Positions 1 to 64,000 of a stretch of 64,000 nt of DNA are shown one piece after another. The DNA lies in the NCBI RefSeq assembly GCF_024666595.1, contig NZ_CP088296.1, forward strand, positions 2,346,501-2,410,500. Reading direction: 5' to 3'. The first letter of the stretch is position 1. Every line of letters begins with the position of its first letter. Below the pieces are notes generated by a model. The model was not told where the DNA came from and made no database searches. It saw only the letters and a program-made list of their open reading frames with translations. A program made the position numbers and the translations under genes. Source of the stretch: Sphingomonas sp. J315 (GTDB lineage: Bacteria > Pseudomonadota > Alphaproteobacteria > Sphingomonadales > Sphingomonadaceae).

Positions 1-443
1 GCGAAGGGATCGTTGGCGCGCGCATAGTCGTTGAGCGCCGCCGCGCCGCGATCGGTGGTGAAGTCATAAGCGCGGAGCCAGTTCTGGCGGACGATCACGG
101 GGTCGGCCGGGATCGAGCGAACCTGCTCGATGAAGCGCGCGAGGTGGAACGCGATTTGTGGATCGGTCGGGCGATAGCCGGCCTCGGCCGGCGCGACCGC
201 CTGCGCTTCACCGAGCCGATCGACCTGCACGACCCAGGGGACGATATGGCCGCGCGCCGATTGCCAGATGAGGCCGGCGGTCAGGCCGCCAGAAAGCGCC
301 AACGCGCCGAAGAAGGCGACGCGCCAGTTCTTCGCCTGCACGCGGGACGATCCGATCCGGTCGTCCCAGGCTTGCGCGGCGCGCTGGTAAGGGGTCGTCG
401 GTTCCGGCGTCTGGCCGTAGCGGAGGGTGGGGCGTTTGAACAT
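1..443 (-). CDS. trbF: Conjugal transfer protein TrbF (VirB8-like), partial
   Basis: This is the N-terminal 147 residues of TrbF, an inner-membrane VirB8-like component of the mating-pair-formation channel; the rest is beyond base 1. The start ATG at 443-441 opens with MFKRPTLRYG. A cytoplasmic stretch is followed by one membrane segment at about residues 44-64 (VAFFGALALSGGLTAGLIW) and then the periplasmic domain with the family-like IVPWVVQVDRLG. It follows trbL after three bases, as in trb operons. Confidence 0.88.
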   Translation of the reverse strand, partial: MFKRPTLRYGQTPEPTTPYQRAAQAWDDRIGSSRVQAKNWRVAFFGALALSGGLTAGLIWQSARGHIVPWVVQVDRLGEAQAVAPAEAGYRPTDPQIAFHLARFIEQVRSIPADPVIVRQNWLRAYDFTTDRGAAALNDYARANDPF

Positions 444-446
444 GGA

Positions 447-1757
447 TCAATCCTTCTGGCTGACATCGACCGACGCGCCGCCGCCGCCGCCGTCGCCGGA
501 GCGCAGCGTATGGGCGGCGACCGTCGCGCCGTGGGTCATGGTTTGGCGGCGCTTCATGGCGGTGGCCCAGGTCGGCGGGCCACCGGACGCCTCCGGCGCG
601 GGCGCTGCGCCGCCGCCAGAAATCGTGCCGCCCGTGGCGGTGACGGCGGCGCGTCCGCCGGAGCGGTAGCTGTCCTTGAGTGACCCGGCGGCTTTTCTGA
701 GCGGCGAAAGCGCGGCGCCTACGGCCGCCCGCCCGACGCCGGCCGCGCCACCCGCTGCGGCGGCTGCGCCGGTCTTTCCGGCAGAGCCGAGCGCGTAGGC
801 GCTGTTTGCTGCGCCGGAGGTGAACGCCGCGCCACGGGCCGCGCCGCCAACCGCACCGGCGACTGCGCCGGCACCGAGGCGAGCGGCGGCAGCGCCACCG
901 ACCAGCGCGCCCCCGGCGGCGAGTGCGGTCCCGGCCGCGGCGCCAGCGCCAAGTGCGGGACCGCCTGAGACGATGCCGTTGGCGATCGACGGGCCGAAGA
1001 TGCCAAGGCCGAGCAGACAGAGCGAGGCAAGCGCGACCGCCATCGCATCCTCGATGGTCGGCTGCGCGCCGCCAAAGCCGGCGCGGAACTCGTCGAACAG
1101 GGTGGAGCCGATGCCGACGATGACGGCGAGCACCAGCACCTTGACGCCCGACGAGATGACCAGCCCCAGCACGCGCTCGGCCATGAAGGCGGTCTTGCCG
1201 AATAGGCCGAACGGGATCAGCACGAAGCCGGCCAGCGTCGCCAGCTTGAACTCGATCAGCGTGATGAAAAGCTGGATAGCCAGGATGAAGAAGGCGAGGA
1301 TGACCAGCACCCAAGCGAACAGCAGGCACGCGATCTGGATGAAATTCTCGAAGAAGGCGATCCAACCCATCAGGTCGGAGATGGATTCGAGGATGGGCTG
1401 ACCCGCCTCAAGGCCGACCTGAGCGACGCGGCCCGGCTGGAGCAGCTCGGCGGCCGTGAAGCCGGTGCCGGACGCTTTCAATCCAAGGCCGGCGAAGCTC
1501 TCGAAGACGATCCGCGCCAGGCTGTTCCAGTTGCCGATGATGTAGGCGAAGACGCCGACGAACAGGGTCTTTTTGATAAGCCTCGCAAGGATGTCGTCGC
1601 CCTCGCCCCACGTCCAAAACAGCGCGGCAAGCGTCACGTCGATGACGATCAGCGTCGTGGCGATGAACGCCACCTCGCCGCCGAGCAGACCGAACCCGCT
1701 GTCAATGTAGCGGGTGAAGACATCCAGAAAGCGATCGACGACGCCGGTGCCGCCCAT
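447..1757 (-). CDS. trbL: P-type conjugative transfer protein TrbL
   Basis: TrbL is a VirB6-like polytopic inner-membrane protein of the conjugative channel, 436 residues here. Several hydrophobic helices fill the first 270 residues (for example LLFAWVLVILAFFILAIQLF and the following LAGFVLIPFGLFG). The C-terminal third is a long Ala/Gly-rich low-complexity tail, which is normal for TrbL. I chose the ATG at 1757 (MGGTGVVDRF), one base after the trbK stop; an upstream in-frame start would overlap trbK. It lies between trbK and trbF, the usual order. Confidence 0.9.
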   Translation of the reverse strand: MGGTGVVDRFLDVFTRYIDSGFGLLGGEVAFIATTLIVIDVTLAALFWTWGEGDDILARLIKKTLFVGVFAYIIGNWNSLARIVFESFAGLGLKASGTGFTAAELLQPGRVAQVGLEAGQPILESISDLMGWIAFFENFIQIACLLFAWVLVILAFFILAIQLFITLIEFKLATLAGFVLIPFGLFGKTAFMAERVLGLVISSGVKVLVLAVIVGIGSTLFDEFRAGFGGAQPTIEDAMAVALASLCLLGLGIFGPSIANGIVSGGPALGAGAAAGTALAAGGALVGGAAAARLGAGAVAGAVGGAARGAAFTSGAANSAYALGSAGKTGAAAAAGGAAGVGRAAVGAALSPLRKAAGSLKDSYRSGGRAAVTATGGTISGGGAAPAPEASGGPPTWATAMKRRQTMTHGATVAAHTLRSGDGGGGGASVDVSQKD

Positions 1758-1758
1758 G

Positions 1759-2061
1759 TCAGTTCTCCTGCGGGTTCGCCCCATCGGCGATGCGGGCGGC
1801 GGGACGCGCACCAGGCGCGAGGAAGCGGCGGCGATTTTCCGCCCATGCGCGGAGGCAATCGGGATCGCTCGCGCCGGCCTGTCCGAGTGACTGGCAACGG
1901 CGCAGTTCGATCAGCAGCGGGTCCGTCGCCGGGGTTTCGGCGACGGACCCCGGCGCCTCGGGCATCGGCTCGGGTGCGCGCGCCATTTCGATCGCCGTCA
2001 TCGTGATTGCGATGGCGACGAACACGATTGCACCGATCCGAGCGAGGAGCTTGCTGTCCAC
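1759..2061 (-). CDS. trbK: TrbK-like small protein of the trb operon
   Basis: This 100-residue protein has one N-terminal membrane or signal segment (residues about 5-26, LLARIGAIVFVAIAITMTAI) and a polar C-terminal half with two cysteines (RRCQSLG and DPDCLRAW). Position between trbJ and trbL and the paired cysteines match the TrbK-alt family, often called putative entry-exclusion proteins. Sequence conservation in this family is weak, so the exclusion role is inferred from position. It starts five bases after the trbJ stop and ends one base before the trbL start. Confidence 0.75.
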   Translation of the reverse strand: MDSKLLARIGAIVFVAIAITMTAIEMARAPEPMPEAPGSVAETPATDPLLIELRRCQSLGQAGASDPDCLRAWAENRRRFLAPGARPAARIADGANPQEN

Positions 2062-2066
2062 GGGCG

Positions 2067-2825
2067 TCAGTCGCGGAACATGCGGGCGTTGCCCGGCTGA
2101 TAGCCGGTGGATGGCGTCAGGAAGCGCCGACGCCGCTCACGCCCTTCCTCCTCCGCCGCCGTATGGCGAGCCGCATTCAGCGCCTGCGCGCGGCCCTGCG
2201 CCGCGACCAAGGCCGTGAGATCGGCGATCTGCTGCGATTGCAGGGCGAGAAGCTGGTTGCCGGCCTGCGCGGCCTGAAGGGCGCCGGTCGCGGACTGGCT
2301 CGACGAAACGAGGCCGTTCATCGCCGTGCGCGTGCCGTCGATATTGCCGACGACGCCGGCCTGAACGCGCAGCGCGTCCTCGAACGCGCCGACGCTATCC
2401 TTCCAGCGCGCATTGGCGTTGGCGACCATCTGCGCGTGGGTGCCGGTGAGCGCGGCGCCCCTGTAGCGGCCGTTGAACGCCTGCTGGACGTTCTGCACGT
2501 CGTAAGCGATCCGCTGCGCCTCGCCGAGAAGCTGCTGTGTGCGCTGCACCTGCTGTTGGAGCTGCTGGAGCGAACTGAAAGGCAGCGAGGCGAGATTGCG
2601 CGCCTCGTTGGTGAGGCTCGTCGCTGCTTGCTGGATTTGCTGAATTTGGTTGTTGATCTGCTGGAGCGACCGGGCCGCCGTCAGCACGTTCTGCGCGTAG
2701 TTCGTCGGGTCATAGACGATCCCGCCGAATTGGGCGTGCGCCGGTGTCGCGGCGGTGATGCCGATCGTGCTCGACGTGGCGATGGCGCCGGCCAGCACGG
2801 CGCGGCGCAGGATGGAGGGCTTCAT
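2067..2825 (-). CDS. trbJ: P-type conjugative transfer protein TrbJ
   Basis: TrbJ is a VirB5-like exported protein, thought to lie at the pilus tip or periplasm. The 252-residue product begins with a clear signal peptide (MKPSILRRAVLAGAIATSS..., predicted cleavage after TPAHA near residue 31). It continues with a Gln-rich coiled-coil region (about residues 50-110) typical of TrbJ. The start ATG at 2825 overlaps the trbE stop as ATGA, indicating translational coupling, and supports this start over an upstream one. Confidence 0.9.
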   Translation of the reverse strand: MKPSILRRAVLAGAIATSSTIGITAATPAHAQFGGIVYDPTNYAQNVLTAARSLQQINNQIQQIQQAATSLTNEARNLASLPFSSLQQLQQQVQRTQQLLGEAQRIAYDVQNVQQAFNGRYRGAALTGTHAQMVANANARWKDSVGAFEDALRVQAGVVGNIDGTRTAMNGLVSSSQSATGALQAAQAGNQLLALQSQQIADLTALVAAQGRAQALNAARHTAAEEEGRERRRRFLTPSTGYQPGNARMFRD

Positions 2826-5310
2826 GGTTCGATGTCCTTCAAGGCTAGGGGAAGCTGGCCGGTATCTTCCCGGCGGCCGGCCAGCGGATAGGGTTGGGGT
2901 TCGGGAAGAAGCTCGACCGCCCAGGCGCAGCCGCGGCGCCGCAGCCATTCGGCCGCAAAGCCGGACTGGCCCCGCGCCTCGATGATGTCGGCGATGGCGA
3001 GCTGATCGGTCTTGGCGGAGGCGCCGGCGAACGCCAGCGCGACCTCCCCAAGTCCCAGCTCGAAGAGGCGGTTGCCGCGCCGCGACTGGCAGTAATAGTC
3101 GCGCTTCGGCGTCGCCCGGCTCAGTATCTCGATCTGGCGCGCATTGAGACCGAACCGCTCGTAGATCGCGGCGATCTGCGGTTCGGCCGCGCGCTCGTTG
3201 GGGAGGAAGATGCGCGTCGGGCAGCTCTCGATGATGGCCGGCGCGATGTCACTCGTCTCGATGTCGGCGAGGCTCTGCGTGGCGAAGACAACGCTGGCGT
3301 TCTTCTTGCGCAGCGTCTTCAACCACTCGCGGAGTTGGGCCGCGAAGTCCGGGCTGTCCAGAACCAGCCAGCCCTCGTCGATGATGAGGAGAGTCGGCGA
3401 GCCGTCCAGCCGATCACCGATACGGTGGAACAGGTAGGACAGCACCGCAGCCGCCGATCCTGCGCCGACCAGGCCCTCGGTCTCGAATGCCTGCACGTCG
3501 GCTTCGCCGATCCGTTCGGCCTCGGCGTCGAGCAGCCGGCCCCACGTCCCGCCGATGCAATATGGCGCGAGCGCCTGCTTGAGCTGCTGACTCTGGAGCA
3601 GCACGGCAAGCCCGGTCAGGGTCCGCTCCGCGACTGGCGCCGACGCCAGCGACCCGAGCGCCGACCACAGATGCTCCTTCGCCTGCGGATCGACCGCGAC
3701 GCCTTCGCTGCCAAGGATCGCCGCCAGCCATTCCGCCGCCCAGGCGCGCTCGGCCGGATCGTCGATATGTGCGAGCGGCTGGAGCTGCACGCCGTCGCCG
3801 GTCTCGTCGGCGAGCATCCCGCCGAGATCCTGCCAGTCGCCGCCCATGCCGATCGCGGCGGCGCGGATGCTGCCGCCGAAGTCGAAGGCGAAAACCTGCG
3901 CATTCTCGTAGCGGCGGAACTGCATCGCCATCAGCGCGAGCAACACCGATTTGCCAGCGCCGGTCGGGCCGACGATCAGCGTGTGGCCGACATCGCCGAC
4001 GTGAAGGGAAAACCGGAACGGGGTCGAGCCTTCGGTCTTGCCGTAAAGCAAGGGGGAGCGCCGAAATGCTCGTCCCGTTCCGGCCCCGCCCATACCGCTG
4101 ACAGGGGGATCAGGTGGGCGAGATTGATGGTGGAAATCGGGGGCTGGCGGACGTTGGCGTAGATGTGGCCGGGCAGGCTCCCCAGCCATGCCTCGATCGC
4201 GTTCATGCCCTCTGGAATGACGGTGAAGTCGCGGCCCTGGATGACCTTCTCGACCAGCCGCAGCTTCTCGCCGGCGATGGCCGGATCGCGGTCCCACACC
4301 GTCACGCTGGCGGTGACATAGGCCATGCCGGCATAGTCGGCGCCCAGCTCCTGCAAGGCGGTGTCGGCGTCGGCCGCCTTGTTCGAGGCGTCGCTGTCGA
4401 GCAGCGTGCTCGCCTCGTTCGTCATCACTTCTTTCAAGATGGCCGCGACCGACTTGCGCTTCGCGAACCATTGGCGGCGGATACGCGTGAGCAGCTTGGT
4501 CGCGTCGGTCTTGTCGAGCATGATCGCGCGGGTGGACCAGCGATACTCGAAGGCGAGCCGGTTCAGCTCGTCGAGCAGGCCGGGAAAGGTGACGCTCGGA
4601 AATCCAACGATCGTCAGCGTGCGGAGATGATGGTCGCCCAGGCGCGGCTCCAGCCCGCCGGTGAGCGGCTCGTCCGCCAGCAAGGCATCCAGGTGCATCG
4701 GGGTTTCCGGCACGCGCACGCGCTGGAGCCGTGTTGAAATCGTGCTGTGCAGGTAGGTCAGCGTTTCGGCGTCATCGAGCCAGCGGACCTCGGGCATGAA
4801 GCCTTCGACCAGGTTCAGCACGCGGTCGCTGCGATCGGTGAAGCCTTTGAGCAGCTCCCACGGATCGACGCCGGTGGTGGAGCGGCCCTCGTAGAGCCAG
4901 CCTTCAGCCCGCGCGGCTTCCGCGGCTGGCGGCATCCACAGCAGCGTCAGATAATAGGCGCTCTCGAAATGCGCGCCTTCCTCGCGGAACTGTTCCCGCC
5001 GTTCCATATCGACCAGCGCCGACACGGGATCGGGGAAATCGTCCTCAGGATAGTCGAGCGCGGGCGTCCGCTGCGCTTCGACGAAGATCGCCCAGCCCGA
5101 ACCGAGCCGGCGAAGCGAATTGTTGAGCCGCGAGGTCGTTGCCACCAGTTCGGCCGGCGTCGCGCTGTCAAGATCGGGGCCGCGGAACCGGGCGGTGCGC
5201 TGGAACGAACCGTCCTTGTTGAGCACGACACCTTCACCGACCAGCGCGGCCCAGGGCAGGAAGTCGGCAAGGTGTGCCGCTTGCCCACGGTATTCGCGCA
5301 AGTTCATCAT
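2822..5310 (-). pseudogene. trbE: Conjugal transfer ATPase TrbE (VirB4-like), apparent 1-base frameshift
   Basis: TrbE is the VirB4-type ATPase that powers pilus assembly and substrate transfer. The first frame (from the ATG at 5310) encodes the N-terminal CagE/TrbE/VirB domain up to AVWAGPERDEHFGAPP. The second frame continues from PLLYGKTEGSTPFRFSLHVG to the stop at 2822, with Walker A GPTGAGKS and Walker B LLIIDEGW. The break is at a run of five G (plus strand 4052-4056). Adding one base restores a single 829-residue protein of normal TrbE length. The start overlaps the trbD stop and the stop overlaps the trbJ start, both as ATGA. Whether the base is truly missing or misread cannot be told from sequence; a real loss would abolish transfer. 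Confidence 0.85.
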
Positions 5311-5579
5311 GGCCGCATCCAGCTTGGGTAACGGAGGTGGCGCCGGGCCACGTCCACGAATTGCGGGTCGCGGCGAGCGGCCCAGACGGACAGCGCATGG
5401 CCGATCGCCCAGATGACCAGGCCAGCGATCCAGAGGCGCAGGCCGAGGCCGATCGCGCCCGCCAGCGTCCCGTTGACGATGGCGAGCGAGCGCGGTGCGC
5501 CGCCGAGCAATATCGGCTCGGTCAGCGCCCGGTGGACGGGGGCGTAAAAGCCCGTGATCGGCTCGGCAGCGTCCAGCAT
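5307..5579 (-). CDS. trbD: Conjugal transfer protein TrbD (VirB3-like)
   Basis: This 90-residue inner-membrane protein of the mating channel has the VirB3 layout. A short conserved N-terminus (YAPVHRALTEPILLGGAPR) precedes one or two adjoining membrane helices (about residues 31-65), followed by a polar tail. Its ATG at 5579 overlaps the trbC stop and its stop overlaps the trbE start, both as ATGA, so it is translationally coupled on each side. VirB3-family proteins work with the VirB4 ATPase encoded next door. Confidence 0.88.
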   Translation of the reverse strand: MLDAAEPITGFYAPVHRALTEPILLGGAPRSLAIVNGTLAGAIGLGLRLWIAGLVIWAIGHALSVWAARRDPQFVDVARRHLRYPSWMRP

Positions 5580-5911
5580 CAGACCAGCGCCCCGCCGCCG
5601 AAGCTGAAGAAGCTCAGGAAGAAGGAGCTGGCGGCGAAGGCGATCGACAGACCGAACACGATCTGGATCAGCCGACGGAAGCCGCCCGACGTGTCGCCGA
5701 ACGCGAGCGTTAGGCCGGTCACGATGATGATGATGACCGCCACGATCTTCGCCACCGGCCCCTCGATGCTTTCGAGGATCGACTGGAGCGGGGCTTCCCA
5801 CGGCATCGACGAACCGCCGGCATGGGCCGGGACGGCGAAGGTCAGCGCGACGACGCTGGCGGTGGCGGCGAGCATGGCGCGGCGTGCGCCACGCCGGAAG
5901 GCATGGATCAT
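5579..5911 (-). CDS. trbC: Pilin precursor TrbC (VirB2-like)
   Basis: TrbC is the VirB2-type major pilin precursor. The 110-residue product has a basic, hydrophobic signal sequence with a likely cleavage after VPAHA (residue about 31). A mature part follows with two hydrophobic helices (IVAVIIIIVTGLTLAFG and IQIVFGLSIAFAASSFF) joined by a short polar loop. In this family the peptide can be cyclised by the TraF peptidase, and a TraF is encoded at 12776-13333. The start overlaps the trbB stop and the stop overlaps the trbD start. Confidence 0.9.
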   Translation of the reverse strand: MIHAFRRGARRAMLAATASVVALTFAVPAHAGGSSMPWEAPLQSILESIEGPVAKIVAVIIIIVTGLTLAFGDTSGGFRRLIQIVFGLSIAFAASSFFLSFFSFGGGALV

Positions 5912-6894
5912 GGCAGGTCTCCTGGCTGGGATTGGGAAAGCGGGATGAGGCGGTAGTCGCCGGTCGCAGGGTCGAGCCCGTCGACACGGGCCAGTTCGGC
6001 GAGCCGGCGGCCGTGTCCGTCGCGGACCAGCACAGCGATGAGGTCGATGGTCTCGGCCAGCAGCGCGCGGGGGACCGTCACGACGGCCTCCTGAATGAGC
6101 TGCTCCATGCGGCGCAGCGCGCCGAGCGCGGTTCCGGCGTGGATAGTGCCGATCCCGCCGGGATGTCCGGTGCCCCAGGCTTTGAGGAGGTCGAGCGCCT
6201 CGGCGCCGCGCACCTCGCCGATGGGAATGCGATCGGGGCGCAGCCGCAGCGAGGACCGGACGAGATCGGACAGCGAAACGACGCCATCCTTGGTCCGCAT
6301 GGCGACGAGGTTCGGCGCGGCGCATTGCAGCTCGCGCGTGTCTTCGATCAGGACGATGCGGTCGCCGGTTTTGGCGACTTCGGCCAACAGCGCGTTGACC
6401 AGCGTGGTCTTGCCGCTCCCGGTCCCTCCCGCGACAAGAATGTTGGCACGAGTTTCGACACCGTGCCGCAGCGTCTCAGATTGAGCCGCCGACATGATGC
6501 CGGCCACCGAATAGTCATCGAGCGTGAACACCGCGACGGCGGGTTTGCGGATCGCGAAGGCAGGCGCGGCTACTACCGGGGGCAAGAGCCCCTCGAACCG
6601 CTCGCCTCCTTCCGGCAGCTCGGCCGACACGCGCGGGCTACGGGCATGAACCTCGACGCCGACATGGTGTGCGACCAGGCGGACGATGCGCTCGCCATCG
6701 GCGGCGCTCAGCAGCTCACCCGTGTCGCTGATTCCTTCGCCGAGCCGATCGAGCCACAATCGGCCGTCCGGGTTTAGCATCACTTCGATGACGGCGGGAT
6801 CGTCGAGCCAGGCCGCGATTGACGGCCCGAGCGCCGTGCGCAGCATCCGCGCGCCGCGTGATCTCGCCTCGGATCGGATCGGGTGGACGGTCAA
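5908..6894 (-). CDS. trbB: P-type conjugative transfer ATPase TrbB (VirB11-like)
   Basis: TrbB is the hexameric VirB11-type traffic ATPase at the cytoplasmic base of the channel. The 328-residue protein has an N-terminal domain (residues 1-140), Walker A GGTGSGKT at about 156-163, an Asp box ([10 protein letters not shown]), a Walker B-like segment ([16 protein letters not shown]) and a His box ([13 protein letters not shown]). Length is normal. It is the first gene of trbBCDEJKLF and lies 170 bases downstream of the ribbon-helix-helix gene. Confidence 0.93.
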
Positions 6895-7064
6895 GACATG
6901 GCCCCTGCAATGGACCGGGCGAACCGCCGCCCGGTGTCAGGAGCACATCAAGAGAGCCAGAAATTCAGCCGCTGCAACAGTTAGTTGAGGGCGTAGTAGA
7001 GGCGGCGGTATATACTTGCGTGGGGCGGATCAGCCGATTGTCACCACGCCGTGCATGGAGCCGA

Positions 7065-7490
7065 CTATTCCGAATCAGTTTGATTCTGCGGCCATATATC
7101 CTCGGGAATTTCGTCCATCAGGCTCTTACCGCTCGCATAGCGCCGGCCGAGCGTTTCGATGAACCCTTCGTAGCGCTTGCGTCCCTTCACCTGCGCTGCG
7201 GCCTGATCCTCATCGGGCAGCGGCGGCGTCACGGACAGCCAGAAGCGGACGAACAGCGCCAGCGCCTCGGTCGAGAGCCCGGTGTTCCGCTCCAACCGTT
7301 GCACTTGGCGCGACAGCCGGTCGAGCCGGCGAGCGAACGCCGCCTCCATACGATCGGCACCATCGGGCGACAGGTAGGACGCCACCGCCGCCTCCACGAT
7401 TGCGGAGCGTGAGATTCGACGCCGTATCGCCAGCTCGTCGACTTGTTTGGCGAGCGCGGGCGGAAAATAGACATTGAGCCGGACACGCAT
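7065..7490 (-). CDS. CopG-type ribbon-helix-helix regulator of the transfer region
   Basis: This 141-residue protein starts with a ribbon-helix-helix DNA-binding unit (RVRLNVYFPPALAKQVDELA, then RRISRSAIVEAAVASYL). A longer helical C-terminal region follows that is typical of the RHH proteins found between traG and trbB in rhizobial and sphingomonad elements. It begins nine bases after the traG stop, so it is probably co-transcribed. The 170-base gap before trbB is the natural place for a target site. The role as a repressor of trb is inferred from family and position. Confidence 0.8.
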   Translation of the reverse strand: MRVRLNVYFPPALAKQVDELAIRRRISRSAIVEAAVASYLSPDGADRMEAAFARRLDRLSRQVQRLERNTGLSTEALALFVRFWLSVTPPLPDEDQAAAQVKGRKRYEGFIETLGRRYASGKSLMDEIPEDIWPQNQTDSE

Positions 7491-7499
7491 GATCGCCGC

Positions 7500-9476
7500 C
7501 TACAGCTCGATACCGTCGCCGGGGTCGAGCGACGCCTGCCGCGCGAGCCCCTGCATCCGGCGCCGCACGGCGGCCGCCTGCCGCGCAGCATCTTCGGGTT
7601 CGTCGTCCACGATCGCAAACTCCTGCGCGGGCGGCGGCGGAGTCTCCGACGCGATGGCGACATGCTCCGGCAGTTCGGGTTCGCGGCGCAATCCACTGTT
7701 GGCCGCGTCCTCTGCCGAACGGACGATCCGCGCCACGGCGGCGGGATCGGCGACGACGGCGCGGCCCGTCCAGTCATCGGGCCGCACCTGGCCGGCGTCC
7801 GGGGTGGGTGCGGACATGATCCGCTCGGCGAACCGGGCGTCGCGGTAGTAGCGGACCTTCTTCGCCCGGATCGGATGGACGCCCGCCACCATGACGATCT
7901 CGTCATCGGGCGGGAGCTGCATCACCTCGCCCGGCGTGAGGAGCTGGCGCGCGGTCTCTGACCGCGACACCATCAGATGCCCGAGCCAGGGCGAAAGCCT
8001 GTGGCCCGCGTAGTTCTTCATCGCCCGCATTTCGGTCGCGGTGCCGAGCGCATCCGACACGCGCTTGGCGGTGCGCTCGTCGTTGGTGGCGAAGCTCACG
8101 CGCACATGGCAATTGTCGAGGATCGCGTTGTTCGGGCCGTAAGCCTTCTCGATCTGGTTGAGAGACTGCGCGATCAGGAATGCCTTGAGACCATAGCCAG
8201 CCATGAAGGCCAAAGCGGACTCGAAGAAGTCGAGGCGGCCGAGCGCCGGAAACTCGTCGAGCATCAAGAGCACGCGATGGCGGTTGCCGTTCGGCGTCAG
8301 CTCCTCGGTCAAGCGGCGACCGATCTGGTTGAGGATGAGCCGAATGAGCGGCTTGGTGCGCGATATGTCGCTGGGCGGCACGACCAGATAGAGCGTCGCC
8401 GGCCGATCGCCCTCGACCAGATCCGATATGCGCCAATGACAGGCGCGCGTGACCTGCGCCACGACGGGATCACGATAGAGGCCGAGGAACGACATCGCGG
8501 TGCTGAGCACGCCGGATCGTTCGTTGTCCGACTTGTTCAGCAGCTCGCGCGCGGCGCTGGCGACAACGGGATGGACGCCGGCTTCGCCGAGGTGCGGCGT
8601 CGCCATCATCGCGGCCAGCGTCTGCTCGATCGTGCGCGATGGGTCCGACAGGAATCCCGCAACGCCCGCCAGCGTCTTATCCGGCTCGGCATAGAGGACA
8701 TGAAGGATCGCACCGACCAGCAGCGAATGGGAGGTCTTCTCCCAATGGTTTCGGCGCTCCAGCGAGCCTTCGGGATCGACCAGCACATCGGCGACATTCT
8801 GCACGTCGCGCACCTCCCACTGTCCGCGCCGCACTTCGAGCAACGGATTGTAGGCGGCCGACGCCGCGTTGGTCGGATCGAACAGCAGCACGCGGCCGTG
8901 CCGGGCGCGAAAGCCCGCGGTCAGCGTCCAGTTCTCGCCCTTGATGTCGTGGACGATTGCCGACGCGGGCCAGGTCAAAAGCGACGGCACAACCAAGCCG
9001 ACGCCCTTGCCGCTCCGTGTCGGGGCGAAGCACAGCACATGCTCAGGCCCATCATGGCGCAGATAGTCGCGCGCGAGCTTGCCGAGGACGACGCCGTTCG
9101 GCCCCAGCAGCCCAGCGCTGCGAACCTCCCGCTCGGTTGCCCAGCGCGCCGAGCCATAGGTCTCGGCGTTCTTCAGTTCGCGCGCGCGCCACACCGACAT
9201 ACCAATGGCGACGGCGATCGACACGAATCCGCCCGAGGCGGCGATGAACGCGCCGGTCTTGAAGATGTCGGGCGCATAGGCATCGAAGCTGAACCACCAC
9301 CAGAAGAAAGCGGGCGGCGGATAGATGCGGTAGCCGAAGGCCATGAACCACGGCGGGCCAAGCTCCGGCTGGTATGCGAGCGCGGCGGCCGTCCATTGGG
9401 TTGCACCCCACACGGCGGCGAGGACGATCAGGAACACGGTGATGACCTGACCCCACAATATCTTGGTCGCGGACAT
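7500..9476 (-). CDS. traG: Type IV coupling protein TraG (VirD4-like)
   Basis: TraG docks the relaxase-DNA complex to the type IV secretion channel. The 658-residue product has two N-terminal membrane helices (about residues 8-35 and 73-97), Walker A APTRSGKGVG near residues 151-160 and Walker B LLMLDEFPALGR. It carries the coupling-protein motif FLIAQSLNQIEKAYG. The start is the ATG at 9476, preceded by GGAAA; a longer upstream frame lacks a good ribosome site and would run into the relaxase. It follows the relaxase gene after 17 bases and precedes the RHH gene. Confidence 0.93.
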   Translation of the reverse strand: MSATKILWGQVITVFLIVLAAVWGATQWTAAALAYQPELGPPWFMAFGYRIYPPPAFFWWWFSFDAYAPDIFKTGAFIAASGGFVSIAVAIGMSVWRARELKNAETYGSARWATEREVRSAGLLGPNGVVLGKLARDYLRHDGPEHVLCFAPTRSGKGVGLVVPSLLTWPASAIVHDIKGENWTLTAGFRARHGRVLLFDPTNAASAAYNPLLEVRRGQWEVRDVQNVADVLVDPEGSLERRNHWEKTSHSLLVGAILHVLYAEPDKTLAGVAGFLSDPSRTIEQTLAAMMATPHLGEAGVHPVVASAARELLNKSDNERSGVLSTAMSFLGLYRDPVVAQVTRACHWRISDLVEGDRPATLYLVVPPSDISRTKPLIRLILNQIGRRLTEELTPNGNRHRVLLMLDEFPALGRLDFFESALAFMAGYGLKAFLIAQSLNQIEKAYGPNNAILDNCHVRVSFATNDERTAKRVSDALGTATEMRAMKNYAGHRLSPWLGHLMVSRSETARQLLTPGEVMQLPPDDEIVMVAGVHPIRAKKVRYYRDARFAERIMSAPTPDAGQVRPDDWTGRAVVADPAAVARIVRSAEDAANSGLRREPELPEHVAIASETPPPPAQEFAIVDDEPEDAARQAAAVRRRMQGLARQASLDPGDGIEL

Positions 9477-9493
9477 GGATTTTCCTTTCGGGG

Positions 9494-11251
9494 TTACAGG
9501 CCGAGGTCGCGCTTGCGGCCCAGCGTCCAGTCGATGCCGCCACCGGCGTGCACGACGCCGGATACCTGCCGGCCGAGCTGCTGTTCGAGGGTGCTGGCCC
9601 AAGGCACGAGCCGGAAACCAAGGCCGTCGTCGAGCATGGCGAAACGGCCGGACGCGAGCGCAAGCCGCTGGCGGACGACGCCGATGATCTTCTCGCCGCC
9701 TGCGGCGGGGCGGTAGGCAAGCCCGGTCTCGCCGGCGATCTTCGCGCCGACCGAATCCAGCTCGCGCTTGCGCAGCGTGTCGAGCAGCCCGCGTTCGAAC
9801 ACGGTGCGTTCGCCGTAGCGACGCGCCAGCCCTTCCTTGACGAGATGATCGGTGCGCGCGTCCATCGCGCGGCGCACCTCGGCGCCGAACCCGCCGTCCA
9901 CCACGCCGGCGCCGCGCTCGATCAAGCGATGGTCCAGCCAGGTCGCGCCAGGCGCCTTGACCTGCGCGGCAAGGTCGAGGTCCGAGCGGGTGGCGAGCAC
10001 CAGCGTCGGCTTATCCTCGCCGGGTCGTCCGATCGCCCGAAGCTCGACGATGCCACCGAGCTTCGGGCTATGCTCGAGCGCCTCGATGCCGGGCAGGCGG
10101 ACATGGTGGGTGCGGCCATCCGTGCCGTCGATCACGGCATAGGCGGTGCCGGCCAGCTCGTCGTGCAATCCCTTGTCGATGAGCCGGCCGGCGATCGGCT
10201 TCTCGGGAGCGCCGCTGACGACGGCATAGCTGTCGAGCGGCCGATCCTGCCCGCGCTCTTTAAGCGCCGCGCCGATCGTGCGGATGATGTCGCCGCGCGT
10301 CCCCAGGTCGCGCAGCTTCGCCGCCGCGCCTTCGGCGACCGCCCATCGTCCCGGCTCCCCTTCGGCCGCGAGTCCCATCGTTTCCAGATGCTGCAACCGC
10401 CCGACCATCAGCCGGCGAAGACGCGGGTCGTCCGGGCCGGGCCGCTCGGCGCGCAGGTCGATCACGCCCAGCTCGTCGGCGGCGCGTCCGATCTCGCCGT
10501 CGAGCCGCGTCCAGCGCTCGGCCGTCACCTCGCGGTCCAGCGCACGTTGCACCTCATGTTCAGGCTTCGGCCCCAGCTCGGCGAACGCCAGCTCCTCGGC
10601 GCGCGAGCGCAGGTTGTGGCTGATGTAGTCGCGGGAGATGACGAGGTCGCCGCCCTGGTCGTTGACGCCGCGCACGAGCAGATGGACGTGCGGATTGTCG
10701 GTGTTCCAATGATCGACCGCGACCCAATCCAGCCGCGTCCCCAGGTCCGACTCCATCTGGCGAACGAGGTCGCGGGTATATTCGCGAAGGTCGGTCAACT
10801 CGGCTGCGTCCTCGGGCGACACGATGACCCGGAAGTGATGCCGGTCATCCTTGCACCGCTCGGCGAAACCGCGATCGTCGGCACGGTCGCCATGTTCATC
10901 GAACATGCGCGTGGACGAGCCGTCGCGAGTGACGCCTTCGCGCTTCAGATAGGCGATGTGCGCGGACAGCGGCGCCATACGTCGCCCGCCACGGCCTCGG
11001 GTGGCGACGGGCAGCATCTTGACGATGACGCGCCGGCCAGAACCGAACAGGCGGTTGCGCGCGAACGCCGTGCGCCCCCGGCCGAAACTGGACTGACCAC
11101 CCCGGCGCGACGCGCCGCCGCTGCGCCGCCCGCCGCTATGGATCGCGGCAACCCGTAGCACCTCGGCCACCAGGCCGCGCGCATTGCGGCCCTGCGCCTT
11201 GCTGCGCTTGGCCTTGCCGGGCCGGACGCGGAAATCGCTGTCCTTGCTCAC
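9494..11251 (-). CDS. Relaxase/mobilisation nuclease (DUF3363, RlxS-like)
   Basis: The relaxase nicks oriT and leads the single strand into the recipient. The 585-residue protein starts at a GTG (11251). It has a basic, Gly/Arg-rich N-terminus (to residue 90), a candidate catalytic Tyr at about residue 101 (AHIAYLKREG), HHF at about 138-140 and the metal-binding HVH at about 188-190 (NPHVHLLVRG). A long C-terminal DUF3363 region follows. This is the architecture of the relaxase of ICEMlSymR7A-like elements. The upstream intergenic gap holds a candidate oriT. Confidence 0.88.
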   Translation of the reverse strand: MSKDSDFRVRPGKAKRSKAQGRNARGLVAEVLRVAAIHSGGRRSGGASRRGGQSSFGRGRTAFARNRLFGSGRRVIVKMLPVATRGRGGRRMAPLSAHIAYLKREGVTRDGSSTRMFDEHGDRADDRGFAERCKDDRHHFRVIVSPEDAAELTDLREYTRDLVRQMESDLGTRLDWVAVDHWNTDNPHVHLLVRGVNDQGGDLVISRDYISHNLRSRAEELAFAELGPKPEHEVQRALDREVTAERWTRLDGEIGRAADELGVIDLRAERPGPDDPRLRRLMVGRLQHLETMGLAAEGEPGRWAVAEGAAAKLRDLGTRGDIIRTIGAALKERGQDRPLDSYAVVSGAPEKPIAGRLIDKGLHDELAGTAYAVIDGTDGRTHHVRLPGIEALEHSPKLGGIVELRAIGRPGEDKPTLVLATRSDLDLAAQVKAPGATWLDHRLIERGAGVVDGGFGAEVRRAMDARTDHLVKEGLARRYGERTVFERGLLDTLRKRELDSVGAKIAGETGLAYRPAAGGEKIIGVVRQRLALASGRFAMLDDGLGFRLVPWASTLEQQLGRQVSGVVHAGGGIDWTLGRKRDLGL

Positions 11252-11364
11252 GGCCAGACCGCTTTCGGCCGAAATTGGCCTATGGTGCCATTCGACGCGC
11301 TGTTTTTACTGACTTTTCCCTTCCGCGCGGCACGCGCGCCGACCGACGCCCCCATGTGAAGCCA

Positions 11365-11415
11365 CGGAAAAGCCCCGGCTTTTCCGCGAAACGGGGTGCG
11401 GCTTATATCTTGCCC
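11365..11415. other. Candidate origin of transfer (oriT) upstream of the relaxase gene
   Basis: The 237-base gap between relaxase and transglycosylase genes contains a perfect 10-bp inverted repeat (CGGAAAAGCC-CC-GGCTTTTCCG, 11365-11386). It is followed 18 bases later by TATATCTTGCCC (11404-11415). The latter differs by one base from the TATCCTGCCC nick region known for IncP-type plasmids. Placement directly upstream of the relaxase, with a stem beside a nick-like motif, is the usual oriT layout. No nick site is demonstrated. Confidence 0.5.
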
Positions 11416-11488
11416 TCGCACTTCCCCCTGTTTCCTGCCCTCCCGGTTCCCTTCTCGAATCCGGCGGCCGATCGGGAGCGAGCGCCGA

Positions 11489-12400
11489 TCATTGCTGTCG
11501 GCCCGCGCGGGCGCGGGGGACGAACAACGTATCCGCCTGCGTGTCCGGTGACGAAGAAGCCGCACTCTCTTGCGCTTCGGTGGCGCGCGCCACGACCGAT
11601 CCCGGCGCATCGGATGTGTCGTCCGATTGCGCGGCGGACGGCGCGGACCCGCTGCCGGTAATGCGGACGAATAGCGCCGCACGACGCCACGCGAAGCGGT
11701 CCGGCGGCGCACTCACCGCTGTTTCGGCCGCTCCCCGCGCGCGGACTACGGCTGTAAGCTGGGCGAGGTAGCTGACCGTCTCGGCGGGCAGCGGACGGCC
11801 TCGCGATACATAGTCGTCGTAACGCCCCGGTCCGGCATTATAGGCCGCCAACATCGCGCTCGCGTTGCCGTAGCGGTCGTGCATCTCGCGCAGATAAGCC
11901 GCACCCGCCATGATGTTGTCACGCACGTCAAACGGGTCCGGGCCGAGACCGTAACGGGCGCGCAGCCCCGCCCAGGTCGCGGGCATGATCTGCATCAGTC
12001 CCATCGCGCCAGCCCGCGAGACGGCGCGCGAATTGCCCCGGCTTTCGACGCGCATGACCGCCCATATCCACGCTTCGGGAATCCCGAACCGCCGCGCGGC
12101 GTCGGCGACATGACCGGCATAGGGATGTGCAGCGGCCGGGGCGGCAACGGGCGCTTCTTGCGCCCAACCAGCTCCCGGCGCAGCGCCCCCGGACAGCAGG
12201 ACGGCGGTAAGCAATATGGCCGATCCGACTCCGCTTCGCCGCCAGCCTGCCAGCGTGCTCGCTGCGGTAAAGGGTGCGCGCGAAGCGCCGGCCTTCGGCC
12301 GCCCTTGACCTTCGCTGCGCGCTCCGGCCGGCCTGCGACCGAGCGGGACGGAGGGATGAGACGGCTTTCCCGCGAACAAAGGGATGATGGGGAAGCGCAC
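11489..12400 (-). CDS. Lytic transglycosylase of the transfer region (VirB1-like)
   Basis: This is a periplasmic peptidoglycan lyase that opens the wall for the conjugation channel. The SLT core lies in the middle (YAGHVADAARRFGIPEAWIW, catalytic Glu in AVMRVESRGNS, then GAMGLMQIMPATWAGL and AYNAGPGRYDDY). A hydrophobic export segment (VGSAILLTAVLLSGGAAPGAG) precedes it, but about 50 residues from the chosen GTG start at 12400, so the true start may be further in. The GTG lies four bases after the DUF736 stop. The C-terminal tail is Ser/Ala-rich and unconserved. Confidence 0.8.
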   Translation of the reverse strand: MRFPIIPLFAGKPSHPSVPLGRRPAGARSEGQGRPKAGASRAPFTAASTLAGWRRSGVGSAILLTAVLLSGGAAPGAGWAQEAPVAAPAAAHPYAGHVADAARRFGIPEAWIWAVMRVESRGNSRAVSRAGAMGLMQIMPATWAGLRARYGLGPDPFDVRDNIMAGAAYLREMHDRYGNASAMLAAYNAGPGRYDDYVSRGRPLPAETVSYLAQLTAVVRARGAAETAVSAPPDRFAWRRAALFVRITGSGSAPSAAQSDDTSDAPGSVVARATEAQESAASSSPDTQADTLFVPRARAGRQQ

Positions 12401-12404
12401 CGGA

Positions 12405-12740
12405 TCAGTCCTGCTCGCGCGACTTCGGCTGGCGGTTCCAGCGCAGCGACCAGGCCGATTTGTCGTTCGCGCTCTGGAACAGCGCGGCGCGGATCGGTTG
12501 CGCGAACGCGGGGTCGTCGATGCGCAGCGAGACGTAATCGCCAGCGCGCTCGCCGGTCTCGTTCCATCCGGCGCCGATCTCGGGGCCTTCACCCCCGTCG
12601 CCGCGGTGGACGCGCCAGTCCGGCGCCCTTTCGGCGTCGGTCGGGTCGGCGGGAACGATCGAGATGCGGATGTCGAGCGTCGCTGTCTCGATGATGCCTT
12701 CATAGCCGTTGGCGGTGCGGAAAAAGCTGCCGATCTGCAT
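12405..12740 (-). CDS. DUF736 family protein (first copy)
   Basis: This 111-residue protein is of the DUF736 family, common on proteobacterial conjugative elements and of unknown biochemical role. The family signature is visible at the start (MQIGSFFRTANGYEGIIETA), in the middle (DWRVHRG..GPEIGAGW) and in YVSLRIDDPAFAQPIRAALF. The ATG at 12740 is preceded by AAGGA at good spacing. It sits between traF and the transglycosylase gene. A second, diverged DUF736 gene is at 17483-17782. Confidence 0.85.
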   Translation of the reverse strand: MQIGSFFRTANGYEGIIETATLDIRISIVPADPTDAERAPDWRVHRGDGGEGPEIGAGWNETGERAGDYVSLRIDDPAFAQPIRAALFQSANDKSAWSLRWNRQPKSREQD

Positions 12741-12775
12741 GGGAATGTCCTTTCGTTTGGCGGGTTGGATGCGGG

Positions 12776-13333
12776 TCAGGACCGGGCGGCACGCCACGTC
12801 AGCGGCGCTTCGGGGTCGTCGCGGGTGAGGATCGGGATCGCGCGGCCGAGCACGGTCGAGGCCGGCAGCGGCCCGAAGTAGCGCCCGTCCAGGCTGTCGG
12901 GATGATCGGGATTGAGCAGCAGCAGCTCGCCTGCTGCGAGCGTGCGGCAACCTTGCCACGCGGGCAGCGGACGGCCGATCCGGTCACGGATCACGGCGAC
13001 GGCAACCGCCCGTCCATCAACGCTGACCGTCACGCCGATCCGACACACGCGCTGCCCGGCCTTGGCGGAGACGTGCTTCAAGAGCGGTACGTCCTCGCCG
13101 AGATAGCCGCGCTCGGCCAGCCATTGGCCGAGCCGCTCGGGCGGCGTGACGGCGACCAGCGCGCCGACTGGTGGATCGCGTTCCGGCTCTATCCGGTAGA
13201 GGCCGAGCGGTGCGCTGGCGCTGGCGTTCCAGATGAGGCGCGGCAGCGGGTCAAGCACCGCAACGGCGGTGAACGACACGGCGAACAGCGACGCGGCGGC
13301 TGTCGTCGCGATGGTCCATCCACGGCGCGTCAT
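12776..13333 (-). CDS. traF: Conjugative transfer signal peptidase TraF (S26 family)
   Basis: TraF is a membrane-anchored S26 serine protease that matures and, in the RP4 system, cyclises the TrbC pilin. The 185-residue protein has one N-terminal membrane helix (residues 8-28) and a candidate catalytic Ser at residue 40 (NASASAPLGLY, the SxPxGLY motif). A Lys at about residue 86 (VPLLKHVSAKAGQRVC) completes the Ser-Lys dyad, and LLLLNPDHPDSLDGRYFG lies near the end. The ATG at 13333 overlaps the DUF2840 stop as ATGA. Confidence 0.88.
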   Translation of the reverse strand: MTRRGWTIATTAAASLFAVSFTAVAVLDPLPRLIWNASASAPLGLYRIEPERDPPVGALVAVTPPERLGQWLAERGYLGEDVPLLKHVSAKAGQRVCRIGVTVSVDGRAVAVAVIRDRIGRPLPAWQGCRTLAAGELLLLNPDHPDSLDGRYFGPLPASTVLGRAIPILTRDDPEAPLTWRAARS

Positions 13334-13836
13334 CCTTCGATCTCCCGGCGTTTGAGCCAGGCGCGATGACGCTCCAGCGTATAGGGGCGCGGCTGATGTC
13401 CGGCGGCGATGCGGTTGGCGACGTGTCGCCAGTGATCCGGTGCGGCGTCGCACGGATCGACGCCCGCGGCCTCCGCCGCGTCGATCGCGGCGAGAACCTG
13501 ACTGACTTTGGGCCAGCCCTCGATCTTGAGCAGGATTTCTCCGCCCGGTCGCACGAACGGAAGCGTCGTGAACGGCTCGTCCGCGTCGACCGCGCGCACG
13601 ATGTCGATGCGCGAGCTGACCGTGCCGTAGTCGTTCGCCGCCCAGCGGACGAAGGCGAAGATCGCGCCAGGCCGGAAGCGGACGATGCGGCGGCGGCGAT
13701 CGACGATCTCGTCGGCGGCGACGCGGCCGAATCTGATCCAGTGCTCGATCCGCTTCTCGATCCAGGTCAGTTCAACGCGAGTCATGCCGTCGTCGGACGG
13801 CTGGCGGTGACGCATGGGTGACGGCGGGACGGTCAT
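13330..13836 (-). CDS. DUF2840 family protein
   Basis: This 168-residue soluble protein is of the DUF2840 family, found almost only between the excisionase-like gene and traF in this type of element. Its core begins TRVELTWIEKRIEHWIRFGR and continues with RFRPGAIFAFVRWAANDYGT. No catalytic motif is recognisable and no function is known. The ATG at 13836 overlaps the upstream stop and its stop overlaps the traF start, both as ATGA, so it is translationally coupled. A shorter start at the Met before TRVEL is possible. Confidence 0.82.
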   Translation of the reverse strand: MTVPPSPMRHRQPSDDGMTRVELTWIEKRIEHWIRFGRVAADEIVDRRRRIVRFRPGAIFAFVRWAANDYGTVSSRIDIVRAVDADEPFTTLPFVRPGGEILLKIEGWPKVSQVLAAIDAAEAAGVDPCDAAPDHWRHVANRIAAGHQPRPYTLERHRAWLKRREIEG

Positions 13837-14099
13837 CGCCGGCTCCGGGCGATGGCCGAATCCGCGCGCGGCATGAGGTCGTCCTGACCCGGATCGGAGG
13901 TCGAGTGCTTGATGCCGATGTCGGCCCAGGCCCGCAGGTCATCGACCGAATAGACGACGCGACCGCCGATCCGGCGGTAGGCGGGGCCGGTGCCGAAGTA
14001 GCGGTGCTTCTCCAGCGTGCGGCCAGAAAGGCCAAGGAAGCGTGCGGCTTCCGGCGTGCGCAGGAAGCGGGGCGGTAAGTTGGTGGGCGTATCGGACAA
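13833..14099 (-). CDS. Small HTH excisionase-like protein (RdfS-like)
   Basis: This small winged-helix protein of the AlpA/MerR-like class has the core RFLRTPEAARFLGLSGRTLE followed by KHRYFGTGPAYRRIGGRVVY. That pattern is typical of excisionases (recombination directionality factors). By position it corresponds to RdfS of ICEMlSymR7A, which drives excision. I chose the TTG at 14099 (88 residues). It is preceded at seven bases by a strong AGGAG, whereas the longer frame beginning at an upstream ATG has no ribosome site. The promoter should lie in the 128-base gap below the FseA-like gene. Confidence 0.78.
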   Translation of the reverse strand: MSDTPTNLPPRFLRTPEAARFLGLSGRTLEKHRYFGTGPAYRRIGGRVVYSVDDLRAWADIGIKHSTSDPGQDDLMPRADSAIARSRR

Positions 14100-14227
14100 G
14101 TGACGGCTCCTGCGGACGTTGGCGGCAGGAGGCGTAATTGTCAGAATGGAAGCGGCCGGGTGGGGTATGAAGATGTGCGGCTGCGCGGATGTGACCACCC
14201 CCGCAACTGGGTGCCCGGGTGGGCGTT
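14100..14227 (-). promoter_or_regulatory. Intergenic region expected to carry the excisionase-gene promoter
   Basis: This 128-base gap separates the FseA-like gene from the RdfS-like gene. In ICEMlSymR7A the corresponding region is where FseA activates rdfS transcription. It holds the AGGAG ribosome site and GGGTGG/CCACCC blocks that could pair, but I see no clear -35/-10 pair. That would fit an activator-dependent promoter. The assignment is by synteny only. Confidence 0.4.
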
Positions 14228-15011
14228 TCAGCGGATGCGGAGCAGCTTGCGGTAGTCGCCTTTCATCATGGCGATGCCATCACGGACCAGCCGAACCACA
14301 AACGACCGGGACGCTGACATTTTCCAGTCGCTCGCGGAGAGCTTGGTCGCGTCCTCGCGCCCCAGCTCGACCGCGATCTGGCGATAGGTTGCACCACCAT
14401 CACGCAAATCAAGGGCGCGGAGGATCAGGTTTAGGCGGGCTAAGCGATAGGGTGTGAGCGGCCAGCCGCGCGGCAACGGTCCGGCCTCCCGGCCGAGCAA
14501 CCGGCGATGGAAGCGCAACAGGCTGGCGATGCGGGTAACGAAGTCCCGGTCGAGCGGGACGATAGCGGCGAGCGGTCGGCCGGGGGTCGGGTCACGCAGC
14601 CATAACCGATGCTCGCCGGCTGCGTCGGCGACGATGACGTGGCGCCCGTCGATCCCCGCCAGGTCCGCGAGAAGCGCGCCGAGCGAGTGCGGATCGACCG
14701 GCTGAGCGCTCGCAAATCCGTCCGGGGCCGCGTCGAGAATGACCGTCACGGCGGACAGTTCCGGACGCCAGATGATGGGGTCGGTCAGGTCATCGGGCGC
14801 CGTGGCGAAAGGATAACCCCCAGCGCCGCGCGAACGCCGACTCGGCGGCGTTCTTCGCGACGGCGCCGCTCGCGATGCGCTGCTGCATCTGCGTATATTC
14901 GGCGCGATAGGTGCGGTTTCGTCGAAGAAACTCGGCGGCTATGTCGGCGCGCCCGAGCGCGTCGGACAGACCGCCGGCGCGTCGCTGGCGACGCCCAGGC
15001 GGCGTCGGCAT
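14228..15011 (-). CDS. FseA-like excision activator (DUF6499-DUF2285), joined by +1 frameshift at UUU-C
   Basis: Two overlapping frames together encode one DUF6499-DUF2285 protein. The first runs from the ATG at 15011 (GGGAGG five bases upstream) and reads EFLRRNRTYRAEYTQM...FARRWGLSF before stopping at 14790. The second continues ATAPDDLTDPIIWRPELSAV and then the DUF2285 HTH-like domain (LTPYRLARLNLILRALDLRD) to 14228. They join at plus-strand 14807-14810, where codon 68 UUU can slip one base to UUC, giving 260 residues in all. In ICEMlSymR7A the homologous pair msi172/msi171 is fused by exactly this tRNA-Phe UUU-to-UUC slip to make the excision activator FseA. That the same event occurs here is inferred from the aligned site. 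The unshifted product would be 73 residues. Confidence 0.82.
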
Positions 15012-15157
15012 TTCATCCTCCCAACCGCGCTCCGCGCGGATTTCGGTGGATGGAGCATCAGCGGCGTCGCTTCGCCGCGATAGCGCGAACATTGCGCGCA
15101 GCCATGTCGGCTGCGCGGCTGAGTCAGCAATGAATTGCTGCCGAATCTGCTGAAATC

Positions 15158-15445
15158 CTAACCTTTTAACGGCTGTTCGCAGCCGAGCAGATGCGCGTAG
15201 CCGATCTCCGTCATCCACCTTGCGCGCGCAAGATGGCTCTCATGCATCGCCTTCGCCCGATCGGGTTCGGCAGTCACGTCGATGCCGAACACCGACGCAG
15301 CCGCCTGACGCCAATCCGCCCCTTCGGCATCGGCATCGAGGAGGCGCAGATAGTCGGCAAGGTGGCTTTCGTCGTATGGTGTGAGTTGCGCCGCCTCCGG
15401 CACGCGGTCCTCGAATTGACATCTGCTCATGGCGTGCCCCGTCAT
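15158..15445 (-). CDS. Small DUF2285-like protein, probable QseM-type antiactivator
   Basis: This 95-residue protein follows the DUF2285 pattern on its own. LTPYDESHLADYLRLLDADA, then GADWRQAA, then SHLARARWMTEIGYAHLL align in layout with LTPYRLARL.., GATYRQIA and the closing YRKLL of the FseA-like protein. In ICEMlSymR7A the small DUF2285-fold protein QseM binds and blocks both TraR and FseA, and is transcribed divergently from qseC, as here. The antiactivator role is inferred from family and position. The start could be the ATG at 15445 or the in-frame ATG at 15430. Confidence 0.7.
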   Translation of the reverse strand: MTGHAMSRCQFEDRVPEAAQLTPYDESHLADYLRLLDADAEGADWRQAAASVFGIDVTAEPDRAKAMHESHLARARWMTEIGYAHLLGCEQPLKG

Positions 15446-15544
15446 GTCCCCCGGTTAACCAACCTAGACCAAATCCGTCCTTCGGTTATGCGCAAGTCCC
15501 GCATCGTTCAGTGCACCTATCGCCGCGATGGTGAGCGCCCGTAA

Positions 15545-15588
15545 GACGATACACCTTATATGAGATAAACCGCATAGGGTGTATCGTC
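15545..15588. promoter_or_regulatory. Inverted-repeat operator between the divergent xre and DUF2285-like genes
   Basis: Arms at 15545-15559 and 15574-15588 (GACGATACACC.TAT and its complement) match at 14 of 15 positions around a 14-base spacer. The right arm ends 13 bases before the xre ATG at 15602. This is a natural operator for the XRE protein, controlling itself and perhaps the opposite gene. QseC of ICEMlSymR7A binds palindromic operators in the equivalent gap. No other strong palindrome is visible in the 156-base intergenic region. Confidence 0.65.
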
Positions 15589-15601
15589 CAGTTTGCCGCG
15601 C

Positions 15602-15829
15602 ATGGACATGCGCCGCCTCGTGGGATTGAACTTTGCCAGGCTGAGAAAGGATAAGGGCTTTACCCAGGAGCGCTTTGCGGAGACGTCGGGCTTTACGCAG
15701 CAATATGTCAGCGATCTGGAGCGGGGCCGACGTAACCCGACTGTTGTCACCTTGTTTCACCTGGCCTCGGCGCTTGGCGTCACGCCCGCCGATCTGGTGG
15801 CCGAAGTCGACCCGTCCGAGACTGACTAG
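15602..15829 (+). CDS. XRE/Cro-CI family repressor, QseC-like
   Basis: This 75-residue protein is essentially one lambda-repressor-like HTH (LNFARLRKDKGFTQERFAET, recognition helix region TQQYVSDLERGRRNPTVVTL, then ALGVTPADLV). Size and divergent placement beside the DUF2285-like gene match QseC, the repressor that sets the on/off state of qseM in ICEMlSymR7A. I prefer the ATG at 15602; a TTG at 15593 is also in frame. There is no Shine-Dalgarno sequence upstream, so the message may be leaderless, as in restriction-modification controller proteins. Confidence 0.75.
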   Translation: MDMRRLVGLNFARLRKDKGFTQERFAETSGFTQQYVSDLERGRRNPTVVTLFHLASALGVTPADLVAEVDPSETD

Positions 15830-15950
15830 CTTCGCCGAACTCGAGCGCGAGCCGGGCGCCAGCCCGGCGAGCGCGATTGCGGCCGCGCGAACCTTGGGAC
15901 GCGCGGCCGCTGCCGATCTGGCGCAGCAGATCGGCGCAGAACGGCGAAGC

Positions 15951-15976
15951 CGCAGGGCCGGAGCTCCGGCCCTGCG
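15951..15976. terminator. Perfect 13-bp palindrome between convergent xre and DUF932 genes
   Basis: CGCAGGGCCGGAG is followed immediately by its exact complement, making a 26-base palindrome. It lies just before the end of the convergent DUF932 gene (stop at 15988). There is no T run, so Rho-independent termination is uncertain, but placement between convergent genes favours a bidirectional terminator. Confidence 0.5.
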
Positions 15977-15987
15977 GTGGCGGATGG

Positions 15988-16830
15988 TCAGGCGGCCTTG
16001 AGGCGCTGCATCCCCTCGGCCAGCGTCCAGAGCGCGCGGTTGAGCGTCACGTTCTGGTCGATGCCGTTGATGGCGCGAGTCTGTGCGCGGCGTATGCGAC
16101 CCTCGGCGTTGCGCTTGCGACCCTGCAAACCGCCCCGAACGACATTCTCCTGAATGACGTTGAACGTGGTCCACAGGCTGTCGCCAACGTCCTCGCGGCG
16201 GCGCGGCTCGATGATCTGTTCGGGCCGCAACGGGCTTTCGTCCTCGCCATAGCGGGCAACCAAGCTCACCTCGCCGAGCAACCGGCGCTCGTCCTCGGAC
16301 AGCCGAACAGCCTTCATCGCTTCGCTGGCGTCGATCAGCCGGGGGAAATCCTCGGCAACGGTATAAACGCCCTCGATGATGTCGTCCTGAATGTTGCCCT
16401 TGTGCGGCACGCGGACTTCCTCGAAGCGCTCGCCTGCGATCATGCTGTTGGTGCAGACGAAGCGCAGCATGCCAGCGAACATCTGATAGGCGCTGGTCCC
16501 GTCGTGGCTGTTGACGACGATGACCTCGGCGGCCTCGGGCTTGCCGATGCCCTCGTCCCGGCGCAGACGCAGCATGTGCTTGGCGTGGCCGTGGCGGCTG
16601 CCGTCGCGCGGCACCGACTGAACGGCGAAGAACGGGAACCATCCTTCCCGGCGCAGCCCCTCGACGATGTCGATGGTCGGCACATAGACGTAGCGGTCCG
16701 AACGGCTGTCGTGCGCCTCGCGGGCGAAGATCGACGGGACGTGCCGATAGAGCGCCTCATTGTCGAGCGGCTCCCGCCCGCTGATCTGATGGGCATTACG
16801 GCCGAACCGGGTGGCAAGCTGATAGTGCAT
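15988..16830 (-). CDS. DUF932 family protein
   Basis: This 280-residue protein is of the DUF932 phage/plasmid-like family. It is frequent on conjugative elements and has no established function. Family features seen are SIFAREAHDSRSDRYVYVPT, GWFPFFAVQSVPRDGSRHGH, VNSHDGTSAYQMFAGMLRFV and CTNSMIAGERFEEVRVPHKG. The ATG at 16830 is preceded at five bases by AAGGAGGTC, a near-perfect ribosome site, which rules out the much longer upstream frame. It faces xre across a palindrome and diverges from the 17095 gene across 264 non-coding bases. Confidence 0.85.
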   Translation of the reverse strand: MHYQLATRFGRNAHQISGREPLDNEALYRHVPSIFAREAHDSRSDRYVYVPTIDIVEGLRREGWFPFFAVQSVPRDGSRHGHAKHMLRLRRDEGIGKPEAAEVIVVNSHDGTSAYQMFAGMLRFVCTNSMIAGERFEEVRVPHKGNIQDDIIEGVYTVAEDFPRLIDASEAMKAVRLSEDERRLLGEVSLVARYGEDESPLRPEQIIEPRRREDVGDSLWTTFNVIQENVVRGGLQGRKRNAEGRIRRAQTRAINGIDQNVTLNRALWTLAEGMQRLKAA

Positions 16831-17094
16831 TCTGACCTCCTTGGGCTTGGGTTTCCGCGCAGCGGAGCGCCGCGCTGAAACCCTGCCCGTCGGCGAGACC
16901 GGGGGTGCAACCGGAGTGGGCGGCTTCGCGGGGAACCGGCTGCACGGAACGCGCTCGCGCGTGGAGGAAGCTGGGCGGAAGCGCTCCGAAGGGCGCTGGG
17001 GGCAGCGCCCCAAGCACCGCGCCGGCCAAGGCGCCAGCAAACAGTTCTTGCCATTTGTTCTTGTTTTGATCCAAACGAGCCGCAAGGAGTCGGT

Positions 17095-17424
17095 ATGAGC
17101 ATCACGATCACAGGACAGCCCGGCCAGCGCATCGCGGTCGCTGGCGACATCACCAAGACGCTGCGAGTTCCATATGACGAGGCGGAGGGGCGCTTCCTTC
17201 TAGCGGCGAGTGACGGTTCGCTGATCGAAGGCCGCCTCGAAGTCGAGGAAGAGCGCGTCGATTTCCGGGTCGTGGTGGACGGAGCCGGCATCTCGCGGAT
17301 CGGTCCAAGCGAGCTGACGCTGGATTGGGCGGTCGAATGGGTGACGATCGCACCTTATGACGCTGGAGCGCTGCACGAGCCACGCCGGATGCCGCTGCCG
17401 CTGTTCGATTCGTTGCCCGGCTAG
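17095..17424 (+). CDS. Uncharacterised 109-residue ICE protein
   Basis: I do not recognise this family. The product is soluble and acidic, with alternating beta-like segments (ITITGQPGQRIAVAGDITKT, LEVEEERVDFRVVVDGAGI, ELTLDWAVEWVTIAPYD) and no Cys or catalytic-looking motif. AAGGAG lies seven bases before the ATG, supporting it as real. It diverges from the DUF932 gene and ends at a strong hairpin shared with the convergent DUF736 gene. Confidence 0.65.
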   Translation: MSITITGQPGQRIAVAGDITKTLRVPYDEAEGRFLLAASDGSLIEGRLEVEEERVDFRVVVDGAGISRIGPSELTLDWAVEWVTIAPYDAGALHEPRRMPLPLFDSLPG

Positions 17425-17445
17425 TGACGGTATGGCGACAAGAGA

Positions 17446-17474
17446 AGCGCCCCGCTCCGTTCGAGCGGGGCGCT
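17446..17474. terminator. Strong bidirectional hairpin between convergent genes
   Basis: A perfect 12-bp stem (AGCGCCCCGCTC at 17446-17457 with its complement at 17463-17474) closes a five-base loop. It lies 21 bases after the stop of the 17095 gene and 8 bases beyond the DUF736 stop on the other strand. There is no long T run. The position fits a shared terminator. Confidence 0.65.
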
Positions 17475-17482
17475 ACGTCGCG

Positions 17483-17782
17483 TCAACGGGACCAGATCAG
17501 CGCGTATTCGCCGGAAGTCTCGGACTCCGAGAGAGTGGCATAGACGGGAGCCGGGAAGCTCGGATCATCCAGCTTGACGGAGATGTAGTCGCGACCTTCG
17601 CGGCTGGTCTTCTTCCAGGCGGCGCCGATGTCCATCGCTCCGGCGCTGATACGGAAGTCCGGGGACTTCTCGCCGTCCTTTTCAACCGGGCGAAGGGTGG
17701 CTTTGGTGCTGAGGGTGAGCGTCTTGATGACGCCGGTGAACTCGCCCTTGGCGTTGGCGGTAAAGGTGCCGATGGTAGCCAT
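17483..17782 (-). CDS. DUF736 family protein (second copy)
   Basis: This 99-residue DUF736 protein has the classic form: [40 protein letters not shown] and [19 protein letters not shown]. It is closer to the family norm than the copy at 12405-12740. The ATG at 17782 has AGGAGA upstream. It is monocistronic, downstream of a 334-base non-coding region that holds a large inverted repeat. Its role is unknown; the family is a marker of conjugative elements. Confidence 0.85.
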
Positions 17783-17890
17783 TTCGTAATCTCCTGCTTG
17801 CTCGGACCGCGCCCATCGCGGCCTCGATGGCGTTTCGTCGGCCGGGGACGATCGTCCGCGCACCCGAAGGGCCACAGCGAAGCGGAGGAA

Positions 17891-17957
17891 GGCGGAGCGC
17901 CGCTTTTTTGCTTCGCGATGCAAAGCCGCAGGCGGCGGAAAAAAGCGGCGCTCCGCC
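17891..17957. repeat. Perfect 19-bp inverted repeat in the intergenic region 17783-18116
   Basis: GGCGGAGCGCCGCTTTTTT (17891-17909) is repeated exactly in inverse orientation at 17939-17957, with 29 bases between. Each arm ends in six T or A facing inward, so a cruciform or RNA hairpin has a T-rich inner end. It lies between the divergent DUF736 and DUF5677-like genes, where a terminator is not expected. It may be a repeat element or a regulatory hairpin. The rest of 17783-18116 shows no gene. Confidence 0.6.
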
Positions 17958-18116
17958 CTTGCGGGAAGGCGAGCGGCTCCGGCAGACCAGCCATTGGAGA
18001 GGCCGTTGGGCAGCCGGGCTACGAATAGCAGGACAGGCGCGACGACCGTCGCACACGGCGCGGAGCGCAAAGGCGATCAACGCTCATCATTCCCGCGAAG
18101 ATGCTACGCCGGTGCG

Positions 18117-18947
18117 ATGACGAATCACGGCAGCCAGCAGGAAGACCGGGACCCTCGCGAGGGCTTGGCAGAAGAAGGATTGCTCTCGCCCCTGATCGAG
18201 GACTGGCGGACGATCTACATCGAGAACTATGCGCCGTGGTTCGCGCTGGCGCGGGACGTCAATCGTTACGCCACCTGGCTTTTCCAGGAACATCAGGATG
18301 CCGGCAATGGCGGGCCGGCCAACGCACAGGCTCCAACGGCGGTGCGCATGTACGGGCGTGCGATGAACGCGTTCGCGGCTTCTGTCATGCTGGCCGAGCG
18401 CGGCATGGCCATTGAAGCGGCGGGCGCTGTGCGAGCGATCTATGAAGTGGGATTCTGGCTGAGCCTGCTCGCCACCGATCCGCTTAAAGCGCTCGAAGCG
18501 CTGGAGATCGACGAGCACGACAACGCGATCCAGCGGGAGCTGCTCTTGCGCGAGGAGCATCCCACGGACGCCGCCCTCATCGCGGCGTCGCTGAAGCGTC
18601 AGGAGCATCACGCCGCAAAGCTCGCCAAAAGGAAGAGTCTCAGCGTCAAGAAGATTGCCCAGACCATGCCGAAGCGGTCGGGCTATCTCGAATATCGGCT
18701 GGTCAGCGCCTTCTACGGCCATCTGTCCAGCAACAGCCTCGATGGCCTAAAGAAGAGAAACGGCAAGGGTGGCGTGACCAATATTCTGGGTCCGTTCGAA
18801 TTGGAGATCCCCAAGGCGCTGTCCTTCGCACTCGATGCGATGCTTCGATCCACCCGCTATTTCGAAGTGATGATGAAGGAAGGCCGACAGCCCAACCGTC
18901 TGGAGGCGGCCGCACGCACCCTGCTGGAACTTCAGGCCGCTACCTGA
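18117..18947 (+). CDS. Uncharacterised protein, DUF5677-like
   Basis: This 276-residue, mainly helical, soluble protein has the pattern of the DUF5677 group: AVRMYGRAMNAFAASVMLAE, EAAGAVRAIYEVGFWLSLLA and FYGHLSSNSLDGLKKRNGKG. The family has no established function. It is accessory cargo: its neighbours are DUF736 and parB, it is monocistronic, and it ends 23 bases before a strong hairpin. The ATG at 18117 has only a weak ribosome site; other starts are possible upstream. Confidence 0.65.
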   Translation: MTNHGSQQEDRDPREGLAEEGLLSPLIEDWRTIYIENYAPWFALARDVNRYATWLFQEHQDAGNGGPANAQAPTAVRMYGRAMNAFAASVMLAERGMAIEAAGAVRAIYEVGFWLSLLATDPLKALEALEIDEHDNAIQRELLLREEHPTDAALIAASLKRQEHHAAKLAKRKSLSVKKIAQTMPKRSGYLEYRLVSAFYGHLSSNSLDGLKKRNGKGGVTNILGPFELEIPKALSFALDAMLRSTRYFEVMMKEGRQPNRLEAAARTLLELQAAT

Positions 18948-18970
18948 TCGACCGCTTCGCCATGGGAAAA

Positions 18971-18999
18971 GCGGCGGCGCGCAACCAGCGCGCCGCCGC
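18971..18999. terminator. Bidirectional hairpin between convergent DUF5677-like and parB genes
   Basis: GCGGCGGCGCGC (18971-18982) pairs perfectly with 18988-18999 across the loop AACCA. It is flanked by AAAA on the left and ATTTT on the right, so it can end transcription from either side. Confidence 0.7.
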
Positions 19000-19055
19000 G
19001 ATTTTCGGTCGAAGGAAAAGGCCGGGACCGCTTGCGCAGCCCCGGCCCAATGCCG

Positions 19056-21071
19056 CTATTCGGCAGCGACGGCATAGGACGCTTCGCCATCCTCCGCTCC
19101 GGCATCGGCGGCCTCCGCTTCCGGCTCGGTCGTCCGCAGTATGGCGGGAAGCCAGCCGCTCCCAGCCAGAAGCTGCTCGGCGGCTTGCGCCATGTCCGGC
19201 TTCTTCATGTCCGCGATGCGTCGGGCGGCGTCCTCCGACACGCCTTCGGCTACGGCCTCCACGATATGCGCCTTGGTGACGCGGCCAAGGTAGCTGTCCA
19301 CGGTCGGCGTCCAATCCTTCGCCACATCCAGCGCCAGCGCGGTCGCCAGCCGATCCGCGGTTTGTAGCGAGCGGGGCTTGCGGTCCCACGGCAGACGCAG
19401 GGCGTTGACGGTGCGCGACGCGCAATGCGCCAGCAGCGCCAGCCGCTTCTCGTCGTCCAGCCCGACGATGAAGGCCCACAGGTCGGCCACATCACGCGGC
19501 ATCCGCTCGGCCCAAACCTCGCGGGCCTCGTTCGCCTTTGCGGCAAGCGGGGTATCCTCGATCCCATCCGCATGGCTGCTAAGCGGCGTCACGGTCGGAC
19601 GAACCTCAAGGCAACCGGCCTCGGCGTAGCTGTAGAAAAGTTGCGCCGTGAGCGTGTGGGTCAAGGCGATCAAAGCCAGATCGGGCCGCTCGCCAAGGGC
19701 AACGCGCAAGGCCAGCGTCCGGTGGGCGGACAGGTCGCGGGTGAGGCTGTCGGAAATCGGCTTGCCCGGTTCCTCGTCCTCTTCCTCGATTTCCCGTTCG
19801 TCCTCGTCGCCATCCTCGGCCTGTTCGTCCTCCACGGCCTCCGGGTCGATGGCTTCACCCACACCCTCGGGCTGCGGATCGGCCAGCGCCTCGTCTTCGG
19901 GCCGGGCGAAACCGCGCTCGAGACGAGGAACGCCGTCATGGTTCAGCACCACGAACACGCCGCCATGCGCGATCACGTTGGCGTCGTAGGCATGACGCTT
20001 GGCCGAAATAGCATCGATCTCGTCGGACACCGCCTCCAGCTTCGCCGCCACGTCCTCGGGCATCTCGTCATAGGACGAATAGCCTTCGGCAAGCTCGTCA
20101 TGCTCGGTGGACAGCGCCTCCAACCGCGCCTCGTCCTCGTCGGACAGGGCGATGGTCTGCGGATAAAAGCGCCGCATCCCGTGGGCGTGGGGATAGTCGA
20201 TATGCGCCTCGGCCCATTTCCAGCCCTCGGACAGCACGATCCCGGCGATCTCGCGCAGCTTCTCGATGGCGAGCATGTCGAGCAAGCCCGCATCCTCGAA
20301 GAACCCGCCCCGGTCCTCGCTGAACAAATCGCGGATGATGTTGCCGCCCGCCTCGACATAGGCGTCGGCCCCGACGAACACCGCGCGGCGATCATCGGCG
20401 GGCACGTTGGCGGCGGTCATCTCGCGGCGGATGATCCAAGGCTCGCGGTTGTGATGCAGCCCCTCGAACACCTGCTCCTGCCGGGCATGGTCCTCGGCAA
20501 TGGCGAAGGCCATCAACTGGTCCAAGGTCAGGCCATCTTCGCGATAGACCTGCAACAGCTTCGGGCTAACAGCGCCAAGGCGAAGCCGCTGCTTTACCAC
20601 GCCAGCCGACACGCCGAACCGCGCGCCGATCTCTTCCGCGCCCCAGCCCTTGCCGTCCGCAAGCTCGCGGAATCGCTCGAACTGGTCGGCGGGGTGCATC
20701 GGGGTCCGGGTCACGTTTTCGTCGAGGCTGATTTCCGACGGGTCGTTCTGCGTGTCCAGCCAGCAGCGCACCGGTTCGGATTTCTTGCACTGCTTGCGCT
20801 TGGCGCGCAGCAGCATCGCCAGCCTGCGGCCCTCGCCAGCGGTAACGAAATAATTGCCGGTCGGCGTCCCGTCGTCCTTGGTTTCCGGCTCCACGACGAG
20901 ATTCTGGATCAGCCCCTTATGCTGGATCGAAGCGGCCAGCGCCTCGATAGCGGCCTCCCCATGCGGCACCTTGCGGGCATTGCGCGGGGACTTCTTGAGC
21001 TTGGCGAGCGGCACGAAGATTTCGACGCCCGACACAGGCTCGGCGGCTACGGTTTCGGTAACAGCGTTCAT
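19056..21071 (-). CDS. Large ParB/RepB/Spo0J-family protein
   Basis: This 671-residue protein has an N-terminal ParB nuclease-like domain (EIFVPLAKLKKSPRNARKV, GLIQNLVVEP, then TAGEGRRLAMLLRAKRKQ at about residues 78-95). A KorB/ParB HTH region follows (GWGAEEIGARFGVSAGVVKQ). The long C-terminal part has an acidic linker around EDGDEDEREIEEEDEEPGKP and no known domain. The layout resembles plasmid-type ParB proteins of alphaproteobacterial elements. No parA lies beside it, so a classical partition role is doubtful; regulation or ICE maintenance is possible. The ATG at 21071 has AGGAGA upstream. Confidence 0.82.
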   Translation of the reverse strand: MNAVTETVAAEPVSGVEIFVPLAKLKKSPRNARKVPHGEAAIEALAASIQHKGLIQNLVVEPETKDDGTPTGNYFVTAGEGRRLAMLLRAKRKQCKKSEPVRCWLDTQNDPSEISLDENVTRTPMHPADQFERFRELADGKGWGAEEIGARFGVSAGVVKQRLRLGAVSPKLLQVYREDGLTLDQLMAFAIAEDHARQEQVFEGLHHNREPWIIRREMTAANVPADDRRAVFVGADAYVEAGGNIIRDLFSEDRGGFFEDAGLLDMLAIEKLREIAGIVLSEGWKWAEAHIDYPHAHGMRRFYPQTIALSDEDEARLEALSTEHDELAEGYSSYDEMPEDVAAKLEAVSDEIDAISAKRHAYDANVIAHGGVFVVLNHDGVPRLERGFARPEDEALADPQPEGVGEAIDPEAVEDEQAEDGDEDEREIEEEDEEPGKPISDSLTRDLSAHRTLALRVALGERPDLALIALTHTLTAQLFYSYAEAGCLEVRPTVTPLSSHADGIEDTPLAAKANEAREVWAERMPRDVADLWAFIVGLDDEKRLALLAHCASRTVNALRLPWDRKPRSLQTADRLATALALDVAKDWTPTVDSYLGRVTKAHIVEAVAEGVSEDAARRIADMKKPDMAQAAEQLLAGSGWLPAILRTTEPEAEAADAGAEDGEASYAVAAE

Positions 21072-21472
21072 CACACTTCTCCTAAAAACCACACTCACCC
21101 CGGAATGGGGTGGGCGGCGAAGAAGCGACCGGCAGGCCCGCCGGCGGAGCCGGGCAGCATCCGCAGGACCGCAACGCAGTGGAGGACGCGCCAACAGCGC
21201 GTTGCGGCCCGGCGCGGCGGGCCTAGAGGGAAGCGTCGCCCACCCCATCGACGGGGAGAGAAACGACCAACGGCGATCGGGCCGGCGCAGCCCTGGCCCG
21301 ATCTCCGCAGACGGGAACGACTACAATCCGCGCGGCGGATTGCCCGAACGGCGCGCGAGCGCCATTCCGCCATGTTGATCGTCACCCGGCAGGGACGAGA
21401 CCCGTTAGGGGCTCGGTCGGAGCGCAGCGGAGATAGAGCGGCGGTCCCGCAGGGAGGCGCCACCCCTGAATC
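21072..21472. other. Gene-free region upstream of parB
   Basis: About 400 bases show no convincing gene. It contains an imperfect long inverted repeat (GGGGTGGGCG..AGGCCCGCCG near 21105-21140 against 21217-21248). A short perfect one is also present (ATCGGGCC at 21276-21283 with its complement at 21295-21302). These could be regulatory or replication-related structures; nothing assigns them. Confidence 0.4.
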
Positions 21473-21501
21473 TTGCAATTTCTCGCTTCATCGCCTAATA
21501 T
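21473..21501 (+). promoter_or_regulatory. Promoter of the toxin-antitoxin operon
   Basis: TTGCAA (21473-21478) and TAATAT (21496-21501) are spaced by exactly 17 bases. They lie 26 bases before the antitoxin ATG at 21528. This is one of the best sigma-70-like promoters in the window. Confidence 0.6.
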
Positions 21502-21527
21502 GCAGTCAATGACTTATGGAGATGCGT

Positions 21528-21773
21528 ATGGCAGTTATGACGATCCGAAACATCGACGATGCGATCAAAAATCGTCTGCGCCTGCGCGCTGCGATGCACG
21601 GCCGGTCGATGGAAGATGAGGCCCGGGACATCCTGCGTTCAGCGCTCTCGACCGAAATCCCGCGGCCTCGCAATTTGGGGCAGGCCATCCATGAAAGGTT
21701 CGGCGCGCTGGGCGGCGTCGATCTGCCTGAACTGTCCCGCGAGCCTATCCGGGCGGTGGACTTCGGCCAATGA
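21528..21773 (+). CDS. FitA/VapB-type antitoxin (ribbon-helix-helix)
   Basis: This antitoxin of a type II pair binds DNA through a ribbon-helix-helix unit: MTIRNIDDAIKNRLRLRAAM, then HGRSMEDEARDILRSAL. A C-terminal tail follows that would wrap the toxin. Of three near ATGs I choose 21528, which has GGAG six bases upstream (81 residues). It overlaps the toxin start as ATGA. It probably stabilises the element and autoregulates the promoter at 21473-21501. Confidence 0.85.
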   Translation: MAVMTIRNIDDAIKNRLRLRAAMHGRSMEDEARDILRSALSTEIPRPRNLGQAIHERFGALGGVDLPELSREPIRAVDFGQ

Positions 21774-22192
21774 TCGTTCTCGACACAAACGTCATTTCCG
21801 AGCTTATGCGGCGCGAGCCTAACCCGAGGGTCATGGCGTGGATCGCCGAGCAGCCGATGGCGGGCGTATTCACGACAACGCTGACGCAAGCGGAAATCTT
21901 CTACGGCCTGGCATTGCTTCCCGAGGGACGCCGCCGCGAGGACCTGCTAGCCGCCGCGCGCCCCATGTTTGACGTCGATCTTGCCGGGCGCGTGCTGCCG
22001 TTTGATACCGACGCGGCCAGCGCCTATCCAGAGATTGCCGCCGGGCGGAAACAGGGCGGCAAGCCGATCAGTCAGATCGACGCGCAAATCGCCGCTATCG
22101 TGCGCTCACGCGGCGCGCGACTGGCGACTCGCAATGTGCGCGACTTCGCCGAGTGCGGGATAACGGTCGTCGATCCGTGGGGCGAAGCATGA
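21770..22192 (+). CDS. FitB/VapC-type PIN-domain toxin
   Basis: This 140-residue PIN-domain ribonuclease is the toxin partner of the preceding antitoxin. Acidic catalytic residues of the family are visible: Asp in MIVLDTNVISELMR, Glu in TLTQAEIFYG, Asp in QIDAQIAAIV and Asp in TRNVRDFAECGITVVDPW. Length and motifs are complete, so it should be active when unopposed. It is coupled to the antitoxin by the ATGA overlap. Confidence 0.88.
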   Translation: MIVLDTNVISELMRREPNPRVMAWIAEQPMAGVFTTTLTQAEIFYGLALLPEGRRREDLLAAARPMFDVDLAGRVLPFDTDAASAYPEIAAGRKQGGKPISQIDAQIAAIVRSRGARLATRNVRDFAECGITVVDPWGEA

Positions 22193-22274
22193 CACCCGTC
22201 GCCGCACGTCCCTATCTGCGCTACGCCGCGATGAAACCTTTGTGCGAGGTGCGGACACGCGGCAGCGTGTCGAG

Positions 22275-22520
22275 ATGGCCCTTCCTCGCAAAGTCCGTCG
22301 CCGCACGCCTCGTCGCTGGGCCGAAAGCCCGGATGACCTGCACGACTACACCAACTGCGTTGCACCGCGCCGGGCTTCGCGTCGGCCGCGCGAGGATGAC
22401 GGGCCGATCGTCGTCACCGACGACTGGCCGGAGCAGATTCCGATCGGCGACGCCGAGCTGCGCGCGATCGAAGGCCATATGCGGCAAGAGCTGGATAAGC
22501 TGTTCGGCCCGCTGCCGTGA
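22275..22520 (+). CDS. Small ICE protein preceding the recombinase
   Basis: This 81-residue protein has a basic N-terminal half (ALPRKVRRRTPRRW) and an acidic C-terminal half (DDWPEQIPIGDAELRAIEGH). I do not recognise a named family. It ends 18 bases before the recombinase ATG, so the two are likely co-transcribed. The start is uncertain (ATG 22275 preferred; GTG 22242 in frame). An accessory role to recombination is only a guess from position. Confidence 0.6.
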   Translation: MALPRKVRRRTPRRWAESPDDLHDYTNCVAPRRASRRPREDDGPIVVTDDWPEQIPIGDAELRAIEGHMRQELDKLFGPLP

Positions 22521-22538
22521 AGGGAGGAGTGAAGCGTG

Positions 22539-24236
22539 ATGACCGGCGCCGCCCCGCGACGAGATGAGGATGAGGCGCCGGTCGTGGCGACCGCCCGTGC
22601 CGCGCTCTACCTGCGCGTTTCGACCGGCCGGCAGGCCGAGAGCGACCTGTCGATTCCCGATCAACGCCGCCAGATTGAAGGCTATTGCTTGGCGCGAGGT
22701 TGGGAAGTCGCGGCCGAGTTCGTCGAGCCGGGCAATACCGCGACCGACGATCGCCGACCTGCCTTTCAAGCCATGATCGACGCGGCGATAACCAAGCCGC
22801 CGACGTTCACCGTCATCGTGGTTCACAGCTTCTCACGGTTCTTCCGCGACCAGTTTCAGTTCGAGTTCTACGTCCGCAAGCTCGCGAAGAACGGGGTGAA
22901 GCTCGTCTCGATCACGCAAGACCTGGGCGACGATCCGATGAGCATCATGATGCGCCAGATCATGACGCTGTTCGACGAGTATCAGTCGAAGGAGAACGGC
23001 AAGCACACGTTGCGGGCGATGAAGGAGAACGCCCGGCAAGGCTTCTGGAATGGCGCGCGGGCGCCGATCGGCTATCGCGTGGTTGCGGCCGGCGAGCGCG
23101 GCGCGAAGATCAAGAAGAAGCTGGAGATCGACCCGATCCAGGCCGAGACGGTGCGGCGCATCTACCGGATGGCGCTGAACGGCGTCGATAATCGGGGACC
23201 GATGGGCCTCAAGGCCATCGCGAGCTGGCTCAACGAGAACAACATCCGCACCCGCGACGGCGGGCGCTGGGGTTTGGGCGCGGTCCATCAGGTGCTCACC
23301 CGCACGACCTATATCGGCCAGCATCGCTTCAACACTCGCGATCACAAGACGAGGACGCCGAAACCGGAAAGCGAGCACGCCGTCATGGAAGTGCCGGCGA
23401 TCGTCTCGGAAGCCGAGTTTGAGGCGGTCCAGCGCTCGCTCAAGGCGCGCAGCCCAAAGATGATGGCGCCGATGGCGGTGGGCGGCCCGACGCTGCTCAC
23501 CGGCATCTGCTTCTGTGCGTGCTGCGGCGGCGCGATGACGCTGCGCACCGGCACCAGCAGCGTCGGGCGCGAGTATCGCTATTATACCTGTTCGACGAAG
23601 GCGCGGCAGGGCGCCACCGGCTGTCCCGGCATCACCGTTCCTATGGATCGGCTTAATGAGGCCGTGGTCGATCATCTCGAAGCGCGGCTACTCGACCCGG
23701 CGCGGCTCGAAGCTCTGATGAATCAGATCCTCGAACGCCGCGACGAGTGGGTGAATCAGCGCCGCGAGCATGTCGTCGATCTTGAGCGACGCGCGACCGA
23801 GGCGGAAGCCAAGCTTAAGCGGCTTTACGACGCGATCGAGAATGGCGTCATCGACGTAAGCGATCCGTCGCTCAAGGATCGCATCGCCGAGCTGACCGCG
23901 ACGCGCGACCAGGCCAAGGGAGATTCTGAGCGCGCACTTGCCCATATCGTGAAGATCGGCCCGGCGATCACGCCGGAGAGCCTGCGCGCCTTTGCAGCCG
24001 CCCTGAAAAAGAAGCTGCGGAACGGCGACGGCACTTTCGCCCGCGATCAGGTGCGGGCGGTCGCCCAGCGGGTCGAGGTGGTCAGCCGGAAAGAGGTCCG
24101 TATTCGCGGCCTGCGCAGCGAGCTGCTCCGAACGCTAACCGCCGCCTCTGGCGTAGAGGCGGCGGTGCTAGGCGTTCGTGCCTTTGAACCGAAATGGCGC
24201 GCCCGGCAGGATCTGAACCTGCGGCCCCAAGCTTAG
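22539..24236 (+). CDS. Large serine recombinase (ICE integrase) ending inside tRNA-Arg
   Basis: This 565-residue site-specific recombinase has a serine-resolvase domain with catalytic Ser28 (ALYLRVSTGRQAESD), then a Recombinase domain (PIGYRVV..., GRWGLGAVHQVLTRTTYIGQ). A zinc ribbon (CFCACCGGAMTLRTG...YYTCSTKARQGATGCPG) and a coiled-coil C-terminus follow. The last dozen residues (RARQDLNLRPQA) and the stop at 24234-24236 are read from the complement of the tRNA-Arg gene. The stop TAG overlaps the anticodon positions. The ATG at 22539 has GGAG upstream. It is the only recombinase in view and the likely enzyme for integration at this tRNA. Confidence 0.88.
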   Translation: MTGAAPRRDEDEAPVVATARAALYLRVSTGRQAESDLSIPDQRRQIEGYCLARGWEVAAEFVEPGNTATDDRRPAFQAMIDAAITKPPTFTVIVVHSFSRFFRDQFQFEFYVRKLAKNGVKLVSITQDLGDDPMSIMMRQIMTLFDEYQSKENGKHTLRAMKENARQGFWNGARAPIGYRVVAAGERGAKIKKKLEIDPIQAETVRRIYRMALNGVDNRGPMGLKAIASWLNENNIRTRDGGRWGLGAVHQVLTRTTYIGQHRFNTRDHKTRTPKPESEHAVMEVPAIVSEAEFEAVQRSLKARSPKMMAPMAVGGPTLLTGICFCACCGGAMTLRTGTSSVGREYRYYTCSTKARQGATGCPGITVPMDRLNEAVVDHLEARLLDPARLEALMNQILERRDEWVNQRREHVVDLERRATEAEAKLKRLYDAIENGVIDVSDPSLKDRIAELTATRDQAKGDSERALAHIVKIGPAITPESLRAFAAALKKKLRNGDGTFARDQVRAVAQRVEVVSRKEVRIRGLRSELLRTLTAASGVEAAVLGVRAFEPKWRARQDLNLRPQA

Positions 24237-24271
24237 AAGGCTCGTGCTCTATCCAACTGAGCTACGGGCGC
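24195..24271 (-). tRNA. tRNA-Arg (anticodon TCT), ICE attachment site
   Basis: A full cloverleaf of 77 bases includes an encoded CCA. It has acceptor GCGCCCG/CGGGCGC, D arm GCTC..GAGC, anticodon arm CGAGC-CTTCTAA-GCTTG with anticodon TCT, and T arm GCAGG-TTCAGAT-CCTGC. The T loop reads A57-G58 where A58 is nearly universal. The 3' half overlaps the end of the serine recombinase gene on the other strand, marking the right junction of the element. A duplicate 3' fragment is expected at the unseen left end. Confidence 0.92.
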
Positions 24272-24351
24272 GCGTGTTGCTGCCGTTAGCGCGGATTGCG
24301 TGGGCGGGGAACTGGCATCATAGTCCGCGCGGTCAATCAGGGGGGGCAGGC

Positions 24352-25074
24352 ATGAGCGACGGGGCGGCGCCGGTACGGATCAATGCGGGTCAGGTCGCGG
24401 GCGGGCATTTCCGTTACTACGACTATGTGATGGCGGCGTTCTGCGTCATCCTCGTCCTGTCCAACGTGGTGGGCGCGGCAAAGGTCGCGACGCTCGGTGG
24501 CCTGACCTTCGGCGCGGGCATCCTGTTCTTCCCCTTGTCCTATGTGATCGGCGACGTGCTCACCGAAATCTATGGCTATGCGCGCGCGCGCCGGGTGATC
24601 TGGGCCGGATTCGCCGCGACCTTCTTTGCCGCCCTGATGTGCTGGGTGATCGTCGCGATGCCGCCAGCCCCCGGCTGGGAGGGGCAGGAGGTCTATGAGG
24701 CCGCGTTCGGCCAGGTATGGCGGATCGTCGGCGCATCGATGATCGCCTTCTGGGCGGGCGAATTCGTCAACTCCTATGTGCTGGCACGGCTGAAGCTGCG
24801 CACTCAAGGTCGGCATTTGTGGCTGCGCACGATCGGGTCGACCGTGTTCGGTCAGGGTGTCGACAGCCTGATCTTCTACCCGCTCGCATTCCTGGGCGTG
24901 TGGACGACCGAACAGGTGCTGGTCGTGATGGTCACCAACTGGGGGCTGAAGGTGTTGTGGGAGGTCGTGCTGACCCCGGTCACCTATGCCGTAGTCGGCT
25001 TCCTCAAGAAGCGCGAAGGGGTGGATGTGTTCGACGAGGGCACCGACTTTACCCCTTTCCGCACCAAGGTTTGA
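24352..25074 (+). CDS. yhhQ: Queuosine-precursor transporter, YhhQ/VUT family
   Basis: This 240-residue inner-membrane protein of the VUT/YhhQ family imports the queuosine precursor preQ0. Six or so membrane segments are visible (MAAFCVILVLSNVVGAAKV, AGILFFPLSYVIGDVLTEIY, the family signature; then IWAGFAATFFAALMCWVIVA and others). The charged motif YVIGDVLTEIYGYARAR is diagnostic. The ATG at 24352 follows a G-rich ribosome site. It is the first chromosomal gene beyond the ICE. Confidence 0.88.
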   Translation: MSDGAAPVRINAGQVAGGHFRYYDYVMAAFCVILVLSNVVGAAKVATLGGLTFGAGILFFPLSYVIGDVLTEIYGYARARRVIWAGFAATFFAALMCWVIVAMPPAPGWEGQEVYEAAFGQVWRIVGASMIAFWAGEFVNSYVLARLKLRTQGRHLWLRTIGSTVFGQGVDSLIFYPLAFLGVWTTEQVLVVMVTNWGLKVLWEVVLTPVTYAVVGFLKKREGVDVFDEGTDFTPFRTKV

Positions 25075-25135
25075 CGGATCGCAAAGCGCGCGCGGGATAA
25101 CCGACGCATCGTCGCTCTCAACAAGGAGACCGACG

Positions 25136-25540
25136 ATGAACATGCCGCTTCACCAGACCGCTTTCGCCGATGCGACCGCGCTGCCCCGTGCCCGGGGCGC
25201 GCATGTGTTCGACCTGCATCCCGCGCTGCATATCGGGGTGTTCGCCGGCTTCTTCGCCTATCTCGGCATCATGTGGGCGGCGTTCGGGGAGAAGGGGCTG
25301 GTGATCCCCTTTGCGATCTTCGCCGTGTTCCTTGCTGGCGCATTCATTGTCCCGGCCTGGTGGGCGCGCGTCGCACCGGGTGAGGGGCGCGCACCGAGCT
25401 TTGCCGATTTCATGGCGCAGGGTCTGCAGACGGGGACCGGCCATCTCAGCGCAGGCGGCGCGATCGTCCAGGTCATGATCATGCCGGTGATGCTGATGGT
25501 CTGGGGCCTGATCGTCGCTGCATTCCGCTTTGCAGTCTGA
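25136..25540 (+). CDS. Small inner-membrane protein of unknown function
   Basis: This 134-residue protein has two adjacent hydrophobic helices near residues 33-78 (IGVFAGFFAYLGIMWAAFG, VIPFAIFAVFLAGAFIVPAW). A third lies at the C-terminus (VMIMPVMLMVWGLIVAAF). I do not recognise a family. AAGGAG lies eight bases before the ATG. It is followed by a classic terminator and stands between yhhQ and the FNR-type regulator. Confidence 0.7.
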   Translation: MNMPLHQTAFADATALPRARGAHVFDLHPALHIGVFAGFFAYLGIMWAAFGEKGLVIPFAIFAVFLAGAFIVPAWWARVAPGEGRAPSFADFMAQGLQTGTGHLSAGGAIVQVMIMPVMLMVWGLIVAAFRFAV

Positions 25541-25561
25541 ACCTCGAACCCTCACCTCACA

Positions 25562-25594
25562 GCGGGCGAACCGATGGTTCGCCCGCGCTTTTTT
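25562..25594. terminator. Rho-independent terminator
   Basis: A perfect 11-bp stem GCGGGCGAACC / GGTTCGCCCGC with loop GAT is followed by GC and six T. It ends the 25136 gene and lies just before the stop of the convergent regulator gene. Confidence 0.88.
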
Positions 25595-25598
25595 CGGT

Positions 25599-26300
25599 TC
25601 AGCCCTCAGCGAGCGCGTCGAGCGCGGCGCGGTCGCGGATCACGATGCCGTGGCTGCCCTGTCGCATGATGACGCCAGCAGCTTCCAGTCCGGTCAGCGT
25701 CCGGCTCACCGTCTCGATCGTCACGCCCAGCAACTGCGCCATCTCGCCCCGCGTCAGCGGCAGGTCGAAGCTCTCGGCATTATGGCACGGTGCGGGGCTG
25801 GCCGCGCGGGCAAAGGCGAGGATCAGCGCCGCGACCCGCCCCTTGGCCTGACGCTTGGAGATCAGGTCGATCAGCGCGCGGCTCTCGTTCAGCTCGCGGC
25901 TGACTTCGGCGAGCAGGCGGCGGGCCAGCGCGGGGCGGGTGTCGCTTAGCGCCTCGACCCGCGACGCAGGGAACAGGCACGCCTCGCATTCGGTGAGCGC
26001 GGTGACGTGCAATGTCGCGGTCGGTGCGAACAGCTGGCCCAGCATCCCGGCGGGGTGGACCAAAGCGACGATCCGTTCGGTCCCGTCGCGGTCGATGGTC
26101 GACATCTTCGCCGCGCCGCGGGTCAGCGTCGCGCAGACCGTGGCGCTGTCGCCCGCCGCAACGATCGTCTCGCCGCGCGCATAACGGCGGTGGTGTCCGA
26201 TCCGGGCAAGCTCGCCGCGATCCTCGGGCGACAGCGCAGAGCAGACGGCGCGATCGGCGACCGGACAGGTGTCGCAGACGATCGGGGCCGGGCCGCTCAT
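25599..26300 (-). CDS. Crp/Fnr-family regulator, FNR-type
   Basis: This 233-residue regulator has an N-terminal cysteine cluster (C9, C12, C20 in VCDTCPVADRAVC) and further cysteines at about 105 and 108 (TECEACLF). Together they suggest an oxygen-sensing iron-sulfur centre like FNR/FnrN. A cyclic-nucleotide-like beta domain and a C-terminal HTH follow (LTRGEMAQLLGVTIETVSRT). The recognition helix ETVSR matches the E-x-x-S-R pattern that reads FNR boxes. It probably controls low-oxygen genes elsewhere. It ends upstream of purQ on the same strand, but there is no sign of a shared role. Confidence 0.85.
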   Translation of the reverse strand: MSGPAPIVCDTCPVADRAVCSALSPEDRGELARIGHHRRYARGETIVAAGDSATVCATLTRGAAKMSTIDRDGTERIVALVHPAGMLGQLFAPTATLHVTALTECEACLFPASRVEALSDTRPALARRLLAEVSRELNESRALIDLISKRQAKGRVAALILAFARAASPAPCHNAESFDLPLTRGEMAQLLGVTIETVSRTLTGLEAAGVIMRQGSHGIVIRDRAALDALAEG

Positions 26301-26304
26301 CCCC

Positions 26305-26970
26305 TTACATCACCGCTTCGAGCAGCCCTTCGAACAGGCGGCGGCCGTCGGTGCCGCCATGCGCCGCTTCGACCTTGCGTTCGGGGTGCGGCATCATGCC
26401 CAGCACATTGCCGCCGCCGTTGACGATGCCCGCGATTTGCCGTGCGCTGCCATTGACGTCGCTGGCGTAGCGGAACGCGACGCGGCCCTCGCCTTCGATC
26501 CGGTCGAGGGTCTCGGCATCGGCGAAGTAATTGCCGTCATGATGCGCGACGGGGATAGAGATCGTCTCGCCCGCATCATAGCGGCTGGTGAAGATCGACT
26601 GGCTGTTCTCGACCGTCAGCGCGACGTCGCGGCACACGAAGTTGAGGCCGGAGTTGCGCATCAGCGCGCCGGGCAGCAGACCGGTTTCGGTCAGCACCTG
26701 AAACCCGTTGCAGATACCGATCACCGGCACGCCGCGATTCGCCGCATCAACCACCGCGCGCACCACTGGCGAGCGCGCCGCAATCGCGCCGCAGCGCAGG
26801 TAATCGCCATAGGAAAAGCCGCCGGGCAGCGCGATCAGGCCAAGGCCGTCGGGCAGGTCGCTCTCGCCGTGCCACACCATGTGGGGCTTGGTCCCGGTCA
26901 CGCTCTCGATCGCCACCGCCAGGTCACGGTCGCAGTTCGATCCGGGAAAGACGATGACGGCGGTCTTCAT
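26305..26970 (-). CDS. purQ: Phosphoribosylformylglycinamidine synthase subunit PurQ
   Basis: This is the glutaminase subunit of FGAM synthase (purine pathway step 4), supplying ammonia to PurL. The 221-residue class-I amidotransferase has the nucleophile Cys in GICNGFQVL, an oxyanion and substrate region [20 protein letters not shown], and the His/Glu pair in [10 protein letters not shown]. The ATG at 26970 overlaps the purS stop as ATGA. PurL is not in this window. Confidence 0.95.
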
Positions 26971-27197
26971 GCCTTTTCGATCCGGTAGTTTTCGATGACG
27001 GTGTTCGCGAGCAGCTTGCTGCACATCGCGTCGATGTCCGCGTCGCTGGTATCGTCGGCAACGTCGAGTTCGATCAGCTTGCCGACCCGCGCCTCGCCCA
27101 CGCCCGAAAAGCCGAGCGAGCCGAGCGCATGCTCGATCGCCTTGCCCTGTGGGTCCAGCACGCCGTTCTTGAGGGTGACGACGATGCGCAGCTTCAT
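26967..27197 (-). CDS. purS: Phosphoribosylformylglycinamidine synthase subunit PurS
   Basis: This 76-residue small subunit bridges PurQ and PurL. The typical sequence is [20 protein letters not shown], then [20 protein letters not shown] and a closing [11 protein letters not shown]. It is encoded directly upstream of purQ with overlapping stop and start. A small membrane-protein gene on the opposite strand separates it from purC. Confidence 0.93.
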
Positions 27198-27344
27198 GGG
27201 TGTTCCTCCGGGGGATTTGCCGCGCCCTATGGGCCGATGCGCGCGGCTCCGCAAGATTTCATCGGCCATTTACCGCGTTGTGCGACACTCGGCCTCGCCG
27301 AGTCGCCGCCGCGGGGGCGGGCCTTGGCGTGGAGTAAGGGCGTA

Positions 27345-27494
27345 ATGGCATTTCTGGCGATCACCCTGTTCGTCGCGCTGGCGGCATTCGGCAGGGACTA
27401 TTTCGGGTGGAGCGATCCGAGCGGACAGATTCAGATCGCGCTGATCTGTTCGTTCATCTTCGGCATCATCGCCGGGCTGAAGGCGAAGGGGTAA
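27345..27494 (+). CDS. Small hydrophobic protein (49 residues)
   Basis: The product is two short membrane helices: AFLAITLFVALAAFGRDYFG and IQIALICSFIFGIIAGLKAK. GGAG lies 11 bases before the ATG, with AAGGG closer. No family is recognised; similar tiny membrane proteins are often annotated near purC in sphingomonads. It is convergent with purC across a long inverted repeat. Confidence 0.55.
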   Translation: MAFLAITLFVALAAFGRDYFGWSDPSGQIQIALICSFIFGIIAGLKAKG

Positions 27495-27514
27495 GGCGAC
27501 CTTTTTTTGGTAGG

Positions 27515-27599
27515 CGGTACCGGCCCGCTCCCCCACCCGGCCACCCATCGGCAGGATATTCTGGAATGGGTGGCCGGGTGGGGGAGCGGGCCGGTACCG
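27515..27599. repeat. Perfect 34-bp inverted repeat with 17-base loop
   Basis: CGGTACCGGCCCGCTCCCCC... (27515-27548) is exactly complementary to 27566-27599. It lies between the convergent 27345 and purC genes, after seven T on one side. It may serve as a bidirectional terminator, but the length and perfect match suggest a REP/MITE-like repeat unit. It differs in sequence from the REP pair at 49.8 and 51.1 kb. Confidence 0.75.
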
Positions 27600-27629
27600 G
27601 TTCAGCGCAGCTGAACACAAAGCAAAGGC

Positions 27630-28412
27630 TTACTTCCCGCGCTTCTTGCGGTGCGTCTCGAGGTCCAGCACCGCCGAATCCGCGCCTTCGGGCAGCAGTC
27701 CCAGGCGGCGCGCGACTTCCTGATAGGCTTCGACTTCCCCGCCCAGATCGCGGCGGAACCGGTCCTTGTCGAGCTTCTCGCCGCTGGCCATGTCCCAAAG
27801 ACGACAGCCATCGGGGCTGATTTCGTCGGCCAGGATGATGCGGGCATAGCCGTTTTCGTCGAAGATCCGCCCGAATTCGAGCTTGAAGTCGACCAGCCGG
27901 ATACCGATCCCCGCGAACAGGCCCGACATGAAATCGTTCACGCGGATCGCCATGTCGGCCATGTCGTGCAGCTCTTCCTGAGCGGCCCAGCCAAAGCACA
28001 GGATATGTTCGTCGGTGACCAGCGGGTCGCCGAGCGCGTCGTCCTTGAAATAATATTCGATGATCGTGCGGGGCAGCGGCGTGCCCTCCTCGATCCCCAG
28101 CTTCTTGGCCAGCGATCCGGCCACGACGTTGCGGACCACGACTTCGATCGGGACGATCTCGACCTGCCGAATCAGCTGCTCGCGCATGTTCAGGCGGCGG
28201 ATGAAGTGCGTCGGGATGCCGATATTGCCGAGCAACGTGAAGATATGCTCGGAAATCCGGTTGTTGAGCACGCCCTTGCCGTTGATCGTGCCCTTTTTCT
28301 GGGCGTTGAACGCGGTCGCGTCGTCCTTGAAATACTGGATCAGCGTGCCGGGTTCGGGGCCTTCATAGAGGATCTTGGCCTTGCCCTCATAGATCTGGCG
28401 GCGGCGTGCCAT
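27630..28412 (-). CDS. purC: SAICAR synthase PurC
   Basis: PurC joins aspartate to CAIR in step 8 of purine synthesis. The 260-residue protein shows the family pattern: [59 protein letters not shown] and [12 protein letters not shown]. It is on the same strand as purS-purQ but separated by a gene and repeat on the other strand. A hairpin at 28436-28467 precedes it. Confidence 0.95.
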
Positions 28413-28435
28413 GCGGAGTCCTTCAGAAACGCGGT

Positions 28436-28467
28436 GCCCCGGCGGCACGGTCGCGCGTCGCCGGGGC
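28436..28467 (-). terminator. Hairpin downstream of the DUF4349 gene
   Basis: GCCCCGGCG (28436-28444) pairs perfectly with 28459-28467 around 14 bases. It is placed just after the DUF4349 stop and upstream of purC. No T run follows, so it is a possible rather than certain terminator. Confidence 0.45.
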
Positions 28468-28508
28468 TGTAGGGGCGGGCCTATATCGGAAGCCAGCCCT
28501 GCGTGCAA

Positions 28509-29405
28509 TCAATCGCTGGTCGGCGGAATGACCGGTTTGCGGCGTCGGCGCCAGCGCATTCCCAGCCAGATCAGCGGACCGAACACCAGCACCCATGGAG
28601 CCAGAACGATGACGATAGTCAGCAACCCGCGTAGCCCGATCAGGAACAGGCTTCCCGAATCCGCAAATGTGTCGCCAAGCTGCGCGCCGAACCCGCCCGC
28701 TTCGGCCGCCTGTGCGTTGTAGCCGATCTCGATAGTGGAGAAGGCGACCCGACCTTTCAGCTCGGCGAGCCACGCCTTGCCCTGATCCAGCTCCTCCTGC
28801 GCTTCGGCCACCGCGCGCTCGGCGGCGACGAGGTCGGCAACGCTGCCCTGCCGTGTGCGCAGGATTTCGGTGAGGCGGCTGACCAGCAATTCGCGTTGGC
28901 GGATGCGCGCCTCCGCGTCGACCATTTGCTTGGACACGTCCTCCGCCTCGATCGCGGTGTCGACCGGGCGGCCGCCCTTGTCCGACGCGGCCTTGTTGAG
29001 CGAATCGAGGAAGGCGCGCGCACTCTTGCTCTCGACGCGCAGCTTCAGCGTGCCCTCGCCGCGCTCGGCCTCGCCGCCGGATCGCTGCAGCCCGCCGACC
29101 TGACAGCGCGCCGCCCCCATCTTGTCGCACAGCGTGACATGCGCCTGTTGCAACGCCGGGATCGCGTCGCCCGGAAGGCGGTACCCGACCCGGTAGATAT
29201 AGGCGATGCGGGGCAGGGTGACGGCGATCGGATCGGTCGCCGCCCCGGGTGAGGCGGCGGCGTCCGGCTTCGCCTCCATCGGCTCGGCGGCGGCATCGGC
29301 GGTAACCATCCGCTCCTCCGCCACACCCGATTGACTGGCCTGTCCGCAGGCTGCGAGCAGCGCCAGTCCCAGCAGCATCGGCGATCGCGTCCACATCCGG
29401 CTCAT
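28509..29405 (-). CDS. DUF4349 lipoprotein with C-terminal membrane anchor
   Basis: The 298-residue product starts with a lipoprotein signal (lipobox LALLAACG, Cys near residue 20). A low-complexity linker, a DUF4349 domain (LPRIAYIYRVGYRLPGDAIP, LKLRVESKSARAFLDSL), a coiled coil (residues about 165-215) and a C-terminal helix plus basic tail (ILAPWVLVFGPLIWLGMRWRRRRKP-like) follow. This is the usual DUF4349 layout; function unknown, envelope-associated. The ATG at 29405 is best spaced from GGAGGG; one at 29411 is too close. A related lipoprotein is encoded at 29850-30386. Confidence 0.82.
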   Translation of the reverse strand: MSRMWTRSPMLLGLALLAACGQASQSGVAEERMVTADAAAEPMEAKPDAAASPGAATDPIAVTLPRIAYIYRVGYRLPGDAIPALQQAHVTLCDKMGAARCQVGGLQRSGGEAERGEGTLKLRVESKSARAFLDSLNKAASDKGGRPVDTAIEAEDVSKQMVDAEARIRQRELLVSRLTEILRTRQGSVADLVAAERAVAEAQEELDQGKAWLAELKGRVAFSTIEIGYNAQAAEAGGFGAQLGDTFADSGSLFLIGLRGLLTIVIVLAPWVLVFGPLIWLGMRWRRRRKPVIPPTSD

Positions 29406-29596
29406 CGGCATCCCTCCAGCGACGTCGGCGCCTCACTCCGGCGCTGGCGATATCACACCATGAAGGAGGGAATTGAGCAATGCCCCATTTCTGCCACAAT
29501 CTGACGCCGTCGATTCAGCCCGGATTGTCGTCCCGATTGAACCAGCGCTGGATCGCGTTGCGCCGCTCGGGTTCGCCCTGCTCGCGATAGGGGTCG

Positions 29597-29839
29597 TCAT
29601 CCTCGTTGGTCGCGGGGGGCGGGCGCGCCACTGGTGCCGTGGATCAGCAGGCGCAGCAGCAGCACCGCGACCACCATCAGCAACAGCCAGGGGCCGACCG
29701 ACGCCAGCACCTGGGCAATCCCTGCGGCGGAATTAACCAGCTTGTCGCCCGCGTCACGGAAGCTGGCGTCCGCCGATCCGTTCAGGCCGGGGGCGGGGGT
29801 GCCCGAGGCATAGGTGATCAGCACCGGCGCGGTCGCCAT
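29597..29839 (-). CDS. Small membrane protein downstream of a DUF4349-like lipoprotein
   Basis: This 80-residue protein has one strong hydrophobic helix (VGPWLLLMVVAVLLLRLLIHG) near the C-terminus. It starts ten bases after the stop of the 29850-30386 lipoprotein gene. Together the two reproduce the parts of the single DUF4349 protein at 28509-29405 (lipoprotein domain, then membrane helix), so they may work as a split version. Family not recognised. Confidence 0.6.
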   Translation of the reverse strand: MATAPVLITYASGTPAPGLNGSADASFRDAGDKLVNSAAGIAQVLASVGPWLLLMVVAVLLLRLLIHGTSGAPAPRDQRG

Positions 29840-29849
29840 CGTCTCGCCG

Positions 29850-30386
29850 CTATCGGCTTCCGATTCTGGCGATCACGTCGAGCGCGGTCTGCAGCCGCCG
29901 CGCACGCTCCTGCTGGACCGGATCGTTGCTCGCCTGCGCATTGGCGAGCTGTTCGCGCAGCCGCCCGACCAGCGCGTTGGAGCGCGCGGTCGCGGTTGCG
30001 TCTGCCCCCGCGATCTCGGTTTCGACCAGCGCGCCGCTGGCACCGACCACCACCTTGGTCGCGGCCTCGCCGAAATTGCGCGCGACGGCGGGATCGATGC
30101 GGAAGGTGAGCGTCGCGGCGATCCGGTTCGCCTCATCGACGCGATAGCGCAGCGACAGGATGCGGCAGCGTGCCGGGCCGAGCTTGTCGCAGCCGGCCGC
30201 GTGCGATTCGACCACTGCCTTCACATGGTTGCCCGGTACCTTGTACGCATAGCGATAATCGAACGCCCCGCCGGTCGCGGTCAGCGCGGCCACGGCTTCG
30301 CTGCTGATCTTGTCCGAATCCTTTTTGGGCGCGGCCTCGCACCCGGCCAGCACCAGCGCGGCGACAATCAGTGCACCGAATCGCAT
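29850..30386 (-). CDS. DUF4349-like lipoprotein
   Basis: This 178-residue lipoprotein (MRFGALIVAALVLAGCEA, lipid-modified Cys at 16) resembles the N-terminal and coiled-coil parts of the DUF4349 protein at 28509-29405. FDYRYAYKVPGNHVKAVVES matches IAYIYRVGYRLPGDAIPALQ in layout, and CDKLGPARCRI matches CDKMGAARCQV. It lacks the C-terminal membrane anchor, which may be supplied by the next gene. The two genes look like diverged duplicates. Function unknown. Confidence 0.75.
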   Translation of the reverse strand: MRFGALIVAALVLAGCEAAPKKDSDKISSEAVAALTATGGAFDYRYAYKVPGNHVKAVVESHAAGCDKLGPARCRILSLRYRVDEANRIAATLTFRIDPAVARNFGEAATKVVVGASGALVETEIAGADATATARSNALVGRLREQLANAQASNDPVQQERARRLQTALDVIARIGSR

Positions 30387-30487
30387 TCGAATCCCCCCTG
30401 CGAAATCGTTCCGCCGACGATAGGGCTTTTGGTAAACGGCCGGAAGGGCGCGCATCCTGCGTGGTCCCGAATCGGGAAGCTGTCGGG

Positions 30488-31288
30488 TCACTCCTTCGGA
30501 CACCCCGCGAAATGCCGGGTGAGCAGCGCCTTCCACGCCGCATCGCCCCGCGGCAATTCGGCCTTTAGCTGGAGCCGAAAATCGGCATAGCCGTCATGGT
30601 TGGGGCGGCCCCATTGCACATCGACGATGTGGCCTTCGCGCGCGTCGATCCAGATCGGCCCGCCGCCCTTGTCGCCGAATGCCGGGCCGGCGACGTCAAA
30701 ACGCAGCGTGTTGCGGTCCAGATGGCGTTCGGCGCTGACGAACGTCGCTTCGGCCTTGCCCAGCCAGCGCAGGAATTCGTCAGGCCTGGATGGATCGGTC
30801 CAGACCAGCGCCATGCCGAATGAAAAGGGTGCCCGCTGCGGCCCGCGCGCGACCAGCGCCGCGCCCAATGTCGCCAGGTCATAGTCGTAGAGGTGCCAGG
30901 GCCGGTCGGGCGCGTCGATGCCCAGCTCGAGCTTCCGGTCGCCGAGATCGAGGCTGATCGCGATCCGCTTTGCCGCGCCGTCATGCGTCATCACCCCGAT
31001 CGTCCGGCTGGTCGCGCCCGGCGCGAGGCGCCCGGCGATCAGCTTCGACGCCTCGCCGGTCACCGGGTCGACATGGGCGGTGACGAACGCCGCGCCGGTG
31101 CAGCGCGCGCGCATCTTGTACACCTCGATCCGGTCGGGCGCGGCGCGGTGGACATAGATCTGTTCCTCTTCGCCACCCGCGATGTTCGATCGCTGATAGT
31201 GAAAGGTGCGTCCGGTTTCGTCGGGTGCGGGTCCCGCCGCTGCCGCCCCGCCTTGTCCGGCCAGCGCGACCGCCATGATCCAGCTCAT
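30488..31288 (-). CDS. Uncharacterised exported protein
   Basis: This 266-residue protein has a short hydrophobic N-terminus (MSWIMAVALAGQGGAAAAG) that could be a signal peptide. A soluble beta-rich region follows (RTFHYQRSNIAGGEEEQIYV, IEVYKMRARCTGAAFVTAHV, and a C-terminal HFAGCPKE). No family is recognised. AGGAGGG precedes the ATG at 31288 at good distance. A small inverted repeat with AT-rich sequence lies just upstream. Confidence 0.65.
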   Translation of the reverse strand: MSWIMAVALAGQGGAAAAGPAPDETGRTFHYQRSNIAGGEEEQIYVHRAAPDRIEVYKMRARCTGAAFVTAHVDPVTGEASKLIAGRLAPGATSRTIGVMTHDGAAKRIAISLDLGDRKLELGIDAPDRPWHLYDYDLATLGAALVARGPQRAPFSFGMALVWTDPSRPDEFLRWLGKAEATFVSAERHLDRNTLRFDVAGPAFGDKGGGPIWIDAREGHIVDVQWGRPNHDGYADFRLQLKAELPRGDAAWKALLTRHFAGCPKE

Positions 31289-31298
31289 GCTTACCCTC

Positions 31299-31320
31299 CT
31301 GTATTGTTCATATAATACAG
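31299..31320 (-). promoter_or_regulatory. AT-rich inverted repeat overlapping the probable promoter of the 30488-31288 gene
   Basis: CTGTATT (31299-31305) and AATACAG (31314-31320) form a perfect 7-bp inverted repeat with 8 bases between. It includes TATTAT/TATAAT-like sequence. It ends 10 bases from the start codon and overlaps the ribosome site. It could be an operator-promoter or a translational hairpin. Confidence 0.4.
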
Positions 31321-31349
31321 TGGGCGGCGCTTGTCACGCGCACCGAGCC

Positions 31350-32822
31350 TTACCGACCCGCACCCAATGCCCAGTTCGCGCCGACTTGACCGGTAAACAC
31401 CGGCCTGCGGCGACGCAGCTCATTCTGTGCGAGCGGGCTGAAGTCGCGGTATCGCGCCATGCGCGCAACGGTCCCGCGCGCGGCGATCCGGTAATGATAG
31501 CGCAACTGCGCCAGCCGTGGCGGGCGCTGGGCGTTCACGATTCGCGTCATCAGCGCATGGCCATCGATCCGGGCGGGATCAGCGGCCTCCAGCAGGTCGA
31601 GCGGTTTGAGCATCGGCATGGCGAGTTCGAGCGCCTGGCCTGCCCGGCCATCGACCAGTGCCGCTTCGGCGGCGATTGCGCGGCACCGCGCGCTCGCGAT
31701 GCCGATCCGACCGCCGCTTTCGAGACCGCTGATGCAGCGTTGCCCTTCGCGCAGCGCATCGGCCCGGCGTCCGGCGCCCAGCAGCGCGGCGGCAAGATCA
31801 CCATGCACGGCCAGCGTGCGGGGGTGGGTGGCCCCCAATCGACGGCTGCGGCGCTGCGCCAGTTGGACCAGCACGCGTTCGGCGCGCGCATGGTCGCCGA
31901 TGCGCGTCGCCAGACGGGCGAGGATGATGTCCGAATCGGTGATGTCCGGAAATTCGGCTAGAACGATCTGATCGCGGGCGTGCAGGTCGCGTTCCGCTGC
32001 GATGGCGGCGTTGAGAAAGCGGATTGCCTCGTTCACCTCGTCCATGCCGAACTGCGCGCCGGCGATCCTGGAATAGGCGATGACGAACTCGGTTCGCGGT
32101 GCCTCCCGGTCGTGCTCCAGCCGCGCGAGAAACCGGCGAAAGGCGGCGTCCGCGCGCTCGAAATCGCCCGTTGCCTGCAGCGTTTCGCCCAAGAGCAGAT
32201 CGAACCGCCGGACCAGGAAGAAGTTCGATCGCGCAATGCTCGCGCGGAACCGCTCCATCGGGATCAGCACTTGCTGCGCAGCAACCGCCTTATCCTGAAA
32301 CAGCAGATTATTGGCGTATCGCACCGTCGCGACGAGATGCTCGTTCGATCCCGCGCCGTAAACCTGGACGTACAGGGGCAGGATCCTCGCGTGCAGACGC
32401 TCGGCCTCGTCCCAGCGTCCCAGCCCGTCCAGCGCTGCGGCGAGGTTGCGATAGGCCGAGGCGCGCTCTTCTGCGGACAGGTGCGGGGTGCGGTCGGCGA
32501 TCTGGACCGCACGGCGTGAAAACGCCTCGCCGCGTGCGAAATCGGCAATATCGTTGGCGATCTTGCCGCCGGCGCGAAGCAGGTCGAAGCAGCGATCGTC
32601 TGTCGGTCGAGTGGCTTCGCACCGCGCAATCTCTGCCGCGGCCATTGCAAGCGCACCCTGGAGATCGCTCTTGCCATAGGCGTATTCGAGATTTTCGGGG
32701 AGCGGCCAGCGCTGAACCGGGGCCGCGAGCGCGGTGCCGGAAATCGGCGGTATCGCGATCAACAGCGCTGCAATGGTTCCGCTATTGTTTCCCCGGCACA
32801 GTGACCTAGTAAGTCCAGCCAT
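31350..32822 (-). CDS. Exported TPR-repeat protein
   Basis: This 490-residue protein has a signal peptide (GTIAALLIAIPPISGTALAA, likely cut before APVQRW) and a series of TPR-like helical pairs. Examples are ASAYRNLAAALDGLGRWDEA, LLLGETLQATGDFERADAAF and LAVHGDLAAALLGAGRRADA. It is probably a periplasmic scaffold; partner unknown. The ATG at 32822-32820 shares bases with the divergent parC ATG (CATG). No other in-frame ATG lies before the signal segment, but no ribosome site is visible. Confidence 0.7.
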   Translation of the reverse strand: MAGLTRSLCRGNNSGTIAALLIAIPPISGTALAAPVQRWPLPENLEYAYGKSDLQGALAMAAAEIARCEATRPTDDRCFDLLRAGGKIANDIADFARGEAFSRRAVQIADRTPHLSAEERASAYRNLAAALDGLGRWDEAERLHARILPLYVQVYGAGSNEHLVATVRYANNLLFQDKAVAAQQVLIPMERFRASIARSNFFLVRRFDLLLGETLQATGDFERADAAFRRFLARLEHDREAPRTEFVIAYSRIAGAQFGMDEVNEAIRFLNAAIAAERDLHARDQIVLAEFPDITDSDIILARLATRIGDHARAERVLVQLAQRRSRRLGATHPRTLAVHGDLAAALLGAGRRADALREGQRCISGLESGGRIGIASARCRAIAAEAALVDGRAGQALELAMPMLKPLDLLEAADPARIDGHALMTRIVNAQRPPRLAQLRYHYRIAARGTVARMARYRDFSPLAQNELRRRRPVFTGQVGANWALGAGR

Positions 32823-35073
32823 GAGCGACACCCGTAGCGACCCCGATCCCTTTGACGCCATCGTCGACGCCCCCTTCGATTCGGCTCTGTCCGAACGCTA
32901 CCTCGTCTATGCGATGTCGACCATCACCGCGCGCTCGCTGCCCGATGTGCGCGACGGGCTGAAGCCGGTGCACCGTCGCCTGCTCTGGGCGATGCGCGGG
33001 CTGCGGCTCAACCCGAACGAAGCATACAAGAAATGCGCGCGCGTCGTCGGCGACGTGATCGGTAAATATCACCCGCATGGCGACCAGTCGGTCTATGACG
33101 CGATGGTCCGCCTCGCCCAGACCTTTGCATTGCGCTATCCGCTGGTCGACGGGCAGGGGAATTTCGGCAATATCGATGGCGATAATGCCGCCGCGTACCG
33201 CTATACCGAGGCGCGGCTGACCCAGGTCGCGATCGACCTGATGGACGGGCTGGACGAGGACGCTGTCGAGTTCCGCCCGACCTATAATGGCGAGGATCAC
33301 GAGCCGGAGCTGTTTCCCGGCCTGTTCCCGAACCTGCTCGCCAATGGCGCCAGCGGAATCGCGGTCGGCATGGCGACCAGCATCCCGCCGCACAATGCCG
33401 CCGAGCTGATCGACGCCGCGATCCTGCTGATCGACCAGCCCAATGCGAGTGACGCGCAGGTGCTGGAACATGTGCGCGGCCCCGATTTCCCGACCGGCGG
33501 CATCGTCGTCGACACCCCGGCAGCGATCGCCGAATCCTATGCCACCGGACGCGGCAGCTTCCGGGTGCGCGCCAAATGGGGACTTGAAGATCAGGGGCGC
33601 GGCACCTGGCAGATCGTCGTCACCGAAATCCCGTACGGGGTGCAGAAGGGCAAGCTGATCGAGCAGATCGCAGCGCTGATCAATGACAAGAAGCTGCCGA
33701 TCCTCGCCGATGTCCGTGACGAATCCGACGCCGAAATTCGCATCGTGCTGGAGCCGCGCGCGCGCACCGTCGATCCCGACACGCTGATCGAAAGCCTGTT
33801 CCGGCTGTCCGACCTTGAGGTGCGCGTGTCGCTCAACCTCAACGTCCTCGACCATACGCGCACGCCACGGGTGATGAGCCTGCGTCAGGCGATCGCCGCC
33901 TGGGTCGACCACCAGTTTATCGTCCTGCGCCGCCGCAGCGAACACCGGCTGCAGAAGATTGCCGACCGGATGGAGCTGCTCGACGGGTACATCATCGCCT
34001 TCCTCAACCTCGACCGGGTGATCGCGATCATCCGCACCGAGGATGAGCCCAAGCCGGTGATGATGGCCGAGTTCGAGCTGACCGACCGCCAGGCCGAGGC
34101 GATCCTCAACATGCGGCTGCGCGCGCTGCGCAAGCTGGAGGAAATGGAGCTGCGCAAGGAGCGCGAGGCGCTGGCCAAGGAACAGGCCGAGCTTGAGGCG
34201 CTGTTGTCGAGCGACGCGCGCCAGCGCACCCGGATGAAGCGCGACCTGACCAGGGTGCGCGACCGCTATGGTCCCGAAACCGCGCTCGGCGCGCGGCGCA
34301 CGCTGGTGGCCGAAGCGGCACCCGCGCGCGAAATTCCGCTGGAAGCGATGATCGAGCGCGAGCCGATCACCGTGATCCTGTCCCAGCGCGGCTGGATCCG
34401 CGCGATGAAGGGCCATGCCGAGCTGGCGAGCGCCGATACTGCGAAGTTCAAGGAAGGCGACGGCCCGCTCATCGCCTTCCACGCCCAGACGACGGACAAG
34501 CTGCTGCTCGCCGCCGAGAATGGGCGCTTCTACACGCTGGCGGCCGACAAGCTGCCCGGCGGGCGCGGGTTCGGTGAGCCCGTGCGCCTGATGATCGATC
34601 TGGATGGCGGAACCGGCATCGTCGGGCTGTTCCCGGCGAACGCGGCGCCGAAGCTGCTCGTCGCCGCAACCGACGGTCGCGGTTTCCTGGTCAAGACCGA
34701 GGACGTGATTGCCGAAACGCGCAAGGGCAAGCAGGTGGTGACCCCGCGCAGTGGTGCGATGCTCAAGCTGGTCAAACAGGTCGGGGCCGAGGATGATTAT
34801 GTCGCGGTGATCGGCGACAATCGCAAATTGCTGGTGTTCCCGATGACCGAACTCGCCGAACTGGCGCGCGGGCAGGGGGTTCAGCTGCAACGTTATCGCG
34901 ATGGCGGGCTGTCGGACGCGATCACGTTCCGCTTTGCCGACGGCCTGAGCTGGCGGATGGGCGGTGACCAGGGGCGGACGCGGACCGAATCGGACCTTGC
35001 CCCATGGCGCGCCGCGCGCGGGGCGGCCGGGCGGATGCCGCCGGTCGGGTTCCCGCGCGATAACCGCTTCTAA
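32821..35073 (+). CDS. parC: DNA topoisomerase IV subunit A
   Basis: ParC decatenates sister chromosomes with ParE. The 750-residue protein has the GyrA/ParC fold ([33 protein letters not shown]), the catalytic Tyr at about residue 128 ([12 protein letters not shown]) and a C-terminal beta-pinwheel. Within the quinolone-resistance region ([13 protein letters not shown]) the position equal to E. coli GyrA Ser83 is Gln; I believe this is common in alphaproteobacterial ParC. The shorter C-terminus and lack of a GyrA box argue for ParC over GyrA. Confidence 0.92.
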
Positions 35074-35156
35074 TTTCGGGAATAGATTGGCGCTCTATAC
35101 GCGGAATCGGGGCTGGCCCTTCAGCACCGCTTAACCAAATGCGCCTAACCCCTTGA

Positions 35157-36876
35157 ATGATGCTGTTGTCGCGCCGCCGGAAGGACAAGCCAGTCCCCGC
35201 GCCCGTCCCTGTGACGGGTGAGGATGCGCGCGCGCTCGGCCCATCGGGCACCGCTCAGACGTTGAATTTGCTTCCGATTCCCGCTGCAGTGGTGGAGCGG
35301 AACTCAAGCGGCCTCGTCTTCAGAATCGGTCAATCGCCCCTTCCGCCTCGCCGGGCTGGGCACCACCGCCGACCATTCCCCGGTGATTCGCCAGCTTGGC
35401 GCGCGAATCGCGAACTTCCTCGATTCGGACACGAATGATTGCGAGTTTGACTGGGAGCTGGGCGACACGGTCGATGCGCGCTTCTTCCGCGTGCGGTTCG
35501 CGCGCCGCAGCACCGAGCGGCAGAACGGCCGTTGCCTGGTCACGCTGATCGATCACACGTCCGAACTGCGCACCCAGCGCAGTCTTCGGCGAGAAATGCT
35601 GACCGACAGCCTCACCGGCCTGCCCAACCGCGCAGGATTTGGCGAGGATCTGGAGTCGGAGATCGAGCAGAGCGGGATCGATCGATTCGCCATCCTCGTC
35701 ATCAATCTCGACCGGTTCAGCCGGATCAATGCGTGCATGGGCGGCCTTGCCGGCGACGAACTGCTGATCTCGGTCGCGCGCCGGGTAAAGGGCGCGCTGC
35801 GCGGCCATGACGTGCTGGCGCGCACCGGCGGCGACGAATTCGCGATTCGCCTGGAGCTGGACGAGGGGATTCAGGACGCGCTGCATGTCGCCAAGCGCAT
35901 TCAGAACGCGCTGACCACCCCGTTCCGCCTGTCGGATTTCGAGATCCGCGTCGATTGTGCGATCGGCATTGCGATCGGAGAGGTCGAGCGCGGCGATGCC
36001 GAAGAACTGATCCGCCACGCCCAGTTCGCGATGAAGCGCGCCAAGAAATCGGGTCGCACCGAAATCTATCAGACCCGGGCGTTTGACGTGGTTCGCCAGG
36101 AATTCAGCATCGAGACCGAGCTGCGCCGCGCGATCGACAACGGCGCGCTGGCCCTCAATTTCCAGCCGATTTGCGACCTCGCGTCGGGCAAGATCGTGTC
36201 GTTCGAGGCGCTGGCGCGCTGGACGACCGAGAGCGGCATCGCCCTGTCCCCGGTCGAATTCATCCCGGTTGCCGAGGAATCGGGCCTGATCGTTCCGCTC
36301 GGCCGCTGGGCGATGCATGAGGCCGCCCGCGCCATGGCGGTGTGGGATGCGCGCGCCGGCGGCGACTGCGGAGTCAAGGTCGCGGTCAATCTCTCGGCGA
36401 TCCAGCTCCAGCGCGACCAGATCGCGCCGATGGTGCAGGCCGCGCTCGAGGCCAATGGCGTCGATGGCAGCAAGATCACGCTCGAACTCACCGAAAGCGC
36501 GCTGGTCACCGATCCCGATCGGATCGCCCAGACGATGCAGGCGCTGAAGGATCTCGGCACCACGCTGGCGATGGACGATTTCGGCACCGGCTATTCCAAC
36601 CTCGCCTATCTCCAGAAACTGCCGATCGACGTGCTCAAGATCGACCGCAGCTTCGTGTCGGGGATGCTTGCCGACCGCGACAAGGTGGCGATCGTCCGCG
36701 CGATCCTCAGCCTCGCCCAGGCGCTCGGCATGCAGACGACCGCCGAGGGGATCGAGACCAACGAACTTGCCCAGACGCTCGCCGCGCTGGGATGCAACTA
36801 TGGGCAGGGCTTCCTCTATTCGCGCCCGCTCTGCATCGACGCGGCCTATTCGCTGCTGGTCGAGCGCAACGCCTGA
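35157..36876 (+). pseudogene. GGDEF-EAL cyclic-di-GMP protein, apparent frameshift near the N-terminus
   Basis: From about 35383 one frame encodes a sensory segment, a GGDEF-type domain (RTGGDEFAIRLELDEG; LTDSLTGLPNRAGFGEDL) and a full EAL domain (FEALARW, NLSAIQL, ELTESAL, DDFGTGYSNL, KIDRSFV). This fits a bifunctional diguanylate cyclase/phosphodiesterase. The first 55 residues (MMLLSRRRKDKPVP.. to LLPIPAAVVERNSSGLVF) lie in another frame. Removing one A at 35322 joins them as GLVF-ESVNRPFRLAGLG, giving 572 residues. If the shift is real, a shorter protein from a GTG at 35383 would keep both domains. Confidence 0.8.
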
Positions 36877-38057
36877 TCCGTCACCGCGTCGGCGATCTGC
36901 TCGACGCGCGCCGCATCCGGAAAGCCTTCCTCGATCCACTGGCTCTCGACCGCGCGCAGCGCGCGCGCGACGTCCGGCCCCTTGGTCAGCCCGCGCTGGA
37001 TCAGCGCACCGCCGGCAAGCGGGAGTCGCGGAATTTCCCAGTCGATCAGGTCGCGCGCGGCCGCCACCGCGTCCTCGGCGTCGAACAGGAACAGTCGGTC
37101 GATCGCCTCGTCGCGGCCGAGGCGATAGGCGGCGGCGCGGGGAGCACCGAACAGGTCCGCGTCGGTCGCAGCGATCAGCCTTTTGCGCTGGGCATTCGAG
37201 AGCTTGAGCCGCCCGCCGACCGATTCGGCGATGCTTGCGTCGGCGGGGAGCAAGGCGGCGAGGCGGCGGATCGGGTCCGCCTCAATTCCCGCTTCAGATT
37301 CGAGCGCTTCCACTCGTGCGAACCGCTCAACCGACGCGATTTCGGGTAGCACCGGTCGAAAAATGCCGCGCTCCAGCATCAGCGCGATCACCCGCACCGC
37401 GTCCTTCGCGACCATCAGCTTGAGCAACTCGTCGGCGATTCGTTCGCGCGACAGGGCCATCAGGTCGTTGGCGCGCGCGGTGCAGGCATCGAGCGACGCC
37501 GCGTCGGGGCTGTCCCCGAACCGTGCGAGGAATCGGAAGAAGCGCAGGATACGCAGATGATCCTCGGCGATGCGGCGCAGCGGATCGCCGATGAAGCGGA
37601 CGTGCCGCGCCGCGAGATCGGCGCGCCCGCCGAAATAATCGAAGACTTCGCCCGTATCCGGGTCGGCGTACAGCGCATTGATCGTGAAGTCGCGCCGCGC
37701 GGCGTCTTCCTTCCAGTCATCGGTAAAGGCGACGGTGGCGCGGCGGCCATCGGTGGTCACGTCGCGACGCAGCGTCGTCACCTCGACCACCGTCCCGCTG
37801 CTGACTGCGGTAATCGTGCCATGCACGATGCCGGTGGGTATCACCTTGATCCCCGCGCGTTCCAGCCGCCGCATCACCTCTTGCGGATCGAGCGGCGTCG
37901 CGATGTCGAGGTCGGAGACGGGGATGCCGAGCAGCGTATCGCGCACCGCGCCGCCGACCACGCGGGCGTTGCCGGTCCCGAGCGCGGCGGTCAGCCGGTC
38001 GAGCCCCGGCCAGTGCCGCCACGGCGCATCGGGCAGGGTCAGACCATCCGGTTTCAT
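36846..38057 (-). CDS. cca: CCA tRNA nucleotidyltransferase / poly(A) polymerase family
   Basis: This 403-residue class II nucleotidyltransferase adds or repairs CCA at tRNA 3' ends. The active-site motif is VVGGAVRDTLLGIPVSDLDI, followed by RRDFTINALYADP and the flexible and neck regions (DPLRRIAEDHLRILRFFRFL). The ATG at 38057 overlaps the NUDIX stop as ATGA. Its end overlaps the convergent GGDEF-EAL gene by about 30 bases. Confidence 0.92.
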   Translation of the reverse strand: MKPDGLTLPDAPWRHWPGLDRLTAALGTGNARVVGGAVRDTLLGIPVSDLDIATPLDPQEVMRRLERAGIKVIPTGIVHGTITAVSSGTVVEVTTLRRDVTTDGRRATVAFTDDWKEDAARRDFTINALYADPDTGEVFDYFGGRADLAARHVRFIGDPLRRIAEDHLRILRFFRFLARFGDSPDAASLDACTARANDLMALSRERIADELLKLMVAKDAVRVIALMLERGIFRPVLPEIASVERFARVEALESEAGIEADPIRRLAALLPADASIAESVGGRLKLSNAQRKRLIAATDADLFGAPRAAAYRLGRDEAIDRLFLFDAEDAVAAARDLIDWEIPRLPLAGGALIQRGLTKGPDVARALRAVESQWIEEGFPDAARVEQIADAVTDQALRSTSSE

Positions 38058-38656
38058 GTTAGCCATTTCAGCCGCCGCGACAGATTGACCAGCATCGCCG
38101 CCGTCGCCCCCCAGATCCGGAAATCCTGCCATAGAATCTCGTAGAAATGCCGGTCGCGCCCTTGCCACTCGACGCTCGACTGCAGCTGGTTGGCGGGGTC
38201 GAGCACATAGTCGAGTGGCGCTTCGAAGATCGCCGCGACCTCGCCCGGCTGGGGCGTCAGTACCAGATCGGGCGGGATCACCGCGACGATCGGCTGGACC
38301 TCGAACCCGGTGACGGTGCGATAGCGGTCGGCCAGCCCGACCAGTTCGACCGAATGTGGATCGAGCCCGATCTCCTCGCGCGCTTCGCGCAGCGCGGCAG
38401 CGGTCGCATCGGCATCGTCGGCGTCGATCCGCCCGCCGGGAAAGGCGACCTGCCCGGCATGCCGCCGCAGCGTGTCGGTGCGCTGGGTGAGGATCAGGCC
38501 CGGGCGGGGCCGGTCGGTCACCGCGACCAGCACCGCAGCAGGCACCGGTACGCCGCCCGCCGCCGCAGGTTCGTCGAGCACATCGCCGACGATCAGCTCG
38601 GGCCGATGGTCATGCTCGGCGTCGAGCGCCACGCGCAACCGTTCAGCCAGCGTCAT
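38054..38656 (-). CDS. CoA pyrophosphatase, NUDIX family
   Basis: This 200-residue NUDIX hydrolase of the CoA/NudL type likely splits coenzyme A or its oxidised form. The NUDIX box (GGRIDADD..ALREAREEIGL) is complete. It is preceded by the CoA-type signature LILTQRTDTLRRHAGQVAFP. Its start overlaps the DUF1285 stop and its stop overlaps the cca start, both as ATGA, so it is the middle gene of a three-gene operon. Confidence 0.9.
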   Translation of the reverse strand: MTLAERLRVALDAEHDHRPELIVGDVLDEPAAAGGVPVPAAVLVAVTDRPRPGLILTQRTDTLRRHAGQVAFPGGRIDADDADATAAALREAREEIGLDPHSVELVGLADRYRTVTGFEVQPIVAVIPPDLVLTPQPGEVAAIFEAPLDYVLDPANQLQSSVEWQGRDRHFYEILWQDFRIWGATAAMLVNLSRRLKWLT

Positions 38657-39216
38657 GCCTGGGCCATCGCGAAGAACTCGCCGTCGCTCCAGATGCCCGG
38701 CGGGTTCGAGCCATTGTCCAGCGCCAGTGCGGCCAGCTCATAATAGACCGACCGTGCAACCAGCGCCTCCAGCCCGCGCCGGACATGGAGATAGGGGTGG
38801 GGGCCGTCGTCACGCTGCTCGAACCGCAACCGATGGTCCGGTCCGGCGGGGATCAGATCGCCCGTATTGAGCCGGAACGCGATTCGTGCGGTCTCGCCCG
38901 CGCCCTCGACCTTCATCTCGACCGCGACAAACGGGGCATCCTCGACATCGATGTCGAGCTTTTCGACCGGGGTGACCAGCACATGGCGGCCATCCGGCTC
39001 GCGCCGCAGGATCGACGCGAACAGCCGCACCATCGCCGCCCGTCCGATCTGCGACCCCTGATGATACCATGTCCCGTCGCGCGCGATGCGCATGTCGCTA
39101 TGCCCGCAATGCGCGGGGTTCCAGCTGTCCACCGGGGGCAGCTTCTGTTCGTCGGCGAGCCGCGCGATCTCGGCGAGCGACAGGCTGGCGAGGTCGGGAG
39201 GAGGCGTCATCGGCAT
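38653..39216 (-). CDS. DUF1285 family protein
   Basis: This 187-residue DUF1285 protein is conserved in alphaproteobacteria next to NUDIX and cca, as here. It begins with PPDLASLSLAEIARLADEQK and has PPVDSWNPAHCGHSDMRIAR, TWYHQGSQIGRAAMVRLFAS and YHVRRGLEALVARSVYYEL-like family motifs. The structure family is known but the biochemical role is not. A start three codons in (ATG 39210) is equally possible. Confidence 0.88.
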   Translation of the reverse strand: MPMTPPPDLASLSLAEIARLADEQKLPPVDSWNPAHCGHSDMRIARDGTWYHQGSQIGRAAMVRLFASILRREPDGRHVLVTPVEKLDIDVEDAPFVAVEMKVEGAGETARIAFRLNTGDLIPAGPDHRLRFEQRDDGPHPYLHVRRGLEALVARSVYYELAALALDNGSNPPGIWSDGEFFAMAQA

Positions 39217-39256
39217 TGGAAATCCCGTAGGCGCTTTCGACGGCCCCGGTAAAGGG

Positions 39257-39751
39257 TCAGCGGCGCGGCCCGATCATTCCGGCACGATCCGGCGCGGGTC
39301 CGCGCGCGAGCAGGCGGTCGCGCTCGAACGGGCCGGGCAGTCGCCATGCCCCGGTATGCGCCGCGTCGAATCCGAACTGCGCATAATAATCGAGGTCGCC
39401 GATCAGCATCAGCACGGCGTCGCCTGCCTGCTCGATGGCGCGCCACATCAGCCCGCGACCGATGCCGACATTCTGTCGTTCGGGCGACACCGCGACCGGG
39501 CCGACCAGGATCATGGGCGTGACGCCGCCATCGTCGCCGGCCAGCTCGACCGGCCAGCACTGGATGGAGCCGACCAGCGTCCCCGCTTCGACCGCCGCGA
39601 AACTGAGGTCGGGAACGGCGCTCACCCCTTCGCGCAGGCGATAGGCGGTGCGGCCATGGCGGTCGGCACCGAACACCCGGTCGAGCAGATGTTCGACCGC
39701 GTCGGAATAGACGTCGCACAGGGGCACCAGCTCGAACAGGGCAATCTCCAG
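39257..39751 (-). CDS. GNAT-family N-acetyltransferase
   Basis: This is a GNAT acetyltransferase of the YhbS type. The body reads VPLCDVYSDAVEHLLDRVFG, ADRHGRTAYRLREG, then the acetyl-CoA-binding motif VSPERQNVGIGRGLMWRAIE and LIGDLDYYAQFGFDAAHTG. The substrate is unknown. The start is a problem: no ATG, only CTG (39751) or GTG (39727) in frame. I give the CTG because conservation seems to begin before VPLC. It is divergent from the GST gene. Confidence 0.78.
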   Translation of the reverse strand: MEIALFELVPLCDVYSDAVEHLLDRVFGADRHGRTAYRLREGVSAVPDLSFAAVEAGTLVGSIQCWPVELAGDDGGVTPMILVGPVAVSPERQNVGIGRGLMWRAIEQAGDAVLMLIGDLDYYAQFGFDAAHTGAWRLPGPFERDRLLARGPAPDRAGMIGPRR

Positions 39752-39832
39752 CGGCCCGGGGGATGGACGCCGGGGGCGCGCGCCTTTAGCCCCGAAACGA
39801 AACCCGGCATAGCGGAATATGGGAGACCGGCG

Positions 39833-40465
39833 ATGAAGCTCTATGACGCGCCCTGGGCACCCAGCCCGCGCCGGGTACGCATCTTCCTCGCCGAAAAGGG
39901 CATCGAGGTGCCGTGCGAGGCGATCGACCTGCGCACCGGCGAGCATCTCGCCGACGCCTATCTGCGTATCAACCCGCGCGGCGCGGTGCCGGCGCTCAAG
40001 CTGGATGACGGCGAAGTGCTGTGCGAATCGGCAGCGATCTGTCGCTATTTCGAGGCACTGCACCCCGAGCCGGCGCTGTTCGGGCGCACCCCCATCCAGA
40101 TCGGGCGCATCGAGAGCTGGACCCGGCGAATCGAGGGCGATGGCTATGCCGCCGTGGTCTATGTGCTGCGCAACACGGCCCCCGCGTTCAAGGACCGCGC
40201 GATCCCCGATGCCGGGCTCAGCGTCGCGCAAATTCCCGAACTCGCGGCACGCGGCGCGATCATGTGGGAGGGGTTCGTCGAGGCGATCGACGCGCGGCTC
40301 GCCGACCGGCCGTGGATCGCGGGGGACGCGTATAGTTTCGCCGACATCACCGCATTGGTGACGATCGATTTCGCGCGTGCGGCGAAGCTGGCAGTGCCCG
40401 AGCAGCTCGCGAATCTGCGTCGCTGGCATGAAACGGCGAGCGCGCGGCCCAGCGCGGCGGCCTGA
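39833..40465 (+). CDS. Glutathione S-transferase family protein
   Basis: This 210-residue two-domain GST has an N-terminal thioredoxin-like domain (MKLYDAPWAPSPRRVRIFLA, then NPRGAVPALKLDDG and the glutathione-binding ESAAICRYFE). An all-helical C-terminal domain follows (WIAGDAYSFADITALVTIDF). The substrate is unknown; soil sphingomonads use such enzymes in detoxification and aromatic breakdown. It is followed at 67 bases by folB. Confidence 0.9.
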   Translation: MKLYDAPWAPSPRRVRIFLAEKGIEVPCEAIDLRTGEHLADAYLRINPRGAVPALKLDDGEVLCESAAICRYFEALHPEPALFGRTPIQIGRIESWTRRIEGDGYAAVVYVLRNTAPAFKDRAIPDAGLSVAQIPELAARGAIMWEGFVEAIDARLADRPWIAGDAYSFADITALVTIDFARAAKLAVPEQLANLRRWHETASARPSAAA

Positions 40466-40531
40466 CCACCATTGCCGTTTCCGGGGGCGCGGCCTATTGG
40501 CGCGCGATCATTTTCCCCAGAGGCAGCTGCG

Positions 40532-40903
40532 TTGCACGATCTTCTTCAGCTTCAGGTCCGCGATCTCGAGGTCCAGGTCCTTACCGGCGTCTATTCCGAA
40601 GAGACGCATTTGCCCCAGCCGCTGCGCATCTCGATCACGGTCGACTTGCTGCCGGGCGACCCGTTCGCGCCCGATACGCCGCTCAGCGCCTCGAAATCCT
40701 ATCTCGACCTCAAGCACGCCGCGACCGGGGCATTGCCACCGGGCGTCCATTTCACCCTGATCGAAGGCGTCGCCGACCATATCGTTGAAACGCTGATGAC
40801 CGGCGACGCCCGCATCCGGCGGGTTGAGGTCGAGATCGTCAAGCTCGCCATCGCCGAGGCTGACGAGCGGATCGGGATCACGCTGGTGCGGTACCGGAAG
40901 TAG
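40532..40903 (+). CDS. folB: Dihydroneopterin aldolase FolB
   Basis: FolB makes 6-hydroxymethyl-dihydropterin in the folate pathway. The 123-residue protein shows QVRDLEVQVLTGVYSEETHL near the start, with the catalytic Glu and TGVY motif. VEIVKLAIAEADERIGITLV near the end carries the conserved Lys. The start is TTG at 40532 with GAGGCAG upstream; no ATG fits. Confidence 0.85.
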   Translation: MHDLLQLQVRDLEVQVLTGVYSEETHLPQPLRISITVDLLPGDPFAPDTPLSASKSYLDLKHAATGALPPGVHFTLIEGVADHIVETLMTGDARIRRVEVEIVKLAIAEADERIGITLVRYRK

Positions 40904-40932
40904 GCCGAATTGCGGTTTCGCCCAGCCGGTCC

Positions 40933-41781
40933 CTACCGCTTGCACGGCCCCAGCTGGTCCAGCACGAAACGGTAATCCTCACGCGCCGCCGCGACGTTCG
41001 CCGGATCCTCGTCGGCCAGGCTGGTCGCGGGAAGGCTGCGCGGGAGCCCACAGGCAAGGCGATACCACAGCAATGTGTCGCGCGCCGGGGCGGCCGCAGC
41101 ATCGTCGACGATCTCGCCCAGCGCCACCGCCCAGCGTTTCTGCTCGCCCGGTCGCCGCAGGATCGACAGCGAGATCGGCGCGCCGGTCGCGGTCTGCACA
41201 AAGATCTGGGTCTCGCCCTCGCCGGGCAGGCTTCCCGGGACGTGGAAGGCATTGCCGAGCCCGGTGACCGCAGGCGGCGCGTCGGGGGCAGCCACCTCGC
41301 GGGCGATCCGGCGAATCAGCGTGTCCAGCTCGGCACTCCAGTCGCGCTGGGCGTCGAGCGTGGTCAGCTGGATCATCGACGCCTGCCCCGCGACGGGGCG
41401 GGCGAACAGCAGCACGCGCCGCTTGTTGAGCTTGGGTGCGCGACCGCGTGCATCGAGCGGAACGTCGACGACATAACCGACCCGGGCGGGCATCGGCGCG
41501 TCGGCGCGAATCAGCGCCAGCACATCGGCCTCGACATAGAATCGCATCCGCCCCGCCGCGACGTTCGCCGCCTCCGGTCCCTTGATTCGCGTCGCGCTTC
41601 GGATGCGCGCATCGACGATCGCGGGGGCACCGACGATCAGGTCGGCGACCGCAGCATAGGGTGGAAGCACCACACCTGATTCGGCGACCACCTGTGCCGA
41701 GGCGTGCGGCAACAGCGCCGGGGAAGCCGCACAAAATGCGGCGAAAAGCGAAACGATACGGATACGAAACATGCAGTTCAT
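40933..41781 (-). CDS. Uncharacterised exported protein
   Basis: This 282-residue protein has a signal peptide (FRIRIVSLFAAFCAASPALL, cleavage near HASA-QVV). It has a soluble body with VVLPPYAAVADLIVGAPAIV, LFARPVAGQASMIQLTTLDA and a Cys-bearing tail LDQLGPCKR. No family recognised. The start is ATG 41781 or 41772. It is convergent with folB and divergent from tonB. Confidence 0.65.
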   Translation of the reverse strand: MNCMFRIRIVSLFAAFCAASPALLPHASAQVVAESGVVLPPYAAVADLIVGAPAIVDARIRSATRIKGPEAANVAAGRMRFYVEADVLALIRADAPMPARVGYVVDVPLDARGRAPKLNKRRVLLFARPVAGQASMIQLTTLDAQRDWSAELDTLIRRIAREVAAPDAPPAVTGLGNAFHVPGSLPGEGETQIFVQTATGAPISLSILRRPGEQKRWAVALGEIVDDAAAAPARDTLLWYRLACGLPRSLPATSLADEDPANVAAAREDYRFVLDQLGPCKR

Positions 41782-41998
41782 TCTACGGGAATGTCCCACA
41801 CGCATACAGAAATATTTCTGCCACGTCGGGATTATACGTTTATTGCGTCCGACAAAGCGTTTGCGTCGCGCAAACCGCCGCGATAGGACTCGCGCCGCCA
41901 CCGGTCGGTCTTCCGATTGCCCGACCGGATGAGCCACGCCGATAATGATGCCAGGGTGCCGGGCAACGGCGCGGCGAATGAAGGAGTTTAGTTGCTGA

Positions 41999-42676
41999 AT
42001 GGCCTACGCAGATCGTGAGGTAGGAGGCAGTCGGGTTGTGGCGATCGCAGTCGTCTCAATCATCCTCGCCGTTCTCGGTTACGTGTTCGTGACCGGGCTC
42101 GCCTACAAATATATCAAGGAAAAGGCCGAGGAGATGGATGTCTTTGACGTCCAGGAACCGCCGCCTCCACCCGAGGAAGTGCCTCCGCCGCCGCCGCCGC
42201 CGGACTCGCCGGTCCCGCCGCCGCCCACCACCGTCGTTGTGCAGAAGCCGCTGGTTCAGGTGCCTGCGCCGCCGCCGCCGGTGAGCGTGTCGGCCGTGAT
42301 CCCGCCGAGCCAGCCGCCGACGCCGCCCGCGCCGCCGGCCCCGCCAGCGCCACCGCCGCCTCCGCCTCCGCCTGCGATCAGCAAGGCTGCGGCAGCACGC
42401 GGCAACCCGGCCTCGTGGGTGACCTCCGACGACTATCCTCCCGCCGCGCGCCGCGCTGGTGACGAAGGGTCGGTTGGTATCACGTTCACGATCAACGCCC
42501 AGGGGCGCATCGAGAATTGTCGGGTAACCTCCTCGTCGGGTTCGTCCTCGCTTGACGCCGCGACGTGCAGCCTGGTGACGCGCCGTGCGCGCTACTCACC
42601 GGCACTCGACGCCGCCGGAAACCCTGTCTCGGGCGGAAACAAGTCGCTGAGGTTCACCTGGCGTCTCGAAGACTGA
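41999..42676 (+). CDS. tonB: Energy transducer TonB
   Basis: TonB passes proton-motive energy from ExbB-ExbD to outer-membrane receptors. The 225-residue protein has one N-terminal membrane helix (VVAIAVVSIILAVLGYVFVT) and a very Pro-rich periplasmic spacer (residues about 50-130). The C-terminal TonB domain includes YPPAARRAGDEGSVGITFTI, then ENCRVTSSSGSSSLDAATCS and YSPALDAAGNPV. It leads a tonB-exbB-exbD-exbD cluster. AAGGAG is 13 bases from the ATG, rather far. Confidence 0.9.
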   Translation: MAYADREVGGSRVVAIAVVSIILAVLGYVFVTGLAYKYIKEKAEEMDVFDVQEPPPPPEEVPPPPPPPDSPVPPPPTTVVVQKPLVQVPAPPPPVSVSAVIPPSQPPTPPAPPAPPAPPPPPPPPAISKAAAARGNPASWVTSDDYPPAARRAGDEGSVGITFTINAQGRIENCRVTSSSGSSSLDAATCSLVTRRARYSPALDAAGNPVSGGNKSLRFTWRLED

Positions 42677-42749
42677 TGGGCGGGCGCGCCTGGCGCGCCG
42701 TACCCCGATACTGACATCACAATCTTTATCTCAAGGGAAAGAACCGCAC

Positions 42750-43511
42750 ATGTTCACCACCATCCTCGCCGGAGCCGCAGCAGGCGCACCGCCCGCGAAC
42801 TTCGACATCCTGCACGCCATGAACGAAGGCGGCGTGATCGCATGGGGTACCGCGATCATCCTGACCGTCATGCTCTTCTTCTCGCTCTACATCCTGTTCA
42901 CCAAGGTATTCGAGCAGCAGAAGGTCCTGAACCAGTACAAGCGCGTCCGTGCCGCCTTCTGGCAGTCCGGCAGCCTGCGTGAAGGCGCCGCGAAGCTTGA
43001 GAAGAACTCGGCCTATCGCCAGATCGTCGACGACGCGCTGCTCGCCCAGGACCAGTACAAGGAACTGACCGATCCGATCGAAGCGCATGACTGGCTGCAT
43101 GGCTCGCTCAAGCGTTCGGAAGATTCGATCAATTCGCAGCTCGGCACCGGCCTCGCCTTCCTCGCGACCGTCGGTTCGACCGCGCCGTTCATCGGTCTGT
43201 TCGGTACCGTCGTCGGCATCTTCCGCGCGCTGATCAAGATCGGTGCGGCGGGTGACGCGTCGATCGGCACCGTCGCCGGTCCGGTCGGTGAAGCGCTCAT
43301 CATGACCGCGCTCGGCCTGGTTGTCGCGGTTCCGGCCGTGCTTGCCTATAACTGGCTGCAGCGTCGCAACAAGACGATCGCCGAGCAGCTCAGCGGCTTC
43401 TCGAACGATGTGCTCGGTTACCTGGCTTCGGACGGCCGCGTCCGTCCGGCCGTGAAGGGTGTCAAGCCGGCCCCGAAGGCGCCGCCGGTCGCGACCACTG
43501 CCAAGGCCTGA
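42750..43511 (+). CDS. exbB: Proton channel subunit ExbB (MotA/TolQ/ExbB family)
   Basis: ExbB forms the pentameric inner-membrane channel that energises TonB. Among the 253 residues are three membrane segments: IAWGTAIILTVMLFFSLYIL, LGTGLAFLATVGSTAPFIGL and EALIMTALGLVVAVPAVLAY. The family hallmark IGLFGTVVGIFRALIKIG is present. The tail is Lys/Pro/Ala-rich. It lies 73 bases after tonB, with a GGCGCGCC repeat between. Confidence 0.93.
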   Translation: MFTTILAGAAAGAPPANFDILHAMNEGGVIAWGTAIILTVMLFFSLYILFTKVFEQQKVLNQYKRVRAAFWQSGSLREGAAKLEKNSAYRQIVDDALLAQDQYKELTDPIEAHDWLHGSLKRSEDSINSQLGTGLAFLATVGSTAPFIGLFGTVVGIFRALIKIGAAGDASIGTVAGPVGEALIMTALGLVVAVPAVLAYNWLQRRNKTIAEQLSGFSNDVLGYLASDGRVRPAVKGVKPAPKAPPVATTAKA

Positions 43512-43524
43512 AGCTTCGGCTGAC

Positions 43525-43559
43525 GACCGTGCGGTGGCGGCTCGCCGCGCCGCACGGTC
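43525..43559 (+). promoter_or_regulatory. Intercistronic hairpin between exbB and exbD
   Basis: GACCGTGCGG (43525-43534) pairs exactly with 43550-43559, with an inner GGCG/CGCC stem. There is no T run, so it is more likely an mRNA-stabilising or partial-termination hairpin that sets exbB output above exbD than a full terminator. Confidence 0.5.
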
Positions 43560-43613
43560 ACCCGCCGGGCCAGATTGGTCCGGGGACAGGATGCGAAAGA
43601 TAGGATTGCGCCA

Positions 43614-44090
43614 ATGGCGATGAGTGTAGGCGGCGACTCCGCCGAAGAAAAACCGATGTCGGACATCAACACGACGCCCCTCGTGGACGTCATGCTGGTT
43701 CTGCTCATCATCTTCCTGATCGCGATTCCCGTCGCGATTCAGTCGGTCGAACTCGAATTGCCCAAGGTGGCGTTCGAACCGACCGAAACCAAGCCGGAGA
43801 ACGTGTTGCTCGCCGTTCGCGCGGACGAGGCCGGCACCTGTCAGGTGTTCTGGCAGATGACGCCGATCACCAGCACCGAACTGCTCAAGCGCGCGAGCGA
43901 CAATTTGCAGGCGGTGGTCGATCGCGTCGGCCAGGACAACATCAAGCCGGACGACATTCCCGAAGTGCACATTCGCGGCGACGTGAACACGCCGTACAAG
44001 TGCATCGGTGGCGTCGTTTACACGATGCAGAATGCGGGCTTCGTCAAGGTCGGCTTCATCTCGCAGCCGCAGCTGGGCGTCGCCCAGTAA
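43614..44090 (+). CDS. exbD: ExbD/TolR-family protein (first copy)
   Basis: This 158-residue ExbD-type partner of ExbB has a short cytoplasmic part with MSDINTTPLVDVMLVLLIIF, which includes the essential membrane Asp. A single helix and a periplasmic domain follow, with two cysteines (GTCQVFWQM and YKCIGGVVY). It is followed after 24 bases by a second exbD. Twin exbD genes downstream of exbB are a common alphaproteobacterial arrangement. Confidence 0.9.
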   Translation: MAMSVGGDSAEEKPMSDINTTPLVDVMLVLLIIFLIAIPVAIQSVELELPKVAFEPTETKPENVLLAVRADEAGTCQVFWQMTPITSTELLKRASDNLQAVVDRVGQDNIKPDDIPEVHIRGDVNTPYKCIGGVVYTMQNAGFVKVGFISQPQLGVAQ

Positions 44091-44114
44091 GCCCGAAGTT
44101 CAGGAGTACACATC

Positions 44115-44543
44115 ATGGCAATGAGCGCCGGCACAGATGATGGCGAGCCGATGATGGAGATGAACACGACGCCGTTGATCGACGTCATGCTCGTGCTCCT
44201 CATTATGCTGATCGTCACCATCCCGCCCCAGACCCACGCGGTGAAGGTTGACCTTCCCCAGAATCAGGGGCCGCAGACTCCGCCTCCGGTGGAGCCGCAA
44301 AAGAACAAGATCACGATCGAGCCCGATGGCAAGATCTACTGGAACGGCAGCGAGATCGACCTCGTCACGCTGCGCCAGTATCTCGACCAGAGCGTGACGA
44401 TTGTCCCCGAGCCCGAGCTGCACTTCCAGCCCAACCCGCTGGCCCGCTATGAGCGCGTCGACGAGGTGCTCGCGGTGATCAAGCGGTCGGCCGTCACGAA
44501 GCTCGGCTTCGTCGGCAACGAGCAGTATCGCAACGACTTCTGA
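44115..44543 (+). CDS. exbD: ExbD/TolR-family protein (second copy)
   Basis: This 142-residue ExbD paralogue has MMEMNTTPLIDVMLVLLIML with the conserved Asp, a membrane helix and a Pro-rich then beta-rich periplasmic domain ending VTKLGFVGNEQYRNDF. It differs from the first copy in length and lacks its cysteines, so the two may form a hetero-oligomer. A terminator follows. Confidence 0.9.
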   Translation: MAMSAGTDDGEPMMEMNTTPLIDVMLVLLIMLIVTIPPQTHAVKVDLPQNQGPQTPPPVEPQKNKITIEPDGKIYWNGSEIDLVTLRQYLDQSVTIVPEPELHFQPNPLARYERVDEVLAVIKRSAVTKLGFVGNEQYRNDF

Positions 44544-44572
44544 TCGCTCCGGCGACCAGTGCAAACATCAAG

Positions 44573-44599
44573 GGGCGGCCTTCGGGTCGCCCTTTTTTT
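44573..44599 (+). terminator. Rho-independent terminator of the tonB-exb operon
   Basis: An 8-bp stem GGGCGGCC / GGTCGCCC (one G-U pair) with a TTCG tetraloop is followed by seven T. This is a textbook structure. Confidence 0.92.
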
Positions 44600-44669
44600 G
44601 TTCGTTCTCAGCACCTTGCTCCGCAGTATTTCGATTGCAATCAACGCATTTGCTCCGATGCAACATTAG

Positions 44670-44685
44670 TGACACATCTGTGTCA
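44670..44685 (+). promoter_or_regulatory. Small palindrome upstream of the 44715 gene
   Basis: TGACACA-TC-TGTGTCA is a perfect 7-bp inverted repeat 29 bases before the start codon. It is flanked by two copies of AACATTAG (about 44662 and 44695) in an unusually AT-rich stretch. It is a likely operator for a dimeric regulator; no consensus is recognised. Confidence 0.5.
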
Positions 44686-44714
44686 TTGAATTGTAACATT
44701 AGGAGAGCCTGCAA

Positions 44715-45077
44715 ATGCGTAAGTTCCTCGCCGCGATTGCCGTCGCCGCGCCGCTGGCGCTCATCCCGGCGGCGCAGGCCCAGACTGCAGAACAGCCCAA
44801 CGCCCATCTCGCGATCGCGGCCGGCGACTATGCGAGCGCGGAGCGCCAGCTGCTCGCCGAACAGCGCATCTTTCCCGCGCGTCCCGAGATCATGCTGAAC
44901 CTCGCTGCGGTCTATGCAAAGACCGGCCGCGTCGCCGAGGCGCGCGCAATGTATCATCGCGTGCTGGCGACGAAGCCCGTCGCGATGGACGTCGCCGATG
45001 GCCAGGTCGCGGCGTCGCACGTCGTGGCGCAGCGCGGCATGCGCCTGCTCGACGCTGCGCAGATGGCGGGTCGATAA
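44715..45077 (+). CDS. Small exported TPR-like protein
   Basis: This 120-residue protein has a clear signal peptide (MRKFLAAIAVAAPLALIPAA, cleavage after AQA). One or two TPR units follow (NAHLAIAAGDYASAERQLLA and PEIMLNLAAVYAKTGRVAEA). It is periplasmic, function unknown; such proteins are frequent in sphingomonads. AGGAGAG precedes the ATG at good spacing. Regulation by the palindrome at 44670 is plausible. Confidence 0.75.
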   Translation: MRKFLAAIAVAAPLALIPAAQAQTAEQPNAHLAIAAGDYASAERQLLAEQRIFPARPEIMLNLAAVYAKTGRVAEARAMYHRVLATKPVAMDVADGQVAASHVVAQRGMRLLDAAQMAGR

Positions 45078-45132
45078 GGGGAATAAGCAGCCCAATTCCC
45101 CTCTCTGATGGGAGGGGCCAGGGCTGGGTGCA

Positions 45133-45170
45133 GCGGCGGACGAGGCTCGATGCCTCGGCCGCCGCTTTTG
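45133..45170. terminator. Bidirectional terminator between the 44715 gene and dcd
   Basis: GCGGCGG..GAGGC pairs with GCCTC..CCGCCGC around a TCGAT loop (internal mismatch of two bases), followed by TTTT. A REP-like fragment with CCCCTC..GAGGGG precedes it at about 45099-45118. Confidence 0.75.
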
Positions 45171-45195
45171 TTTCCAGTGATGAGTCCGCGCGCTC

Positions 45196-45750
45196 TTACA
45201 ACCGCGGCAGCGTCACGCCGCGCTGGCCCATATATTTGCCCGCGCGGTCGGCATAGCTGGTCTCGCACGGCTCGTTCCCCTTGAGGAACAGGAACTGGCA
45301 CGCACCCTCGTTCGCATAGATCTTCGCGGGCAGCGGCGTGGTGTTGGAAAACTCCAGCGTGACATGCCCCTCCCATTCGGGCTCCAGCGGCGTCACGTTC
45401 ACGATGATCCCGCACCGCGCATAGGTCGATTTGCCGAGGCAGATGACCAGTACGTCGCGCGGCACTCGGAAATACTCCACCGTCCGCGCCAGCGCGAAGC
45501 TGTTGGGCGGGATGATGCAGACATCGGTCTGGCGATCGACGAAGCTGGTCGACGAAAAGTCCTTCGGGTCCACCACCGCGCTGTCGATATTGGTGAAGAT
45601 CTTGAACTCGTCTGCCACCCGCGCGTCATAGCCATAAGAAGACAGGCCGTAGGAGATGCACCCCTCCCGCCGCTGCGCCTCGACGAACGGCTCGATCATG
45701 CCGTGCTGCGTGGCCTGTTCGCGAATCCAGATGTCGGAAAGAATGGACAT
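45196..45750 (-). CDS. dcd: dCTP deaminase
   Basis: Dcd converts dCTP to dUTP for thymidylate synthesis. The 184-residue trimeric enzyme shows [20 protein letters not shown] and the active-site region [20 protein letters not shown], then [20 protein letters not shown]. The catalytic Glu lies in [10 protein letters not shown]. Length is normal. It is monocistronic. Confidence 0.95.
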
Positions 45751-45812
45751 GGGCGCTCCTGATGTGCGCGCCCGGCATCGCCGGAATGCGCGCGTGGGGC
45801 AAGGGGGCTTGG

Positions 45813-46538
45813 CTAGGGCCAGCGCTTCGTTGCGTCGCAGTCGCTGTTCCCGGACCCGAAGCCGCGGTCGAGCGGCGTGGCGAGGTCAGTCACATCGCAG
45901 GGACCCGCGCTCTCACCCGGTGCCCGGACGTCCCACGAGCCCGAGCGCGGTGCAAAACCAGAGGGGCCGTAGGATAGGAGAATACGCAAAAGGTCGCCGC
46001 TGAGTTGCGCCGCCGGGTTGCCCGGATCGGGCAAATCATTGCTGGACATGGATGTGACCTGCCCGTTTCGCACGCGCTCGAGCTTCACCCAAGTGCCATC
46101 TGTACCGCCGGAATTTCTCCCGCTCCATCCGTCCAGTCTAGCGTCGAGTTCCTCCAGCAGATGGTGGGTTTCCCAAGGCGGTAGGAAGAACCGGGCCGTT
46201 GTCACCGTCCTGTCGAACTGATCGAACCGTCGAACATCTATGCGGCTCGGCCCGCAAATGCGCCCGACGCTGCTCTCTTTCGGCGGATCATCAGGGGTCA
46301 CACAGCCCTTGGGAAGTCTGCGGAGCGAAAGATAATAGGCATATCGACCGAATGACGGGGCGATGAGCACCCGCAATCCTTCCTGCCCCACGCCCGCGAG
46401 CGTTTCGCCCCCGGATGCGCGTTCGGAGATCGCATGGGAACCGCTCAATGGTCCGTCAATTGTACCGCTTCGATGAGGGTCGCGATCACTGCATCCGGTC
46501 GCTGTTAGGGCTAGAGCAAAGATCGCGGCACGCATCAT
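45813..46538 (-). CDS. Uncharacterised lipoprotein
   Basis: This 241-residue protein has a lipoprotein signal ([18 protein letters not shown], Cys at 16). A polar, Gly/Ser-rich body follows with several cysteines ([30 protein letters not shown]). No family is recognised. Codon use is less GC-rich than its neighbours in places, which may mean later acquisition. Its start overlaps the cdd stop as ATGA. Confidence 0.65.
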
Positions 46539-46981
46539 CCGATCCCCAAATCACCCGGCCCGAACGCATGCGGCAACAGGTCGCTCAGCCGATGCGCTTC
46601 ATACGCCTCACCCTCCGCGCCCGCGCAATAGACGGCGAGGTCGCGGCCCCCCAACTGCGCCGCCTCGTTCAGCACCTGACGGCACCGCCCGCACGGGCGG
46701 ATCGGGTCGCTGCCATGCGCCACGCCGTCGGTCATCATCCCGCCGATGATCCCCACCGCGACCACATCGCGCAGCCGCCCTTCGGCGTTCGCCTTCGCGG
46801 TCGCCACCGTCTCGGCGCAGAGCGACAGGCCGTAGCTCGCGTTCTCGAAATTGCACCCCGTCACGATGCTGCCATCGGTCATCAGCAGCGCGGCGCCGAC
46901 TGCGAAGTTCGAATAGGGCGCGTGCGCGTTGCGCGCGGCCGCACGCGCGGCAGCGATCAGGCGGGGGGGCGTCGATGTCAC
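46535..46981 (-). CDS. cdd: Cytidine deaminase
   Basis: This zinc-dependent (deoxy)cytidine deaminase of the pyrimidine salvage pathway shows HAPYSNFAVGAALL, NFENASYGLSLCAETVATAK (zinc Cys and catalytic Glu) and PCGRCRQVLNE (two more zinc Cys). About 148 residues if started at the GTG at 46981. A run of seven G on the plus strand (46963-46969) separates this frame from an ATG that overlaps the GH25 stop as ATGA. If one base of that run is spurious, the protein begins MSDIDAPRLIAAAR. Confidence 0.9.
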   Translation of the reverse strand: MTSTPPRLIAAARAAARNAHAPYSNFAVGAALLMTDGSIVTGCNFENASYGLSLCAETVATAKANAEGRLRDVVAVGIIGGMMTDGVAHGSDPIRPCGRCRQVLNEAAQLGGRDLAVYCAGAEGEAYEAHRLSDLLPHAFGPGDLGIG

Positions 46982-47656
46982 TCATGGGGCGATCACATTC
47001 CAGTTCACGGGGCGCTCGGCCCCCTCGATGCGGCGGATGCGGCTGGCCTGCCACAACCGCCAGGGGCGGGCCGAATAGGCAGGCGGGAAGAACATGCCGG
47101 TGCTCCACAGCGGGCGGTCGATCGCGGCGCTGATCTGATACGCGTCCTCGAACTCGGGGGTGACGCGCAGGATCACCGGCTTGCCGCTATGCGTTTCCAG
47201 CGTCGCGGCGAGCTGGCGGATCTCGCCCAGCACCACGTCGCGCTCGGGCCGTGCGGGACAGTCGTCGCGCAACGACAGGTCGATCGCCACTGGCAGCGCA
47301 TCGGCATCGCGCGGCACGGTCGCGGTGAAATTGCCCGCCTGATCGCTCGCCAGCTGGCACAGCGAATAGGCGTGGAGCGCGCCGCGCTTGATTCCGGCCT
47401 CGTAAATGCCGGCCCAATTCTCCGCGAATAATGCGTCGCGCACATCCGCGCCGACGGTCGCGCGAGCATAGGCGAAGTCGAGATCGCTGCCGCGTGCGGT
47501 GAACCAGTCGATCTTTCCCGCCTCGTCCGACACGTCGATGCCCTGCTGGGCATAATCGCTGCGCGGCGGCGCCCAGGCGATCGCCCACATCCACCCGCAC
47601 ACGCCGACCAGCGCCAGCGCGAGGATGATCCCGGCCCAGATGCGCAATACCTTCAT
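46982..47656 (-). CDS. Glycoside hydrolase family 25 (lysozyme-like)
   Basis: This 224-residue GH25 domain is anchored by an N-terminal membrane helix (IWAGIILALALVGVCGWMWA). The fold motifs are GIDVSDEAGKIDWFTARGSD, LDFAYARATVGADVRDALFA, HAYSLCQLASDQAGNF and PVAIDLSL. The usual first catalytic Asp is present in GIDVSD. Its role is peptidoglycan cleavage, possibly remodelling or self-defence. The ATG overlaps the UPF0262 stop. Confidence 0.85.
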   Translation of the reverse strand: MKVLRIWAGIILALALVGVCGWMWAIAWAPPRSDYAQQGIDVSDEAGKIDWFTARGSDLDFAYARATVGADVRDALFAENWAGIYEAGIKRGALHAYSLCQLASDQAGNFTATVPRDADALPVAIDLSLRDDCPARPERDVVLGEIRQLAATLETHSGKPVILRVTPEFEDAYQISAAIDRPLWSTGMFFPPAYSARPWRLWQASRIRRIEGAERPVNWNVIAP

Positions 47657-48135
47657 GCCTTGATATGGAGAACGCAGATGAGGGTGAAAAGCCGCCGCGC
47701 GGTGGCGTGGTCGACCGCGATCTTGCCGTCGAGCCGGTCCATCAACAGCCGCGCCGCATCGTCATGGATGCCGCGCCGCGCCATGTCGATCGTCTCGATC
47801 TGCGCCGGGGTCGCGCTGCGGATCGCCTGGAAATAGCTGTCGCAGATCGCGAAATAGTCGCGGATCTGGCGACGGAACGCGGCGAGGCTGAGAATCAGCG
47901 TCTCGAGCGGCGTGTCGTCTTCGCGCTTGATGTCGAGCTGCAATCGCCCCTCGGGCACCGACAGCGCGATGCGGTACGGCCCGGCATAGCCATCGGGATA
48001 GCCGCGCTGGGGGACGAAGCGATTTTCCTCGATCAGGTCGAAGATCGCGATCCGCCGTTCCTGCTCGATATCCGCCGAGCGCCACAATATCGTGCGCTCG
48101 TCCAGCGTGACGTCGATGATCCGGGGATCGGCCAT
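47653..48135 (-). CDS. UPF0262 family protein
   Basis: This 160-residue member of UPF0262, a family restricted to alphaproteobacteria, begins DPRIIDVTLDERTILWRSAD. It includes QERRIAIFDLIEENRFVPQR and YPDGYAGPYRIALSVPEGRL. Function is unknown. It is first in the UPF0262-GH25-cdd-lipoprotein run, each pair overlapping or abutting, and diverges from dnaB. Confidence 0.9.
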   Translation of the reverse strand: MADPRIIDVTLDERTILWRSADIEQERRIAIFDLIEENRFVPQRGYPDGYAGPYRIALSVPEGRLQLDIKREDDTPLETLILSLAAFRRQIRDYFAICDSYFQAIRSATPAQIETIDMARRGIHDDAARLLMDRLDGKIAVDHATARRLFTLICVLHIKA

Positions 48136-48228
48136 GCGCCGCATCTAGGGGGAGCCCGGCCTTTCGTCCACAGGATAAACAGGCTGTCGTGACTTGAGCC
48201 ACGGCGACGGGAATGGGAAAGGGGACAG

Positions 48229-49743
48229 ATGGCCACGCTAGCAACCCTCACCCCCGCCCCGGCGGATGCCGCCCCGCGCCTGCCCCAGAATGCGGAGGCG
48301 GAGGCGGCGTTGCTCGGCGCGATGATGATCGACAACCGCCTGGCCGACGACATCGTCGAAGTGCTGCAGGACCAGCATTTCTTCGAGCCGGTGCACGGCC
48401 GCATCTTCAAGGCGATCAAGACGCTGCGCAAGCAGGACATGCTTGCGACCCCGGTGACGCTGAAGCCGCTGTTCGAGAAGGACGAGGGCATGGCGAGCCT
48501 GGGCGGCCCCGCCTATCTCGCCCAGCTGACCGGGTCGGGTGCTGGTCTGATCGGCGCGCGCCAGTTCGCGCGCCAGATCTACGACCTCGCCTTGCTGCGC
48601 GAGCTGGTGACGGTCGGCCGCACGATGGTGGAGAAAGCACTCGACACCAGCGAGGACGTCAACCCGCGCGAACAGATCGACCGCGCCGAAGAGGCGCTGT
48701 TCAAGGTCGCGGCGGACGGCGGCACCGCCAACACCGTCAAATCGTTCAACGAAGCGACCAAGATTGCGCTCGAAAACGCCAAGCGCGCGCAAAGCGCGGG
48801 CGGTGGCGTCGCGGGCGTCACCACCGGGTTCGATTCGGTCAACAGCCGGATTGGCGGCCTGCACCACAGCGATCTCATCATCCTTGCCGGGCGACCCGGC
48901 ATGGGCAAGACCTCGCTCGCCACAAACATCGCCTATAATGCCGCGCGCCGCTTGATGGACGATATCCGCCTCGGCATCAGTCCGAAGGAGTCGATCGGGG
49001 CCAAGGTCGCGTTCTTCAGCCTCGAAATGTCGGCGGACCAGCTGGCGCTGCGCATCCTGTCCGAACAGTCCAAAATCCCGTCCGAATCACTGCGCATGGG
49101 CAATATCAGCAAGTCCGAATTCGGCCAGCTGGCACAGGCGGCGGCGGACCTCGAACAGCTGCCGCTCTATATCGACGACACTGCCGGCCTGACGATCAGC
49201 GCGCTGCACAGCCGCGTTCGGCGGCTCCAGTCCAAGCATGACGGCGAACTGGGCCTCGTCATCATCGACTATCTCCAGCTGCTGACCGGAAGCGGCAACA
49301 ACCGCGACGGCAACCGGGTGCAGGAAATCTCGGAAATCAGCCGCGGGTTGAAGACGCTGGCCAAGGACATCAACGTCCCCGTGATCGCGCTGTCGCAGCT
49401 CAGCCGCGCGGTCGAAAGCCGTGAGGACAAGCGCCCGATGCTGTCCGACCTGCGCGAATCCGGCTCGATCGAGCAGGACGCCGACATGGTGTGGTTCGTG
49501 TTCCGCGAGGATTACTACGTCGCCGCACGCGAACCCAAGCGCCCGCGTGAAGGCGACGATCCCAAGACGTTCGAGGATCACGCCAAATGGGCGCTCGACA
49601 TGGAGCGCGTCTATGGCTTGGCCGAACTGATCATCGCCAAGCAGCGCCACGGCGCGACCGGCAAGACATTGCTGAAGTTCGAGCCGAGCTACACCAAGTT
49701 CAGCGACTATGCCGGCGACATGGTGGCCGAACCATATGAGTGA
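48229..49743 (+). CDS. dnaB: Replicative DNA helicase DnaB
   Basis: DnaB is the ring helicase that unwinds DNA at the replication fork. The 504-residue protein has the N-terminal primase-interaction domain (LPQNAEAEAALLGAMMIDNR) and the RecA-like core with Walker A LAGRPGMGKTSLATNIAYNA. Further motifs are VAFFSLEMSADQLALRILSE, VIIDYLQLLTG and the arginine-finger region LSQLSRAVESREDKRPMLSD. AAAGGGGA precedes the ATG. There is no sign of an intein. Confidence 0.95.
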   Translation: MATLATLTPAPADAAPRLPQNAEAEAALLGAMMIDNRLADDIVEVLQDQHFFEPVHGRIFKAIKTLRKQDMLATPVTLKPLFEKDEGMASLGGPAYLAQLTGSGAGLIGARQFARQIYDLALLRELVTVGRTMVEKALDTSEDVNPREQIDRAEEALFKVAADGGTANTVKSFNEATKIALENAKRAQSAGGGVAGVTTGFDSVNSRIGGLHHSDLIILAGRPGMGKTSLATNIAYNAARRLMDDIRLGISPKESIGAKVAFFSLEMSADQLALRILSEQSKIPSESLRMGNISKSEFGQLAQAAADLEQLPLYIDDTAGLTISALHSRVRRLQSKHDGELGLVIIDYLQLLTGSGNNRDGNRVQEISEISRGLKTLAKDINVPVIALSQLSRAVESREDKRPMLSDLRESGSIEQDADMVWFVFREDYYVAAREPKRPREGDDPKTFEDHAKWALDMERVYGLAELIIAKQRHGATGKTLLKFEPSYTKFSDYAGDMVAEPYE

Positions 49744-49751
49744 GCAAAGTC

Positions 49752-49853
49752 CCCCTCCCGCTTGCGGGAGGGGCTAGGGGAGGGCCTGTCCTCCAGGGGT
49801 GCGGCCAGATCGGACAGGCCCTCCCCCCCCCCTCCCACAAGTGGGAGGGGGGG
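49752..49853. repeat. REP-like palindromic element, copy 1
   Basis: The element comprises hairpin CCCCTCCCGC-TT-GCGGGAGGGG (49752-49773), a 15-bp inverted repeat GGGGAGGGCCTGTCC (49777-49791 with 49812-49826) and a closing hairpin around TCCCAC-AA-GTGGGA (49826-49853). The same unit recurs at 51058-51155. It lies between convergent dnaB and cysH and may also end transcription. Confidence 0.8.
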
Positions 49854-49873
49854 ATATCGTCGTCTCGATTGCC

Positions 49874-50644
49874 TCAGAAGACCGGCAGATCCGGGTCGCC
49901 GTCCGCGACCGGCGTATGGATGCCGCATTCGGTCTTGTCCCACCCGACCCAGCGGCCCGAGCGCGGGTCTTCGCCGGGCTTGACCTTGCTGGTGCATGGC
50001 GCGCAGCCGATCGACAGGTAGCCCTGTGCCTCAAGCGGATGGCGGGGCAGGTCGTGCGCAGCGAAATACGCCTCGATATCCGCCTTGGTCCAGTCGGCTA
50101 GCGGGTTGACCTTGAGCTTGCCCGCAGCATCGACCTCGAACCGGGGCAGGGCGTTGCGGGTGCTCGCCTGGAACGCCTTGCGCCCGGTGATGCTCGCGTC
50201 GAACCCGGCCATCGCGGCGTCGAGCGGGATCACCTTGCGGATCTCGCAGCAGCCATCGGGGTCATACGACCAGCGCAGCCCGCTCTCGTCCTTCTTCGCC
50301 AGCACCGCCGCATCGGGAGTCAGCACGCGCAGCCCGGTCAGCCCGAGCCGTTCGACCAGCGTGTCGCGATACGCCAGCGTCTCAGGGAAATGCTTGCCGG
50401 TGTCGAGGAACAGCACCGGCACCTTCGGGTCGATCGACGCGACCAGATGCAGCAGCGCCGCGCTCTCCGCACCGAAGGAGGACACCAGCGCGACATCGCC
50501 GACCATCTGTTCGGCCAGCACCGTGCGCAACATCTCCTGCGTCGACACGCCGCGGAACAGGTTGTTCAGCCGCAACGCGTCGCGCTCGGTGAAGGCCGGG
50601 CCGGTATCGATGCGGTCGATCTTGCGGGCGGTCACGCTAGCCAT
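49874..50644 (-). CDS. cysH: Assimilatory adenylyl-sulfate reductase (CysH)
   Basis: CysH reduces activated sulfate to sulfite with thioredoxin. The 256-residue protein has two cysteine pairs (C132-C133 in GCCEIRK; C214 and C217 in IGCAPCTSK). These ligate a [4Fe-4S] cluster and mark APS-type rather than PAPS-type reductases. The catalytic C-terminal Cys240 is in KTECGIH. The ATG at 50644 overlaps the end of the DUF934 gene by eight bases. Confidence 0.93.
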   Translation of the reverse strand: MASVTARKIDRIDTGPAFTERDALRLNNLFRGVSTQEMLRTVLAEQMVGDVALVSSFGAESAALLHLVASIDPKVPVLFLDTGKHFPETLAYRDTLVERLGLTGLRVLTPDAAVLAKKDESGLRWSYDPDGCCEIRKVIPLDAAMAGFDASITGRKAFQASTRNALPRFEVDAAGKLKVNPLADWTKADIEAYFAAHDLPRHPLEAQGYLSIGCAPCTSKVKPGEDPRSGRWVGWDKTECGIHTPVADGDPDLPVF

Positions 50645-51052
50645 GCCGCCGTTTCCAGACCGGGACCGCCCCGTCCGCTGCCATCTGATAGACCGCGTCG
50701 TAGCGCGCGAGGCTCGCGGCGAGCACCGCTTCGTCCACCGGGGCCTCCGGCGCAAAGCTGTCGAAGCCGCAGCGGCGCATCAGCGGGATCTGGTCGACCA
50801 GCACATCGCCCTGCGCGCGCAGTTCGCCGGTATAGCCCGCCTCGCGCAGGATGCGCCCAGCCGAATAACCGCGCCCGTCGCGGAACTTGGGAAGCTCACC
50901 TCGACCAGCGACAGCCGGTCGAGATGCGGGATCAGCGCCCGCGCATCGTCGCTCGATTCGAGGCGGACGGCGGTCGCGTTGGACTGGCCGAGGAACGCGT
51001 CGAGCGTCACTGCCGGTTCGTCATGGGCATCATCGGTGCGATAGCGGATCAC
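50637..51052 (-). pseudogene. DUF934 protein of the sulfate-assimilation operon, apparent 1-base frameshift
   Basis: DUF934 proteins are encoded between cysI and cysH in many proteobacteria. The first frame (GTG at 51052) reads AHDEPAVTLDAFLGQSNATA to LSLVEVSFP. Then it shifts, and the other frame continues KFRDGRGYSAGRILREAGYT, RAQGDVLVDQIPLMRRCGFD and ends VPVWKRRHG at 50637. One C missing from a CCC(C) run (plus strand 50889-50891) accounts for it; restoring it gives exactly 138 residues. This is probably a sequence error, as the partner genes are intact. Confidence 0.82.
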
Positions 51053-51057
51053 TTGTC

Positions 51058-51155
51058 CCCCTCCCGCTTGCGGGAGGGGCTAGGGAGGGCGTGTCCACGG
51101 GCGACGCACTCTCCACGACAGGCCCTCCCCCGACCCCTCCCGCAAGCGGGAGGGG
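51058..51155. repeat. REP-like palindromic element, copy 2
   Basis: Outer hairpins CCCCTCCCGC-TT-GCGGGAGGGG (51058-51079) and CCCCTCCCGC-AA-GCGGGAGGGG (51134-51155) flank a diverged central part (GGGAGGGCGTGTCC against GGACAGGCCCTCCC-like sequence). It is the same family as 49752-49853. It sits within the operon, between cysI and the DUF934 gene, just upstream of the latter's start. Confidence 0.8.
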
Positions 51156-51183
51156 AGCGAAGAAGGCGAGCGTCGGAGCCAGT

Positions 51184-52815
51184 TTACCCATAAATCGCCT
51201 CCTTGAACGGGGCCATGCCGATGCGGCGATAGGTGTCGAGGAAGCGTTCGCCCTCGGCACGCTCGCGCAGATAGACGTCGGTCGCGCGTTCGACCGCGTC
51301 GACGATGCCGTCCTCGCTGAACCCCGGCCCGGTGATCTGGCCAAGCGACACGTCCTCCGCGCCCGATCCGCCGAGCGACAGCTGGTAATTCTCGACGCCC
51401 TTCCGGTCGACGCCGAGGATGCCGATATGCCCGGCATGGTGGTGGCCGCAGGCGTTGATGCAGCCGCTGATCTTGAGCTTGAGTTCGCCCAGTTCGCGCT
51501 GCCGCCCGAGATCGGAAAAGCGCGTCGCGATCTTCTGCGCCACCGGGATCGAGCGGGCATTGGCGAGGCTGCAATAGTCCAGCCCCGGGCAGGCGATGAT
51601 GTCGCTGATCAGGTCGAGATTGGCGTCGGCGAGCTCGGCTTCGACCAGCTTCTGCCACACCGCATAAAGGTCCGCCTTGCGGACATGCGGCAGCACGATG
51701 TTCTGCGCATGCGTGACGCGCAGCTCATCGAAGCTGTAGCGTTCGGCGAGGTCGGCCATCGCGTCGATCTGTGCCGAGGATGCGTCGCCGGGGATGCCGC
51801 CGACCGGCTTCAGGCTGATGTTGACGATGGCATAGCCGGGCGTCTTGTGCGCGGCGACATTCTGGTCGAGCCACACGGCGAAATCGGGATCGCTGCGGTC
51901 GATCTCATCCGACAGCCCGCTCTCGAACGCGGGATCGGCGAAATGCGCGGCGATCCGGTCGAACTCCGCGCGCGGCGGGTCGATGCCGAGCTTCTTGACC
52001 TCGATGAACTCCGCCGCGACCTCGTCACGGTATTTGTCGGCGCCGATCTCATGGACCAGGATCTTGATCCGCGCCTTGTACATATTGTCGCGGCGGCCAT
52101 AGCGATTGTACACGCGCAGGCACGCTTCCATGTAGGACAGGAAGTCGTCGAACGGCACGAATTCGTTGATCAGCGGCGCGATCATCGGGGTGCGGCCCAT
52201 GCCGCCGCCGACATAGACGGCAACGCCGTGCTGCCCGTCGCGCTCGACCACCTGCAGCCCGATATCGTGCAACCGCATCGCCGCGCGATCCTCGTCCGCC
52301 GCGATCACCGCGATCTTGAACTTGCGCGGCAGATAGCTGAATTCGGGGTGGAAGGTGCTCCACTGGCGCAGCAATTCGGCCCAGGGACGCGGATCGGTCA
52401 GCTCGTCCGCCGCCGCACCCGCCCATTGGTCGGACGAGATGTTGCGGATGCAATTGCCCGACGTCTGGATCGCATGCATCTCGACCGTCGCCAGATCGGC
52501 AAGGATGTCGGGCGCGTCCTCCAGCTTGATCCAGTTATACTGGATATTCTGGCGGGTGGTGAAATGGCCGTAGTCGCGGTCGTACTTGCGCGCGATATGG
52601 GCGAGCATCCGCATCTGGCGGCTGTCCATCGTGCCATAGGGCACGGCGACGCGCAGCATGTACGCGTGGAGCTGAAGATACAGGCCGTTCATCAGCCGCA
52701 GCGGCTTGAACTGGTCCTCGGTGATCTGGCCCGCAAGGCGGCGGTTCACCTGATCGCGAAACTCCTCGACGCGGGCCGCGACGATCGCGTGGTCATATTC
52801 GTCATATTTGTACAT
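51184..52815 (-). CDS. cysI: Sulfite reductase hemoprotein (CysI-like, nitrite/sulfite reductase family)
   Basis: This 543-residue siroheme enzyme reduces sulfite to sulfide. It has the duplicated ferredoxin-like halves and sulfite-reductase domains (HFTTRQNIQYNWIKLEDAPD; TSGNCIRNISSDQWAG). The [4Fe-4S]/siroheme Cys set is CPGLDYCSLANARS and KISGCINACGHHHAGHIGIL. Context with cobA, DUF2849 and cysH supports sulfite over nitrite. It abuts DUF2849 after one base. Confidence 0.92.
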   Translation of the reverse strand: MYKYDEYDHAIVAARVEEFRDQVNRRLAGQITEDQFKPLRLMNGLYLQLHAYMLRVAVPYGTMDSRQMRMLAHIARKYDRDYGHFTTRQNIQYNWIKLEDAPDILADLATVEMHAIQTSGNCIRNISSDQWAGAAADELTDPRPWAELLRQWSTFHPEFSYLPRKFKIAVIAADEDRAAMRLHDIGLQVVERDGQHGVAVYVGGGMGRTPMIAPLINEFVPFDDFLSYMEACLRVYNRYGRRDNMYKARIKILVHEIGADKYRDEVAAEFIEVKKLGIDPPRAEFDRIAAHFADPAFESGLSDEIDRSDPDFAVWLDQNVAAHKTPGYAIVNISLKPVGGIPGDASSAQIDAMADLAERYSFDELRVTHAQNIVLPHVRKADLYAVWQKLVEAELADANLDLISDIIACPGLDYCSLANARSIPVAQKIATRFSDLGRQRELGELKLKISGCINACGHHHAGHIGILGVDRKGVENYQLSLGGSGAEDVSLGQITGPGFSEDGIVDAVERATDVYLRERAEGERFLDTYRRIGMAPFKEAIYG

Positions 52816-52816
52816 G

Positions 52817-53113
52817 TCAGATCACCCAGCTGCCGGCATTGGGGTCGGCGGGTTTGAGCGTCAGGTCCGGGCGGACGGTCGGGCCGAGCGCGCGGATGCG
52901 GTCCTTGATATGCGCGGGGCGCGGCCCCTCGGGCGTTTCGGTCGCGTCGATCACATAGGGGCCGTTGACCCGGCGCGCGCCTTCCTCGGCCTGCGCGATC
53001 GCCTCGCCCTGTTCGCCGACATCGACGGCGTCCTCGACATGGCGCGACCAGCCATTGCCGGTCCACCAGGTGACGTCGCCGGTGGCGAGATCGTTTCCGG
53101 TCAGCAGTTTCAC
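52817..53113 (-). CDS. DUF2849 family protein
   Basis: This 98-residue protein is of the DUF2849 family, found between cobA/cysG and cysI in alphaproteobacteria. Family sequence: KLLTGNDLATGDVTWWTGNG, then SRHVEDAVDVGEQGEAIAQA and a C-terminal IRALGPTVRPDLTLKP. Probably an accessory protein of sulfite reduction; mechanism unknown. It starts at a GTG (53113) that overlaps the cobA stop as GTGA. Confidence 0.85.
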   Translation of the reverse strand: MKLLTGNDLATGDVTWWTGNGWSRHVEDAVDVGEQGEAIAQAEEGARRVNGPYVIDATETPEGPRPAHIKDRIRALGPTVRPDLTLKPADPNAGSWVI

Positions 53114-53907
53114 AGGCCAAATCCATGCATGAGTTCGGCCTTCTTCGCCCAGTTGGCGAGCCTGTCTTCGGCGTCGGACAAAGCGACCACTTCGCCCACC
53201 ACGATGATCGCCGGGCTCTGCACCTTCTCGCGCTCGACCATCGGGCCAAGGTCGGCGAGCAGGGTGCGGATCGCGCGGCTGCCCGGCAGCGTCGCGCGTT
53301 CGAGCACCGCGACCGGCATGTCCGGCGCAACGCCGTCGCCCATCAGCTTCTCGGCAATGTCGGGGCAGGTCGCGACGCCCATATAGATGACCAAGGTGCG
53401 GCCCTTGCCGGCAAGGCCGGACCAGTCCTGATCCTTCAGCCCCTTGCACTGGCCCGCGACGAAGCTGACCGCGCTCGACCAGTCGCGATGGGTGAGCGGC
53501 AGCATCGCTTCGGCCGCCGCGCCCAGCGCCGCGCTGACGCCCGGGATCACCTCGACAGGCAGACCCTCGGCGCGAACTGCCTCGACCTCTTCGCCGCCGC
53601 GGCCGAAGATGAACGGGTCGCCGCCCTTCAGCCGCACGACGATTGCGCCGGTCTTCACATGCGCAATGATCAGGGCGTTGATCCCCTCCTGCGGCACAGT
53701 GTGTTTGGAGCGTTTCTTGGCGACGCAGATGCGGTGCGCTTGCGGCGCGAGGTCGAGCACGCGCGGATCGACCAGCCCGTCATGGACGAGCACATCGGCG
53801 GTCTTGAGCGCCTCGACCGCGCGGACGGTCAGCAGGCCCGGATCGCCGGGGCCGGCACCGACCAGAATCACGCGCCCACGCGCCTGGGGATCGAGAAGGG
53901 AAACCAT
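53110..53907 (-). CDS. cobA: Uroporphyrinogen-III C-methyltransferase (SUMT)
   Basis: SUMT adds two methyl groups to uroporphyrinogen III on the way to siroheme, the cofactor of CysI encoded next door. The 265-residue enzyme has the SAM-binding ILVGAGPGDPGLLTVRAVEA, VRLKGGDPFIFGRGGEEVEA, VIPGVSAALGAAA, PLTHRD and TLVIYMG. No CysG oxidase/chelatase domain is attached. I use the ATG at 53907; a GTG at 53961 is in frame. Confidence 0.92.
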   Translation of the reverse strand: MVSLLDPQARGRVILVGAGPGDPGLLTVRAVEALKTADVLVHDGLVDPRVLDLAPQAHRICVAKKRSKHTVPQEGINALIIAHVKTGAIVVRLKGGDPFIFGRGGEEVEAVRAEGLPVEVIPGVSAALGAAAEAMLPLTHRDWSSAVSFVAGQCKGLKDQDWSGLAGKGRTLVIYMGVATCPDIAEKLMGDGVAPDMPVAVLERATLPGSRAIRTLLADLGPMVEREKVQSPAIIVVGEVVALSDAEDRLANWAKKAELMHGFGL

Positions 53908-54049
53908 GACTGGCAGATGGGCCGATGTGACGTTACCGGCAACCGAGGGTTGCTTGGGCACGCGGAAGGCGAACTTTTGCGATGCCGAAGAACATGGTTC
54001 AGCCGTTTTTTCTCAATATGATAGGTGGCAGGATCGGAAAGGAGGCCGG

Positions 54050-55012
54050 ATGATGGGACCATTTATCGACGTTCGGCGCTTCTCGACCGGCGGGCTGGGT
54101 GAGGTCGCGGCGCGTGAGGCGTGGTGCGATCGGGTCTCGACGCTCGGTCGCCTGTTTGAAACGACTCCCGAGGAACCCTTTGCCGTCGCCTCGACCGGAT
54201 TCGCGCTCGGCGATCTCCAGCTCGGCTATTCGACGATTACCGCACAGCGCTGGGAGCGGAGCGCCGCGAGGGCGCGCCGCGACGGGGTCGACTGGTTGAC
54301 GGTCAATGTCCGCGACTATGGTGCTGCGCAGGGCGATGCTGGCGGCAGCGGCTTTTCGGCATCAGGCACCAGCGCCATCCTGATCGACATGAGCCAGGCG
54401 TCCGACCATGTGTCTCAGGCATCAAAGACCGCGTTGCTGACCATCCCCCGCCCGATCGCGGAGGCGGTGCTCGGGCCGGTGCGCGAACTTCACGGAACGG
54501 TGATCTCGGCCGAGGGATCGGCGCTGCTGCGCGCGCATCTGCGGCAATTGTCGCACATGGCAGACCGGCTTCCGGTCAGCCAGGGCGGGCGGCTGGCAGG
54601 CGGCCTGGTCGATCTGGTCGCGGTTGCGCTCGCGATGGACGGGCGACCGGTGGTGCCCGGCGCGGATGCTGTCGATCGGGCGCTCCGCCAGCGTGCGCAG
54701 ATGCTGATCGACGCCCGGCTCACCTCTGCCACGCTGACCGCCGCCACGCTTGCGAAGGCGCTCGGTATCTCGCGCTCAACCCTGTATCGGCTGTTTGCAC
54801 AGGATGGCGGAGTCATGGCGCATATCCGCGACCGGCGTCTCGACCGCGCACATGCGCTGATCGGCGATGTGGCGACGGTCGCGTCGATCGCTGCCGTGGC
54901 GGAGCAACTGGGCTTTTGCGATGCCGCGCATTTCGGTCGGCTGTTCCGGGCGCGCTACGGAATCACGCCCGGCGAGTATCGCGCGATACGCCGCGCGCAG
55001 CGTTCGGCCTGA
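54050..55012 (+). CDS. AraC-family transcriptional regulator
   Basis: This 320-residue regulator has an N-terminal ligand or dimer domain similar to the AraC-binding-like group (FAVASTGFALGDLQLGYSTI, GVDWLTVNVRDYG). The C-terminal double HTH is LTAATLAKALGISRSTLYRL and IAAVAEQLGFCDAAHFGRLF, ending with the family signature RARYGITPGEYR. AGGAGG lies five bases before the ATG at 54050. It is divergent from cobA across 142 bases; whether it controls the sulfur operon is unknown. Confidence 0.88.
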   Translation: MMGPFIDVRRFSTGGLGEVAAREAWCDRVSTLGRLFETTPEEPFAVASTGFALGDLQLGYSTITAQRWERSAARARRDGVDWLTVNVRDYGAAQGDAGGSGFSASGTSAILIDMSQASDHVSQASKTALLTIPRPIAEAVLGPVRELHGTVISAEGSALLRAHLRQLSHMADRLPVSQGGRLAGGLVDLVAVALAMDGRPVVPGADAVDRALRQRAQMLIDARLTSATLTAATLAKALGISRSTLYRLFAQDGGVMAHIRDRRLDRAHALIGDVATVASIAAVAEQLGFCDAAHFGRLFRARYGITPGEYRAIRRAQRSA

Positions 55013-55072
55013 AAGCCGGAGCACTGCGCGCGACGTGGGCGCAGCTGCGCCCTCCCCCTCAAGGGTGCTCGA

Positions 55073-55255
55073 TCAGTTCGGACCGCTGCCCGTCCGCCGT
55101 GCCGGACCGTCGGGATCCACCGCCCAGCGGCGGTTCGCACTGCGCACCATCGGCGTGCCGCACCGCGCACAGTTGGTGCGCCAGTCGGTCCCGTCATTCC
55201 ATACCCGCTTCCTGACCCGGCGGTGACCGGCCAGCGTGCAGATCCATCCCAACAT
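55073..55255 (-). CDS. Small zinc-ribbon-like protein
   Basis: This 60-residue basic protein opens MLGWICTLAGHRRVRKRVWN and continues with NCARCGTPMVRS. That gives Cys-x3-His and Cys-x2-Cys candidates for a zinc site, resembling the small DUF1660-type phage/bacterial proteins. AGGGAG precedes the ATG at nine bases. Evidence is limited to these motifs. Confidence 0.5.
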   Translation of the reverse strand: MLGWICTLAGHRRVRKRVWNDGTDWRTNCARCGTPMVRSANRRWAVDPDGPARRTGSGPN

Positions 55256-55352
55256 TGTGCGGAAACTCCCTGGCGGACCTTCTAGCAAGCCGGACAGGGG
55301 GAGCGGCAGGGGCAGGTCTGGGACGGGCGTTCCACCGGCTGGTACGGAGGGT

Positions 55353-56675
55353 TCAGCGCGCCACCGGCTCGCCGATCGTCGCCAGCGTGCGGGCATGTTC
55401 CGCGACCAGTGCGCGGGTCGATGCGTCGCTGTCATAGACGCCGTACCAGCCCTGTGGCTCATGTGGCGGATCGCCGAGCAGCGGGTCGCCATGGCGATAG
55501 CGATGGTCGCCATGCGCCGCGCGTCCCGCCCCGTTCCACGCCCAGAAATTGCTCCCCTGAACCGGCCCGCCGGTGCGGACGCTATCCTCGACCGCGGCGA
55601 ACACCTGCCGATAATATCGGTCGCGATAGACTGTCGTCGCCTCGGCGGCGTAGCCCGCGTCGCGCGGATAGCCGAATTCCTCGATCACCAGCGGCTTGCC
55701 GATCTGGCTGGCGAGCGCGCGGTGCTGGTCGAGATACTCCCGCACCTTCGCCTCGCCCGCCGCTGCCGTCCTGGCCAGGTCGCGCGCATCGATCCAGCTC
55801 CAGTTGAGCGGCCAGATATGCGCCGTCGCATAGTCGATCTCGGGGATCGCATGGCTGATGCGATAGATGTCGCCACTCTCGACCGTGCCCTTCAGCCCCT
55901 CGCTCCCGGTCGAGACGAGATGGTTGGGATCGATCGACTTGATGAGGCGCGCCGTGTCGCGAATCCAGCTGTAGAAACTCGCCAGCTTCGGCGCGGCATC
56001 CTCCGGCGTCCCGCCGGGGCGCGGCTCGTTGCACAGCTGCCAGGCCATGATTGTCGGGTCGTCGCGATAGGGCAAGCCGGTAACGCCATTGGTCCGCCCG
56101 ACGATCGCGCCGACCCAGTCATGGTACAGCTTCACCGCGTTGCGATTGCCGTAGAAGCGCGACGCGGCGTTGGCGAAGGCGGGCCAGGGATGCGCCGGAT
56201 CGCCCATGTCGATGTAGCTGCCTGTATCGTACCACAGGTAGCTGCTCATCCCCCCGGACCATTCCCAGAAATTGGTGAGGTAGAGCACCGCCTTCATGCC
56301 GCGCTTGCCCAGTTCGGCGAGCGCCCAGTCGAGCCCGTCGAGCAAGGCCGGGTTCCAGTCCGATCCCTTGCCGCGAAAGCCGGGCTTCACCGAGTTCTTG
56401 AGCGGCCCCTCCTCCGCCCCGGCGAGGATGCGCAAATTGGTCACCCCGCTCGCCGCCAGCGCGTCGAGTTCGCGGGCGAGGCGCGGGCGGTCGTTCGCGC
56501 CGAGCCAGGCCCCGTACCAGATGTTCGCGCCGACAAAGCGATAGGGCTTTCCGCCGAGCACGAAGCGCGTGCCGCTGCGGCGGACGAACGGACCCGGCGG
56601 CGCGGCGCGGGCGGGCAGGGCGGTCGCGGCGGCAAGCCCGGCGGCTCCGGCCAGAATCCCGCGTCGGCTGGTCAT
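55353..56675 (-). CDS. Tat-exported glycoside hydrolase family 5, mannanase-like
   Basis: This 440-residue protein has a twin-arginine signal (TSRRGILAGAAGLAAATALP, cleavage after ARA). A GH5_7-like barrel follows: RFVGANIWYGAWLGANDRPR, the acid/base Glu in WQLCNEPRPGG and the nucleophile Glu in PLVIEEFGYPRDAG. Overall sequence resembles endo-1,4-beta-mannosidases. The substrate is not certain, but export indicates polysaccharide breakdown. The ATG at 56675 lies 16 bases after the astD stop. Confidence 0.88.
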   Translation of the reverse strand: MTSRRGILAGAAGLAAATALPARAAPPGPFVRRSGTRFVLGGKPYRFVGANIWYGAWLGANDRPRLARELDALAASGVTNLRILAGAEEGPLKNSVKPGFRGKGSDWNPALLDGLDWALAELGKRGMKAVLYLTNFWEWSGGMSSYLWYDTGSYIDMGDPAHPWPAFANAASRFYGNRNAVKLYHDWVGAIVGRTNGVTGLPYRDDPTIMAWQLCNEPRPGGTPEDAAPKLASFYSWIRDTARLIKSIDPNHLVSTGSEGLKGTVESGDIYRISHAIPEIDYATAHIWPLNWSWIDARDLARTAAAGEAKVREYLDQHRALASQIGKPLVIEEFGYPRDAGYAAEATTVYRDRYYRQVFAAVEDSVRTGGPVQGSNFWAWNGAGRAAHGDHRYRHGDPLLGDPPHEPQGWYGVYDSDASTRALVAEHARTLATIGEPVAR

Positions 56676-56691
56676 CCCGCTCTCCCTGTTC

Positions 56692-58107
56692 TCAGCCCTC
56701 GCGCAACCCGATCCCGATCGACACCCGCGCCTGTTCCGATTCCGACGACACCACGGGATAGGCGCAGTAATCGGCGGCATAGAAGGCGCTGGGGCGGTGG
56801 TTGCCCGACCAGCCGATCCCGCCGAACGGCGCCGCGGAGCTGGCCCCATTGGTCGGCTTGTTCCAGTTGACGATGCCGGCGCGGATATTGGCCCAGAACT
56901 GGTCGTACAGCTTGGGGTTCTGGCTCACCAGCGACGCGGACAGGCCGTATCGCGTATTGTTCGCCTCGGCGATGGCTTCCTCGAATGTCTTCGCGCGGAT
57001 CACCTGAAGGATCGGACCGAACAGCTCGACATCGGGCTTTTCCTTGGCGTCGGTCATGTCGATCATCGCCGGGGTGACGAACGGACGCCCCGGAATCGGC
57101 CGCTCCATATGGCGCAGCGGCTTGCCGCCGAGGAAGGTGAGCTCGAGGAAGCTCTCGGTCAGCAGGTCGGCGGTGTCGTTGTCGATCACCGGCCCCATGA
57201 ACGGCGCGGGGTCGGCATGCGGCTCGCCGATGATCAGGCGGCCGATCAGCTTGTTGACCTCCCCCACCAGCGGCTCGAACAGCGTTTCGTCGACGATCAG
57301 GCGGCGCGCGGCGGTGCAGCGCTGCCCCGCGCTGGTGAAGGCGGACTGCACCACCAGCACCGCTGCCGAATAGAGGTCGGGCGTATCCCAGACGATGATC
57401 GGGTTGTTGCCGCCCATCTCCAGCGCCAGGATCTTCTCGGGCTTGGACGCGAATGCGCGGTTGAGCGCGATGCCCGTCCGCGCCGAGCCGGTGAACAGCA
57501 GCCCGTCGATCCCGTCATGGCTGGCCAGCGCCTTGCCCTCGTCCGGCCCGCCGATCAGCAGCCGGATACACCCTTCGGGCACCCCCGCAGCATGGAAGCA
57601 TTCGACCAGGAACGCGCCGGTCGCCGGAGTCTTTTCCGACGGCTTGAACACCACCGCATTGCCCGCGAGCAGCGCCGGGACGATATGCCCGTTGGGCAGG
57701 TGCGCCGGGAAATTATACGGGCCGAGCACCGCCAGCACGCCATGCGGCTTGTGCCGCAGCGCGAGGCGCGTGTTCATCGCCGCGTCGATCCGCCGCTGTC
57801 CGGTGCGTTCGGAGAATGCGGTGATCGAGATATCGACCTTGGCGATCACCGTCTCTACCTCGGTCCGCGCTTCCCACAATGGCTTGCCGGTCTCGCGCGC
57901 GATCAGGTCGGTAAAGGCGTCGCTCTTCTGCCGCACGACATTGGCGAAGCGGCGCAGCGCTTCGATCCGGTAGGCGAGCGGGCGCGCGGCCCATTCGGCC
58001 CAGCTTGCGCGGGCCTTGGCCACTTCTGCATCGACATCGCCGCTCATTCGCCGCCACAGGACGGCGCCGGTGGCGGGTTCGGTCGAAATGATTTCCGTTC
58101 CCGGCAT
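56692..58107 (-). CDS. astD: Succinylglutamate-semialdehyde dehydrogenase
   Basis: AstD performs step 4 of the arginine succinyltransferase pathway (N-succinylglutamate semialdehyde to succinylglutamate, NAD+). The 471-residue ALDH has GPYNFPAHLPNGHIVPALLA, cofactor residues FKPSEKTPATG, catalytic Glu230 (LALEMGGNN) and Cys264 (AGQRCTAARR). The subfamily is told by PYNFPAHLPNGHI and FGGIGWSGNHRPSA. No other ast gene is in the window. Confidence 0.9.
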   Translation of the reverse strand: MPGTEIISTEPATGAVLWRRMSGDVDAEVAKARASWAEWAARPLAYRIEALRRFANVVRQKSDAFTDLIARETGKPLWEARTEVETVIAKVDISITAFSERTGQRRIDAAMNTRLALRHKPHGVLAVLGPYNFPAHLPNGHIVPALLAGNAVVFKPSEKTPATGAFLVECFHAAGVPEGCIRLLIGGPDEGKALASHDGIDGLLFTGSARTGIALNRAFASKPEKILALEMGGNNPIIVWDTPDLYSAAVLVVQSAFTSAGQRCTAARRLIVDETLFEPLVGEVNKLIGRLIIGEPHADPAPFMGPVIDNDTADLLTESFLELTFLGGKPLRHMERPIPGRPFVTPAMIDMTDAKEKPDVELFGPILQVIRAKTFEEAIAEANNTRYGLSASLVSQNPKLYDQFWANIRAGIVNWNKPTNGASSAAPFGGIGWSGNHRPSAFYAADYCAYPVVSSESEQARVSIGIGLREG

Positions 58108-58123
58108 TCAGTCTTTCTTCGGT

Positions 58124-59594
58124 CTAGAGCCCCCGCGGATAATGCCCGTCTAGCATTAATGTTGCGCGATGCCACCTCACCAGTAACGACCCCCCCGCGT
58201 CCAGCGCCTCCCCCATCGCGCGGATCGCCGCGATCTTGGCATGGAACGGCCCCCAATCGTCGTCGCGGTCGATCGCGGCCCAGATCGCCTCGACCTCGTC
58301 GATCAGCATCGAACAGGGTTCCCCCGCGAAATAAGGATGCGAGCGCCCCTCCGGGATCGGGTCATATTCGGCCAGAACGCCACGCACCGCGTCCCATTCC
58401 GCGCCATAGCTTTCGGGAAGCACCCCGCCATAGGCATCGAAGAAGAAGCGGTCGATTCCATGCCCCGTCGCCATCAGCGCGCGCTCGACCGCTCCCTTGA
58501 GCCGCCAGCCGAGCTCGGTGTCGTCCTTGCGGTCGCGCGTCAGGATGCCCAGCCGGCGTTGCAGCGGGTCCTGATAGAATAGCCGGTAATAGGTCTCGAA
58601 CTCCTCCAGCTTGGCAATCAGCGGCGGCGCCTCGCTGATGATGCGCAACGACACCGCGAGCTGCGCGACATTCCACAAGATCGCATCGGGCTGGCGGCCG
58701 AACGCATAGAGCCCGGCATGGTCGAAATAGGCGGCGGTGAATCCGGGGTCGAATGTCGGCGCGAACCGCCACGGGCCATAGTCGAAACTCTCGCCCATCA
58801 CGTTGATATTGTCGGTGTTGAGCACGCCATGGACGAACCCCGCGACCATATAGCTCGCGGCAAGGCTCGCGACCCGCGCAACCACCAGGCCAAAGAATTG
58901 CGCGACCGGGTCCTCGTCCCTCTCGACGGAAATCATCTCGTCGAGGCACCAGTCGACCAGCCGCCGCATATTCTCGGTGTCGTTATGATAGGCGAGCCGC
59001 TGGAACGTGCCGATGCGGATCTGCCCGAGGCTCATCCGCACCAGCACTGCGGAGCGGGTGGGGGGACGGCTCGTCATTGCGCTCCAGCGCCTCGCCGGTC
59101 TCGATCAGCGAAAAGCTGCGCGACGTCTTGACCCCCAGCGCCTCGAGCATCTCGGTCGCTAGCACTTCGCGCACCCCGCCCTTCAGCGTCAGCCGCCCGT
59201 CGCCGAACCGGCTCCACGGCGTCTGGCCCGACCCCTTGGTGCCCAATTCCATCAGGTCGAACCGGTCATGGCTGCGCATCTGGGCAAAGGTGAAGCCGCG
59301 CCCGTCGCCAAGGTCCGGATTGTACACCCGGAACTGATGGCCATGGTATCGCATCGCCAGCGGCTGGGGCAAATTGCCCGGCAGCGGCTCGAATCGCCCG
59401 AAATGCGCGATCCACTGATCGTCGCTCAGCGGGTCCAGCCCCACCTCCGCCGCCGCGCGGTCGTTGCGAAAGCGCAGGATCGTTTGCGGAAAATCCGCCG
59501 CCGCGACGGGATCATAGAATGCGTCGCCCAGTTTCAGCACCGCCGGGTCGGGCTTGTACCAGGGCAATTGCGGCGCTTGCGGGAAATCGACCAT
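58124..59594 (-). pseudogene. selO: Protein adenylyltransferase SelO (YdiU), apparent 1-base frameshift
   Basis: SelO is a pseudokinase-fold enzyme that transfers AMP to proteins. The N-terminal frame (ATG 59594) has [40 protein letters not shown] and [20 protein letters not shown]. After [10 protein letters not shown] it is out of frame. The second frame continues [40 protein letters not shown] and YGPWRFAPTFDPGF. The break is a run of six G (plus strand 59060-59065); removing one gives a 489-residue SelO of normal size. Confidence 0.85.
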
Positions 59595-59612
59595 GCGGCG
59601 ATATGGGGCGCG

Positions 59613-60488
59613 ATGGCGACCGCGCGCAACCTGCCCAACTATGTCGACGGCTATTGGTGGTCGGGGGACGGGTTGCGGCTGCACTATCGCGACTATCCGG
59701 GCCGGGCCGATCGCCCACCGCTGATCTGCATCCCCGGCCTGACCCGCAATGCGCGCGATTACGAGAAGCTGGCCGAGCGGCTGGCAGGTGAATGGCGGGT
59801 GATCGCGGTCGAACTGCGCGGGCGTGGCGAGAGCGGCTATGCCAAGGACCCGATGAGCTATGTCCCGCTCACCTATCTCCAGGATCTGGAGGCATTGGTC
59901 GCGGAGCTGAAGCTCGACCGCTTCGTCGCGGTCGGCACGTCATTGGGCGGCATCCTCACGATGCTGATGGCCTCGACCCATCCCGAACGGATCGCGGGCG
60001 CGGTGCTCAACGATGTCGGGCCGGAGATCGATCCCGCAGGGCTGGGGCGCATCCGCGGCTATGTCGGCAAATCGACCTGGCACCCGACCTGGATGCACGC
60101 CGCCCGTGCGGTCGCCGAAGCCAACGCGCATGTCTATCCGCATTGGGACATCACCCAATGGCTCGACATGGCCAAGCGGCTCCACCGCCTGACCAGCGCG
60201 GGGCGGATCGTGCTCGACTATGACATGAAGATCGCCGAACCCTTCCGCGTCCCCGGCAACGAAGCCGGGCCCGACATGTGGCGCGCATTCGACGGGCTGG
60301 CCGACAAACCCCTGCTGATCGTGCGCGGCGGCACCTCGGATATCCTGCCCGCCGCAGTAGCGGAGCGGATGCATGCGCAGGTCGCGGGCAGCGAACTGGT
60401 GACGATCCCGGACACCGGCCACACCCCGACGCTGGACGAACCCGAAGCAGCGGCGGCGATCGACCGGCTGCTGGCGCGAGTAAGCTAG
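59613..60488 (+). CDS. Alpha/beta-fold hydrolase
   Basis: This 291-residue hydrolase has the catalytic triad motifs: oxyanion region [20 protein letters not shown], nucleophile Ser in [15 protein letters not shown], an acid near [10 protein letters not shown], and His in [13 protein letters not shown]. The substrate is unknown (esterase, lactonase or epoxide-type enzymes share this layout). It starts 18 bases from the divergent selO ATG, so the two share a very short promoter region. No cap-domain signature narrows it. Confidence 0.87.
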
Positions 60489-60825
60489 AGGCAAACCCCA
60501 CTACTTCTTAGCCCTCTCCCGCGAATGGGACAGGGCTAAGAGGGGCATACTTCGGGGCTGATCGCCCGTAACATCTTCCAATGTTGGATTTATTCTGATC
60601 TACCCTTGGGGTGGACACGATCCGACTCCCCCAGCCGCAGAACACCCCGCCTGACACTGTCGCGTCCCCGTCGCGCCGCTGTCACTCCCATGTCGCGCCT
60701 CGATCCAGAACCCGTCGCCTCCCGGTCGCGTCGCAGTCGCTTCCGCCTAAAGCCCCCGCATTTACGTCAGCTTCGTCGGACACCCCGGTTGACACCGTCC
60801 CGGAAATCAGGACTGCAAAGGCCCG
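60489..60825. other. Gene-free region with a terminator-like hairpin
   Basis: This region holds an imperfect 14-bp inverted repeat CTTAGCCCTCTCCC (60508-60521) against 60528-60541 (one mismatch, loop GCGAAT), suitable to end the hydrolase gene. The CCCTCTCCC/GGGA core recalls the REP units. The remainder is C-rich with no credible gene. The short open frame 60611-60832 lacks a ribosome site. Confidence 0.55.
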
Positions 60826-61953
60826 ATGCTGAACATCCTCCACCTCCACTCCAGCTTCGACCTGGGCGGCAAGGAAGCCCGCGCCGTCCGGCTGATGAAC
60901 GCCTTTGGCGACCGGGCGAAGCATGTCATCGTTTCCGGGGTCGACGGCGCGCTGAGCGCCCGCGACGCGATTGCGAAGGGCATCCGCTACGAAATCGCGC
61001 AGAACCCGCCGCCGCTGACCGGCAAGCCCTCGGTCGCCCGCTATGAGGCGATTGCGAAGTTCATGGCGCGCTTCGACCTCGTCCTCACCTATAATTGGGG
61101 CGCGATCGACGGGGTGATGGCGCGGCGCGTGTTCGGCAAGAACATGCCGCCGGTGATCCATCACGAAGATGGCTTCAATTCCGATGAGGCGTTCCGCCTC
61201 AACCGGATGCGCAACATGTACCGCCGCATCGCGCTGACCGCGGCGCATGGGGTGGTTGTGCCCTCGCACACCTTGCAGAGCATTGCCTACCATGTGTGGA
61301 AACAGCCAGTGGCGCGCATCCATCGCATTTCCAACGGCATCGATGTCGCTGCCTATGGCCGCAAGCCCGATCCCAAAGCGATTCCGGGCTTTAAGCGCCT
61401 GCCCGGCCATGTCGTGGTCGGCACGCTGGCCGGGCTTCGGCCGGTCAAGGATCTGCCGATGCTGGTCCGCGCGGTCGGGGGTACGAAGACCAAGACGCAG
61501 CTCGTGATTGTGGGCGAAGGGCCGGACCGCGAGGCGATCGAGGATACGATCGCCAACATGGGGATGGAAAAGCAGGTGCTGCTCCCCGGCTTCCTGCCCG
61601 ATCCGCACAAATATATGGGCCTGTTCGACATCTTCGCGCTCTCGTCGAAGAGCGAGCAACAGCCGATCGCGGTGATGGAGGCGATGGCGGCGGGGCTGCC
61701 GATCGCATCGACCCCGGTCGGTGACGTTGCCAAGATGATCGATCCCGAAAATGTGTCGACGATCAGCAAGGACTGGAACCCGGTCCATCTGCGCGACCGG
61801 ATCGAGGTGCTGGCCGCGCATCCCGACGCGCGCCGCACCGTGGGCAAGGCGAACCAGGCGCGGGCGCGTGCGTTGTTCGACGAAAAGACGATGATCGCGG
61901 CCTATGCAAAGCTATATTCGGAGGCCGCTGGTCGGCCGGGCGCGCTGGGGTGA
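60826..61953 (+). CDS. Glycosyltransferase family 4 protein
   Basis: This 375-residue GT-B enzyme has an N-terminal acceptor domain beginning MLNILHLHSSFDLGGKEARA and a C-terminal donor domain with VVGTLAGLRPVKDLPMLVRA, QLVIVGEGPDREAIE and DIFALSSKSEQQPIAVMEAM. The E-x7-E motif (EQQPIAVMEAMAAGLPI) is present. It probably builds a surface polysaccharide; donor and acceptor unknown. No other polysaccharide genes are adjacent. Confidence 0.88.
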   Translation: MLNILHLHSSFDLGGKEARAVRLMNAFGDRAKHVIVSGVDGALSARDAIAKGIRYEIAQNPPPLTGKPSVARYEAIAKFMARFDLVLTYNWGAIDGVMARRVFGKNMPPVIHHEDGFNSDEAFRLNRMRNMYRRIALTAAHGVVVPSHTLQSIAYHVWKQPVARIHRISNGIDVAAYGRKPDPKAIPGFKRLPGHVVVGTLAGLRPVKDLPMLVRAVGGTKTKTQLVIVGEGPDREAIEDTIANMGMEKQVLLPGFLPDPHKYMGLFDIFALSSKSEQQPIAVMEAMAAGLPIASTPVGDVAKMIDPENVSTISKDWNPVHLRDRIEVLAAHPDARRTVGKANQARARALFDEKTMIAAYAKLYSEAAGRPGALG

Positions 61954-62009
61954 TTCCCCTCGCTAAAATCAAGGATCGCCGCTAAACGTAGCGCGAAATT
62001 TTCTGGAGG

Positions 62010-63420
62010 ATGTCGTTGTTCAAGGGTTTGAAGCCGATCGTCTATAACGGCCGCGAAGTCTGGCCGCTGGTAGAGGGCGGCAAGGGCGTCGCAGCAACCA
62101 ACCACGCCTCGGCAGGGGCCTGGGCCGCAGCCGGCGGCATCGGTACGGTCAGCGCGGTCAACGCCGACAGCTATGACGCCGAAGGCAAGATCATTCCCCA
62201 GATCTACAAGGCGCTGACCCGGCGCGAGCGGCACGAGGAACTGATTGCCTTCGCGATCGAAGGCGCGGTGCAGCAGGTCAAGCGCGCGTTCGAGATTTCG
62301 GACGGCAAGGGCGCGATCAACATCAACGTCCTGTGGGAAATGGGCGGCGCGCAGCGCGTGCTGCACGGCGTGCTGGAACGGACCCGCGGCATGGTCGCCG
62401 GCGTCACCTGTGGCGCGGGCATGCCGTACAAGCTCAGCGAAATCGCCTCGTCCTACGGCGTCAATTACCTGCCAATCGTGTCGTCGGGCCGTGCCTTCCG
62501 CGCGCTGTGGAAGCGCGCCTATTCCAAGGCGGCGGAATGGCTGGCGGCGGTGGTCTATGAAGACCCCTGGCTTGCCGGCGGCCATAACGGCCTGTCGAAC
62601 GCCGAAGACCCGCGCGCGCCGCAGGATCCCTATCCGCGCGTCAAGGAACTGCGCGAAGTCATGCGTGAAGGGGGGTATTCCGGACAGCGTGCCGATCGTG
62701 ATGGCCGGCGGCGTCTGGTATCTGCGCGACTGGAACGACTGGATCGACAATCCTGAGCTGGGCCAGATCGTTTTCCAGTTCGGCACCCGCCCGCTGCTGA
62801 CCAAGGAAAGCCCGATCCCCGAAGGGTGGAAGGCAAAGCTGATGGAGATCGAGGAGGGCGACGTGCTCCTCCACCGCTTCTCGCCGACCGGCTTCTATTC
62901 CTCCGCAGTGCGCAACCCGTTCCTGCGCAATCTCGAAGCGCGGTCGGAGCGCCAGATCCCCTATTCGACCGAGCAGGCGGGCGATCACACCTTCCAGCTC
63001 GACGCCGGGGTGAAGGGCAAGAATTTCTGGGTAACGCGCAACGACCTGCTGCGCGCCCGCGAATGGGTGGGACTGGGCTTTACCGACGCGCTCAAGACGC
63101 CCGACAATACGCTGATCTTCGTCGATACGACCGAAAAGCAGCTGATTCGCAAGGATCAGGCCGATTGCATGGGCTGTCTCAGCCAGTGCAGCTTCTCGAG
63201 CTGGGCGGACACCGAAACCAACTCGACCGGCCGCCTCGCCGATCCGCGCAGCTTCTGCATCCAGAAGACGCTGCAGGACATCGCCCATGGTGGCCCGACC
63301 GACGAGAATCTGATGTTCGCGGGCCATGCCGCGTATAATTTCAAGCGCGACCCCTTCTACTCCAACGGCTTCGTGCCGACAGTGAAGCAGCTGGTCGACC
63401 GCATCCTGACCGGCGACTGA
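62010..63420 (+). pseudogene. Nitronate monooxygenase-family FMN oxidoreductase, apparent 1-base frameshift
   Basis: This FMN-dependent 2-nitropropane-dioxygenase-like barrel protein reads from the ATG at 62010 (SLFKGLKPIVYNGREVWPLV, ATNHASAGAWAAAGGIGTVS, GVTCGAGMPYKLSEIASSYG) to VKELREVMREGG. It then shifts and continues IPDSVPIVMAGGVWYLRDWN to the stop at 63420, with a CMGCLSQCSFSSW cysteine motif near the end. The break is a run of six G (62670-62675); deleting one yields 469 residues. GGAGG directly abuts the ATG, so a TTG at 62016 may be the true start. Substrate unknown. Confidence 0.82.
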
Positions 63421-63424
63421 TCCA

Positions 63425-63456
63425 GGCGGCGCGCGGCCAACCGCGCGCCGCCTTTT
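63425..63456 (+). terminator. Rho-independent terminator
   Basis: A perfect 12-bp stem GGCGGCGCGCGG / CCGCGCGCCGCC with loop CCAA and four T directly follows the stop of the nitronate monooxygenase-like gene. Confidence 0.88.
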
Positions 63457-63511
63457 CCCGAATCAAGCATCGCTTGTTCGCTTCGGCATCGCGCGTTTCT
63501 ATAATTCAGGG

Positions 63512-64000
63512 ATGAAGCGTGCCCTGATCGTCCGCCACGTACCCTTTGAAGGGATTGCCGGCTTCCGCGAGCCGGTCGAGGCGGCGGGGTATGAGCTGGA
63601 GCGGATCGACGTCACCGATCCGGATTTTTCGCGCACCGATTTCAACACCCCCGACCTGCTGATCCTGATGGGCGGGCCGATGGGGGTGTATGAGCGCGAC
63701 GCGAACCCCTGGATCGACTGCGAAATCGACAGGCTGGCGAGTCGAGTCTCGCTGGGTCTGCCGACATTGGGCGTCTGCCTTGGCGCGCAGATGATCGCAG
63801 CCGCGATGGGAGAGAAGGTCCATGCCGGGCCGGTCAAGGAAGTTGGCTTCGCCCCGGTCGCGCTGCACGATGTGGGGGCCGATTCGCCGCTGCGACATGT
63901 CGCCGACGTGCCGGTGCTGCACTGGCATGGCGACACCTTCCCGCTGCCCGAGCGGGTCGAGCTGCTCGCTTCGACCGACGCCTATCGCCATCAGGCATTC
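63512..64000 (+). CDS. Class I glutamine amidotransferase (GMP synthase-like), partial
   Basis: The first 163 residues of a type 1 glutamine amidotransferase run off the window. It starts MKRALIVRHVPFEGIAGFRE, has the oxyanion loop LLILMGGPMGVYERDANPWI and the nucleophile Cys in LPTLGVCLGAQMIAAAMG, then VLHWHGDTFPLPE. Such stand-alone proteins resemble the GuaA amidotransferase domain or gamma-glutamyl hydrolases of unknown target. The catalytic His-Glu pair lies beyond the end. Confidence 0.85.
   Translation, partial: MKRALIVRHVPFEGIAGFREPVEAAGYELERIDVTDPDFSRTDFNTPDLLILMGGPMGVYERDANPWIDCEIDRLASRVSLGLPTLGVCLGAQMIAAAMGEKVHAGPVKEVGFAPVALHDVGADSPLRHVADVPVLHWHGDTFPLPERVELLASTDAYRHQAF

Follow-up and report, generated by a model that had tools for sequence, protein, structure and literature searches.

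A conserved +1 frameshift site in a sphingomonad fseA homologue that lies near a large serine recombinase

FseA of the Mesorhizobium element ICEMlSymR7A is encoded in two halves, DUF6499 (msi172) and DUF2285 (msi171), that are joined by a +1 frameshift. A 2015 PNAS paper is said to describe, for R7A, a slip of tRNA-Phe at UUU-C between msi172 and msi171. Another +1 frameshift is that of RF2 (prfB), which is autoregulatory, uses tRNA-Leu and has a stop codon after the slip codon. FseA-like genes with a conserved +1 site have been reported from alpha-, beta- and gamma-proteobacteria in the sections of PMC10359603 that we consulted, and the consulted sections of PMC5009743 and PMC11963761 give the same account of FseA. 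Frameshifted FseA across proteobacteria is therefore already in print, and the sphingomonad locus described below adds to a known kind.

We analysed a 64,000-nucleotide stretch of DNA from Sphingomonas sp. J315, hereafter the window, whose features are collected in Table 1. The junction of the two fseA frames is TGG GGG TTA TCC TTT C, which reads UGG GGG UUA UCC UUU CGC in frame 0 and UUC GCC in the +1 frame, and the slip UUU is codon 68. An earlier note on this DNA had claimed a DUF6499 frame ending at 14790, a homologous reading resumed in the +1 frame at this very junction, and a 260-residue product. The ORFs and the Pfam E values agree with the first claim, the sequence reads as the second says, and the predicted protein with the shift placed at UUU-C is indeed 260 residues long. 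A search of a 5.8-billion protein collection showed, among the best 120 of 272 matches, annotated C-terminal domains only, none of them with PF20109. The gene product P0001 gave no match to solved structures at E values up to 1. As judged from the sequence, both frames belong to a single fseA homologue, whose +1 frameshift site is genuine and strongly conserved.

Table 1. Features of the fseA region and of the element end in the window.
Feature	Position	Strand	Basis or remark
fseA part 1, DUF6499 (PF20109), frame 0, 73 codons	14790..15011	-	ORF and Pfam (E 4.8e-18); start ATG 15011, GGGAGG just upstream
fseA part 2, DUF7012 + DUF2285 (PF22792, PF10074), +1 frame	14228..14809	-	ORF and Pfam (E 2.3e-33 and 3.1e-34); +1 frame stop at 14228
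+1 frameshift site TGGGGGTTATCCTTTC: SD-like TGGGGGTT, slip codon TTT 14810-14808, then C	14807..14822	-	
qseM homologue, lone DUF2285 domain (PF10074)	15158..15445	-	QseM 7uqt, E 1.6e-16
XRE-type HTH gene, divergent from qseM, at the qseC position	15593..15829	+	QseC identity suggested by position only
rdfS homologue (HTH_17), TTG start, GCAGGAG at 14113-14107	13833..14099	-	RdfS 8dgl, E 1.7e-10
Conserved block upstream of rdfS, GGGTGG-N31-CCACCC	14158..14200	-	Candidate FseA-binding region
Transfer genes: DUF2840, S26/TraF-like peptidase, DUF736, SLT transglycosylase, DUF3363 relaxase	9494..13836	-	
Large serine recombinase (Resolvase, Recombinase, zinc ribbon)	22536..24236	+	Likely integrase of the element
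tRNA-Arg	24195-24271		Overlapped by about 42 bases by the serine recombinase 3' end

The likeness to FseA that the earlier note had claimed is supported: the slip site, its position and the domain content fit the description of FseA in the consulted sections of PMC10359603, and the neighbouring genes match QseM and RdfS of ICEMlSymR7A by sequence. By the same description, ICEMlSymR7A also encodes WGL with UGGGGG, beside its shift site. The helix motif of part 1, AAEFLRRN, retains 7 of the 8 residues of the published AWEFLRRN, the conserved Trp being replaced by Ala. The comparison with RF2 is one of design only. Both genes have an internal Shine-Dalgarno-like (SD-like) sequence just upstream of the slip, but in fseA the slip codon is not followed by a stop codon, the slipping tRNA is tRNA-Phe, the spacer is longer, and the two genes are not homologous.

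Scanning genome contigs with peptide patterns placed outside the junction, we found 47 related loci (L034-L080) with 38 distinct sequences. Their hosts are mostly sphingomonads, along with records titled Nitrobacter, Prosthecomicrobium and Enterovirga and MAGs called Phreatobacter, Magnetospirillum and Methylobacterium. All 47 have the identical slip context TGGGGGTTRTCYTTTCG and change frame at the same TTT-C, and the changes inside the slip site among them are synonymous only. Third-position variation was followed in 27 clusters, formed from 32 distinct gapless sequences including the window, with seven loci below 70% nucleotide identity excluded. This variation obeys frame 0 up to the UCC codon and the +1 frame from the GCC codon onward, including the codons that precede GTG 14749, the first ATG, GTG or TTG of the +1 frame. 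The genome of the window holds three other DUF6499 loci, two split at TTT-C (L002, L003) and one fused (L004). No indel separates fseA from its counterpart in the nearest relative, L034, to which 5798 bases align at 99.1%. The alignment to it is gapped at its end, at 16952-16981, and the G-runs at 14197 and 11423 are one base shorter than in L034, which may be a real difference or an under-called run.

In the wider family, DUF6499 was found in 72 of 296 genomes of an order sample, 25 of 385 of a class sample and 43 of 398 of a phylum sample, the samples overlapping and including the window's own genome. The resulting 228 loci, a raw count with duplicates included (L001, for example, is the window's copy), comprised 172 with a +1 shift, 45 fused, one with a +2 shift and 10 unresolved. 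Homologues in one continuous frame, which the earlier note had weighed against its own reading, are thus absent from the 47 close relatives but do occur further out, as 45 of the 218 classified loci; the brake would therefore be dispensable in the wider family. These fused genes are no argument against frameshifting, because the consulted sections of PMC10359603 report only about 61% of 4709 FseA homologues as split.

Codons were counted only in loci that have the TGG-GGN anchor, which removed 9 +1 and 13 fused loci. The fifth codon is TTT in 159 of the 163 anchored +1 loci, with C as the next base in 149 and T in 10. The remaining four (L098, L183, L214 and L216), read by eye, have TTT-C one codon later. 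The TTT-T variant, 10 of 163 with duplicates included, is still a tRNA-Phe +1 slip. We noted TTT-T in place of TTT-C in L154, L029, L086, L095, L121, L144, L150 and L172. In L179 and L192, WGL is followed by a pair of closely spaced TTT codons, which makes the slip codon ambiguous. For codon statistics, representatives below 90% identity were taken (119 split and 29 fused genes). The split genes use TTT for 116 of 117 Phe codons at this site, compared with 30% in the rest of these genes; the corresponding figures are 81 of 119 and 15% for GGG, and 66 of 113 and 12% for TTR. The corresponding numbers for fused genes are 3 of 7, 7 of 29 and 7 of 23. With the identity limit set at 60%, the codon excess in split genes is still strong, while the contrast in GGG between split and fused genes weakens to p of about 0.1.

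A surplus base in this one genome, through sequencing or assembly error or in a decaying pseudogene, would also break the frame. The two G-runs outside fseA that differ from L034 by one base speak for such an error, and the assembly may contain other one-base errors on their account. Within fseA, however, the break recurs in every one of the 47 relatives, the window's genome has two further loci split alike, both frames are constrained up to the junction, and L034 aligns without an indel. We therefore reject assembly error as the cause of the frame break and regard the whole explanation by error or decay as extremely improbable. As far as sequence can tell, the break is not the sequencing artefact that would have refuted the earlier note, since separate assemblies carry the same TTT-C. 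The two frames may otherwise be imagined as two separate proteins, DUF6499 alone and a DUF2285 part with a start of its own, e.g. at GTG 14749, from which a 173-residue frame retains nearly all of DUF7012 and DUF2285. We consider this very unlikely, since the codons from the slip site to that GTG are under +1-frame constraint, TTT-C is conserved well beyond what codon usage would give, and the fused homologues show both domains working as one chain. A restart at the ATGA overlapping the frame-0 stop was also considered and rejected: its ATG lies in the third frame, and with GTG 14749 as the first +1 start, a restart at the junction cannot yield the +1 product.

The SD-like site near the slip codon is conserved. 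Its pairing beats synonymous shuffles in split genes, where 66 of 119 fall in the best 5%, but not in fused genes, where 5 of 29 do, as computed with what we take to be the anti-SD tail; neither a pattern nor the Rfam model matched the host's own 16S tail. We dropped the idea that longer pairing between GGGGGUUAUCC and the 16S tail is a general rule, because the fourth codon varies beyond the close clade. To allow for relatedness, we used a tree of 136 representatives. At least 6 switches between the split and the fused state fall on its well supported branches, and the best tree has 11. Split state did not significantly predict GGG on this tree (6 pairs, 1.4 vs 1.5). The counts alone would clearly make the SD-like site a mark confined to split genes, but we set this reading aside, as it was not significant on the tree.

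In the consulted sections of PMC10359603, UGGGGG is suggested to stall ribosomes so that QseM can bind. The frameshift would then be real, with the SD-like UGGGGG pausing ribosomes for capture by QseM and not for promotion of the slip. Scoring QseM in flanks of 1 to 1.5 kb, which can miss qseM, we found GGG in 60 of 72 split representatives with QseM and in 21 of 47 without it, as capture would have it. The fused genes point the other way, with GGG in only 1 of 6 near QseM, most of these six being one related group, and in 6 of 23 without QseM; on the tree, QseM did not significantly predict GGG (10 pairs, 2.8 vs 1.1). Capture in place of slip promotion therefore appears rather unlikely, though it deserves to be taken seriously, and the site may serve both roles together.

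Our preferred explanation, in which we have high confidence, is an fseA homologue that is completed by a +1 slip at UUU-C and is predicted to activate rdfS and to be restrained by the QseM homologue. Most ribosomes would stop after 73 residues. A minority would pause over the internal SD-like UGGGGGUU and slip +1 at UUU-C, where tRNA-Phe would shift its pairing from UUU to UUC, and these would complete the 260-residue DUF6499-DUF2285 activator. Its expected targets are rdfS, next to fseA, and the transfer genes that follow rdfS, while the lone DUF2285 protein from upstream, the QseM homologue, would keep the activator in check. In this way the frameshift would brake excision of the element.

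The conserved block upstream of rdfS is kept in 36 of the 38 distinct sequences and absent from L068 and L072. In the published FseA box, inverted hexamers separated by 15-16 bp precede rdfS. A CCACCC-N16-GGGTGG at 14222-14195 fits this spacing, but its left arm is unconserved, and the conserved pair is 31 apart; the candidate box in the region upstream of rdfS was not matched to the published one. Beyond the DUF3363 relaxase lie TraG and trb-type genes. A TrbE-like frame at 3976-5310 matches its Pfam model only weakly and looks short against the length that we presume for the TrbE family, and may be one of the other one-base breaks that the earlier note mentions.

The element ends at the tRNA-Arg, after which chromosomal genes follow (gyrA-like, SAICAR synthetase). 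In a search for the far border of the element, allowing up to 3 mismatches in 24 bases, the tRNA-Arg 3' end had no second copy in the genome. To the left of the window, L230 3731-11780 has cargo ORFs that resemble, by eye and from ORF starts, an RND-type efflux operon with a MerR-type regulator. Where ICEMlSymR7A-type circuits have a tyrosine integrase, this element has the serine recombinase at its end, and the nearest PF00589 match to fseA in the window's genome is more than 400 kb away. We examined 28 close fseA copies (at least 61% identity over the C-terminal part, from 24 genomes chosen from the 47 loci), with pairing to recombinases and distances both worked out by hand. A PF07508 recombinase lies 5.7-21.4 kb from 26 of them, always upstream and divergent; the two copies without one nearby are G1021:C8 and G1026:C67. 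In a PF00589 search of eight of the serine-recombinase genomes, a tyrosine recombinase lies just past the serine one in G1030 and G1039, and the other six had none within 80 kb among the matches listed.

The circuit of the ICEMlSymR7A type also includes a TraI-type AHL synthase. None lies within the present element, and the genome's two are both more than 500 kb from this fseA, each about 1 kb from another FseA-family locus (at 902836 and 2960109). These loci span G000:C1 902836-904668 and 2958376-2960249, the first with a tyrosine recombinase about 3 kb off. According to the consulted sections of the literature, the tyrosine recombinases also include IntG and IntM, rdfS occurs in some alphaproteobacterial ICEs that have no obvious intS (PMC5882170), and serine recombinases occur in five IMEs and one ICE of 79 Mesorhizobium ICEs/IMEs (PMC8627217). 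Among the open-licence papers listed, no title or abstract beginning describes FseA or RdfS with a serine integrase, in a search for rdfS weakened by matches to the plural of RDF. It is quite possible, if not quite probable, that in this sphingomonad ICE clade a frameshift-limited FseA/QseM switch without its own AHL synthase commands excision by a large serine integrase, while AHL synthases adjoin other members of the FseA family in the genome. The RdfS homologue would then be the directionality factor of this integrase or the activator of its gene.

In sphingomonad elements, the putative translational brake on FseA is thus conserved at the level of single bases, and the codon-level evidence points to selection of UUU-Y at the slip position, mostly as UUU-C with a UUU-U variant. 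What differs from the studied case is that this fseA has no AHL synthase nearby and adjoins a large serine recombinase. An excisionase circuit studied with tyrosine integrases would be paired with serine integrases in these elements, a putative arrangement that is worth testing.
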